Origin: Bacteroidaceae bacterium | GTDB lineage: Bacteria; Bacteroidota; Bacteroidia; Bacteroidales; Bacteroidaceae | DNA: 45,133 bases | Direction: 5' to 3' | Assembly (NCBI GenBank): GCA_017468985.1 | Contig: JAFUHF010000067.1 | Span: 1 to 45,133 of the forward strand | In this document: piece by piece, positions 1 to 45,133 of the stretch | How the letters are laid out: each line of letters opens with the position of its first letter | Position numbering within the stretch: position 1 is the stretch's first letter | The notes under the pieces: model-generated | Told to the model about the DNA's origin: nothing | The model's input: the letters and a program-made list of their open reading frames with translations, nothing else | Database searches by the model: none | Program-made: the position numbers and the translations under genes

Positions 1-40
1 AAACAATGTGAACTATGCCGTAGAATTGTAACAGTCCACA

Positions 41-715
41 GTGAAGTTGGCTGCAGATGCAGAAACGACAATGGAGGCTAACAGAAATGGTATCATCGGT
101 GATTCCAATCAAACGGATATTGCTGGAAATGCTATGCAGGTAACTGGTATTCTGATTGGTGGTCAGCCTCATGAGGTGGGTTGGAAGATGATTCAGGAAG
201 GTTCTGATGCAAGTGTAACTTTCTCTGATGTAATCTATGATAAAGATGTTCAGTACGGTTCTGCTTTAACGACATCTCAATCAGACGCTAACTATACCAT
301 GGTATTTGATAATTATACCAACAAACTCACTCCAACAACAGAGCAGCCTGATGTGTTGTTCGCTTTGGAGATTAAGAACGGTAACCAAGACTTCTACGGA
401 GCAAAGAATATGATTCCTAAGAACAGCACGTTCTACATCGTTGGTAAGCTGAGCCTCAGTACAGCAGTCGGTGATATAACGAATTATCCAGCCGGGTATC
501 GTATTCCATATGTAAATGCAGGTTCTGAAACAACAACAACAATCAAGCGTGTGTTCATTCAAGACCATACCACGGTGGCCAACATCACCATTTCAAAGGA
601 TGCTCTGAAAGGAGCTTACAGCACCATTCCTGATCTGATTTCAACTCAGGTAGTGTTTGGTCTGTCAGTTGATCTGAAGTGGAAGCAGGGTCTGACGTTC
701 AGTCCTGTAATCTAA
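41..715 (+). CDS. Mfa1/FimA-type fimbrillin, C-terminal part
   Basis: Structural subunit of a Bacteroidales surface fimbria. The product ends in a strand pair, GLSVDLKWKQGLTFSPVI, that is typical of the fimbrillin C-terminus. Only about 224 residues are open, against roughly 300-450 for the family, and no lipoprotein signal is present. The annotated start is a GTG without a Shine-Dalgarno sequence. The same frame is also open at positions 2-28 and reads NNVNYAVEL before a TAA at 29-31, so this is probably the 3' part of a longer gene broken by a nonsense change (CAA to TAA would restore it) or by a sequencing error. Composition is clearly A+T-richer than the next gene: 38% G+C at 301-360 against 63% at 1021-1080. 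The family call is firm; whether the gene is functional is open. Confidence 0.72.
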   Translation: MKLAADAETTMEANRNGIIGDSNQTDIAGNAMQVTGILIGGQPHEVGWKMIQEGSDASVTFSDVIYDKDVQYGSALTTSQSDANYTMVFDNYTNKLTPTTEQPDVLFALEIKNGNQDFYGAKNMIPKNSTFYIVGKLSLSTAVGDITNYPAGYRIPYVNAGSETTTTIKRVFIQDHTTVANITISKDALKGAYSTIPDLISTQVVFGLSVDLKWKQGLTFSPVI

Positions 716-726
716 CATAACAGTCT

Positions 727-773
727 GAGGGGTGTGATTACTGCGGCACCTTGCCAGCGTGGTCATACCCCTC
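727..773. repeat. Stem-loop between fimbrillin and Mfa2-type gene
   Basis: The arms 727-737 (GAGGGGTGTGA) and 763-773 (TCATACCCCTC) pair over 11 positions with one G.U pair. They enclose a small hairpin (745-748 with 752-755). A further CCGC-TAAC-GCGG palindrome follows immediately. There is no T-run, so it is not a classical terminator. It could attenuate or process the fimbrillin message relative to the downstream lipoprotein genes, or be a REP-like repeat. Confidence 0.5.
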
Positions 774-855
774 ACCGCTAACGCGGAGCTCCCTACGCTT
801 AGAGGAGTAGTTTTCAAGGACAGCTCTTTTAGAAATAGTAACAACAAAACCATAA

Positions 856-1884
856 ATGGTGAAGCATCTTTTGACGGGATTGATGGTGTGCGGACTGCTT
901 TTGGCAGGCTGCTCTGCCATTGATGAAGATCTGGACAATTGCGGCAAGGAGTACGTGCTGCGATACGACCTTCGCTTGTTGACCAACATGACCACCGAGC
1001 TGGAGACCGTGCTCAGCGAGGATGCCGATCAGCCCGTAGCCGAGGCGCTACGCGACTATCTGCGGCCCATCTTCACAGACTATGCCCACGATGTGGACCT
1101 CGCGTTCTACAACGTTACGGCCGACTCTGCCCTGTCGCACCATGAAGAGCACATCATGGATGCCAACCAAACGAGCTACACCATCTATTTGCCGGTGCGT
1201 CAATACATGCACCTGGCGCTGGCCAACATTGCCGATGCTCGCAACGTGAGCTACAGCGTGCCCGAGCGTTCGTCGGATGCCGAACTGGTACAGCAGAAGA
1301 CCGACACCGTTTTGCCCCACAATACGGGACTCTTCACGGCCCGACTGCCCATGGATGTGCAGGAGGGCATCGACCAGACCTTCTTCGTTCATCTCTACAT
1401 GGTGAACAGCGCTTTGGCCCTCGTGGTAGACACCACCGACTGCCACATTACGAACCTCAAGGCCGTGGCCTTCGACATGGCCGACGGATTCCTGATGCGC
1501 GACAGCGTCTATACCTTTACTTCCCAGCCCGTCGTTGCCACCGACGTGCTCAACGTGAACGGCGGCCACCAGGCCTGTCTGGCCACGGTGTGCTTCCCCA
1601 GTCACCGGCCCGTTATTCGCTATCAGTATCCGGCATCGCCCTATCCGGCTGCCGAAGGCAATCAGAATGCGAACGAAATATGGCATATGCGCCTTTATGC
1701 CACATGCAGCGACGGCAAGGTGACCGAAAACGTGCTCAGCTTCCGTGACCCTCTTTTGGCCGGAAACCTCAAGATCTTCAAGCTGCGCATGTTCAGGGAT
1801 GGGAGCGTGGCGAGCAGCAGTTCCGTGGGTGTGAGCGTTACGCTCGACTGGAAACCCGGCGGTACCTACACCCCCAGCATTTAA
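856..1884 (+). CDS. FimB/Mfa2-family fimbrial anchor lipoprotein
   Basis: Probable outer-membrane lipoprotein that anchors the fimbria and limits its length. The N-terminus is a lipoprotein signal with lipobox LLAGC and acylated Cys19. It is followed by an acidic tether (SAIDEDLDNCG) like that of FimB/Mfa2 proteins (DUF1812), and the length of 342 residues is normal for them. The C-terminal strand VSVTLDWKPGGTYTPSI parallels the fimbrillin C-terminus, as expected for donor-strand-type pilins. The gene lies 140 bp after the fimbrillin and 12 bp before the next lipoprotein gene, so it is probably co-transcribed with the latter. It is G+C-rich, unlike the fimbrillin. Assignment to the family is by motif and context, not by alignment. 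Confidence 0.82.
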   Translation: MVKHLLTGLMVCGLLLAGCSAIDEDLDNCGKEYVLRYDLRLLTNMTTELETVLSEDADQPVAEALRDYLRPIFTDYAHDVDLAFYNVTADSALSHHEEHIMDANQTSYTIYLPVRQYMHLALANIADARNVSYSVPERSSDAELVQQKTDTVLPHNTGLFTARLPMDVQEGIDQTFFVHLYMVNSALALVVDTTDCHITNLKAVAFDMADGFLMRDSVYTFTSQPVVATDVLNVNGGHQACLATVCFPSHRPVIRYQYPASPYPAAEGNQNANEIWHMRLYATCSDGKVTENVLSFRDPLLAGNLKIFKLRMFRDGSVASSSSVGVSVTLDWKPGGTYTPSI

Positions 1885-1896
1885 GGCCTCATTTGC

Positions 1897-2997
1897 ATGA
1901 CGATGAAAACGAGAAGGTTTAAAACACTCCTTAAGCGGCAATTACTCCCTGCCATGAGGCCTGGGGCAATGTTGCTGATTGTGGCCCTTCTCTTTCCGGC
2001 GTGCATCAACGACAACGATGAGCCCACTCCCAGCACCCGTACGGTGACGATGCCCATCGTGCTGCGCATTCACAGCGGACAGGTGATGACCAAGTCAAAG
2101 GGCGACCCGGGTATCACCGAAACGTTCGCCCTGCCCGAATATGCCTACCTCTTTGTGTACCTGGAACGCGGCGGCGCAGTTTACAAAACCTATTACACTC
2201 CCTTTGCCCTTGACCCCGAACTCTGGGTGAGCGACACGAACGACGGGCGCTACATCACTACCGATGACCCCATCTACCGCTACACCGGCAACCTGAACTT
2301 CCAGATTGCACCGTCCGACGAGTGGACCTCGGGCCGCGTCTATGTGGCCGTGTCGAAACAGGAACTCCATCTGACCTGTAACGGCACCGACCTTTCCACC
2401 CTCTCCGACCCCGAAACCCTGCCTATGCAGACCCTCGAAAGCCTGCAAGGGGTGACGTTTACGGTCGACACCGACGTTAAAGACCGCCTTCAAGACATCT
2501 ACTCCACGCCCTATGACTACAACGTGAGCGGCAACTACTATGGCATGCTTGACCGCACCGATGCCAACCGCCCACGTGCCGACCTGCTGCTCTATCACGT
2601 GGCAGCAAAGGTGGATCTCATGTGGAACGTGGACGCTACCGTGCAGTCCGAACTGCGCATTTCCGAGCTCACGCTCCTCGATCTCTTTGGCGACGAAGCC
2701 TATCTGTTTCGTCCCATGGAGAACGCTGAGCCTGCTACCACTTACCAGAAAACCCTCTTCAATACCTATACCGGCGACGACGTGGGTAGCCAATGGTATG
2801 GCCGCCGCTACATCTACGCCATTCCTTACTATAACGCCAGCAGCCATTTCCCCGTGAGCACGGCATGGCAGTTCAATGGCGATGCCTCCGGCAGCTACAA
2901 GGTCATCTTCGACAACGCCAAGCCCTCGCAAAATGCAGGCTTCACGCCCTGGGTGCGCGGCGACGTGACGTTTAAGATGAAGCCGGGTTACAATTAA
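1897..2997 (+). CDS. Fimbria-associated lipoprotein (Mfa/FimC-E-like accessory subunit)
   Basis: The signal peptide ends in a lipobox-like FPAC (Cys36), followed by the acidic/proline tether INDNDEPTPSTR. The long n-region (RRFKTLLKRQ) leaves open a start at the second Met (1903). The mature part of about 330 residues has the beta-rich look of fimbrillin accessory proteins, including AAKVDLMWNVD near residue 240, but lacks an obvious fimbrillin C-terminal strand. It sits 12 bp after the anchor gene and 8 bp before the giant gene, so one transcript is likely. By analogy with FimC-E and Mfa3-4 it could be a minor or adaptor subunit linking the shaft to the downstream giant protein. This is inferred from position, and the family is only moderately certain. 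Confidence 0.65.
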   Translation: MTMKTRRFKTLLKRQLLPAMRPGAMLLIVALLFPACINDNDEPTPSTRTVTMPIVLRIHSGQVMTKSKGDPGITETFALPEYAYLFVYLERGGAVYKTYYTPFALDPELWVSDTNDGRYITTDDPIYRYTGNLNFQIAPSDEWTSGRVYVAVSKQELHLTCNGTDLSTLSDPETLPMQTLESLQGVTFTVDTDVKDRLQDIYSTPYDYNVSGNYYGMLDRTDANRPRADLLLYHVAAKVDLMWNVDATVQSELRISELTLLDLFGDEAYLFRPMENAEPATTYQKTLFNTYTGDDVGSQWYGRRYIYAIPYYNASSHFPVSTAWQFNGDASGSYKVIFDNAKPSQNAGFTPWVRGDVTFKMKPGYN

Positions 2998-3005
2998 ATC
3001 GCAAG

Positions 3006-6000
3006 ATGAATCACGGAAACCTACACCACGCAATAAGACTCCTGGTCTTCAGCCTGATGCTCTGCATGGGCTGGACGGAAAGCCTTGCCGACGACGTGCA
3101 GACCTACGAGGTGATGTACGTAGACCAGGAGAATGGTGCCTTTGCCAATGGCGGTACCAGCTGGAGCGATGCCAAGAACAATCTCCAGACAGCCATTGAC
3201 GAGCTTTACGACAAGATTAAGACCGAAGGCGCTACCACGGTGGGCTACGTATTCGTGGCCAAAGGCACTTACACCCCCACGCGTCGCTCCACCGACGAGT
3301 CTGACGGATCTATGTTCAACACCTCGTTCCGTATTCCTGAGCGCATCTACGTGTTTGGCGGCTTCAATGGCGACGAAACGGCCGATGCTCCGCAAAACCT
3401 GCCGGGTAAGCGCATCATGGCGAGAATCAACGATGCCGGTGAGGAAGTGAGGGCCGTCACCTACGACGAGGAGCAAGCCTTCATTGCGCAGGATAACATC
3501 GACGGTGCCGTACGCCGCTGGAACTTCTACTATAAGACCATCCTTTCGGGCAACCACTCCGTGGTGACCACCTCGTTCACCTACGAGCCTTCGCGTGGCC
3601 TCTACCATACTACCTTCCCCCTGAACTCCTACCACGTGGTGTGGTTTGGCACAAACGGGGAGATAGGCGACACGGGCCACTATCAGCCCTTGGAAAATGA
3701 AGCCGCCATTGATGGTTGCACCATTCAGGAAGGCAACGCCTCGTCGCGCGTTACTTCCGGCCACGACCATACGGGCTACGGCGGCGGTGTCTACATGGTG
3801 GGCAATTCGCTGCTCCGAAACTGCGTGGTGGAACGCTGCGCGGCCACCCTTCGCGGCGGTGGTGTCTACATGGACGGTGGCGGCACCATGGAGCGCTGCT
3901 ACGTACATACGTGTCAGGCCTCCGGCATAGGCGTGGTGCAGGGCTACGGCGGTGCTGTGTGCATTGACTATCTGGGCAGTGTGCAGCACAGCTACATCCT
4001 TCAGAGTGCGGCGCGCATAGGTGGCGGTTTGGCCATCTGCCACGTGCTGAGCGAATATCCGTTTGCACTGGTGGGCGACGGAAAGCAGGCTTCCATGTAC
4101 GAACCCCATGCCATTGCCACGTTGATTGCTAACTGTACGAGCAATGCCGAGGGTGGCGGTGTGTATCTTGACGAGGGCGGAACGCTCAACCACTGCACCG
4201 TGGTGAAGAATAAGTGTACCGGCCCCGACGTTGTTTACTACGGACGTCGTCATGGTCGTACGGGTGGCATCTACGTGCGCAACTGCGGCACCATCTACAA
4301 CAGTGTGGCCTGGGGCAACGAGTCGCCCGTGAACAACGACGTGCAGTTTGGTTGCAGCAAGACGAGCGACGATGCTTCCTACAAGATAGAAATTTATCAC
4401 TCCGCCTTCTCCAAGCACGACATTACCGACTGGAGCAACACCCGAAAGACCAACGTGGTGTCGCTTACCAATGCCAACTATCCCACGGCTAACGATTACG
4501 TGGGCAATTTCCCCATGTTCTACCATCCCACTGATACCATCGTGGTGGCAGGTGGAGAGAACATTTCGGCCGGCATCATGCACTACAATGGCGTGGTGCG
4601 TCCCGACGAGGTGGAGCCCGGCCAGCCTTATCAGAAAGTCTACAACTGGCATCCCATTGCTGCTTCGGCTCTCCGTATGAAGGCCGTACAGGTGACGAGT
4701 GCCATCAGCGGTATTGCAGATGAAATATCACATGCCCATACCACGATTGACGTGGTGGGCCGCCAGTTTGAGGCCATCAGTTCTTGCGGAGCCTTGGCTC
4801 ACAGCTACCGCACCATTCAGGCCGTGCTGCTGCCTTCGCTGGAGACAACCGACGCTGCCGGCACCCTGATTCCCACCATCTTCGTTGATCCGCAACGCTC
4901 CGTCTACGGTACCGACAACAGCGACGATGTTACCGGCTATGAGGACGACCAGGCCGTAGGCCAGTCGTGGACCCATCCGGCCGGCAACCTGCCCGACGCC
5001 ATCAAGTTCTTCAAGGACCGCATCGGTCAGAAGGTAGCCCTGCAGAGCGACGGCTCCGTGGAGTATCAGTATACGTTCCGCGAAGGCGAACTCTTCAACG
5101 CCGACGGCACGGCAGCCACCTCTCTCACTCACGACTATGTGCAGGTGTGCGTAAAGGAAGGCACGTTCAACACCGCAGGTACGGGTTCCTATATCGGCTC
5201 TCAGGCGCGCACCGCGTCCATCCGTCCTGCTTCCAACATGCGCCTTTATGGCGGATTTTCCTCCTCGTTTACGGGCCAGACCATCGACGGGCGCAACCAG
5301 CGCACTACGCCCACGCGTGTCAATGCCAACGTGCTGGGCGATACGTATGAAAACAATGCCGCCCACGTGTTTGCACTGGTCAACGTGAAGAACGTGGTGG
5401 TCGACGGTTTCCGTCTGTCGTCCGGTAATGCCAATCTGAGTGCCGACTCGTATGCGCCGGAGGGTACCGAGATCACCTTCGGCGGCGGCGTGCTGGTCAA
5501 CAACTCCACCATTGCGCAAGACGCGCGCATCAACATGACGGGCAACATCCTGCGCAATTCCGTAATCTCCAACTGTTCTGCCCCGAGGGGTGCAGCCATC
5601 TATGTCAACGGCCAGTATCCGCGTGCCGATGGCAACCGTTGCGCGGCAGAGCTTACTGTGGTCAACACCATCATGCGTAACTCCACGGCTGGCGACATGC
5701 GCCACCCTGACGGCACGCCCTGGGCTGACCGCTACACAGTGGAGAAGACCGAGGGAGGCGTGGTGACGGCCAACGGCAATGCCCACATCTGGCTGCGCAA
5801 CTGCGACATTGTGAATAACTGCGGCTACGCCCTCAAGTCCACGGCCGACAACTCCGATGGCACGTATGGCAAGCTGGAGATCTATAATTCCATCATCTTC
5901 TCCAACGGTCTGAAAATTGCAAGCGACCGCCGCACCCTCTCGGACGACGGAAGCGTGAGCTGCCTGTGGACGGAAAACATCACGGGCAACTATCTCTATA

Positions 6001-9000
6001 CCGACTATGACGCTGATGGCGGCCAGCGTCCCTCCCACTTGGGTAGCGACGTGAAGTACTTCAATCTGCTTACGCGCAACAAGAACGGCGTGAACGGTGA
6101 CTGCGAAACCAATCCCAAGGCCGTTACGACGGCTACCAACTACGACGATATCAAGATGTTGCGCTATCCGTACTTCATCAATCCATCACGCAATGTGGGC
6201 CACTCTACGGGAGCCGACCAGCCCATGTATGGCGGCGTGGTGAACTACGAGCCGCTCAACATGAACCCCCTCGTAAACGGTGCTAACGACGATATGGAGA
6301 GCGGATCCGACATCATTTCCACTGGTTCCTCTCTGGCACAACGGTCGAAGACTATCAGCTATGATTCCGGTCTGCGTAGCCGCATCTACGGCGGTGCCCC
6401 CGATGCCGGAGCCATTGAGAACACGCGTCTGCCGAAAGTAGGAGCCGTGATCTACGTCACGCCCGACGGTGCCGGCAAGCGCGACGGCAGCTCGTGGAGC
6501 AATGCCATAGCCGGCAACACCATCTATGCCCTGAACGGTGCTGCGGCCGCCGGCACCGATGCCCTTGACGAAGCCAACGGTACCACACGCATCATCAATG
6601 CCACCGGTGACGGCACGGCCACTACCGGCGCAGCCAACGGGGTACTGACTACTGACTGGCGTTATTGCGGAGGTTTTGCAGAGAGCTACATGTCGGGAAA
6701 GACTTTAGGCGGAAAGACACAAACCACTGTCACCAAGACATGGACTACAGAGTCTAACGTATATACTGGTGGGTCTGAGGACAGAACCGATATACTGAAT
6801 GAAAGTTATGCCGAAAGTTCTGCTGTCAAAGAAACGCAGGCGGGCAGTGAAGACGGCAGTTTTACGAAAGGTTGGCAGGCAGATACGCGCTTTCCTTATG
6901 GTGAGTTGTCAGGCAATTCGCGTTCCTTCTGGAGGTCAAAGGGCAATAGCAGTCCGGTACCTGAATGGTGGAGTAAAGCCACTTTCAATAAGAACGACGT
7001 CGTTTCCAATCCCAACGATGCCAGCGAAACAGTTACAGGCTTGCTGCCCGAAGGTACGCTACCCAATGATCAGGGGCAAACATTCCTGGAATATATTACT
7101 GCCGCCGACACCCCCGAAAGCGATAGGGTGATCATAAAAAATGAACGAACAGAAAATTATGTAGGTGGATTGCAGTATGCTGTAGAGTTGGCCACCGCTT
7201 ATAATAAGCAGGGATCCACTGAGCCGCGTATTGAGGGGGTTGAAGCCAAGCAGGTGTGGGTGAGCAACGGAAAATATACCGACTATAAAGGTTTCATTAT
7301 GCGTGACAATACCGTGGTGATGGGCAGTTTTCCCGCCGTGAAGGATGGAGTTGTGCTGACGCCCGGCGAAACCGAACGTCAGGCGTTGATGAGTGATCCC
7401 GACGAGGTGGTTGACATTCCCAAGGCTCTGATGGCTGCAGACCTCAATCCCGTAGACTATGAAACCATACTGCAGATCTCCGATGTGAATCCGCGCTTGA
7501 GCAACATCGCACTCAATACCGCTGCCGTCAACTCCTGGGACAACGACTACAAAATCGTGGAGGCCACCAACACCACAAAGTTTGAATACAAAGCGCACAA
7601 CATCACCCATTATTACAAGTGGGTGGACGAAGGCGAGAACAATGTGTCATCCCTTTATGTCCAGAACTCAAAAGACAATAAAACGGATCGACTAAACCAA
7701 AATGGTTACAAAGTTTCGATTTTCGGAACAGCTTCGGGCAACATCGATAATTGGCATCTTTGGATTCCAGAACAGAATTCTGCTTACCGTATAGGAGCAT
7801 ACACTGATAATGGCGGAACCATCTATGATGCCGATAATAACAGAGTAGATTCACATTCAGGAAACCGATTCCATCTTCGTGACGGCAGTCTTACAGGATT
7901 AGAGCTCTGGCAAACGATGAAGAATGTGGAAGCAGGGAAATACAGATTAACCATTGACGTTGGGGCCTTCTATTACGATGACTATACCAACAAGAATAAC
8001 AACACGGGCAATGTCAATACCGGCGTAACGATTTATGTGATTGACGCAGATGGCAACGTAGTGTATCAGGAAGACAATGTGTTTTACTACACTGGCCGAA
8101 ACAACATGAAGCGCCTCACCGTCACCTTTGAGCAACCTGAATCTGAAAAAGGAGAACTCACCGTGAAGATTGTAGTAGGGCATGGTCGTGACAAAGACAA
8201 TAATGAGATTGATGACGATTCCAGTGTTGCCTTTGCTAATAATCCCTATCGTCGTGAGCTTAATGTAGGCTACGTCTATCTTTATAAGGTGGTTGAGAGC
8301 CAGTATGTGGTCGACGAAAGCAAGGGAGGTGGCAGTGGGACGGTAGAGCAAACTGTCAACAAGGCCGATGTTACCAAGGAGGCCGATATCGTAGAAACTA
8401 AGACCAGCTACATTGCATCGAAAGAGCGCCAGATACTTCGTAAGCGCGTATTGCAGATGCCCGACGTGACTAATCCCGTATGGACATTGGGCGGCTACTT
8501 AGGCGATCCCAGCACCAATGAAACAGCGCAGATGGGAAACAACGATTTCTTGTCTCACAGCGAGCGCATGGCAGCCGGTTCGGGCCGTGAAGCCAACGAT
8601 GTGGACAGCAGGCGTGCTCCCGATCCCAACTATCAAACTTACGACAATGTGGTTTGGGACGGTTTCACCATTCGTCATGGTTTTCTGTATAATCTCTGTT
8701 TGGTGCATGGTGGCGGCGCCGGTGTGAGCATGTATGAAGGTGCCCATTTGAGAAACTGCGTGATCATTGACAATTTCTCTGGCGGTAAGCGCAACAAGGG
8801 TGGAGGTGTGTTTGTAGATGGTGCCACAGCTACCATCGAGGGATGTTTCATCATTAGCAACACCTCAACTCACGGTGCCAAGAACGAGCAGGGACAGATT
8901 TTTGGCGGTGGCCTCTTCTTGTATGAAGGAACGTGTTTCAATACCCTTATTGCCAATAACTATGCCCATGGCTTTGGTGGCGGTCTGGGACTCTGTGTAG

Positions 9001-12000
9001 GTAAATTCTATAACAACACACTGTCTTATAACACCAGCGGTAACCGAAACGGCGGACTCCGCATTGCCGACAAGGCACGTTCATCCATTTTGATGGCAAA
9101 CTCCATCATCTATGGAAATGATGGAGCCGCTATCAGTATGACCTCAACGGCCACCTTCTCTCCCTTTATTCATTGCTACGTGCAGTCGGTGGATTCCATC
9201 TCGAACGGTGGTATTCTGAATGCCATCCGTTCTGCATCCGAGCGAAAGGGTGGTGTGGGCGTAGGCAATACTTTCCTGAACGGTCCGGATTATGGAGGTA
9301 TGCTTTCTAAAGAGAATACGCCCTTCGAGAAGGATATCGATGCTGCTGGCAACTATACCGGCGAAGCTAAGACCTACAATGACTTCCGTCTGCGCATCAT
9401 GGAAAGCAATGCAGGATGTATCAATACTGGTGCCGACGAAGGCATGCTGGGTATAAGCCTGCCCAATAATGACGTGGCCTTTGCCGAACGTGTGCAGGAT
9501 TGTAAGATAGACATCGGAGCCTACGAATACGACGGTTCGAAGGATATTGAGCCACAGCTCATCCGTCGCATTGACGAGGACGGGCGCTTAGTGAGAGAAG
9601 CTATTTTCTACGTAAACCAGAACGGAACCGGAACGGCTACGGCCGCATCGCCCGAGGAGGCTGCCTGTGTGAGCAAGCTGCAATTGGTGTTCGACGCCGC
9701 CGGACGCTGGAAGTATGCCGCTCGCCACTTGGGAGCCACGGGGAGCATCCTTACGAACTTCAACGCTGACGAGAACCTGATGCTGAGCAAGGAGTTAAAT
9801 CAAGGCATTGGCATCAAGGCGGCGGACAATGTGACCATGCCCGACGGTACGGTGCTGGGCGACATCACCATGGACAGCCTCAAGACGTTCACCGTCATCG
9901 TGAAAATGGCCGGCGACTATACCCAAACGAAGACCAACTTCAGCTATTCGCCCACGCATGTGCCCCTGAAACTGACTGACGTGGAAGAAAACCTGCTGGA
10001 ATATTCGCTGACCATTCCTCACGGCGTGCAGGTGAAGGGTGGCTACAGCGCCGAGGAGGTGAAGGTAACCACCAATGGCACGACCGTAACCGTGCCGGCA
10101 TATGACGAAAGCTCGCGCGACGTGATAGGCTATCCTACGCGGCTGAGCGGCAAGGTGAGTAATGCCTCCACGGGAGCCACGGGTCAGGTGTTCCATGTGG
10201 TGACGTTCACCAATCACCTGTTCCGCCCAGGCATGGAGCGCAGTCTCTATAAGAACAGCGACGACGAGACCTTGCTGTACACCTTGAAGGAACTCTCGGA
10301 TGCCGACGTGGTGGGTGCCGACAGTGCGCGCCACCGTGCCGTGCTCGACGGCCTGTTCATCATAGACGGCGATGCCAACGGAACGGACGAAGACTTTCGC
10401 AGAGGCGGTGCCGCCGTGGTGCCTTCCTATGCCCACGTGAAGAACTGCATCATCAAGGACAACACCGCTACGCGCTACGGCGGCGGACTCTACTTGCAGC
10501 CGGGAGCCCTCGTGAGCGGATCAATTATTAAGGACAATTCGGCACAGTATGGCGGTGGTCTGTATGTGGAAGCCCCCTCCGTCTCGGCCAAAAACAGCGA
10601 GCAAACCGATGACGAATATCAGAAAGCGCAGCGCGTGGCCGTGGAGCAGCAGTATACGCGAATCTATACGTCGACCGTGGTCTTCAACGATGCTACGGTG
10701 TCGGGCGGTGGTATCTATTTCGACTCCTCTTATCCCAACCTGCTCTGTAACTCCAGCGCCTTCTGGCAGAACACGGCCAACGACTTTGCCAATGTGGCCG
10801 GAAACTTCAATGCACAGACCAACTCCAAGAACGAGAACATCTATGCTTTCACTTGTTGTGGCGTTGAGTCGCGCCGTATGCCCGGTGTGAACAACCTGCT
10901 GCTGCCTGTGATTGACGGTGAGGGTGTGCGCTGGGACCACCACGACCGCTTTGAAGACGGTTTGCTGAGCGGAACCATACTCTATGTGCCCATCACGCTG
11001 TCGTCCATCCTGGCACGTTCCGGCATGACCTACGATGCCTACGAAACCGTGATGAAAGAATATCCCACGATGGAGCTGAGAGATGTAGCCGGTCTGGCAC
11101 GCATGGAGCAGAACAAGGAGCAGCAAATCTCGTGGGACAATACCGGCGGAGACGTAGTGATTTCGCCCGTGAGCTTCAAGAAGGTCAAGAAGAAGAACGA
11201 CTTCATAGAGATGGGAGCACGCGTACTGAACAAATCGTTTGAGGTTCAGGTGGATGCTTCCAATGTGATGCGCCGTATCTTCGTGGCCAAGACCGAGAGC
11301 CTGCCCGAGCCGGCCGCTTTGGAGTTGTTGCAGGAGAATGAGAGCACCGAACCGGTGGCACTGATGTATAAGCAGATGGGAAGTTCGTTTGCCAATCCGT
11401 TCCACCGCTTGGGCGATGCCTTTGAATACATCAAGGCCGTGCGCAGCTACGAAGGCCTGAAAGACACCTATAAGGATGTGCGCTTTGAGGTCTTTGTGGG
11501 CGAAGGCGAGTTCCGTCCCTTCCACGATGCCTATGGGCAGCAGGGTTCGGCGCGTACCAATACCTTTGTCATTCCCGAAGCCGTGACGGTGGTGGGCGGT
11601 GTGGACAACACTATCAAGACCGCCGGCGACAACCATACCTACTGTCAGGCCGGATATGGCGAGAGCGACGATGCCGACGTGCAGGTGCCCATCACGATCA
11701 ACGGTGTGGACCGCGGAGTCATGACGCTCTATGCGGCCAAGACGCAAACCATACGCGACAAGCGCGAAGTCTACGACTATAACGGTAACAACGTGTATGA
11801 ACCGTGGGAGTTGAAGAAGCTCTCGAAGGTGATGGGCGACGCCGTGGATGCCAACTCCGCCGGTAGCACCAATATCTACCACCTGATCACCATCATGTCG
11901 GACAAGGAGCGTGTAGGCGAACTGCCCACGCGCAAGGACAACGGCGGAAACGTGCTGGAATCCCTGTCGAGCGAAACGACGCAGGCCAAACTGCTGGCCA

Positions 12001-15000
12001 ATATGGAGCAGGAGAGTCTGGAGAGCCGCGATGCTCGAACCATCATTCTGGACGGACTGCAAATCACTGGTGGATATGCCAACAACATCAACCCCGAACA
12101 TTCTCTGGAAGCTCGCGACAAGCCCGAAACGAGTGACGACCTGCAGCAGCTGACCGACGAGAGCGACGAGGCTTTCATGGAGCGCTGCAAGCGCCGAGCC
12201 ACGCAGCTCACCTACTTCCGCGGCGGCGGCATACTGGTGGACGGCAACTGGGACGACCACTTCCTGAGAAAGTCGTCGTTGCCCGAGGTGCTTGGTGTGC
12301 CCAAGCGCGACATTCCGCTCATCGTGACACATTGCGAATTCCAGAACAATATGGCTGGAAACGGCGGTGCCATCTACAGTAACGGAACCCTCTTCATCAT
12401 GAGTTCGCACTTTACGCAGAACCACAGCTCCGGCCCCATCAACGAAGACGACCGCAACTTCATCCCATGGACGGCAGGAGGAGCCATAGCTACGAACTAC
12501 GAGTGCAACGTGTGGAACTCCCTGTTCGACAACAACGAGGCGGAGCGCGGTTTGCCCATCTATGAAAGGGTGCAGAATGAAGCCGGCATCACCAACACCG
12601 AAGCCCGTCAGGGTAGCGGCGGTGTGATTTCGAGCTCCGAAACCAGCACCGTGCGTATGTCGAATTGCGACTTGGTGCGCAACAGGGCACAGCAGTTCCC
12701 TGCCATCTACAACTTCCTTGACAACTCCCTGCGCCAGTATGGCAGCTACGACCAGAGCGGCGAACCTACCTATCCTTATGGCCGTGGACGTCACTATGCC
12801 TTAAACACCATTTTCTGGGGCAACGACGTGCCCGACGACGTGAAGGACCTGGCTCCGGCATTGGCCGTGCCTCTGATCGGCGGCAAGACCGACCATCGTC
12901 GACGCGACATGGTGGCCAACTTCGGTCCCGACATGGACCAGGAAATGCTCTACTTCTGCGCCTACGAGCAGGGTAAGGCCCGTTATGCCTCGCTGCCTGT
13001 AGATCTTGCTGATCAGGAAAGTGCCAAGATGTCCGACATCGTAGATGCCTCCGGCAATAAGGTCACCATTACGGCGCTAAAGGATGGTAGCTTCTCGCGT
13101 GAGCGTGCCTTCGGCACTTATAAGCGCAACAGCGATGGCAACCTGGTAACCGGTACGGACAGTATCTATAACCACAATCAGCTGCTCAACTCCAACAACC
13201 TGGCTTCGGACGGACCATCGTTCGTGCAGCCGTCGATCGAAGCCGGTATTGCCGGATACATGCAGAATGCCGACTGGCTCGTAGACCGTCTGAACGTATT
13301 GATAGACAATGGCTGGAGCTACCTGGAGCAAGAGGTGACGCAGCCCTCGCTGACCTCCACCAAGCTGATCACCAACTTTTTCAGCAAAGACGGAACCTCC
13401 ATCTATGCCAATGGCAACATGACGGAGCTTGACGAGGCCGACGGAACAGCCGACGGCAAGCTGAAGACAAAGTCGGGCGGCGTGGAAACCACGTTCAACC
13501 TGATTGACTCCCCAGCCACCAACAGCTCTACGGACGGACTGAAGGGCAACGGCTTCTACAACCAGCATTCGGGCGGAGAGAGCAGAGCAACCTATAACCG
13601 ATTCAAGAGCTTGGGCTTCAGTGACCTGCTGCCTATGGCTGATGAAAGCTACATGACCTATACCCGTGAGAACGAAATAGGCACTTACGACATGCGCCGT
13701 ATTTCCACCTATCCCAAGATGGGGCAGCAGCACGTGTTTATCGACATTGGCGTGTACGAATACCAGTATGTGCAGCTTAATCCGTTAGGCAACGAAACGG
13801 ACGTGATCTGGGTAGGACCCAGCGAGCGTGGTACGCACGACGGAAGCACGAGCGCCAACGCTACGACGAACCTTCAGGATGCCATCGAAATACTGCTGCT
13901 GAGCCGCAACGGCCACGACAAGGTGGTGAAACTCATTGGCGGAAAGAATCCTGACGGCACGGAATATGAATACAGTCCTTTGCGTGTATCGTCAAACAAC
14001 AAACTGGCGTTCTTCGTGAAAATGCCGCGTTCCGACGACGGTGTGAGCCTGACGGGCGGTATTGCTTCGAGTGAAGACGCCCGAGGCATCAAGAGCCTGA
14101 CCATCCGCGGAGGCTACAGCGACAATACGAACGACCATACCACTGACGGTGAAGCCGTGCGCGATGCCGAACTGTTTCCGTCGCGCATCGTGATGAAGCC
14201 CATCAGCAGCAACACCACACTGGACCAGATGGACCATCTCTTCATCGTGGAAGATGCGCAGCAAAAGGAAACCTACGGCACGATGGTGTCTAACCGCGTA
14301 ACGAAGTTTGGGAACGCTCCCGTGCCCATCATCGTGGAGGGCTTGAAGTTCATCAATACCTACGCCAGCAACGTGGACGAAAAGGGTGGCGCTGCCATCT
14401 ACTACGAAACGCAGAATTTCTGGGAAAGCGAAAGCTCGCTGGGTGGCGGTGTGCTGAAACCCTTGGAGAGCGGTGAAGCTAAGTTTACGGTGAAGAACTG
14501 CGAATTTACGCTGAACGGAGCCAGTGCGGACGTATCGGCCGTGGCCATTGAAGAAGGTGGCGGCGAGGCATTGGTGGTGAATTCGCTGTTCCATAGCAAC
14601 ACGGGTGCGCCCATAGTGGGCAAGAATACGAAGGTGGTGAACTCCACGTTTGCCCTGAACGGCGGCCACCTGACGCTGAGCGATGCGGTAGAAACCTATG
14701 CCGGTGGTACCACCTCGGGAACTTCGCTCTACTCCGAGCTCCAAAACTCCATCATCTGGAAGGACAACGGCGGCACAGGCACGCAATTCGAAGGCGTGAC
14801 CGTAGACGCCAAGAAGCGCGTAACGCACAACGCCGTTTCGGGTGAAACGTTTACCGACGAGGAAGATGACTATCGCAACATCAGCCTGAGCGACGTGAAT
14901 ACCGATATCTTCAGGGGCCCCAACTTTGTGGACCCGAAGGAAACCTTTGCCGCTGGCATGACCGACAAGGAGAAGCAGGCTCAGATGCTGACGCGCGACT

Positions 15001-18000
15001 TCCACGTGAATCCTTCGGCCCGTATCATCAATGGCGCCGACATTGCCACCTACAAGAAGCTGGTGCCTTACTTCCCCTCATATCCCAAATATGAGAACAA
15101 CTATCCCGACACGGAAAAGCAGGGAACCTATTCAGAGGTGCGCACCGTGAAGGACATTCATGACAACGACCTCAGCTACTACTTCCACTCTGCCCAGCGT
15201 GGCGACATGCAGACGCTCGCCGACGAATACCTGAAAGGCATTGCCACTTACGAAAAGAACGGCTTGACCTTGAACGATTACACCGAATATGAGCTGTCGG
15301 GCAAGGCGCGCTGGCAGGCCGACGGCATGGAGCGCGGAGCCTACGAGAGTACGGCGCGCTTTGAGCGTGTGCTCTACGTCTATGGCGAAGGCTACAACGA
15401 CAAGAACGGCGTGGACTGGGAGAATGCCTATCCCATCTCGAACATACAGAGTGCCATTGACATGGCCAGCATCTATTCCGCCACCCATGAGGATGCTCAC
15501 GGTGAGCACGAACGGGCTTACGTATTCGTGAAGGGCGACAATGCCACGGCTGGCGGCGTGACGCTGCGAGACGGTGTGTCAGTGTATGGCAGTGTGCCGC
15601 GCGCCGACTTCAGCGAAGAGGCTAAGAAGGACATTGACGACAATAACGACGAGATCATGGACCGCTACAGCGACGCTTCGCTCATGGCTTACATCAACAA
15701 GGTGAAGGCAGTGCGCGGCGGTGTGGCCACGCGAGGTGCCACGGTGAGCATCGTGCCCTCCGTGAAGTCCGACGTGAATGATACGGAATTCAAGACCGGT
15801 TTCCTGCTCGATGGCTTCAAGATTACGGCCAGCGGTGAGCAGATAGAACCCGTGGTGCAGCTCACGCAGAAAGGAAGCATAGTGGCCGGAAGCATAGTTT
15901 CAGACATTACGATGGCCGTGGGACAACCCGTGGTGAAGATTGACAAGGGACTGCTTTACAACACGCTGCTCTATGGTAACACGGCCGATGCCGTGGTGAA
16001 CGTAGGGGCAAATGGCCGCGTGCTGAACTGTACGGCCGTGGCTGCCCATGACGGCGAACTGGCCATCAAGGGAACAACGGCAGGAAGCGTGGTGAATACG
16101 GTGACCTACAACGAAGCCACATCGATGCTGGCACGCGAGGGCGAAGGCGTGTTTACGCAGTGCAATACCAAGACCAGTGCACCCTTCGCTCCCTATCTGC
16201 GCGAAGGCAATGCCTATACGCAGACGCTGCCCACGTATCTGACCAGCCATGCTCCGTACTACTACCAGCTGCACGAAGCATCGGCCGCCATCAACGGTGG
16301 AAACAACAACGCCAAGTCGCTGGCCACGCTGAGCGATTGGACGGAGTGGTTCGACTTTGACCATGACCGCGATCTGCTGGGCAATCCCAGAAAGCTGGGC
16401 GGAACGGTGGACCTCGGAGCCTTTGAAACTTGGAAGGTGGCCGACGAAAAGGCCGTGGAAGCTACGAATGTGACGAATACGGCCAACGAAGTGAATGGCA
16501 GTGGCGACGTGACGAAGTATGCCTACGTGGACAACTATGGTGGCCATCTCTATCCGCATGACGGCAGCGTGGTCTACATCGGGAAGGAGGCCAACCTGGT
16601 GCTCCATGCCGACGACAAGATGACGGTGCGCCCGGGCTACCTGCTGGTGAAGGAAGGCGGTTCGCTCTACGGCCAGGGCAACACGGTACAGGCTGGCTAT
16701 GTGGCTGTGGAGAAACAGCCGGCAGTGGGCGAACAGTATCGCCTCGTGAGTTTGCCATACGCCCACGATTTGCAGAATGCCATCTCCGTAAGCTACGACG
16801 AGGAAAGCGATGCCTTGACAGAGGTGAACGTGAAGGATGACTTTGCATCTCCTTATATATATAACGGTAGTACGACAGACGGCCGCGCAGGCTGGCGCTA
16901 CAACTTCCAGGAGGAGAACTCCACCTGCTGGCAATCAGCTGCGACGAGTCGCGAAGCCTTGGTGGGCTGGCTCATGGAGCGCAACGATGCCGCAACGGCC
17001 GACACGAAGCCCGTTCGCCTCACCGGATGGGGAGCCAGTCAGGGCGTATATGCCTACGAAGAAAACGGTGACGCCAAGACGGTGACGCTGACGCAATATA
17101 ACCAGACCGAGATCAACGGCAGTACGGGACAGCCAGAGTTTACCAAGCTGGAAGACATGGGCTGGAACCTCAGAGGTCTGCCCTTCCTGATCAGCCAGTA
17201 TGAAACGTCGCCTGTGGACGACCACACCTATCAGATGCAAGTGCCGCACGTGATCTACACCATGGGTGGCGACGGTACCTATGAGAAGATGGCAGACAAG
17301 ATCTACTCCGCCCAGTCGTGGGACAGCGGAGCTACGCTCACGTTGGGTGAAGGCTTCTTTACGCAGACGGCCATCATCGGCGATGCAGAAACCCTGACCT
17401 TCAAGGTGCCGCTTTACGGCGCAGCCGTGACAGCCCCCTCGAAGCCCTACGTGGGTCTACGCAGCGTGGACGGCGAAGCCGACGTGGTGGAGATACGTCC
17501 CGTGGTGGGAGCCGACAAGGATATGGAATTTGACATGGGCCGTGACGGTGTGAAGTGGCAATCGTTCAGCGAAGGGCCGACGCTCTATGTGCAGAATGCC
17601 GCTGAAACCGCCCTCTCGCTCGTGGCCGAAGCTCCTACGGAGACAGAGATACCGTTGGGTTACGGCGTGGCGAAGGAAGGAATGTACACCATAGAATTGC
17701 CCGACAAGGATGCCTATAGTGACGTGAATGGCGTATGGCTCACCGACCACGAAACGGGCGCTGTGACCAACCTGCAACAGCAGGCTTACCAGATGAAGGT
17801 GAGCAGCGCCGGCCAAAACAGCCGCCGCCTCACCATCCGCTTCGGCGGTGGGCGGCCGGAGAAGGCCACGGAAGGCAGTGCGCCCTACCGCATCTATGCC
17901 GTAGGAACCACGCTTCACATCGAAGGACTGAAAGATGGAGACCACGTGCGCATCTACACCACGGGCGGAGCTATCGTTGACAGCCACGAGGCAGACGCCT

Positions 18001-18083
18001 CCCATTACAAGAAGAACGTGCAGCCCACGGCCATCTATATAGTGAGAATCAACAATTATACGAAGTCCATCAGAGTGAAGTGA
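3006..18083 (+). CDS. Giant secreted beta-helix protein with seven modules and T9SS-like C-terminus
   Basis: 5025 residues. A Sec signal peptide (cleavage near SLA28) precedes seven modules. Each opens with a YVxxxG...G.SW..A...LQ.AI-type motif, at about residues 37, 623, 1148, 2199, 2756, 3599 and 4121. Most close with a GA.E-type motif, for example DIGAYEY, DIGVYEY, RGAYES and DLGAFE (about residue 4469). Between them are glycine-rich coils such as GYGGGVYM and LRGGGVYMDGGG, with N..A..GGG rungs typical of right-handed parallel beta-helices. Module 3 is enlarged by an A+T-richer insert (see separate entry). Residues 4470-4940 form a non-helical region. The last ~75 residues (LHIEGLKDGDHVRIYTTGG, then YIVRINNYTKSIRVK) look like a type A T9SS sorting domain. 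It follows two fimbrial lipoprotein genes at 8 bp. A surface adhesin or fimbrial tip is the likeliest role. A polysaccharide lyase or hydrolase is possible, since many beta-helices are enzymes, but no catalytic residues were identified. Confidence 0.85.
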   Translation: MNHGNLHHAIRLLVFSLMLCMGWTESLADDVQTYEVMYVDQENGAFANGGTSWSDAKNNLQTAIDELYDKIKTEGATTVGYVFVAKGTYTPTRRSTDESDGSMFNTSFRIPERIYVFGGFNGDETADAPQNLPGKRIMARINDAGEEVRAVTYDEEQAFIAQDNIDGAVRRWNFYYKTILSGNHSVVTTSFTYEPSRGLYHTTFPLNSYHVVWFGTNGEIGDTGHYQPLENEAAIDGCTIQEGNASSRVTSGHDHTGYGGGVYMVGNSLLRNCVVERCAATLRGGGVYMDGGGTMERCYVHTCQASGIGVVQGYGGAVCIDYLGSVQHSYILQSAARIGGGLAICHVLSEYPFALVGDGKQASMYEPHAIATLIANCTSNAEGGGVYLDEGGTLNHCTVVKNKCTGPDVVYYGRRHGRTGGIYVRNCGTIYNSVAWGNESPVNNDVQFGCSKTSDDASYKIEIYHSAFSKHDITDWSNTRKTNVVSLTNANYPTANDYVGNFPMFYHPTDTIVVAGGENISAGIMHYNGVVRPDEVEPGQPYQKVYNWHPIAASALRMKAVQVTSAISGIADEISHAHTTIDVVGRQFEAISSCGALAHSYRTIQAVLLPSLETTDAAGTLIPTIFVDPQRSVYGTDNSDDVTGYEDDQAVGQSWTHPAGNLPDAIKFFKDRIGQKVALQSDGSVEYQYTFREGELFNADGTAATSLTHDYVQVCVKEGTFNTAGTGSYIGSQARTASIRPASNMRLYGGFSSSFTGQTIDGRNQRTTPTRVNANVLGDTYENNAAHVFALVNVKNVVVDGFRLSSGNANLSADSYAPEGTEITFGGGVLVNNSTIAQDARINMTGNILRNSVISNCSAPRGAAIYVNGQYPRADGNRCAAELTVVNTIMRNSTAGDMRHPDGTPWADRYTVEKTEGGVVTANGNAHIWLRNCDIVNNCGYALKSTADNSDGTYGKLEIYNSIIFSNGLKIASDRRTLSDDGSVSCLWTENITGNYLYTDYDADGGQRPSHLGSDVKYFNLLTRNKNGVNGDCETNPKAVTTATNYDDIKMLRYPYFINPSRNVGHSTGADQPMYGGVVNYEPLNMNPLVNGANDDMESGSDIISTGSSLAQRSKTISYDSGLRSRIYGGAPDAGAIENTRLPKVGAVIYVTPDGAGKRDGSSWSNAIAGNTIYALNGAAAAGTDALDEANGTTRIINATGDGTATTGAANGVLTTDWRYCGGFAESYMSGKTLGGKTQTTVTKTWTTESNVYTGGSEDRTDILNESYAESSAVKETQAGSEDGSFTKGWQADTRFPYGELSGNSRSFWRSKGNSSPVPEWWSKATFNKNDVVSNPNDASETVTGLLPEGTLPNDQGQTFLEYITAADTPESDRVIIKNERTENYVGGLQYAVELATAYNKQGSTEPRIEGVEAKQVWVSNGKYTDYKGFIMRDNTVVMGSFPAVKDGVVLTPGETERQALMSDPDEVVDIPKALMAADLNPVDYETILQISDVNPRLSNIALNTAAVNSWDNDYKIVEATNTTKFEYKAHNITHYYKWVDEGENNVSSLYVQNSKDNKTDRLNQNGYKVSIFGTASGNIDNWHLWIPEQNSAYRIGAYTDNGGTIYDADNNRVDSHSGNRFHLRDGSLTGLELWQTMKNVEAGKYRLTIDVGAFYYDDYTNKNNNTGNVNTGVTIYVIDADGNVVYQEDNVFYYTGRNNMKRLTVTFEQPESEKGELTVKIVVGHGRDKDNNEIDDDSSVAFANNPYRRELNVGYVYLYKVVESQYVVDESKGGGSGTVEQTVNKADVTKEADIVETKTSYIASKERQILRKRVLQMPDVTNPVWTLGGYLGDPSTNETAQMGNNDFLSHSERMAAGSGREANDVDSRRAPDPNYQTYDNVVWDGFTIRHGFLYNLCLVHGGGAGVSMYEGAHLRNCVIIDNFSGGKRNKGGGVFVDGATATIEGCFIISNTSTHGAKNEQGQIFGGGLFLYEGTCFNTLIANNYAHGFGGGLGLCVGKFYNNTLSYNTSGNRNGGLRIADKARSSILMANSIIYGNDGAAISMTSTATFSPFIHCYVQSVDSISNGGILNAIRSASERKGGVGVGNTFLNGPDYGGMLSKENTPFEKDIDAAGNYTGEAKTYNDFRLRIMESNAGCINTGADEGMLGISLPNNDVAFAERVQDCKIDIGAYEYDGSKDIEPQLIRRIDEDGRLVREAIFYVNQNGTGTATAASPEEAACVSKLQLVFDAAGRWKYAARHLGATGSILTNFNADENLMLSKELNQGIGIKAADNVTMPDGTVLGDITMDSLKTFTVIVKMAGDYTQTKTNFSYSPTHVPLKLTDVEENLLEYSLTIPHGVQVKGGYSAEEVKVTTNGTTVTVPAYDESSRDVIGYPTRLSGKVSNASTGATGQVFHVVTFTNHLFRPGMERSLYKNSDDETLLYTLKELSDADVVGADSARHRAVLDGLFIIDGDANGTDEDFRRGGAAVVPSYAHVKNCIIKDNTATRYGGGLYLQPGALVSGSIIKDNSAQYGGGLYVEAPSVSAKNSEQTDDEYQKAQRVAVEQQYTRIYTSTVVFNDATVSGGGIYFDSSYPNLLCNSSAFWQNTANDFANVAGNFNAQTNSKNENIYAFTCCGVESRRMPGVNNLLLPVIDGEGVRWDHHDRFEDGLLSGTILYVPITLSSILARSGMTYDAYETVMKEYPTMELRDVAGLARMEQNKEQQISWDNTGGDVVISPVSFKKVKKKNDFIEMGARVLNKSFEVQVDASNVMRRIFVAKTESLPEPAALELLQENESTEPVALMYKQMGSSFANPFHRLGDAFEYIKAVRSYEGLKDTYKDVRFEVFVGEGEFRPFHDAYGQQGSARTNTFVIPEAVTVVGGVDNTIKTAGDNHTYCQAGYGESDDADVQVPITINGVDRGVMTLYAAKTQTIRDKREVYDYNGNNVYEPWELKKLSKVMGDAVDANSAGSTNIYHLITIMSDKERVGELPTRKDNGGNVLESLSSETTQAKLLANMEQESLESRDARTIILDGLQITGGYANNINPEHSLEARDKPETSDDLQQLTDESDEAFMERCKRRATQLTYFRGGGILVDGNWDDHFLRKSSLPEVLGVPKRDIPLIVTHCEFQNNMAGNGGAIYSNGTLFIMSSHFTQNHSSGPINEDDRNFIPWTAGGAIATNYECNVWNSLFDNNEAERGLPIYERVQNEAGITNTEARQGSGGVISSSETSTVRMSNCDLVRNRAQQFPAIYNFLDNSLRQYGSYDQSGEPTYPYGRGRHYALNTIFWGNDVPDDVKDLAPALAVPLIGGKTDHRRRDMVANFGPDMDQEMLYFCAYEQGKARYASLPVDLADQESAKMSDIVDASGNKVTITALKDGSFSRERAFGTYKRNSDGNLVTGTDSIYNHNQLLNSNNLASDGPSFVQPSIEAGIAGYMQNADWLVDRLNVLIDNGWSYLEQEVTQPSLTSTKLITNFFSKDGTSIYANGNMTELDEADGTADGKLKTKSGGVETTFNLIDSPATNSSTDGLKGNGFYNQHSGGESRATYNRFKSLGFSDLLPMADESYMTYTRENEIGTYDMRRISTYPKMGQQHVFIDIGVYEYQYVQLNPLGNETDVIWVGPSERGTHDGSTSANATTNLQDAIEILLLSRNGHDKVVKLIGGKNPDGTEYEYSPLRVSSNNKLAFFVKMPRSDDGVSLTGGIASSEDARGIKSLTIRGGYSDNTNDHTTDGEAVRDAELFPSRIVMKPISSNTTLDQMDHLFIVEDAQQKETYGTMVSNRVTKFGNAPVPIIVEGLKFINTYASNVDEKGGAAIYYETQNFWESESSLGGGVLKPLESGEAKFTVKNCEFTLNGASADVSAVAIEEGGGEALVVNSLFHSNTGAPIVGKNTKVVNSTFALNGGHLTLSDAVETYAGGTTSGTSLYSELQNSIIWKDNGGTGTQFEGVTVDAKKRVTHNAVSGETFTDEEDDYRNISLSDVNTDIFRGPNFVDPKETFAAGMTDKEKQAQMLTRDFHVNPSARIINGADIATYKKLVPYFPSYPKYENNYPDTEKQGTYSEVRTVKDIHDNDLSYYFHSAQRGDMQTLADEYLKGIATYEKNGLTLNDYTEYELSGKARWQADGMERGAYESTARFERVLYVYGEGYNDKNGVDWENAYPISNIQSAIDMASIYSATHEDAHGEHERAYVFVKGDNATAGGVTLRDGVSVYGSVPRADFSEEAKKDIDDNNDEIMDRYSDASLMAYINKVKAVRGGVATRGATVSIVPSVKSDVNDTEFKTGFLLDGFKITASGEQIEPVVQLTQKGSIVAGSIVSDITMAVGQPVVKIDKGLLYNTLLYGNTADAVVNVGANGRVLNCTAVAAHDGELAIKGTTAGSVVNTVTYNEATSMLAREGEGVFTQCNTKTSAPFAPYLREGNAYTQTLPTYLTSHAPYYYQLHEASAAINGGNNNAKSLATLSDWTEWFDFDHDRDLLGNPRKLGGTVDLGAFETWKVADEKAVEATNVTNTANEVNGSGDVTKYAYVDNYGGHLYPHDGSVVYIGKEANLVLHADDKMTVRPGYLLVKEGGSLYGQGNTVQAGYVAVEKQPAVGEQYRLVSLPYAHDLQNAISVSYDEESDALTEVNVKDDFASPYIYNGSTTDGRAGWRYNFQEENSTCWQSAATSREALVGWLMERNDAATADTKPVRLTGWGASQGVYAYEENGDAKTVTLTQYNQTEINGSTGQPEFTKLEDMGWNLRGLPFLISQYETSPVDDHTYQMQVPHVIYTMGGDGTYEKMADKIYSAQSWDSGATLTLGEGFFTQTAIIGDAETLTFKVPLYGAAVTAPSKPYVGLRSVDGEADVVEIRPVVGADKDMEFDMGRDGVKWQSFSEGPTLYVQNAAETALSLVAEAPTETEIPLGYGVAKEGMYTIELPDKDAYSDVNGVWLTDHETGAVTNLQQQAYQMKVSSAGQNSRRLTIRFGGGRPEKATEGSAPYRIYAVGTTLHIEGLKDGDHVRIYTTGGAIVDSHEADASHYKKNVQPTAIYIVRINNYTKSIRVK
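6660..8350 (+). other. A+T-richer insert within the giant gene, with possible carbohydrate-binding domain
   Basis: This stretch encodes about residues 1219-1782 of the giant protein. Composition drops sharply: 40% G+C in the line 7741-7800 against 68% in 5281-5340. It lacks the GGGVY-type rungs. Around residues 1578-1770 it reads as a jelly-roll-like domain (NIDNWHLWIPEQ, then GKYRLTIDVGAFYYDD, then ELTVKIVVGHG) that resembles galactose-binding or CBM-like modules. The beta-helix resumes near VWDGFTIRHGFLYN (about 8650). The boundaries are approximate and the domain call is an impression from strand pattern, not an alignment. Confidence 0.5.
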
Positions 18084-18095
18084 GCATCGAGTGGA

Positions 18096-18137
18096 TTCTC
18101 AATGCATCATTCACAATGCACGATGCATAATTGAGAA
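18096..18137. repeat. Imperfect hairpin downstream of the giant gene
   Basis: TTCTCAAT-GCATC (18096-18108) pairs with GATGC (18122-18126) and ATTGAGAA (18130-18137), with a 13-nt loop and a 3-nt bulge. Together with the terminator that follows, it would leave a doubly structured 3' end on the giant mRNA. The ATGCATNATTNNNNATGCA content is low-complexity and may be an ordinary intergenic repeat. Confidence 0.45.
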
Positions 18138-18164
18138 ATTCAGATAATACCTCAGACAGCATTC

Positions 18165-18204
18165 CTCCAGGCTTTTTCCGTGAATAAAAAGCCTGGAGTT
18201 TTTT
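18165..18204 (+). terminator. Rho-independent terminator of the fimbrial/giant operon
   Basis: A perfect 13-bp stem, CTCCAGGCTTTTT (18165-18177) with AAAAAGCCTGGAG (18186-18198), has an 8-nt loop and is followed by six T (18199-18204). It lies 82 bp after the stop codon of the giant gene and points in the same direction, so it should end that transcript. Confidence 0.92.
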
Positions 18205-18253
18205 GTATTCAGTTAGAGACGAAAGCCTTGTGAAATGACAGGTATCTGTAAAA

Positions 18254-18302
18254 GTGCCGTAGGCACGGCAGAAGAGTTGCTCGCGCCATATTGTTCCTAT
18301 GG
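18254..18302. repeat. REP-like palindromes GTGCC-GTA-GGCAC and CCATA...TATGG
   Basis: GTGCC (18254-18258) pairs with GGCAC (18262-18266) across a 3-nt loop. CCATA (18286-18290) pairs with TATGG (18298-18302). Short palindromes of this kind recur in Bacteroidota intergenic DNA. Naming it REP-like is inference from form. Confidence 0.45.
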
Positions 18303-18337
18303 CATGTTTTCTCGGGTATCAATAAGTTCGAGCAAAT

Positions 18338-18690
18338 CCGTTGACGGTTTTGCACTCATGCGAACTTTTTGAAGCTTTTTCTTCGACGGTTTTGGGCCAT
18401 TCCGAACGGCACGGAGTTTTTTCTTCGATGGTTTTGCTCCATTCCGAACGGCACGGAGTTTTTCCTTCGACGGTTTTGCTCCATTCCGAACGGCGCGAAG
18501 CTTTTCCTTCGACGGTTTTGCTCCATTCCGAACGGCGCGGAGTTTTTCCTTCGACGGTTTTGCCCATTCCGAACGGCGCGAAGCTTTTCCTTCGACGGTT
18601 TTGCCCATTCCGGACGGCGCGAAGCTTTTCCTTCGACGGTTTTGCCCATACCGAACGGCGCGAAGCTTTTCCTTCGACGGTTTTGGACCA
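18338..18690. repeat. Minisatellite array 1 (41-42-bp units)
   Basis: There are eight units starting at 18371, 18413, 18455, 18497, 18539, 18580, 18621 and 18662 (the last partial), preceded by a degenerate copy from about 18338. The first four units are 42 bp. The next three are 41 bp after loss of one base in the GCTCCATT / GCCCATT segment. Each has a GAAGC or GGAGT start, then TTTTCCTTCGACGG, then CCATTCCGAACGG. Open frames across it on both strands merely reflect the near-multiple-of-three period. Length changes between units break every frame and no start signal is seen, so I do not call a gene. It sits between the terminator and the convergent priA gene. Confidence 0.9.
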
Positions 18691-18779
18691 ATGGGTGAGG
18701 CATAATACTAAATGCACAAATGACTGATATGTTGCATTTTCTATACTTGCTACATTGTAAATTCTCTTGCGTATTTCTG

Positions 18780-18940
18780 CAACGCCTCCAGCGTTGACAT
18801 TGGGGAGGTTGCCAGAAACAGAGGTTGCGCGAAGTGCAACACCTGGCTGAAATCTGTAAGGCCTCCGGCCTTTTCCTCAGCCCCTGAAAAAAGTAGAAAA
18901 GCCTGCAAGGCTTTCAGTATTCAGGCAGGGGTAACGCCCC
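18780..18940. repeat. Cluster of five short palindromes (REP-like)
   Basis: Consecutive small hairpins lie head to tail: CAACGC/GCGTTG (18780-18796), GTTGC/GCAAC (18824-18840), AAGGCC/GGCCTT (18858-18872), AAAGCCT/AGGCTTT (18898-18914) and GGGG/CCCC (18928-18940). Loops are 3-7 nt. Such clusters are typical of REP-type elements and can also act as bidirectional terminators between convergent genes. The rest of 18691-19047 shows no gene. Confidence 0.55.
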
Positions 18941-19047
18941 GGTGACGAATGACAGATCGCTGACAAGCAATCCTGAAGGGATGGCAGAGCAAGCGAACTG
19001 CAGCGGTGCATTCTGCAAAGATGAATACTGCGTGGGAATAATGGAGG

Positions 19048-21531
19048 CTAAAGGGGATCGACATCAAAGTAGACTTGAAGCGGACCGTAAGATGGCAGAG
19101 ATTGTACAGTGCTGAGTATACGACGAAGTTCGGCACGCACCCATGTGGGGGATAGGGAACGGGGCAGTTTCAGAGCAATCTTACGAATGTGGAGCCGCTG
19201 CACGCGCGCTACGGATGGTGCTTCGGGTCCTAACACGGCTGTACCGAATACGGCGCGGAGCGATTGAGCCAAGGCCTCGGCGGATGATATGACGGAGGGC
19301 TGGTCGCGATGTTTGAGGTAGACGTAGATGAGCCGAGTGAACGGAGGATAGTGGAAGGCGCTGCGTTCTTCCATCTGTTCGTGGAACATGCCGACATAAT
19401 CATCAGCCACGACCTGCTTGATGACCGAATATTCGGCGTGGCGCGTCTGCAGCACCACGTGGCCCTGTCCGGATCGGCGTCCTGCGCGGCCTGCCACCTG
19501 TGCCATGAGTTGGAAGGAACGTTCGAAGCTGCGGAAATCGGGCCGAGTGAGCAGGGCATCAATGCCCAGAATGCCTACCACCTGCACACGGGCAAAGTCG
19601 AGGCCCTTGGAAATCATCTGGGTACCGATGAGTACATTGGTTTCGCCCGAGGAGAAACGGGAGAGAATAGACTCGTAGGCCTGACGGCTGCTCGCCGTAT
19701 CAAGATCGAGACGGGCAGTGCGCGCTGCAGGGAAGCGTTTGCGCACTTCTTCCTCAATCTTTTCCGTGCCATAGCCCAAGGGGCGCAGCTGCTGGCCACC
19801 GCAAGCCGGACACTCCTGGGGAAGGTCGAAGGAACTGCCGCAATAATGGCACTCCATGCGATGGAGCGACTGATGGAAGGTGAGCGTAACGTCGCAATGG
19901 GGACACGTAGGCGTCCAGCCGCACTGCTGGCATTCCACCACGGGGGCATAGCCACGACGGTTTTGGAAAAGGATGACCTGCTGATCGTTGTGGAGTGCTT
20001 CGTCGATGGCCTGTTCCAATCGTGGGGAGAAAGGCGGCCGCATTTCCTTGGTGTGCATGAGTCGACACACGTCGGCCACCTCAATCTTTGGCATGCTCAC
20101 GGCACCGTAACGGGTGGTCAGCTGCACATAGCCATATTTCCCTTGCTGGGCATTTGCATAGGTTTCGAGATTGGGCGTGGCCGTACCCAGCAGGGCACGG
20201 GCTCCGTGGCGCGTGGCCAGCATGATGGCTGTATCGCGAGCATGATAGCGTGGGGCAGGGTCTTCCTGCTTGTATGACGGTTCGTGCTCCTCGTCTACGA
20301 TGACCAAACCCAGATGCTGAAAAGGCAGGAATACGGACGAACGCACGCCGAGCAGCAGTCCGTAGGGATGGTCGGAAAGCTGCCGCTGCCAGAGCGCTAC
20401 GCGCTGGCTGTCGGGAAACTGGGAATGGTAAACGCCCATTTCGTTGCCGAAGACGCGGCGCAGACGGTGGGTGATTTGCGTGGTGAGGGCAATCTCAGGC
20501 AAGAGATAGAGCACTTGCTTTCCGGCCTTGAGCATGGAACGGATGAGGCGGATGTAGATTTCCGTCTTACCGCTGGAGGTGACCCCATGGAGCAGGCAAA
20601 CGGGCTTTTGCTGAAAACGCTGTAGAATGGCGTCGTAGGCTTGCTGCTGCGCTTCGGAAAGGGGAAGCTGATCCTCAATGGGGAGGGCTTCGGACGGTTG
20701 GGGCTCAACAGTGCTTTCGTAGAACTCCAGAATGCCCTTGGCCTTCAGGGCAATGAGCACAGCGGCCGACGTGCCCGACTCGCGGAGCAAGGCGGCCTTG
20801 CTCACTTCGCCCAACAGCTGGGGATTATGGAGCGTGATGGCCGCTTTGAGGCCCGAAAGTTCCATGTAGGTCTGGAACAGCTGCAAGCGCTTGGGGGTGC
20901 GTTGCAGGAGATGGAGGAGTTGGGAGAGGGCTTCTTCGGAAAGATAGGCTTCGGCCAGGCGAATGCGCGTTTCCGTCTTGGGCTTGTAGCGCCCTTCGAT
21001 GTGTTCGCTCACGGTGATGGCTCCATGTTCCATCAGGCTCCGTACGTGATTGAGGGCACTGCCCACCTTCAGGGCACGGGCCAGTGTGGCTACGGTCTTG
21101 ACCTTACCGCTGCGCAGGAGTTCCAAGGCTTGCAGTTCCTTGGGGCGGAGCAGGTGGAGGTCGCTGAAATCATCGTTGGGAAGGATGAACATCTCGCTGG
21201 TGGGGCGCAGACCGGAAGGCATGGCGGCCTTGTAGACATCGCCTAAGGAGCACATGTAGTAATCGGCCATCCATTGCCACAGCTGCAATTGCTGAGAGGT
21301 CAGGATGGGGCGGTCGTCAATGATGTCGAGAATGCTTTTGATCTGAAAGTCGCCCTGCGGCTTGCGCTGATGGATGCCCATGATGATGCCGGAATACTGC
21401 TTGCTCTTGCCGAAAGGTACCACGGCGCGCTGACCCACTCCAGCCTTGTCGCTGAGTTCGGGCGGCAGGAGATAGGTGAACGTTCCCTCTAAGGGCAACG
21501 GCAACAGAATGTCACAATAGTTGGCACTCAC
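19048..21531 (-). CDS. priA: Primosomal protein N' (PriA helicase)
   Basis: 3'-to-5' DNA helicase that reloads the replicative helicase at stalled forks and D-loops. The 827 residues match Bacteroidota PriA. The N-terminal 3'-DNA-binding region begins CDILLPLPLEGTFTYLLP. The Walker A motif LLHGVTSSGKTEIY lies near residue 315 and the DEEH box (VDEEHEPSYKQED) follows. Two zinc clusters (CQQCGWTPTCPHC, then CHYCGSSFDLPQECPACGG) lie at about residues 530-580. Motifs GTQMISKGLDFARV and QVAGRAGRRSGQG complete the helicase core. It is the last gene of a minus-strand operon, 15 bp after the carbonic-anhydrase-like gene, and converges on the repeat-rich region downstream. Confidence 0.97.
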   Translation of the reverse strand: MSANYCDILLPLPLEGTFTYLLPPELSDKAGVGQRAVVPFGKSKQYSGIIMGIHQRKPQGDFQIKSILDIIDDRPILTSQQLQLWQWMADYYMCSLGDVYKAAMPSGLRPTSEMFILPNDDFSDLHLLRPKELQALELLRSGKVKTVATLARALKVGSALNHVRSLMEHGAITVSEHIEGRYKPKTETRIRLAEAYLSEEALSQLLHLLQRTPKRLQLFQTYMELSGLKAAITLHNPQLLGEVSKAALLRESGTSAAVLIALKAKGILEFYESTVEPQPSEALPIEDQLPLSEAQQQAYDAILQRFQQKPVCLLHGVTSSGKTEIYIRLIRSMLKAGKQVLYLLPEIALTTQITHRLRRVFGNEMGVYHSQFPDSQRVALWQRQLSDHPYGLLLGVRSSVFLPFQHLGLVIVDEEHEPSYKQEDPAPRYHARDTAIMLATRHGARALLGTATPNLETYANAQQGKYGYVQLTTRYGAVSMPKIEVADVCRLMHTKEMRPPFSPRLEQAIDEALHNDQQVILFQNRRGYAPVVECQQCGWTPTCPHCDVTLTFHQSLHRMECHYCGSSFDLPQECPACGGQQLRPLGYGTEKIEEEVRKRFPAARTARLDLDTASSRQAYESILSRFSSGETNVLIGTQMISKGLDFARVQVVGILGIDALLTRPDFRSFERSFQLMAQVAGRAGRRSGQGHVVLQTRHAEYSVIKQVVADDYVGMFHEQMEERSAFHYPPFTRLIYVYLKHRDQPSVISSAEALAQSLRAVFGTAVLGPEAPSVARVQRLHIRKIALKLPRSLSPTWVRAELRRILSTVQSLPSYGPLQVYFDVDPL

Positions 21532-21546
21532 AGGGGAGGGGGATGT

Positions 21547-22098
21547 TCAGTCCTTGGAAGGATGAATGATGGTGTCAGGATTTTCGTCGGCAAACCACTG
21601 GGTGTACATGATGTAGTGGGAGGCAATGCCCACATTGAGTTCCTTGGCCTGCTCGGGGTCTACCTTCTTGATGAACTTGGCAGGCACTCCGCCCCAGAGT
21701 TCGCCATCGCCAACCACGGTGTTCTTCAGCACCAACGCTCCGGCAGCAATAATGGCACCCTGGCCAATCTGACAGTCGTCGAGCAGCGTGGCACCCATGC
21801 CAATGAGTGCACCATCCTTGATTTTGGCACCATGGACGGTGACATTGTGGCCAATGGTGACGTCGTCGCCAATTTCGATGGCCGCTTTCTTATAGAGCGT
21901 ATGGAGGCAGGAGCCATCTTGAATGTTTACGCGGTTGCCAATCTTGATGTAGTTGACATCGCCGCGCACAACGGCATTGAACCACACACTGCAATTGTCA
22001 CCCATCGTGACTTCGCCCACTACCGTGGCGTTTTCGGAGAGATAGCAATTCTTGCCAAACTGCGGCGTCTTGCCCAGTATTGTTTTAATTAAAGCCAT
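21547..22098 (-). CDS. Gamma-carbonic-anhydrase-like hexapeptide-repeat protein
   Basis: A left-handed beta-helix trimer of the gamma-carbonic anhydrase/YrdA/PaaY group, cytoplasmic (no signal). Hexapeptide [LIV]G-type repeats run through most of the 183 residues. The three family zinc histidines appear as DGSCLH and IGHNVTVHG, so metal binding is expected. Members may hydrate CO2 or be catalytically weak; activity cannot be judged from sequence. It lies 22 bp after the aminopeptidase gene and 15 bp before priA, within one operon. Confidence 0.88.
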   Translation of the reverse strand: MALIKTILGKTPQFGKNCYLSENATVVGEVTMGDNCSVWFNAVVRGDVNYIKIGNRVNIQDGSCLHTLYKKAAIEIGDDVTIGHNVTVHGAKIKDGALIGMGATLLDDCQIGQGAIIAAGALVLKNTVVGDGELWGGVPAKFIKKVDPEQAKELNVGIASHYIMYTQWFADENPDTIIHPSKD

Positions 22099-22120
22099 GC
22101 TTATATAAAAAGGAGTAATG

Positions 22121-23902
22121 TTAAATGTGTTGTGTGGCCTGCATGAGCCAAAGGCGGTCGGTCTCGTCGTGAAGCAGCGGCATCAATTGGCGGCAGACTT
22201 CGAGATGATAGTCGTTGAGCCACGCGCGTTCGCTGGCGGTAAGCAGGTTCTTTTCGATGGGGCGCAGATCGATGGGGCAAAGCGTGAGGGGCTTGAAGCC
22301 GAGAAAATGGCCAAACTCCGTATCCTTGTAGGGAATGGTGAGCAGTACATTCTCAATCCTTACCCCGAAGCGTCCGGGAAGGTAAATGCCGGGTTCATCG
22401 GTTACCGTCATGCCGTTATGCAAGGGAGCTGGGACGTAATTCATGCGGATCTGGTGAGGTCCCTCGTGAACATTGAGAAAGGAGCCTACGCCATGACCCG
22501 TGCCATGTCCGTAGTTCATCCCTTCGGTCCACATGCTCTGACGCGCGGCCAAATCGAGCTGCGTGCCCGACACGCCGTCAGGGAACTTGAGCTGGCTCAG
22601 GGCGATGTGGCCCTTGAGCACCAAAGTATAGATGTGGCATTCCTCGGCCGTGGGTTCGCCCAAAGCAATGGTGCGCGTGATGTCGGTGGTGCCGTCAAGA
22701 TACTGTGCGCCGCTGTCGACGAGCAAAAGGCCTTTGGGTTTGAGCTCGCGGTTGGTTTCGGGCGTGGCTTCGTAGTGAACGATGGCTCCATGATCGGCAT
22801 ATGCTGCAATCGTGGCAAAGCTGTCGCCCTGGTAGAGTTCTTGTTCGGCCCTCAGGGTTTGAAGCCGGGCGGCAATGTCCATTTCCGTAACGCCACCGGC
22901 CTTGACGGCAGGCAGCAGCCAGTGCAAAAACTTCACCATAGCCACGCCGTCGCGCAGCATGGCACTCTTGAAGCCTTCTATTTCGGCTTCGGTCTTGATG
23001 GCTTTCATGGAGGCGATGGGCGACGGACGGCGCAGAAGGAAACAACGTTCGGCTGCGGCCGTCATACGCGCACTTGTGCCTTCCGGCAACAAAAGACATA
23101 CATCGCGGAGAGCTGAAAGGTCCTGCTCCGCCTGTTCGTAGGGCATGATGAATACGCCTTGCTGCGTAAGGTGGTCGCGCACCTTCTGCGGCAGTTTGAC
23201 GGCGTTAACGTAGAGCGTGGTTTCGTTTCCGCGCAGCAGGCAGTAGGCCACAAAGACGGGATTGCACTCCACGTCCTGACCTCTGAGATTCAGGAGCCAG
23301 GCCACTTCGTCGAGCGCGCTCACCAGCATGGCTTCGGCACCGATTTTACGCAACTGGGTGCGCAGACGCTCCAATTTCTTGGCTACAGTCTCTCCCGTAT
23401 ATTTCAGGGGCTGAATGGTGACGGGAGACAGGGGAAGCGTCGGGCGATTGGGCCAAATTTCGGCAAAGGGATCGCCCTCATCGTTGAGGAAGATGCCCTT
23501 AGCGTTCAAGTCACGCTCCAAAGCTTCGGCCGTGGTGGCTGAAAACACATTGCCGTCTAATCCCACCGTGTCACCGTCGGAAAGATGCTTGGAAAGCCAT
23601 TCGGCAATGCCAGGCGTGCCGTCAACGCCGTCCTTCATCAGAGAAAAAGGGGTGTCTTGCAGCTGTTGCGCTGCGGCAAGGAAGTAACGGGAGTCTGTCC
23701 AAAGGGCTGCGTCCCTGAGCGTGACTACGGCCGTACCGGCGGAGCCGTCGAAACCGGAAATCCAAGCTCGGGAGGCCCAGTGGGAGGGCACGTATTCGCT
23801 CATGTGGGCATCCGTGCTGGGCACGATAAAGGCCTGTACGTTGTGCTGCTCCATCCAATGGCGCAGTTGCGCTACGCGTGCTGAAATAACTTCGTTCTGC
23901 AT
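22121..23902 (-). CDS. Xaa-Pro aminopeptidase (M24B, long form)
   Basis: Dinuclear-metal peptidase that removes an N-terminal residue preceding proline. The 593-residue, three-domain form resembles eukaryotic XPNPEP1: two creatinase-like N-terminal domains (VPSTDAHMSEYVPSHW, then SGFDGSAGTAVV) and a pita-bread catalytic domain. Metal ligands are visible as DSGAQYLDGTTDIT (about residues 396-408), GTGHGVGSFLNVHEGP (about 467), TDEPGIY (about 500) and RIENVL. There is no signal peptide, so it is cytoplasmic and probably serves peptide catabolism. It starts 12 bp after the upstream flavoprotein gene. Confidence 0.94.
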   Translation of the reverse strand: MQNEVISARVAQLRHWMEQHNVQAFIVPSTDAHMSEYVPSHWASRAWISGFDGSAGTAVVTLRDAALWTDSRYFLAAAQQLQDTPFSLMKDGVDGTPGIAEWLSKHLSDGDTVGLDGNVFSATTAEALERDLNAKGIFLNDEGDPFAEIWPNRPTLPLSPVTIQPLKYTGETVAKKLERLRTQLRKIGAEAMLVSALDEVAWLLNLRGQDVECNPVFVAYCLLRGNETTLYVNAVKLPQKVRDHLTQQGVFIMPYEQAEQDLSALRDVCLLLPEGTSARMTAAAERCFLLRRPSPIASMKAIKTEAEIEGFKSAMLRDGVAMVKFLHWLLPAVKAGGVTEMDIAARLQTLRAEQELYQGDSFATIAAYADHGAIVHYEATPETNRELKPKGLLLVDSGAQYLDGTTDITRTIALGEPTAEECHIYTLVLKGHIALSQLKFPDGVSGTQLDLAARQSMWTEGMNYGHGTGHGVGSFLNVHEGPHQIRMNYVPAPLHNGMTVTDEPGIYLPGRFGVRIENVLLTIPYKDTEFGHFLGFKPLTLCPIDLRPIEKNLLTASERAWLNDYHLEVCRQLMPLLHDETDRLWLMQATQHI

Positions 23903-23914
23903 GGCGTGGCAGGC

Positions 23915-24856
23915 TTAAGCAAGGAGATTTTTCGCTTCGCGATATTCCGAGAGAAGCTGTTGGAACACGGTTGCGACACTCTGGGGGGCTGTGCCCTGAA
24001 AAAGCGAGGCAATCTGTCCGATCTCCAGCTCGCCGGCGTCAACGTCGCCCTCGAAGATGCCAGCCTTGGATTTGCCCACGCCAATAATCTGCAAAAGTTC
24101 CTCGGGAGAGGCTCCGCGGTTTTCGGCTTCTTCAATGGCAGAATAGAATCCACCTTTTACCAAGCGAGTGGGGGAAAGTTTGCGCAACAGCAGTTTGGTG
24201 TCGCCCTCCTGGAGATTCAGGCAGCGCTGCTTGAAAGCTTCATGGGCCGAACTCTCCTGCGTCAGGGCAAACAGCGTACCGATTTGCACACCTTCGGCCC
24301 CCAATGCCTGCACGGCAAGCATGGCGTGGCCTGTGGCGATGCCTCCGGCGGCGATGAGCGGAAGGGTGGTGGCCCTTCGAACGGCCGGAATGAGGCAAAG
24401 GGTGGTGGTTTCTTCCTTTCCATTGTGTCCGCCGGCCTCAAAGCCTTCGGCAACGACGGCATCAACGCCAGCATCTTCGCACTTCTTGGCAAAAAGGGAG
24501 GAAGCTACTACGTGGGCCACTTTAATGCCGCGCTCGTGGAGCCATGAAGTCCATTTTTTAGGGCTACCGGCAGAGGTGAACACTATTTTAACGCCTTCTT
24601 CGGCAATGACGTCCATCAAAGCCGCAGCTTCGGGCTTCATCAGCGGAACGTTCACGCCGAAGGGCTTTCTGGTGGCGTTTTTTACCTTGCAGATCTGTTC
24701 GCGGAGAACTTCGGGCGTCATGGAACCCGAACCTAATAGGCCCAGGCCACCTGCTTCACTTACGGCGGCCGTCAGGCGCCAGCCACTGCACCACACCATT
24801 CCTCCGGCAATGATGGGATATTCAATACCGAAAAGTTCTGTAACTCTATTGTTCAT
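23915..24856 (-). CDS. FabK-type enoyl-ACP reductase / nitronate monooxygenase family flavoprotein
   Basis: FMN-dependent TIM-barrel enzyme of 313 residues. Start (FGIEYPIIAGGMVW), GGLGLLGSG, KPFGVNVPL, AEGFEAGGHNG (His near residue 143, the FabK/nitronate monooxygenase catalytic position) and AAGGIATG with GAEGVQIGT follow the family closely. Overall it reads more like FabK (enoyl-ACP reductase II) than like characterised nitronate monooxygenases. The two subfamilies are commonly confused, so the substrate is uncertain. It is the first gene of the minus-strand operon with pepP-like, carbonic-anhydrase-like and priA genes. The fatty-acid genes acpP and fabF lie about 9 kb away and are not linked to it. 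Confidence 0.85.
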   Translation of the reverse strand: MNNRVTELFGIEYPIIAGGMVWCSGWRLTAAVSEAGGLGLLGSGSMTPEVLREQICKVKNATRKPFGVNVPLMKPEAAALMDVIAEEGVKIVFTSAGSPKKWTSWLHERGIKVAHVVASSLFAKKCEDAGVDAVVAEGFEAGGHNGKEETTTLCLIPAVRRATTLPLIAAGGIATGHAMLAVQALGAEGVQIGTLFALTQESSAHEAFKQRCLNLQEGDTKLLLRKLSPTRLVKGGFYSAIEEAENRGASPEELLQIIGVGKSKAGIFEGDVDAGELEIGQIASLFQGTAPQSVATVFQQLLSEYREAKNLLA

Positions 24857-24886
24857 GTGATGTATGTATTTTACGATTTTCAGCTA

Positions 24887-24894
24887 CAAAAATA
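24887..24894 (-). promoter_or_regulatory. -7 box for the minus-strand operon
   Basis: On the minus strand it reads TATTTTTG, matching the Bacteroidota -7 consensus TAnnTTTG, 31 bp upstream of the FabK-like start codon. No clear TTTG -33 box is seen at the right spacing, so the call rests on the -7 element and its position. Confidence 0.5.
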
Positions 24895-24938
24895 CGAAGA
24901 AACTTTGGGTTCGGGCTCCTTTTGTGCTTACTTAATCG

Positions 24939-24960
24939 TAACTTCGCGTGATAAAAGGAG
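24939..24960 (+). promoter_or_regulatory. Weak -7 box and ribosome binding site for the esterase gene
   Basis: TAACTTCG (24939-24946) differs from TAnnTTTG at one base. AAAGGAG at 24954-24960 lies 5 nt before the ATG at 24966. The Shine-Dalgarno match decides the start: an upstream in-frame GTG (24948) would place the site inside the coding region. Confidence 0.5.
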
Positions 24961-24965
24961 AGAAA

Positions 24966-26327
24966 ATGAAAATGCATCCGTTTGCCGTTTCGTTCGGCCC
25001 TAAATCATTACTTACCGCCTGTCTGGCGCTGCTGCTGTTTCTGCCTTGTTACGGCGAACATAGCATTTTGGAAGGAACATTGGAGCAATCGAGCGTGTTT
25101 CCAGGCACGGAGCATCGCTATTGGGTGTATGTGCCCGAAGGTTATCAGAGCGGACAGGAGGCTTGTTTGTTTGTAGGTCTGGACGGCATCTTGTGTGGTG
25201 CGCCGGAGGTGTTTGATGAGCTGATTTCTTCGGGGAAGATGCCCATGACGATAGGCGTCTTTATTGATCCAGGAAAGATTAAGGACGGAAAGGGCGAAGT
25301 GGTGCGCTATAACCGGAGCAACGAGTTTGATATGACCGATTCGCGCTTTGCCTCATTCTTGGAGCAGGAACTGCTGCCGACTGCAGAAGGCAGGGTGCTC
25401 AACGATGGCCGGAAGCTGAAGTTTTCAATGCGCGCTTCCGACCGAGCCATCTTCGGTTTGAGCAGTGGAGGCATTGCAGCATTCAACGCAGCCTTCTGCA
25501 GGCCCGACATGTTTGCCAGAGTGTTCAGCGGAGTAGGCACTTTCGTGGCTTTTCGCGGTGGTAATGACTTACAGGCACTCGTCAGGAAGACTGAACCCCT
25601 TCCGCTGCGTATTTTTCTGCAAGATGGCACCTTTGACGCTTGGAACGCCCTGTTCGGGAGTTGGTATGAGGCAAACCGGCTGTTAGAGTCGGCGCTGCAA
25701 TTTGCCGGCTACGAATTGAAGTGCGACTGGGGCGAAAGCGGTCACAACGGGAACCGGGCAACCCAGATTTTTCGCGACGTTATGGTATGGTTGTGGGAAG
25801 GATGGCCTCAGGCGCCCCAACGGGGCGTGACGCAGAACGATTTGCTGCAACCCATGCTGAAGGACAGCTCCGATTGGGAATTTGTCGGTCGGCAAAAGGT
25901 GAAGCGCAGGAATCGCGGCACCTTTGACGCCGTTTATCCCGACGGCTCCTTGGCCGTGAGGAAGGAAGAGGGGGACAATAACCTGTGGCAATACGTGCTG
26001 GACGAGAAAGGCAAGCCTCTTTACGGTCAACGCTTCTACTGGCTTCACAATATGGACAACCATGCGCTCCACATCGGCCCCATGGGCTTCGATGACAAAG
26101 GTTTTCTCTTTGTGGTGACTACCTGTGGCGTGCAAATATGCGACCAAAACGGCCGAGTGCGCGGCATATTGCGTTTGCCGAAGGCTACGGCGGCTCCGGT
26201 CGTGGCCTTGAGCATAGAAAGCGGCCATCTCCGGCTTACGGACAAGGAGGGTAATACCTTCAAGCGCCACTTGAACATCGCGCCGCCACAGGAAGGCGTG
26301 CGTCCGGCCTCGCAGGGGCAAGGATAG
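24966..26327 (+). CDS. Exported esterase (alpha/beta hydrolase, enterochelin-esterase/CE1-like) with C-terminal propeller-like region
   Basis: About 453 residues. A signal peptide (LLTACLALLLFLPCYG) precedes an alpha/beta-hydrolase of the putative esterase (Fes/IroE/CE1) family. The nucleophile elbow is GLSSG with Ser166, with likely Asp224 (DGTFDAW) and His260 (GESGHNG). From about residue 300 the sequence changes to repeated short beta motifs (GTFDAVYPDGSLAV, then MGFDDKGFLFV) like part of an SMP-30/gluconolactonase propeller. The substrate could be an acylated glycan or a siderophore ester; nothing nearby decides this. It diverges from the FabK-like operon across a ~110-bp intergenic region and is separated from mdh by 227 bp with its own promoter. 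Confidence 0.75.
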   Translation: MKMHPFAVSFGPKSLLTACLALLLFLPCYGEHSILEGTLEQSSVFPGTEHRYWVYVPEGYQSGQEACLFVGLDGILCGAPEVFDELISSGKMPMTIGVFIDPGKIKDGKGEVVRYNRSNEFDMTDSRFASFLEQELLPTAEGRVLNDGRKLKFSMRASDRAIFGLSSGGIAAFNAAFCRPDMFARVFSGVGTFVAFRGGNDLQALVRKTEPLPLRIFLQDGTFDAWNALFGSWYEANRLLESALQFAGYELKCDWGESGHNGNRATQIFRDVMVWLWEGWPQAPQRGVTQNDLLQPMLKDSSDWEFVGRQKVKRRNRGTFDAVYPDGSLAVRKEEGDNNLWQYVLDEKGKPLYGQRFYWLHNMDNHALHIGPMGFDDKGFLFVVTTCGVQICDQNGRVRGILRLPKATAAPVVALSIESGHLRLTDKEGNTFKRHLNIAPPQEGVRPASQGQG

Positions 26328-26468
26328 CTTGCCAAAGGGCCAAAAGGGCCAAAGGAGTGTCAGAGGCCCCAAAAAGGCGAAAAATGAAAGCAAGAATGCC
26401 TTTCAGCAAGCATTCCAGAGCAGGAATGAGCGGTTTATCTATGCTCATTAAAAATCTTAGAGGTTCCA

Positions 26469-26500
26469 TTTTGTTTTTCTCTTAGAGAATCGTAACTTTG
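26469..26500 (+). promoter_or_regulatory. Bacteroidota sigma-ABfr promoter of mdh
   Basis: TTTTG at 26469-26473 and TAACTTTG at 26493-26500 are 19 bp apart, an excellent match to TTTG-N19-21-TAnnTTTG. The predicted transcript start is near 26507, giving a leader of about 48 nt. The rest of 26328-26468 holds short A/G-rich repeats (GGGCCAAA) and two weak hairpins (26394-26415, 26426-26448), but no gene. Confidence 0.85.
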
Positions 26501-26554
26501 CAGCGAATTTTTCAAAGTATTAGGATTCATACTTGTATATAAAAAATAATAATC

Positions 26555-27547
26555 ATGGGATTCTTAACTAACGACAAACTCGTTATTGTTGGTGCCGCAG
26601 GAATGATTGGCTCCAACATGGTGCAGTCAGCCCTCATGATGGGCCTTACCAACAACATCTGCCTGTATGATGTGTTTTCACCCGAAGGAGTGGCTGAAGA
26701 AATGCGTCAGAGCGGTTTCGGCAACGTGAAAATCACGGCTACCACTGACGTGAAAGAAGCATTCACCGATGCAAAATACATCATATCGAGCGGTGGTGCT
26801 CCCCGTAAGGAAGGAATGACGCGCGAAGATTTGCTGGCAGGCAACTGCAAGATTGCAGAGGAGCTTGGCAAGAACATCAAGGCCTATTGCCCGAACGTAA
26901 ACCACGTAGTGATCATCTTCAATCCGGCAGATCTTACGGGTTTGGTGACATTGCTCTATTCCGGTCTGAAACCCGGACAGGTTACCACGCTTGCCGGTCT
27001 TGACACAACTCGTTTGCAGAGCGCTTTGGCTAAGAAGTTTGATGTGATGCAGGACGAAATCACCGGTTGCGCCACTTACGGCGGTCACGGTGAGCAGATG
27101 GCCGTGTTTGGCAGCCATGTAGAAGTAGCTGGTCGCAAACTGACGGACATTATCGGTACTGCAGAGTTCCCGACAGAGGAATGGGAACAGATGAAGAAGG
27201 ACGTAACGCAGGGTGGAGCCGCTATCATCAAGCTGCGCGGCCGCTCGTCGTTCCAGAGCCCCAGCTATCTTTCTGTAGAGATGATACGCGCCGCTATGGG
27301 TGGCGAAGCATTCCGTTTCCCCGTCGGAACGTATGTGAAGACCGACAAATATGACCACATTATGATGGCCATGAAGACCACGTTGGGCCCCAACGGAGCT
27401 ACTTTCGAGGTTCCGCAGGGAACGGCAGAGGAAAATGCAAAGCTGGACGCCAGCTATGAGCACCTTTGCAAGATGCGCGACGAGCTGGTAACGCTCAACA
27501 TCGTTCCGCCAATCAGCGAATGGAGTAAGATCAATCCAAATCTCTAA
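26555..27547 (+). CDS. mdh: Malate dehydrogenase (NAD-dependent)
   Basis: Interconverts malate and oxaloacetate; in anaerobic Bacteroidales it works on the reductive branch toward fumarate and succinate/propionate. The 330-residue protein opens with the Rossmann dinucleotide site VIVGAAGMIGSN (residues 10-21). The substrate arginine region LDTTRL is near residue 153, and the catalytic His178 lies in YGGHGEQM. The length fits the Bacteroidetes MDH group. It is cytoplasmic and single-gene, with its own strong promoter and followed by a large inverted repeat. Confidence 0.95.
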   Translation: MGFLTNDKLVIVGAAGMIGSNMVQSALMMGLTNNICLYDVFSPEGVAEEMRQSGFGNVKITATTDVKEAFTDAKYIISSGGAPRKEGMTREDLLAGNCKIAEELGKNIKAYCPNVNHVVIIFNPADLTGLVTLLYSGLKPGQVTTLAGLDTTRLQSALAKKFDVMQDEITGCATYGGHGEQMAVFGSHVEVAGRKLTDIIGTAEFPTEEWEQMKKDVTQGGAAIIKLRGRSSFQSPSYLSVEMIRAAMGGEAFRFPVGTYVKTDKYDHIMMAMKTTLGPNGATFEVPQGTAEENAKLDASYEHLCKMRDELVTLNIVPPISEWSKINPNL

Positions 27548-27577
27548 GCCATTCATCCTTCTGGATTAGATCACAGG

Positions 27578-27653
27578 CATCCACAGATTACGGCAGCTCC
27601 ACTGGAAATCGGAATAAACTTCCCACCTGGGCGAGAAGCGTAATTTGTGGATG
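27578..27653 (+). repeat. Long inverted repeat between mdh and the GDPD gene
   Basis: CATCCACAGATTACG (27578-27592) pairs with CGTAATTTGTGGATG (27639-27653) over 15 positions with one G.U pair. The loop is 46 nt and TTTTATTT follows directly. It may be the mdh terminator, an attenuator for the lipoprotein gene starting at 27678, or a small palindromic repeat element. CACAGATTACG-type sequences recur in Bacteroidales intergenic regions. Confidence 0.65.
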
Positions 27654-27677
27654 TTTTATTTGTTCATCACTCATCGT

Positions 27678-28760
27678 ATGAAGCAATTTTCTTTTCTTTT
27701 TGTGCTCCTGCTTCTGGCATGTGCCGCTTCGTGTCCTGCCCGGACGAAAACCAAATGTGAAAGTACCGCTTTTGCCCATCGCGGCTGTCATCTGGGTAAT
27801 GACATTCCCGAAAACAGCCTTCGGGCAGTGGAAATGGCACGACGTTACGGCTACGACGTCATAGAATGTGACGTACACTATACCAAGGACAGTGTAATGG
27901 TGCTGATGCACGACTACAACGACATGCGTCGCTGCATTCGCCACAAGGATAACCGCCCCGTGGAAAATCGACTCCGGTTGGCTGACATCACTTTTTCTGA
28001 ACTGCGGAGGGAATACGTTCTGGCGTCAGAAAAGGAAGAAGAGCGCGTGCCCGTGCCCACGCTGGAGGAAATGCTGGCGTTCTGCAAGCAGTACGAGATC
28101 GTTCCGATGCTTCACAGCGACATCGTTGCTTCCTACGAGATGGCCCAGCGCGTTTTGGGAAACAAGTGGATAGCCTTTTGCTCGTCTTTGCCCACGCTGC
28201 AGGCAGCGCGGCGAATGTCGGACGTGCTGATACTGCTCAATCAGGGCAGCGGCACGGCGGCCGAGGCCATCAGTAAGCTGAAGCAGATCGGTGGACATTG
28301 CGGCATTTCGAGTATGAACTACCGGATGATGACTGGCCCCTTCTGCGACTCCCTGCGGCAGGCAGGTTACGAAGTGCAGTCGTCCATTTTCCCCGTTCCA
28401 TACGATGGAGAGGCCATCCACCACCGTGCTTCCATTCTGCTCAGCGACTTTTGCTACTTGCCCAATGGCAACAAGCGCCCCAATGGCGTGTTGACCCTGA
28501 AGAAGCAACGCATGGAGGCAGGGCAGAGCATGGAAATGGTCGGAGCGCAATCCACTTATGGCGCTCAAGTGCTGGAATTGCAGTTTCAGGGTACCGTGGA
28601 GGTGACGCTGGGAGGAAAAAACCGCTATACCCTGACCCGAAGCACCTTTGGCACAGAATATCTGGGTCTGCGCTTTTATGAAGACCGCCCCAGCGTGAAG
28701 CTTACGGCAAAGACTCCCGTGAAGCTGGGAAAATCGCGGCTGTTTACCTATACCTTCTGA
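27678..28760 (+). CDS. GDPD-family lipoprotein (glycerophosphodiester phosphodiesterase-like)
   Basis: About 360 residues. The start at 27678 gives a compact lipoprotein signal with lipobox LLLAC (Cys15). An upstream ATG (27645) would add 11 residues before it and overlaps the inverted repeat. The metal and catalytic residues of glycerophosphodiester phosphodiesterases are present: H34-R-G, PENSL (Glu45), IECDVH (Glu63, Asp65, His67) and a later MHDYND. Such enzymes release glycerol-3-phosphate from deacylated phospholipids or cleave teichoic-type polymers; here it would act at the periplasmic or outer face. The last ~110 residues (after FCYLPNGNK) form a beta-rich extension of unknown role. 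It is 43 bp upstream of the barrel gene, probably one operon. Confidence 0.83.
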   Translation: MKQFSFLFVLLLLACAASCPARTKTKCESTAFAHRGCHLGNDIPENSLRAVEMARRYGYDVIECDVHYTKDSVMVLMHDYNDMRRCIRHKDNRPVENRLRLADITFSELRREYVLASEKEEERVPVPTLEEMLAFCKQYEIVPMLHSDIVASYEMAQRVLGNKWIAFCSSLPTLQAARRMSDVLILLNQGSGTAAEAISKLKQIGGHCGISSMNYRMMTGPFCDSLRQAGYEVQSSIFPVPYDGEAIHHRASILLSDFCYLPNGNKRPNGVLTLKKQRMEAGQSMEMVGAQSTYGAQVLELQFQGTVEVTLGGKNRYTLTRSTFGTEYLGLRFYEDRPSVKLTAKTPVKLGKSRLFTYTF

Positions 28761-28803
28761 ACCGGTAGAATCAATCAAGGCCTTTGTCAAGGTCAATGCC
28801 CTC

Positions 28804-31797
28804 ATGATGAAACGCTACGCCCTCGGATTGCTGCTCCCCCTCATGTTGTTATGGTGCGGAGGGCTTTCGCTTGCGGCTCAGACCCTCGTGACTGACACGC
28901 TGGGACGCGTTGAGGGCCATATCATTGATGAGGACAACCGCCCCATGCCAGGAGTCACCGTAAAACTGATGACGGCGCGCGACAGCATTGTGCGAAATCT
29001 GGTCATCACCGACTCTTTGGGCCGCTATCAGATGGCGAGGCTCCCACTGAGCGGCTATTTGATGAGTTATTCCATGTTGGGCTACCAAACGGGATTTGTT
29101 CACTTCAATCTCACTGCCAACCGGCCTGCCGTGAGCGTGCCGAGGCTGCAAATGGAGCGCAACGACGTGATGCTCAATGCTGCGGTGGTGACGGCCAGTC
29201 TTCCTCCCGTTACGGTGATCGACGATACGGTGGCCTACAATGCCGATGCCTTTCAGGCCCCCGAGGGAGCTATGGCTGAAGAACTCATAGAGCGCATACC
29301 CGGGGCCGAAATCACGGACGATGGCAAGATTGTGATCAACGGCAAGGAGTATAGCCGCATTTTGGTGAACGGCAGGGAATTCTTCGGCAACGATCCGCAA
29401 ATGGCGCTCAAAAATTTGCCTGCCAACATCATACGTCGCGTGAAAACCTACGACCGCAAGTCAGCGCAGACCCGATTGACGGGCATTGACGACGGCGAGG
29501 AGGATAACGTGATAGACTTAGAGATAAAGCCCAACATGTTTAAGGGCTGGGTGGGGCAGGCAAGTGGTGCTCTGGGTAATCACGACCGTTACAGTACGGC
29601 TCTTAACCTAAATAAGTTTCGAAAAGAGCAGCATCTGTCTATCATGGGCGGAATGAACAACGTGAACAACCCCGGATTTTCGGAGCGAGGCCGCGATGCA
29701 GTAAATTTCTCGCGTGGGAGCCGGTCAGGGCTTACGGCATCGAAATCGACGGGCATCAACTATTCGCGTGAAAAGAAAGACAAGTATCGCATTTCCGGAA
29801 ATCTGCGCTATGGATACTCCAACGCCGAGAACAAGAATGGCAGCCACAGCGAGACCATATATAATGACTCCAATTATCGCTACGGCAACAACGACAGCCA
29901 CTCCATGCGCCGGCGTTACGAGTGGAGTTCTAATTTTACGCTGGAATGGAAGCCCGATACGCTTACTAACATTCACGTGAGGCCCAATGTTTCCTTCAGT
30001 CGGACCACGTCGTGGACCACGGGCGAATCAACGGCGCAAAGCTGGAACGGGAGGCGTGGTAGCGACACCACGGACATCAATCACCGCCTTTCGGGCAGCC
30101 ATTCACGCTCCGAAGGCTCGAATGCTAGCCTTAGCTTTGGCGTCAGTCGCCGGCTGAGCCGTAAGGGTCGGAATGTGTCCTTCAGCTCATCCGTCAATTA
30201 CAGCGACGGTTCCTCTGACACATATTCGCGTAACCTGGCCCAATATTTTTTGCAGTCCAGCCGCAACAGGAAGTACAACCGATATTCCGACAATGACAAT
30301 CACAGCATGAGCTACAGCGTGGGAGCCACCTACAGTGAGCCCCTCAGCAAGGTTACCCACCTTCAGTTGCGCTACAGTTTCAACCGCCGCCATGCCCGGC
30401 AGGACCGTTTCGGACGAGAAGTGGAGTACGCCAAGGTGGACACCATGGCCCTGACCGAAAATCAGGTGGAATGGGGAACCATTCCGGTGGACACGGCATT
30501 GAGTAACTGCATAGAGAACAACTACAGCTCGCACAACGTGCATCTGACGATGCGCCACACTACCAAGAAGCTCAATGCAAGCTACGGAGTGAACCTGAAT
30601 CCACGCCATAACGAAACCAACTACATTTTTGGGCCCAAAATGGATAAGGGTTTGCTCACCCAGGACCTCATGAATTGGGCACCGAGCCTGAACTTGCGCT
30701 ACCGGTTCACTAAGCGGACCACCCTGACCCTCAATTATAACGGCCAAAGCAGCGAACCAAACATAGACAACCTCCAGGAGATCATTGACAAGACCAATCC
30801 GCAAAACATCCGATACGGTAATCCCGGACTCAAGCCTTCGTTCCACAACAACATGCGCGCCAGCTTCAATAGCTATGGCGAGAAGTCTCACCGCAGCCTC
30901 GTAACGGACTATTACTTCTCATCAGAGCGTAACAACACCTCGAATATGACGCTTTATGAGTCGTCGACCGGTGTGAGGGTATCGAAGTTGATGAATGTGG
31001 ACGGCCGGTGGAGCATGGGAGGTAACATTAACCTCAACACTCCGCTCGACAGCCTCGAACGGCTCAACCTGAGCACTCACAGCCAAGTGGACTACAACGA
31101 CAATACCAACTACAATTCCACACCCCTCACTGCTGAACAGCTTCGGGAGGCTGGCATAAGCGTGGATTTTCAGGACATTCAGGCTTCCGACATCGACCTT
31201 TTGCAGCCATACGCCCTGCGCAACCATACGCACACCCTGCGTTTGCGCCAAAACATGACGCTTCGCTATCGGAAGAAGAAGTTTCTGGCCGGCATAACGG
31301 GCGGTGTGGGATATTATAAGGTAGAGAACAGTATTCAGATGGCCAATCGGCGCGAAACGTTCGACTATACGCTGCGCTCCAACCTTCAGATGGACTTGCC
31401 GATGAACATTCAGCTCTCTTCCACGCTTCATTTCACGAGCCGGCATGGCTATTCGGCCAACATACAGAAAAACATTGCCATATGGGACGGCCAGATATCC
31501 AAACGCTTCCTGAAGCGCAACGCAGGCCTCCTCACGTTCCAGATCTATGACATTCTTCACCAGCGTAGCACCGTGACGCGCAACATTTCGAACCTCACTA
31601 TCACCGACACGCGAGCCGAAGCGCTGCGCAATTACTTCATGCTGGGCTTTCAGTATCGCATTAACACGATGGTCAAGGGTCAGGGGCAGCAACGCCTGGG
31701 TCGTGGGAGCCAAACTTCCTTGCAGAGTCAGAGCCGTACTCGCAACGCCAGTGCCGCTCAGCAACGGAGGCCCTCAGCCACGGGCAATGCGCGATAA
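28804..31797 (+). CDS. TonB-receptor-like outer-membrane beta-barrel protein with CarboxypepD_reg domain
   Basis: 997 residues. The signal peptide ends near LAAQ. It is followed by a carboxypeptidase-regulatory-like domain (GRVEGHIIDEDNRPMPGVTV, about residues 33-115) and a plug-like region (ERIPGAEITDDGKIVINGKE, VNGREFFGNDPQ, about 155-205). A large barrel runs to about residue 955 with alternating aromatic strands. It fits the OMP_b-brl_3 type of TonB-linked proteins rather than SusC, and no SusD partner follows. An odd ~40-residue Q/R/S-rich basic tail follows the last strand (YFMLGFQYRIN), where such barrels normally end. Its substrate is unknown. It is paired with the upstream GDPD lipoprotein. 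Confidence 0.85.
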   Translation: MMKRYALGLLLPLMLLWCGGLSLAAQTLVTDTLGRVEGHIIDEDNRPMPGVTVKLMTARDSIVRNLVITDSLGRYQMARLPLSGYLMSYSMLGYQTGFVHFNLTANRPAVSVPRLQMERNDVMLNAAVVTASLPPVTVIDDTVAYNADAFQAPEGAMAEELIERIPGAEITDDGKIVINGKEYSRILVNGREFFGNDPQMALKNLPANIIRRVKTYDRKSAQTRLTGIDDGEEDNVIDLEIKPNMFKGWVGQASGALGNHDRYSTALNLNKFRKEQHLSIMGGMNNVNNPGFSERGRDAVNFSRGSRSGLTASKSTGINYSREKKDKYRISGNLRYGYSNAENKNGSHSETIYNDSNYRYGNNDSHSMRRRYEWSSNFTLEWKPDTLTNIHVRPNVSFSRTTSWTTGESTAQSWNGRRGSDTTDINHRLSGSHSRSEGSNASLSFGVSRRLSRKGRNVSFSSSVNYSDGSSDTYSRNLAQYFLQSSRNRKYNRYSDNDNHSMSYSVGATYSEPLSKVTHLQLRYSFNRRHARQDRFGREVEYAKVDTMALTENQVEWGTIPVDTALSNCIENNYSSHNVHLTMRHTTKKLNASYGVNLNPRHNETNYIFGPKMDKGLLTQDLMNWAPSLNLRYRFTKRTTLTLNYNGQSSEPNIDNLQEIIDKTNPQNIRYGNPGLKPSFHNNMRASFNSYGEKSHRSLVTDYYFSSERNNTSNMTLYESSTGVRVSKLMNVDGRWSMGGNINLNTPLDSLERLNLSTHSQVDYNDNTNYNSTPLTAEQLREAGISVDFQDIQASDIDLLQPYALRNHTHTLRLRQNMTLRYRKKKFLAGITGGVGYYKVENSIQMANRRETFDYTLRSNLQMDLPMNIQLSSTLHFTSRHGYSANIQKNIAIWDGQISKRFLKRNAGLLTFQIYDILHQRSTVTRNISNLTITDTRAEALRNYFMLGFQYRINTMVKGQGQQRLGRGSQTSLQSQSRTRNASAAQQRRPSATGNAR

Positions 31798-31809
31798 AGC
31801 CTGATGTGT

Positions 31810-31850
31810 GGTTGTTCGAAAAGTCCCTTTGGTTGTTCAAAAGTTCTTTT
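31810..31850 (+). repeat. Two-copy 21-bp direct repeat
   Basis: GGTTGTTCGAAAAGTCCCTT (31810-31829) is followed at 31831 by GGTTGTTCAAAAGTTCTTTT. The two near-identical units are 21 bp apart, two helical turns. It lies in the 190-bp gap before the small barrel gene and could bind a regulator, or be a local duplication. Confidence 0.5.
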
Positions 31851-31875
31851 TGTAACGCTTTTTAGTAATTGTAAG

Positions 31876-31928
31876 GCGAAATTAGGCTGTCAATTCTTAG
31901 GCGGAATGGAAGTTCTTCCTAATTTCGC
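31876..31928 (+). promoter_or_regulatory. 11-bp perfect dyad upstream of the small barrel gene
   Basis: GCGAAATTAGG (31876-31886) and CCTAATTTCGC (31918-31928) are perfect inverted copies 31 bp apart. The downstream arm overlaps TAATTTCG (31920-31927), one base off the -7 consensus, about 60 bp before the start codon. It may be an operator overlapping a promoter, or the base of a leader hairpin. Confidence 0.5.
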
Positions 31929-31989
31929 GGCGAAAATGATGCTCAACCCTCAGGGTGGAGCAAGAGTTTAACTTAAAACAATAGCAAAA

Positions 31990-32532
31990 ATGAAGAAAGT
32001 ATTTTTGATGTTTGCAGTAGCAATGCTGACACTGACAGCAAATGCTCAAATCTATCTCGGTGGTGAACTGGGAATGTGGCGTGAATGGCAAGACGGAGCA
32101 AACAAGAGCTCTGTAAGCGTACTGCCAGAAGTGGGTTACACCCTTTCTGACCAATTGGCTATCGGTACTGTGATCGGTTACAGGTACAACTACGAAAAAG
32201 GTGCTAAGGTTAATGCCCTTGAGGTTGCACCTTACCTGCGCTACACCTTCTTGCAGCTGGACAACGTGAACTTGTTCGTTGACGGTGGCTTTGGTTTCTA
32301 TACTTATAAGTATAAGAACGCAGCCGGCGTGAGCAGTGACGCACAGAATGCTTGGGAAGTAGGTTTGAAGCCCGGTGTGGCCGTAAATCTGACTGACAAG
32401 CTGAGCTTTGTTACCCATTTTGGCTTCTTAGGCTATCGCGATGCTGATGCCGCTACTCCGTTTGGCCGCAATGGCTTTGGTTTCAACGCTGACGGAAACG
32501 CACTGACTTTCGGTCTGTATTGGAATTTCTAA
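31990..32532 (+). CDS. Small outer-membrane beta-barrel protein (8-strand type)
   Basis: 180 residues with a clean signal peptide (cleavage after TANA19). The rest alternates hydrophobic and polar residues in about eight strands (YLGGELGMW, SVSVLPEVGYTL, QLAIGTVIGYRYNYE, VAPYLRYTF, LFVDGGFGFYTYKY and so on) and ends NALTFGLYWNF, with the terminal Phe used for BAM-mediated insertion. It resembles OmpX/OmpW-sized porin-like proteins common in Bacteroidales. No substrate or binding role can be inferred. It is monocistronic, with a terminator 42 bp after the stop. Confidence 0.85.
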   Translation: MKKVFLMFAVAMLTLTANAQIYLGGELGMWREWQDGANKSSVSVLPEVGYTLSDQLAIGTVIGYRYNYEKGAKVNALEVAPYLRYTFLQLDNVNLFVDGGFGFYTYKYKNAAGVSSDAQNAWEVGLKPGVAVNLTDKLSFVTHFGFLGYRDADAATPFGRNGFGFNADGNALTFGLYWNF

Positions 32533-32574
32533 TCCTGATAAGAGGATTCATTTTTCATAATTTATAGTTTGGGG

Positions 32575-32599
32575 CCCAGCCGAGAGGTTGGGTTTTTTT
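32575..32599 (+). terminator. Rho-independent terminator after the small barrel gene
   Basis: CCCAGCC (32575-32581), loop GAGA, GGTTGGG (32586-32592) with one G.U pair, then seven T (32593-32599). It points with the barrel gene and should end its transcript before the minisatellite. Confidence 0.92.
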
Positions 32600-32637
32600 G
32601 TGCTTCATTTTTGTCATGCGCTCTGTCCTGAAGCGTG

Positions 32638-32889
32638 AAAAAAGTCTTTATTCCGGCTTTCCCCCATTCGATTAGTCCGAAAAAGGTCTTTATTCTGCCT
32701 TTCCCCCATGCGATTGGTCCGAAAAAAGCCTTCATTCTGCCTTTCCCCCATTCGATTAGTCCGAAAAAGGTCTTCATTCTGCCTTTTCCCCATGCGATTG
32801 GTCCGAAAAAAGCCTTCATTCTGCCTTTCCCCCATTCGATTAGTCCGAAAAAAGCCTTCATTCCGGCTTTCGCCCATGCGATTGGTCCA
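32638..32889. repeat. Minisatellite array 2 (six 42-bp units)
   Basis: Six consecutive units of exactly 42 bp start at 32638, 32680, 32722, 32764, 32806 and 32848. Odd units carry CCCATTCGATTAGTCCG and even units CCCATGCGATTGGTCC, so the true repeat is an 84-bp dimer. Every frame stays open because 42 is a multiple of three. There is no start signal or codon logic, so I do not call a gene. Its unit length, and the minus-strand start GAATGGnGnAAA, match array 1 at 18371. Confidence 0.92.
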
Positions 32890-33250
32890 AATGAAGCTTG
32901 GATTCGCTCCTATTGGGAGGCTGGAAGGTTCAAAAACATCTGAATGCCTCCGCTGACCATTGAGCGAGGCCCTACCTTAATACATATATGCGCACGGAGA
33001 AGGACCACTGGGTCAAGGGGAAACAATAAGAGGCCTCAAAACTAATCTCAATGCTCAAGACTGCGTTCAAGAAAGGCGCACCGCCAGACTACAGACAGCA
33101 GAACATCCAAAAAGTGCCCCATAACTCCCTGGAAAGGACAAAATATGCACACTTTTCGGGGTAAAAATGTAAAATTAAGTGTTCGTTGCCATGTGTAATG
33201 CACAAAAACGAGTAATGGTGTGCAAAAAATGCCATTTTCTTCTACAAACT
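32890..33250. other. Intergenic stretch with no recognisable gene
   Basis: Between minisatellite 2 and the acpP promoter I see no family-like protein, RNA gene or strong hairpin. A 37-codon frame (33051-33164) has no ribosome site and no recognisable product. Confidence 0.6.
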
Positions 33251-33282
33251 TTTGGCCGTAAGAATATTAAATTCTAATTTTG
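33251..33282 (+). promoter_or_regulatory. Bacteroidota promoter of acpP-fabF-rnc
   Basis: TTTG (33251-33254) and TAATTTTG (33275-33282) are 20 bp apart, matching TTTG-N19-21-TAnnTTTG. The start codon of acpP is 41 bp after the -7 box, and the leader is A+T-rich. Confidence 0.87.
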
Positions 33283-33323
33283 CAGCCTATTTAAGAAATT
33301 ATTAATTTATAAAAGAAACAATT

Positions 33324-33560
33324 ATGTCAGAAGTTGAATCTAAAGTAAAAGCTATCATCGTTGATAAGCTCGGTGTTGACGAAAGTGAAGTAAAGAGCGA
33401 GGCAAGCTTCGCAAACGATCTGGGTGCTGATTCTTTGGACACCGTAGAATTGATTATGGAGTTTGAGAAAGAATTCCACATCTCCATTCCCGACGATCAG
33501 GCCGAAAAGATTTCTACTGTTGGCCAAGCTATCGAATATATCGAGGCTAACGCAAAATAG
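33324..33560 (+). CDS. acpP: Acyl carrier protein
   Basis: 78-residue acidic carrier that holds growing acyl chains on a phosphopantetheine arm. The attachment site is Ser37 in [10 protein letters not shown], and the four-helix pattern and length are standard. It is the first gene of the fatty-acid/RNase III cluster. A+T-richer, slowly evolving codon choice fits high expression. Confidence 0.97.
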
Positions 33561-33578
33561 TTTTCATAAACCCTCTTG

Positions 33579-33657
33579 ACTTTAACTTTGACATTGGCCT
33601 CCATTTTATGGAAAAACCGCCCAACGGTGGCATAGGGACCAACGTCAAAGTTGAAGT
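33579..33657 (+). promoter_or_regulatory. Large inverted repeat between acpP and fabF
   Basis: ACTTTAACTTTGAC (33579-33592) pairs with GTCAAAGTTGAAGT (33644-33657): 13 Watson-Crick pairs and one G.U. The pairing extends inward imperfectly through TTGG/CCAA (33594-33597 with 33639-33642). The enclosed loop contains a small CCG...CGG hairpin. It ends 22 nt before the fabF start, with AAGGA just after the stem, so it could modulate fabF relative to acpP by processing, attenuation or translation. Confidence 0.6.
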
Positions 33658-33679
33658 TTTAAGGACACAAAAGTTTTCA

Positions 33680-34942
33680 ATGGAATTAAAAAGAGTAGTA
33701 GTAACAGGTGTTGGTGCGCTTTCGCCCTTAGGCAACACGGCTCCCGAAACATGGGAGAATGTGAAAGCTGGAAAGAGCGGTGCTGGCCCTATTACCCATT
33801 TCGATACCACCAATTTCAAGACCCATTTTGCCTGCGAGGTGAAGAATTTCAATGGTAGAGACCATATTGACCGCAAGCAGTGCAACAAGATGGATCTTTA
33901 TACGCAATATGCCATAGTGGCAGCTCAGGAAGCGGTAAAAGATTGTGGTATTGACCTGGAAACTGCGAACAAAGACAGAATAGGCGTAATTTACGGCGTA
34001 GGGATAGGTGGTATCCATACTTTTGAGGACGAAGTAAGCTACTGCGCACTCAATGGGCAGAATGGACCTACTTATAGCCCCTTCTTCATCCCCAAGATGA
34101 TCGCTGACATTGCCGCTGGCCATATCTCCATGCTCTTTGGATTTCATGGTCCTAATTTTGCGACTACGTCAGCCTGCGCATCGTCCACTCATGCCTTGGC
34201 TTCGGCTCTCGACATCATCCGTTTGGGAAAAGCAGACGTGATTCTGGCCGGAGGTGCTGAGGCAGCCATATGGGGAACGGGTGTTGGCGGATTCAACGCC
34301 ATGCACGCTCTGTCAACCCGTAATGAGTCCCCGGAGACAGCCAGTAGGCCGTTTAGCAAGAGCAGAGACAGTTTCGTGATGGGTGAAGGGGCAGCATGCC
34401 TTATTTTTGAAGAACTGGAGCATGCCAAAGCCCGCGGAGCAAAGATTTACGGCGAAGTGGCAGGTAGCGGAATGTCAGCAGACGCTTATCACATCACAGC
34501 ATCTCATCCCGAAGGCCTGGGAGCAAAGATTGTGATGCAAGAGGCACTCCGCGATGCCGGAATGAAGCCTGAAGACATTGACTACATCAACGTTCATGGC
34601 ACCTCAACGCCTGTAGGCGACGTATCAGAAGTAAAGGCAGTTCAGCAAGTGTTTGGCGAACACGCCTACAAGTTGAACATTAGCTCTACGAAGTCTATGA
34701 CTGGCCACCTGCTGGGTGCTGCCGGAGCCATGGAGGCTTTCTTCAGCCTGATGGCTGTAAACGAAGACATCGTTCCTCCAACGATTAATCACGAAGAGGG
34801 TGACGATGACCCTGACATAGACTACAATCTGAATTTCACCTTCAGCAAGGCTCAGAAGAGAAACGTACGCGCTGCATTGAGCAATACGTTCGGTTTTGGT
34901 GGTCATAATGCCTGCATAATCGTAAAGAAGTACGCAGAGTAA
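33680..34942 (+). CDS. fabF: 3-oxoacyl-ACP synthase II (KAS II)
   Basis: Condensing enzyme of fatty-acid elongation: malonyl-ACP plus acyl-ACP gives 3-oxoacyl-ACP. The start at 33680 gives MELKRVVVTGVGALSPLGN and 420 residues, the normal KAS II length. A longer frame from 33608 would begin inside the inverted repeat. The catalytic triad is visible: Cys166 (TSACASSTHAL), His306 (NVHGTSTPVGD) and His343 (SMTGHLLGAAGA). The tail GFGGHNACIIVKK is typical. It sits 119 bp after acpP and 31 bp before rnc. Confidence 0.96.
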   Translation: MELKRVVVTGVGALSPLGNTAPETWENVKAGKSGAGPITHFDTTNFKTHFACEVKNFNGRDHIDRKQCNKMDLYTQYAIVAAQEAVKDCGIDLETANKDRIGVIYGVGIGGIHTFEDEVSYCALNGQNGPTYSPFFIPKMIADIAAGHISMLFGFHGPNFATTSACASSTHALASALDIIRLGKADVILAGGAEAAIWGTGVGGFNAMHALSTRNESPETASRPFSKSRDSFVMGEGAACLIFEELEHAKARGAKIYGEVAGSGMSADAYHITASHPEGLGAKIVMQEALRDAGMKPEDIDYINVHGTSTPVGDVSEVKAVQQVFGEHAYKLNISSTKSMTGHLLGAAGAMEAFFSLMAVNEDIVPPTINHEEGDDDPDIDYNLNFTFSKAQKRNVRAALSNTFGFGGHNACIIVKKYAE

Positions 34943-34973
34943 ATTCTCGCTCGTAGAGATTCAATCGTAGAGA

Positions 34974-35792
34974 ATGGAGCTGTTGCGGCACATATCAAGG
35001 TTCCTCTTTCCGAAAAGGAGAGAGGAACTTTATTATTCCCTGAAAAGCATTCTCACGTTTGCTCCCCACAATCTTGAACTCTACAAACAGGCACTCCTTC
35101 ATAAATCCATGCTCGCTGTTGACGACAACGGGCAACAGATTAACAACGAAAGACTGGAATTCCTGGGCGACGCCATACTGGAAGCCGTAGTGAGCAACTA
35201 TCTGTTTCGCAAATATGGAAAGAAGCAGGAGGGTTTTCTGACGACCATGCGCAGCAAGATCGTACGCAGGAGCACCTTGGGACAACTTTCAAAGCGAACG
35301 GGTCTGGACAGCCTTATAAAGTCCAGCATACTCTCCGGCGCACACAACAGTTACATTGGCGGAAACGCTTTTGAAGCCCTATTCGGCGCGGCCTACTTAG
35401 ATCGAGGCTACAGTTGCTGCCAGAAATTCTTCATGAGCCTCATTGAGAGAGGATTTCTGAATCCCGACAAGCTGGAACAGAAAGAGCAGAACTATAAGAG
35501 CCTACTGCTGGAGTGGTGTCAAAAATATAAGGTAGATATCACCTACGAAACCGAGGAGTTCGATAGCTCAGACGCTAAAACCCCTCCTTTTCTCTGCTAT
35601 GTGATGATGGAAGGCCACGTAATGGGTAAAGGACGCGGTTACTCGAAGAAAGAAAGCCATCAGCAGGCCGCACGCAAAGCCTTGCAGCGAATAAAAGAAC
35701 GGCCGCGCGTGAGCCAGCATCTGATGGAAGATAAATTCATGCGGTTGGTGACGGAAGATGTATTCACATCCTCCGTAAGTCAGACATTATAG
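34974..35792 (+). CDS. rnc: Ribonuclease III
   Basis: Double-strand-specific RNase for rRNA and mRNA processing. 272 residues: an N-terminal endonuclease domain with the signature NERLEFLGDAILEAVV (Glu59, Glu62, Asp66) and the second metal region GGNAFEALFGAAYLD. A C-terminal dsRNA-binding domain follows from about residue 165 (NYKSLLLEWCQKY, then KGRGYSKKESHQQAARKAL). At the position of Escherichia coli Asp114 this protein has Asn (GNAFEA) while the essential Glu is kept; I believe this is common in Bacteroidota. The order acpP-fabF-rnc is a conserved Bacteroidales cluster. Confidence 0.96.
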   Translation: MELLRHISRFLFPKRREELYYSLKSILTFAPHNLELYKQALLHKSMLAVDDNGQQINNERLEFLGDAILEAVVSNYLFRKYGKKQEGFLTTMRSKIVRRSTLGQLSKRTGLDSLIKSSILSGAHNSYIGGNAFEALFGAAYLDRGYSCCQKFFMSLIERGFLNPDKLEQKEQNYKSLLLEWCQKYKVDITYETEEFDSSDAKTPPFLCYVMMEGHVMGKGRGYSKKESHQQAARKALQRIKERPRVSQHLMEDKFMRLVTEDVFTSSVSQTL

Positions 35793-36104
35793 GCTCAGGA
35801 AGCCCTACCGTGCGGCGGCATGGGACTGCCAGTAACGACAATGAGAAAACATACTCATTGCGCAAATCCGCAATTCATCCATTTTTGCATGATAATCGCC
35901 GTATTGAAAGCAAAATGGCGACATTATGAGGACGATATGATACAAATGGTGATATTTGGCGGAAAATAAAGTTCTTTTTTAATCAAAAAGTAATGTATAG
36001 TGGAAAGAATTAGCTAACTTTGAAACCAAATTTAGGCTCATGTAAAGCATGAGACCCAATCTGTCGGGATCAGAACAATCAATTAATTAATAATAATACA
36101 AAAA
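35793..36104 (+). promoter_or_regulatory. Intergenic region with hairpin, -7 box and structured leader of the DUF1080 operon
   Basis: CCATTTTTGC (35879-35888) pairs with GCAAAATGG (35910-35918), with one bulged T, possibly ending the rnc transcript but without a T-run. TAACTTTG at 36015-36022 is a full -7 box with no clear -33 partner. The leader of about 75 nt contains CTCATG/CATGAG (36037-36053) and the A+T-rich stretch before the ATG. No gene is seen. Confidence 0.6.
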
Positions 36105-37148
36105 ATGTTTATTCGAAAGGTACAATTTGTGCAATCGCTGAAGCGAATAGGCGCAGTTGCTTTACTCACGGTGTTAATGATGGGCAGTGGAGTGAGAACA
36201 ATGGCCCAGGTAGATCAAACCAAAACTCCGGAGGGACAGTTGATAACCCTCCGCAACGCATTAGAAAAAGCTCAGACCGATGCGGAGAAGAAAAAACTCT
36301 TGAAGGAAATCGGTCAGACCGGAACCTTCATCGGTTTAACCACCGTGGCTCCCTATATGAAAGAAAAGGCGCTGAAAAAGGTGGCGGCTCAGGCCGTAGC
36401 TGAGATTGCGCTCTCACACAAAGAATACAACGGAACCAATACGCGAAATTGGCTGGGAGAGGCAATGGGCATCCTTGGCGGAAAGCAAAGGAAAGCCATT
36501 TTGGACTATCTGCAAAATATGCCCAGTGAAGAGAGGGGTTTTGTCTCCATCTTCAATGGTAAGGATCTCTCAGGATGGAAGGGATTGGTGGAAAACCCTA
36601 TTACCAGGGCAAAAATGAGTCATGAAGAACTCGCGGCAAAACAGGTGAAGGCCGACGAAATCATGAATCGAGACTGGAAGGTTCAGGATGGAATGATTGT
36701 ATACGTTGGTCATAGTTTTGAGAACCTCTGTACCGTGCGTCCTTACGGAAATTTCGAAATGTATGTGGATTGGAAGCTCGATCCAAGCGGAAAAGAGCCC
36801 GACGCCGGAATTTATCTGCGAGGGACGCCTCAAGTTCAGATCTGGGACATCAAGCGAGTGAACGTAGGAGCTCAAGTGGGTTCCGGTGGATTGTATAATA
36901 ACCAAAAGAATCCCAGTAAGCCTACTCAGGTGGCTGATAACAAGCTGGGCGAATGGAACAGCTTCTACATTAAAATGGTGGGAGACCGCGTAACGGTAAA
37001 ACTCAACGGAGTACTTGTGGTAGATAATGTAATTCTGGAAAATTACTGGGATCGCAAACAAGCCATATTCCCGGTGGAGCAAATAGAACTGCAAGCACAC
37101 GGCAGTTTGACCTATTTCCGCGACATTTATGTCAGAGACATTCGCTGA
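36105..37148 (+). CDS. Exported DUF1080 (3-keto-disaccharide hydrolase-type) protein
   Basis: 347 residues with an N-terminal signal (RIGAVALLTVLMMGSGVRTMAQ). A helical, HEAT-like stretch covers about residues 40-140. A DUF1080 jelly-roll follows from about 143 (FVSIFNGKDLSGWKGLV) with FEMYVDWKLDPSGKEPDAGIYLRG and WNSFYIKMVGDRVTVKLNG. Pfam DUF1080 is named 3-keto-disaccharide hydrolase; family members cleave 3-keto-glycosides made by an oxidoreductase. The next gene encodes such an oxidoreductase, 46 bp away, which supports that role in the periplasm. It is not proven: DUF1080 is a concanavalin-like fold that may also only bind sugar. Confidence 0.83.
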   Translation: MFIRKVQFVQSLKRIGAVALLTVLMMGSGVRTMAQVDQTKTPEGQLITLRNALEKAQTDAEKKKLLKEIGQTGTFIGLTTVAPYMKEKALKKVAAQAVAEIALSHKEYNGTNTRNWLGEAMGILGGKQRKAILDYLQNMPSEERGFVSIFNGKDLSGWKGLVENPITRAKMSHEELAAKQVKADEIMNRDWKVQDGMIVYVGHSFENLCTVRPYGNFEMYVDWKLDPSGKEPDAGIYLRGTPQVQIWDIKRVNVGAQVGSGGLYNNQKNPSKPTQVADNKLGEWNSFYIKMVGDRVTVKLNGVLVVDNVILENYWDRKQAIFPVEQIELQAHGSLTYFRDIYVRDIR

Positions 37149-37194
37149 TAGACCGTATGCTATCAATTGAAAACAACTTTAATCATTCATTATA

Positions 37195-38481
37195 ATGAAA
37201 ACAGACAGAAGAACGTTTTTAAAAACACTCGGTGCTGCCGGAATCTTTTCAATTATTCCGCGCCGTGTGTTAGGAGGAAACGGATATGTTCCCCCCAGTG
37301 ATCAGCTTACCAAAGGTATAATTGGTGTAGGTGGTATCGGTAGGTCGTCTTATCACTTTACGAGTGACCAGACCTATAGATTGGTATCAATTTGTGACGT
37401 TGACAAGAATCACTTGCAGCAGGCGCACAAAATGGCGCAAGAACGCTTTAATGAAGACGTAAAGACGTATCACGACTTCCGTGATCTAATCAATGACCCC
37501 AACGTTGACGTCGTTCACGTAGCTACTCCGCCCCATTGGCATGCATTGATGTCCGTAGAGGCTGCTAAAGCAGGCAAAGACATTTGGTGTGAGAAACCAA
37601 TGACCCGTACCATCGGAGAAGGAAAGCGCGTAATAGAAGCTGTTAAGCGCTATAACCGCATTTTCCGCTTGAATACGTGGTTCCGCTTCAAGGATACGTT
37701 CTATGGACTCGGAACTACCGTTCAACCCCTGAAGAAATTGATCGATAGTGGCTTGCTTGGCTGGCCGCTGAAGGTGACGATCTCCGGAACCACTGGTTTT
37801 GCATGGAAATTCTTCTGGGTAGGAAAGGAGAACCTCGTTCCTGAGCCCGTACCAGCAGAATTGGACTACGATATGTGGCTGGGCCCAGCTCCATTCAAGC
37901 CTTACAACCCTCATCGTGTTCATCAGACCTTCCGCGGTTACTGGGACTATGATGGCGGTGGTTTGACGGATATGGGTCAGCATTATATGGACCCTGTGCA
38001 GTATTTGCTGGGCAAGGATGATGACTTCCCCGTGAAAGTAGAGGTTGAAGCTCCTCAGCAGCATCCTGATGCCGTAGGAATATGGCGTAAGATCGTTTAC
38101 ACTTACGAAGATGGCTGCCAAATCGTTCTGGAAGGCGAAGGTTACGAAAGCAAAGGTAAAACTCCGTATATTGAGGGTCCAAAGGGTAAGGTGTATAAAG
38201 GATTTGAATGCACTATCCCGAATATTATGAATAAGTTGGCTGAATTCCCTGATCCGGAGCCTCAGCGCACAGACTTCGTAGAGTGCGTACGCACGCGTCA
38301 GAAGTTTGCATTGAATGAATTAAACGGACACCACAGCAGTACGCTCGTTAACCTGGGTGCCGTAGCTTTGCGTTTGGGTCGAAACGTGCTCAACTTTAAT
38401 CCTAAGACGCAAACCTTCATTGGTGACGATGAAGCAAATGCTTTGATAGACCAACCTATGCGTGGACCGTGGAAGATTTAA
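37195..38481 (+). CDS. Tat-exported Gfo/Idh/MocA family oxidoreductase
   Basis: 428 residues. A twin-arginine signal (DRRTFLKTLGAAGIFSI) implies export folded with its cofactor. The Rossmann motif GVGGIG starts at Gly44, CEKPM (Glu133-Lys-Pro) is the family lysine motif, and DMGQHYMDP places the conserved His263. In this family the nicotinamide is tightly held and sugars are oxidised, typically at C3. Between two DUF1080 genes (46 and 28 bp gaps), the natural reading is glycoside 3-dehydrogenase feeding a 3-keto-glycoside cleavage step, as described for periplasmic Bacteroides systems. The actual substrate is unknown. Confidence 0.9.
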   Translation: MKTDRRTFLKTLGAAGIFSIIPRRVLGGNGYVPPSDQLTKGIIGVGGIGRSSYHFTSDQTYRLVSICDVDKNHLQQAHKMAQERFNEDVKTYHDFRDLINDPNVDVVHVATPPHWHALMSVEAAKAGKDIWCEKPMTRTIGEGKRVIEAVKRYNRIFRLNTWFRFKDTFYGLGTTVQPLKKLIDSGLLGWPLKVTISGTTGFAWKFFWVGKENLVPEPVPAELDYDMWLGPAPFKPYNPHRVHQTFRGYWDYDGGGLTDMGQHYMDPVQYLLGKDDDFPVKVEVEAPQQHPDAVGIWRKIVYTYEDGCQIVLEGEGYESKGKTPYIEGPKGKVYKGFECTIPNIMNKLAEFPDPEPQRTDFVECVRTRQKFALNELNGHHSSTLVNLGAVALRLGRNVLNFNPKTQTFIGDDEANALIDQPMRGPWKI

Positions 38482-38509
38482 TGTGTATTACCCTTAACAT
38501 TGACATAAA

Positions 38510-41500
38510 ATGAAAAAAGGACAAATCTCCATATTGTTATTTGCACTTCTGTTGTGCTTCGGAACGGCTTCGGCTCAGGTGGATAGCCGTCAACGTACTC
38601 CCGAAACTGTCATTACGGACGGTTTAGCTCAGTTGCCGGCTCAAACCTCTAAAGCCTACAACCAAGTAATCAGCGAAATGGCTGGAACAGGCCAGAAGGG
38701 CATGGAATTGCTTACCGGCATGCTTAAACCTGCCGATAAAGCGAAGAATGCAGCGTTTGAATATGCCATTGACGGTATTGTTAACTACGTGTCGGCTGCA
38801 GGCCGGGAAAACCAGCGTGAAGGCATCCGTAAGGGACTCATTGCAGGTTTAGATAAGGTTAGTGACAATCCCAATAAAGCATTTCTGCTTACTGAACTGA
38901 CAAAGCTCAGCACCCCTGCCGAGGCTTCTGTGTTCGAAAAGTATTTGGGTGACTCTTATTTGCAGGATTTTGCACTAAACGGATTAGCCACTACTCCTGG
39001 AACGGAGGATGTTATCACCAAGCTGATTACGAGCGGTGGAACAACTCTGCCCAAAAGCAAGCTCGCCTATTTGGCTTACTTCAAAAAACTGAAAGGCGTG
39101 GAGTCCAACCTTCTGGAATGGACGAAGGGCGCTGATGACAAGACCTTGGCATCCATCTACAATGCACTGACCGTTTGTGGTGGAACCAATTCGCTCAGCA
39201 CTTTGGCAAGTGCAGCAAAGTCTGCAAACTTTGCATCTGACATTGTAGGAGCTGGCGATTCTTATCTGCAATTACTCAACAATATTAGTGACGAAAAGGC
39301 GGTGCTGAAGTCGGCCAAGTCATTGTTGAAGAACAATAATCAGGCTATTCGTTGTGCTGGTCTTCGTCTTCTCCTGAAGTCCGACAGCAAGAATGCCACC
39401 AAGAACATTCTTTCAGCCCTTAAAGACAACAGTGCGCAGTATCGTAATACCGCTCTTGATTTCGCTAAGCAATATGCTGGTGACGGTATACTCTCAACGG
39501 TGGCTGGCAGCATGAAGTCGCTCAGCCCTGCTGCTCAGACTGATGTTGTGCGCTGGTTAGGCAATAACAAGGCTGCCGATCAGATCAGTGCCGTTACAAA
39601 TGTACTGAACTCCAACAACGATGAACTCGTAAGCGCTGGAATCGAAGCTGCAAGCAAGATCGGTGGCAATCAGGCCCTTACTTCTCTGATTGGACTTCTT
39701 GGTAAGGCTGGAAGTAGCGAAGCAGTTCAGAAAACGCTGTCCAAATCGCTGCTTTCATTCAATGGAAACATTGCTGAAGGTGTTACTCAGGCGCTCAACT
39801 CTGCTGAATCTAGCACTCAGGAGGCTGCTTTGAATTTGGCATCAGTTCGTCACATTTATAGTGCTTACGATAAGGTGCTCAGTTTGACTAATTCCAGCAA
39901 CTCCGGCACTAAGTCGGCTGCCTACAAGGCCCTGAAGGGCGTTGTTAAGGCCAATAACTTCGGCCAAATCTGCGATCTTATGGAGAAGGCTTCTGGTAAT
40001 GAAGTATCTAACCTTCAGGCAGCAGCGCTGAGTGCCATTCAGGACCAGACTTCCGATCAGCAGTACAACAGCATAGCAGGTCGCCTTTCCGGCAGTTCAA
40101 AGGCCGCTCTCTACTATCCGCTTCTCGCACAAGCCGGCAATAGTAGTGCCATCAGCAAACTGCTTGAGGAATACAATAAAGGAACGAACAAGGATGCAGC
40201 CTTTCAATCGCTGCTTAAGGTGAATAATCCTGAAATGGTTGACGTGCTTTACAACTTGGCTAAGGACAATAAGACTTCTCAGGATGCAGTCATCAACCGT
40301 TACCTTACCATCGTTAATGGAGCCGGTAAGTCTCAGATGGAAAACTTCTCACTTATCAGCCGTGTTCTTGATCTCAATCCTGGCGATAAGGTGAAGAGTT
40401 CTCTCGTTTCTGCTCTTGGTGGCAGCCAGACGTTGCCATCGCTCATGCTGGCTTCCAAGTATCTCGACAATCCTGGTACTTCTTTTGCTGCTGCTACTAC
40501 GGTTAAGAATATCGTAGCTAAGAAGGCAGAACTCCAGCAAGGTCCAGAGATTAAGAACATTTTGACCAAGGCACAGAGTGTGTTTCAGACCGAAAAGAAT
40601 AAGGGCAATGCCGACGCAGGTTATGCTGTTGACGAAATTAGCGGAATTCTTGCAAACTTCAATACTAATGGTGGCTACCATTCAGCCATACCTGGCGATA
40701 AGGTTACCGGCGTAAGCGCAGGCAGCCTCGAACTGCAGGGCAAGGATTATGAAAATTTCGAACTCTACCTTGATTGGGATGCTTCAAGCGACGCTATGCT
40801 CACACTCCGCTCTATGCCTATCGTGAAGCTGGCCGCTGCTGGTGTATCTTACGTTTATGGTGACAAGACGATTCCTGCCAGTCAGGGATGGAACACCGTT
40901 TATGTAAAGATGCTCAACGACCGTCTGTTCTTAGAACTTAACGGAACGAAGATTGCCGAGAATGCTATTGTGAAAAATGTGCCCGAAACGGCTAAGGCTC
41001 TTGACAAGGGTGCCATCAAACTTGAAGCCACAGGTAATGACGTGAAGTTCCGCAATGTTTATATCAACGAACTGCCGGCAACCCCCATCTTTACGCTTCC
41101 TGAAGAAGAAGCTAAGCAGGGCTTTGAGGTGCTTTTTGACGGACGCTCTCTCGAAAAGTGGCACGGCAATACTTCTGCTTACGTTCCCGTTGATGGCAAC
41201 ATCTATGTAACGGCCAATTATGGTGGCACGGGTAATCTTTACACCAAGAAGAACTATAGCGACTTTATCTTCCGCTTCGAGTTCTTCTACGATGTTCCTG
41301 CTGTTAACAACGGTATCGGTATTCGTACCGGTAAGGATGTAACGGGCGTTGATGCTGCTTATGAAGGAATGGAAATTCAAGTGCTTGATCATGACGACCC
41401 AGTTTACCAAGGCTTCCCCTTCGGTTATAAGGGTCTCCGCCCCTATCAGAATCACGGTGCCGTTTACGGTGTTGTCATTCCAGAGCATTTCCCCTCCGGC

Positions 41501-41800
41501 CCCATCAAGCAGTGGCACACCGAGGAAATCAAGGCCGTTGGCGACCAGATCACCGTAACTGTTGACGGAAAGGTGATACTTGATGCCAACATTCGCGAAG
41601 CTTGTCAGGGTCACAACGTAGCTCCAGACGGTGGAAAGACTAATCCTTACACACTTGACCACAAAAATCATCCCGGACTTTTCAATAAGGAAGGTTACAT
41701 TAGTTTCTGCGGTCATGGTGCAGGTGTGAAGTTCCGCAATGTTCGCGTGCTCGACCTTAGTAAGACAGGTAAAGCAAAAGCAAAGACCAGAAAGAAATAG
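38510..41800 (+). CDS. Large exported protein with helical repeats and two C-terminal DUF1080-like domains
   Basis: 1096 residues with a signal peptide (LLFALLLCFGTASAQ). Residues ~30-720 are alpha-helical repeats of HEAT/ARM type (for example TSLIGLLGKAGSSEAVQ, LRLLLKSDSKNATKNIL). A concanavalin-like domain follows at about 722-857 (LQGKDYENFELYLDWDAS, VKMLNDRLFLELNG). A clear DUF1080 domain occupies about 871-1084 (FEVLFDGRSLEKWHGN, GMEIQVLDHDD, QWHTEEIKAVGDQITVTVDG). The basic tail KTGKAKAKTRKK is unusual. As third gene of the operon it may be the main cleavage enzyme, with the solenoid as scaffold or substrate-positioning arm. The role is inferred from domain and context. Confidence 0.85.
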   Translation: MKKGQISILLFALLLCFGTASAQVDSRQRTPETVITDGLAQLPAQTSKAYNQVISEMAGTGQKGMELLTGMLKPADKAKNAAFEYAIDGIVNYVSAAGRENQREGIRKGLIAGLDKVSDNPNKAFLLTELTKLSTPAEASVFEKYLGDSYLQDFALNGLATTPGTEDVITKLITSGGTTLPKSKLAYLAYFKKLKGVESNLLEWTKGADDKTLASIYNALTVCGGTNSLSTLASAAKSANFASDIVGAGDSYLQLLNNISDEKAVLKSAKSLLKNNNQAIRCAGLRLLLKSDSKNATKNILSALKDNSAQYRNTALDFAKQYAGDGILSTVAGSMKSLSPAAQTDVVRWLGNNKAADQISAVTNVLNSNNDELVSAGIEAASKIGGNQALTSLIGLLGKAGSSEAVQKTLSKSLLSFNGNIAEGVTQALNSAESSTQEAALNLASVRHIYSAYDKVLSLTNSSNSGTKSAAYKALKGVVKANNFGQICDLMEKASGNEVSNLQAAALSAIQDQTSDQQYNSIAGRLSGSSKAALYYPLLAQAGNSSAISKLLEEYNKGTNKDAAFQSLLKVNNPEMVDVLYNLAKDNKTSQDAVINRYLTIVNGAGKSQMENFSLISRVLDLNPGDKVKSSLVSALGGSQTLPSLMLASKYLDNPGTSFAAATTVKNIVAKKAELQQGPEIKNILTKAQSVFQTEKNKGNADAGYAVDEISGILANFNTNGGYHSAIPGDKVTGVSAGSLELQGKDYENFELYLDWDASSDAMLTLRSMPIVKLAAAGVSYVYGDKTIPASQGWNTVYVKMLNDRLFLELNGTKIAENAIVKNVPETAKALDKGAIKLEATGNDVKFRNVYINELPATPIFTLPEEEAKQGFEVLFDGRSLEKWHGNTSAYVPVDGNIYVTANYGGTGNLYTKKNYSDFIFRFEFFYDVPAVNNGIGIRTGKDVTGVDAAYEGMEIQVLDHDDPVYQGFPFGYKGLRPYQNHGAVYGVVIPEHFPSGPIKQWHTEEIKAVGDQITVTVDGKVILDANIREACQGHNVAPDGGKTNPYTLDHKNHPGLFNKEGYISFCGHGAGVKFRNVRVLDLSKTGKAKAKTRKK

Positions 41801-41810
41801 TCATAGAGGT

Positions 41811-42047
41811 TGGTGGTTTTTAGGTTTGTGAGTACATAGAAACTCTCCTCCCTAAAAACAAGGAAACCAACACTAATGATTGATTCAGATCATAACGCAC
41901 GATTACCGGTTTCGATAGTAGCTATCGGAGCCGGTAATCATATGCGTACCTACATGCACTACGTGCAGCACTATCCGGCCTTGTTTCGAGGGCGAACGCA
42001 GTCGCCTTAGTGGCAAGACCATTGATCTTTGAACCATCACGGTGGTT
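41811..42047. repeat. Cluster of hairpins between convergent genes
   Basis: TTTTTAGG (41817-41824) pairs with CCTAAAAA (41851-41858) just after the DUF1080 operon. GATTACCGG-TTT-CGATAG-TAG-CTATCG-GAG-CCGGTAATC (41901-41939) is a two-tier perfect hairpin. Smaller palindromes GCAC/GTGC near 41957, GGCGA/TCGCC near 41990-42006, and AACCA/TGGTT (42032-42047) follow. They probably terminate both convergent transcripts, or belong to a REP-like family. No gene is seen. Confidence 0.6.
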
Positions 42048-42622
42048 TTATGCCTCTCGCTTGTCTTTATTCCGCTTCATTAAGGAGAATTGAAAGCACA
42101 ATCCTCCTTCTTTCCCTGGCATGGCCGTGATGCTTCCTCCGTGTAGGAGAACTGCATTCTTCACAATCGCCAGTCCCAGACCTGTGCCTCCCAATTCGCG
42201 GCTTCTGCTTTTATCCACTCGGTAGAAGCGTTCAAAAATGCGTGGCAAGTGTTCCTTGTTCACCCCTACACCATTTTCTGAAATCAGTTGCTTACGGGAG
42301 AACACCTGACTTTTATGGTCCAGTAGCAATTGCAACAAGTCAAACTCGGTGCGAGTCAGTTGCAGTTCTTCTTGGTCAGTGCTTGCAGTTTTGCTCTCCT
42401 TGTTCAGCATCAGCCCTTCGTAGCTCAGTAGGTGATAGGAGTGATTGGCATTCTGCTGAGTTCGGTGCAGTACGGCATTCACTCTGGCCATCATTTCACG
42501 AATGGAGAAAGGTTTCGTAATGTAGTCATCGGCTCCGAGTCTGAATCCCTTCAGTGTATCGTCTTCTTTACACACAGGTCCTGCTCGTCATCAATCACCA
42601 GTATCCTTTTCTGTGCCATCAT
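42048..42622 (-). pseudogene. Collapsed two-component locus: response regulator fused to histidine-kinase end
   Basis: The start ATG (42622) overlaps the transporter stop as ATGA, so the pair is translationally coupled. The frame reads [16 protein letters not shown], the start of a receiver domain, then runs out of frame (VKKTIH, stop). A second frame from 42575 continues the receiver end ([19 protein letters not shown]) and the start of an OmpR-type winged helix ([28 protein letters not shown]). It then joins, in frame, the ATP-binding end of a histidine kinase ([18 protein letters not shown], then [19 protein letters not shown]). Missing are about 60 receiver residues including the phospho-Asp, the rest of the helix-turn-helix, and the sensor and dimerisation domains. 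As read it cannot signal. Real deletion and assembly error are both possible. Confidence 0.85.
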
Positions 42623-44457
42623 TTGAAGGGGAAAATTAGTGGAAGCACCAGGACCATAACGATTCCCATAATGATTTGCAGTGGGAGTCCCACTTTCACG
42701 TAGTCCATGAACGTGTAACCTCCGGCTTTCATCACCAGCGCATTGGGTGGTGTTGAGAAGGGTGAGGCAAAACACATGCTGGCTGCCACCGCAACGGCGA
42801 AGAGCATGGGAATCGGATTTATGTCGGCCGAGAGGGCTGAGGCCATGGCAATGGGCGTCATCAGCACGGCGGTTGCCGTATTGGAAATAAACATGGTCAG
42901 TAGTGACGTAGTGAAATATATGCCGGCCATCAGTGCCATCGGGCCCAGTGAGCCCAAACTTCCGGCAAGCGTTTGCGAAACCATGGCCGAGGCTCCCGTT
43001 TTTTCCAAGGCCACCGACATGGGCATCATGGCCGCAATCAGCACGATGCTTTCCCAATTAATGGTTTTGTATGCCGCCTCCACGCTGCGAAAGCATCCTG
43101 TCAGAATCATCAGTACCGAAGCTATGAGAACGGCTGTCACTGGGGCTATCGGAATGAAGTCCAAGGCCATTGAGAGCACCATCAGCACCATGATGGCTGC
43201 GGCCAATGGAGCTTTGTGGTCAAAAGTGACTTTTGAGGCTTCTTCCAAGGGCTGTCCCAGTACCACCCAGTGCTCTTCGTCGCCCGTGAGCCGTCCAATG
43301 TTGTTCCATGTGCCCTGCACGAGTAGCACGTCGCCCGTCTGCATCTTCAGTTGCGCCAGTCCGTCTTTAATGTATTCGTTATCTCTGCGGATGGCCAGCA
43401 CGTTGATGCTGTACTTGGAGCGAAATCCCGATTCAGAGAGTCTTCTACCTACGAACTTTGACTGTCGCAGCAGCACAATCTCTGCCAAACCTATGTCATA
43501 GAAGTCCAAGCTTCCGGAATCAAACGAAAGGCTCAGCGCAAAGTCCTTTGCAAATCGGGCCACCATCTCTTCGCTGCCCGAAAGGTAGATAATGTCACCC
43601 TCTTGCAGTCTGGCGTCGGCCGTGGCAAGGTTCTGAGTAATGTCGCGAATCAGTCCGCCCTGGTGAGAGCGTTCATGGCGTATTTCAAGAACGATGAGCT
43701 GATATTGCTGACGGATGTTGAGTTCGCCAATGCTGCGGCCAATGATGGGCGCCCCTTTTCCCACCATGCAGCGCGAAACGTCCTCCGCCAGTTTATATTC
43801 TTTTACCAGTTGTCGCAGCGATTTTCCTTTGCGGCCATTTCCTCCTTCGTTGTCCTTTTTACTTGTCAGTAGCCATTTTGTGAGCGGCTGCAGCACAATA
43901 ATGCCCACACTGAGGCATACCAGTCCAACGGGCAGGAAGGAGAAGAATTTCAGCTTGCCGTATCCTGCGCTCATCAGGGCTTCGTCAATGACCAGATTGG
44001 GTGGTGTTCCGATGAGTGTCAGCATTCCGCCCATGCTGCTGGCGAATGCCAATGGCATCAATAGCCGAGAGGCATCTTTCTTGGCCGAAGCGGCCATTGA
44101 TACTACGATGGGCAACATCAGTGCCACGGTACCCGTGTTGCTCACAAAGGCTCCGATACCTCCCGTCACAAGCATCACGAGCAGGAACAGGCGCAGTTCA
44201 GAGTCGCCGGCAAGTCCCATAAGCTTGGAGCCTATCATCTTGGCCAATCCCGTCTGGAAAATGCCGCCACCAACAATAAACAGTCCTGCCATCATGATTA
44301 CTACGGGATTTGAGAATCCCGAAAGGGCTTCGCCAGGGGTGAGCACGCCGCCCAGCAGCAGGGCAATCACTGCGCACAGGGCTACAATGTCCGACCTCAC
44401 TTTGTTGATGGCAAACAGTATGGCGGTAACAATCAAAACGATAAGCGTGAATAGCAT
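42619..44457 (-). CDS. SLC13-family permease with two TrkA-C domains
   Basis: 612-residue inner-membrane transporter, apparently complete. N-terminal membrane segments carry the SNTGTVALMLP hairpin and IGTPPNLV. The C-terminal half repeats this as SNTATAVLMTP and FSTPPNAL, giving the inverted two-repeat DASS/ArsB-like fold. Between them lie two cytosolic TrkA-C (RCK-C) domains at about residues 205-375 (GKGAPIIGRSIGELNI, SKFVGRRLSESGFRSKY). Relatives move dicarboxylates, sulfate or other anions with sodium; the TrkA-C form is often labelled only as SLC13 family. The position between an Na/Pi cotransporter and a two-component system suggests an anion-homeostasis locus, possibly phosphate or sulfate. 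That is inference. Confidence 0.92.
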   Translation of the reverse strand: MLFTLIVLIVTAILFAINKVRSDIVALCAVIALLLGGVLTPGEALSGFSNPVVIMMAGLFIVGGGIFQTGLAKMIGSKLMGLAGDSELRLFLLVMLVTGGIGAFVSNTGTVALMLPIVVSMAASAKKDASRLLMPLAFASSMGGMLTLIGTPPNLVIDEALMSAGYGKLKFFSFLPVGLVCLSVGIIVLQPLTKWLLTSKKDNEGGNGRKGKSLRQLVKEYKLAEDVSRCMVGKGAPIIGRSIGELNIRQQYQLIVLEIRHERSHQGGLIRDITQNLATADARLQEGDIIYLSGSEEMVARFAKDFALSLSFDSGSLDFYDIGLAEIVLLRQSKFVGRRLSESGFRSKYSINVLAIRRDNEYIKDGLAQLKMQTGDVLLVQGTWNNIGRLTGDEEHWVVLGQPLEEASKVTFDHKAPLAAAIMVLMVLSMALDFIPIAPVTAVLIASVLMILTGCFRSVEAAYKTINWESIVLIAAMMPMSVALEKTGASAMVSQTLAGSLGSLGPMALMAGIYFTTSLLTMFISNTATAVLMTPIAMASALSADINPIPMLFAVAVAASMCFASPFSTPPNALVMKAGGYTFMDYVKVGLPLQIIMGIVMVLVLPLIFPFK

Positions 44458-44486
44458 GAGGAATACGTTTACTGTTTTATGTTTTG

Positions 44487-44494
44487 CAAATATA
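44487..44494 (-). promoter_or_regulatory. -7 box for the SLC13 transporter
   Basis: On the minus strand this reads TATATTTG, a full match to TAnnTTTG, 30 bp upstream of the transporter start in the 74-bp gap. No good -33 TTTG is seen at 19-21 bp. Confidence 0.55.
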
Positions 44495-44531
44495 CAAACT
44501 TCGTTCCTATTGCTCTGAATGTTAACATAAT

Positions 44532-45133
44532 TTATTGCCCCATCCGCACCTGCACGACGTTAATCACGTAGTCGCCCAGTCGTTCCATTTCCTGCACTAC
44601 GTCGCCAAAGGTACTTCCCACGCCATAATCGTAGGCTTTGCTGTTCAGGGCTTGAATGTTTTGGTCTTTCAGTTTTCGGAATGTGGCGTTGATCTCATTT
44701 TCCAGGCGCATCGCTTCCTTCATTGCTCCAGAATCGTGTCCGTTGTTCAGGGTGCGGTTCATCTGCTTCAAGACTTCTTGGCAGAGTCCGATAAGGGGTT
44801 GCAACAACTAGCGTGGGGGTCGAATAATGAAAAGAATTGCAGTATGGCTTCGTTCTCACCGAGATTCAGGTCGCTCCCCGTTTGCCGCAGCGTTCCGAGG
44901 CCGAGAAACAGAAAGCCCACTCCAAACAGAAAGTCGCCCACATGGCGGTTCTTCCTTTTATATATAAGTACAATGGCAATGACAAATGCCAGATACACCA
45001 TGTCGGTAACGTTCAGCGAAAATCCGGCCGACATGATCCATGCCGTGTGGGTGTCCCTATGTTTGCTCCCATGATGATGGAGATGGCCTGTGCCAGCGTC
45101 AGCAATTCTGCTGATACAAACGATACCGTCATT
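44532..45133 (-). pseudogene. Disrupted Na/Pi cotransporter (NptA-type with PhoU-like tail), incomplete at window end
   Basis: Three fragments in different frames form one gene. From the window edge: TVSFVSAELLTLAQAISIIM, then GANIGT, breaks after IGT, where five bases stand in place of six before TAWIM. The second frame (about 45034-44810) reads MSAGFSLNVTDMVYLAFVI and FGVGFLFLGLGTLRQTGSDL, up to FFSLFDP, then leaves the family. The third frame (44807-44532) resumes at the PhoU-like tail, LQPLIGLCQEVLKQM to VVQEMERLGDYVINVVQVRM. Most of the membrane core is missing (about 250-300 residues judged from family length). As read it cannot transport. Family call is confident; whether it is a true pseudogene or an assembly or sequencing fault is not. 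Confidence 0.8.

Follow-up and report, generated by a model that had tools for sequence, protein, structure and literature searches.

Module 3 of a 5,025-residue giant protein is hypervariable and traded between genes, as observed in relatives of the giant encoded by the window (here, the whole stretch of DNA analysed, 45,133 nt, whose start is the contig's first base). This feature is new in this analysis, was absent from the original prediction, and is the most informative one. Judged by sequence, the giant is a member of a so far undescribed family, collinear over approximately 5,000 residues, and it is probably a T9SS-exported adhesin joined to a type V fimbria via the gene directly upstream (hereafter gene4), with a conserved modular scaffold presenting an exchangeable specificity module 3. 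This explanation draws on the observed gene order, co-occurrence, relatedness of the modules, variation and exchange, and on the predicted folds of gene4, of module 7 (M7) and of the tail; the giant may be incorporated into the fimbria, presumably at its tip, with the insert V of module 3 as the putative binding part.

The fimbrial locus comprises the following features:

32–715, plus strand: C-terminal third of a stalk-type fimbrillin, truncated by the contig start
856–1884, plus strand: P0122, Mfa2/FimB-like anchor lipoprotein
1897–2997, plus strand: gene4 (P0123), fimbrillin-fold lipoprotein, likely adaptor between the fimbria and the giant
3006–18083, plus strand: giant protein P0001, 5,025 aa
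18165–18198, plus strand: terminator-like hairpin 3′ of the giant gene

The giant is one ORF without an internal stop, starting 8 nt past the end of gene4, as had been claimed. The two genes upstream of it had been called fimbrial lipoprotein genes, and profiles built without the window's own proteins bear this out (E = 2.8e-120 for P0122 and 2.2e-94 for P0123), as do lipoboxes found by eye in both (LLAGC and LFPAC); P0122 scores 19.8 bits against PF08842, slightly under the cut-off of 21.2. The fimbrillin fragment, omitted from the original prediction and added here, has no Pfam match; it aligns (E = 5.8e-52) to positions 405–588 of a 592-position profile made from 10 fimbrillins of related loci. 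In the frame of this fimbrillin, a TAA at 29–31, some 30 bases into the contig, may be a genuine stop or an error at the end of the assembly. Hence, by related-locus profiles, a fimbrillin (32–715) and an Mfa2/FimB-type anchor (856–1884) lie in one cluster, as in a type V fimbrial locus. The structure model of gene4 is a type V fimbrillin; when PDB sequences were searched with profiles of the fimbrillin, the anchor, module 1 and V, nothing convincingly related emerged.

The giant is the last gene of this cluster. The hairpin behind it (a 13-pair stem followed by a T run) has the longest stem in the scan, which overall yielded no excess over shuffles (17 vs. 16.2), and the next long gene, PriA, lies on the opposite strand. 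Among 20 further scanned ORFs, those with Pfam matches resemble housekeeping, metabolic, transport or outer-membrane genes. Two intergenic regions, 18371–18685, just 3′ of the giant, and 32637–32888, hold tandem arrays with a 42-bp unit, present in 7.6 and 6 copies, respectively; the two arrays are unrelated to each other. Long antisense ORFs within the giant gene, e.g., 10521–12794 on the minus strand (the longest is 757 aa), are likely to be a side effect of codon usage.

Of 1,197 candidates scored in a search through some 5.8 billion proteins, 250 were relatives of the giant, the best 120 of which were used. P0002 is the window's own protein (100%), and P0003–P0011 align over 100% of the query at 44–47% identity. 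In an alignment of 26 members, conservation extends along the whole length, with its minimum at residues 1501–1800. A contig scan of genomes yielded 70 loci with the giant; the rumen or another herbivore gut is given as the sample in many of their record titles, the others being silent, and the host is likely a gut bacterium. The presence of the giant is patchy (17 out of 399 family-level genomes and seven out of 393 order-level genomes, the window's own being counted in both). The giant ORF has an internal stop in 12 of the 70 loci (L016, L028, L035, L040, L046, L048, L051, L067, L068, L071, L077, L082); some of these stops are inside module 3, and they could be assembly errors or real interruptions. 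A second, remote giant subfamily, of ~3.5–4 thousand residues per protein, is larger than the first: at least 2,029 proteins were scored, all significant, and among the best 120 of these one protein is named by a database in Mediterranea massiliensis.

Within the giant, the following parts are distinguished:

3006–3089, plus strand: signal peptide (by eye)
3102–4805, plus strand: module 1 (M1), residues 33–600 (family consensus and profile–profile comparison)
4857–6425, plus strand: module 2 (M2), residues 618–1140 (same evidence)
6438–9539, plus strand: module 3 (M3), residues 1145–2178, the exchanged module (profile–profile comparison, pair divergence and exchange tracts)
6573–7055, plus strand: H, variable stretch of module 3, residues ~1190–1350 (pairwise divergence)
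7473–8450, plus strand: V, hypervariable insert of module 3, residues 1490–1815 (pairwise divergence)
9588–11195, plus strand: module 4 (M4), residues 2195–2730 (family consensus and profile–profile comparison)
11247–13781, plus strand: module 5 (M5), residues 2748–3592 (same evidence)
13797–15359, plus strand: module 6 (M6), residues 3598–4118 (same evidence)
15375–16439, plus strand: module 7, residues 4124–4478 (beta-helix model; choice-of-anchor-Q match at its end)
16440–17879, plus strand: C region, residues 4479–4958, conserved and unrelated to the modules
17880–18080, plus strand: T9SS-type sorting domain, residues 4959–5025 (sequence and fold)

The claim of seven modules holds, and it leans on the family consensus, because strict patterns find only three openers (G..W..A) and five GA.E motifs in the window's own sequence, while a 106-member consensus, inspected by eye, has seven openers and seven GA.E-like closers. 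Profile–profile comparison links 15 out of 21 module pairs, the strongest being M1–M2 (E = 4.6e-27), M1–M4 (1.6e-26), M1–M5 (1.3e-23) and M6–M7 (2e-17), and the weakest M4–M6 (2.2e-7). No match was obtained by this comparison for M2–M3, M3–M5, M3–M6, M3–M7, M5–M6 and M5–M7, which are joined only via other modules; the C region matches none of the modules, and the V profile matches module 3 alone, the module containing it. Since Pfam gives almost nothing on pieces of the window's giant (at best PF02415 at E = 4.1e-05 in module 4 and PF13229 at 0.06 in module 6), the module claim rests on the profile–profile comparison and one structure model. That model, of M7 only among the modules, is a beta-helix, and, together with the profile similarity of the modules and PF13229 on some relatives, it upholds the beta-helix assignment made earlier. 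NF041518 (choice-of-anchor-Q) is matched at 16263–16430, with 23.9 bits alone and 26.4 with in-frame neighbours (cut-off 25); P0242 scores 63.5 bits against the same family. Leucine-rich repeats (PF13306) occur in nine of the best 120 listed relatives (P0020–P0032 range), in P0022 being inserted within module 1.

The tail had been described as resembling a T9SS sorting domain, which held for the family and its fold but not for the score of the window's own tail. TIGR04183 is the best match in all 10 tails tested (of 120 giants), two being above the cut-off and one equal to it; the window's own tail scores 16.3 bits, under the cut-off of 23. Its model superimposes on the RgpB CTD with rmsd 1.4 Å and has the Ig-like sorting-domain fold, and unrelated Ig-like domains score similar Z (8.3–8.7) at this tail; structure-comparison rows cover mainly M7 and the tail. 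Two PorV-family genes (422 and 181 bits) are present in the window's own genome (78.65% complete), as are eight further TIGR04183 proteins; the search for SprA_N gave no match there and was positive in 10 out of 12 other genomes of the genus. SprA was detected by PF14349, because the long NCBIfam SprA model matched nowhere, controls included. Among 26 other genomes with the giant or gene4, PorV is present in all 26, and SprA_N in 24. As T9SS is also frequent in relatives lacking the giant, its presence discriminates little and amounts to consistency rather than proof. Taking sequence and model together, the giant is presumably exported via T9SS in this organism.

The variation of module 3 was analysed in 36 disjoint pairs of giants, 70–95% identical, each protein being used once, which is not the same as phylogenetic independence. 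At residues 1501–1800, divergence is 3.4–3.6 times the pair mean, and the indel fraction is 0.13–0.15 vs. 0.00–0.02 in most windows of the alignment. Identity of V is at most 0.42 in 26 of these pairs and 0.52–0.97 in 10, with a median of 0.92 for M1; the pairs with low V identity are otherwise 70–92% identical. In five out of 36 pairs, one or both members have a short V (<210 residues). For example, the V of P0090 and that of P0096 share 36% identity, residues 200–500 of the two proteins being identical. A separate hypervariable stretch, residues 1301–2000, occurs in the second subfamily (60 disjoint pairs).

The reverse pattern is seen for L025 and L026, whose scaffolds are 72% identical and whose V are 96% identical. 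A 3,029-nt tract at 98.6% nucleotide identity, as compared to 62.7% outside it, spans residues 1153–2162 of L025, and its borders match those of module 3, the opener starting at 1148 and the closer motif at 2160. At the protein level (4,764 pairs), seven disjoint pairs have identity of at least 0.85 in module 3 and at most 0.75 in the rest; the best segment extends from 1132–1148 to 2167–2236 in four of them, and starts at 275 in three. The same test for the other modules yields five disjoint pairs for M2, four for M1, two each for M4 and M5, one each for M7 and the C region, and none for M6. L024 and L025, whose record titles denote bins of two different samples, share the same module 3. Sequence comparison thus reveals that module 3 has been exchanged between species in one piece, the borders lying at its conserved opener and closer; homologous recombination would be the likely cause of the replacement.

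An origin of V from silent cassettes or a shufflon was considered and rejected: when 10 genomes were searched with the window's V, a search that would miss V types too unlike it, six gave one match each, inside the giant, and four gave none. As these single matches are inside the giant, with none elsewhere, exchange between genomes is preferred over a silent cassette. V was also suspected by eye to be a carbohydrate-binding sandwich, and Pfam on 23 members returned no consistent family.

Hypervariability and exchange are also expected if module 3 varies in order to escape from phages, protozoa or host antibodies targeting it, rather than to set ligand specificity; the fimbrial subunits of the same loci, which also diverge faster than the scaffold, agree with such pressure. 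We hold escape as the sole driver to be somewhat unlikely, with the reservation that nothing here separates it from ligand specificity, and that both may act.

Regarding the linkage of the giant to fimbrial genes, which the original prediction had proposed to survey in relatives, the association is conserved. A single-sequence search found 67 homologs of P0123 among ORFs of the 70 loci. Two loci without room upstream being excluded, a gene4 homolog is directly upstream of the giant in 65 out of 68, further up in two, and missing in one; the median gap is 21 nt, and it does not exceed 60 nt in 49 out of 65 loci. Where the upstream sequence reaches 6.5 kb or more (56 loci), profiles detect the anchor in 44 loci, fimbrillin in 47 and OmpA/DUF3575-like genes in 44, and 40 loci show the full set of four genes; several loci without all four have further lipoprotein genes upstream which those profiles do not recognise. 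The operon order is the same in the second subfamily, where gene4 is recognised in nine out of 10 loci, and in the tenth by a broader profile, and in order-level genomes, where gene4 is recognised in five out of six. In the same 399 genomes, gene4 is found in 21 and the giant in 17, all of which are within the 21; the four extra genomes all have an adjoining beta-helix gene (two carry giants, of 4,015 and 4,047 aa; in the third, the ORF is truncated at the contig end; in the fourth, the protein has only 719 aa). The last of these, locus L140 of genome G265, has gene4, then the 719-aa beta-helix protein, then other large ORFs, possibly a short or split giant. Of long gene4 homologs (n = 66), 59 have a lipobox-like motif and 62 have Arg or Lys shortly before GDP, a candidate maturation site.

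In L103, from the same genus as the window, the fimbrial genes are in a different order and are interspersed with three near-identical ORFs of ~122–138 codons. In L066/L067, L023/L025 and further pairs, the fimbrial subunits have diverged far more quickly than the scaffold of the giant; in L066/L067, identity is 0.91 for the scaffold, 0.54 for the anchor, 0.63 for gene4, and 0.54 for fimbrillin.

A T9SS tail alone would suffice for surface display, so the giant might merely be co-expressed with the fimbriae and never incorporated. That the giant strictly adjoins, and co-occurs with, a single gene of the fimbrillin fold (gene4) speaks against this, as does Mfa5 of Porphyromonas gingivalis, which shares the position and the export signal and is at the fimbrial tip according to the consulted part of PMC7835359, making co-expression alone an unlikely reading. 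In the same source, Mfa5 is the last gene of the mfa1 operon, following fimbrillin-fold genes, and is exported by T9SS; how it is integrated into the fimbria is left open there, as far as the consulted part goes. According to the corresponding part of PMC8313007, the C-terminal half of Mfa5, with the sorting domain, is conserved, the N-terminal half differs by genotype, independently of the mfa1 genotype, and some P. gingivalis genotypes lack the von Willebrand and Ig-like N-terminal domains. The giant is similarly the last gene of a predicted fimbrial operon, with a T9SS-type tail and a variable part. In contrast to Mfa5, a protein of 1,228 residues that carries von Willebrand and Ig-like domains, it has 5,025 residues and seven related modules, its variable part is an internal module and not the N-terminal half, and Pfam found no von Willebrand or Ig-like N-terminal domains in its scanned pieces. 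The giant thus appears to work like Mfa5 but, by domain content, is not a member of Mfa5.

Other large surface proteins share some of these features. GhpA of Aureispira is likewise a giant bacterial surface protein (the titles of its PDB fragments reach residue 5009), but it forms a heptameric hook, and its structure matches to the giant's model are weak (probability 0.33 and 0.10); we know of no fimbrial genes associated with it. SprB and other T9SS gliding adhesins of Flavobacterium johnsoniae are also large T9SS-exported surface adhesins; they serve gliding, with no fimbrial operon described in the excerpts consulted of PMC11205867. The same excerpts state that Aureispira grappling hooks are secreted by T9SS (PMC11205867). 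T9SS cargo of Prevotella intermedia with pectin-lyase-type beta-helices combines beta-helix domains with a T9SS tail, as reported in the part consulted of PMC11969387, but has 1–3 domain copies, whereas the giant has seven modules over ~5,000 residues, one of them exchanged, and is accompanied by a fimbrial partner gene that is conserved. No fimbrial protein of the giant beta-helix kind came up in the open-licence literature, as far as its texts were accessible, a scope that leaves out most subscription papers and preprints.

Alternatively, the giant could act enzymatically, as a polysaccharide lyase of several modules or the like, on glycans of plants or of the host, and the fimbria would be its carrier. 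The beta-helix polysaccharide lyases PL6 and PL9, however, match at the fold level only, with 4–16% identity, and no CAZyme-type Pfam or NCBIfam match was found on the pieces of the window's giant, which makes an enzyme very improbable. That the module 3 pattern is an artefact of metagenome assembly, i.e., of chimeric contigs, is hardly credible: although most record titles of the 70 loci say MAG or uncultured, and 12 giant ORFs are interrupted, the pattern recurs in 26 out of 36 disjoint pairs and, as a hypervariable stretch, in the second subfamily, L024 and L025 agree on module 3 across samples, and the borders coincide with conserved module motifs.

The preferred explanation, a T9SS-exported adhesin on a type V fimbria, can be laid out in steps. 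By the motif, and by analogy with P. gingivalis, the products of gene4 and of the stalk fimbrillin gene would be transported as lipoproteins and trimmed at an Arg/Lys site, which would allow them to polymerise. The giant, judging from its sequence and fold, would pass Sec and then T9SS via its C-terminal domain, and gene4, given its adjacency, co-occurrence and fold, may serve as the adaptor joining the giant to the fimbria. The other modules, observed to be conserved and with a beta-helix modelled for M7 only, would form the scaffold, while H and V of module 3, as their divergence suggests, may make contact and set the specificity; module 3 itself has, by sequence, been replaced in one piece between species. 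Against this explanation we count the window's tail scoring below the TIGR04183 cut-off, the similar Z of unrelated Ig-like domains, the failure to find SprA_N in the window's own genome, the sub-threshold PF08842 score, the frequency of T9SS without the giant, L140 with its 719-aa protein, the exchange, albeit less often, of other modules, and V matching no family indicative of binding. The original observation is confirmed and its interpretation partly supported, both the sorting-domain match and the conserved linkage coming out in its favour, and the tip or stalk role then proposed for the giant being possible.

Going further, we tentatively suggest that gut and rumen Bacteroidales may build type V pili tipped by a T9SS-delivered beta-helix giant of 4,000–5,000 residues, whose central module, traded between species like a cartridge, sets the binding. 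As one protein of the second subfamily is named in Mediterranea massiliensis, a named gut species, tests in a cultured strain look possible. Within this gene of 15 kb, single modules are exchanged between species, the exchanged stretches being bordered by conserved motifs, and in relatives such swapping would allow a change of the adhesion target. If the explanation is true, Mfa5 would be generalised from the odd tip protein of one oral species to a recurring plan, in which a type V fimbria carries a T9SS-delivered, non-fimbrillin adhesin at its end, and the fimbrillin-fold gene4 would be named as the likely joint between two export routes. Two-route pilus assembly with a cassette-exchange head would then be a new design of an adhesive organelle, present in at least two subfamilies of giants.
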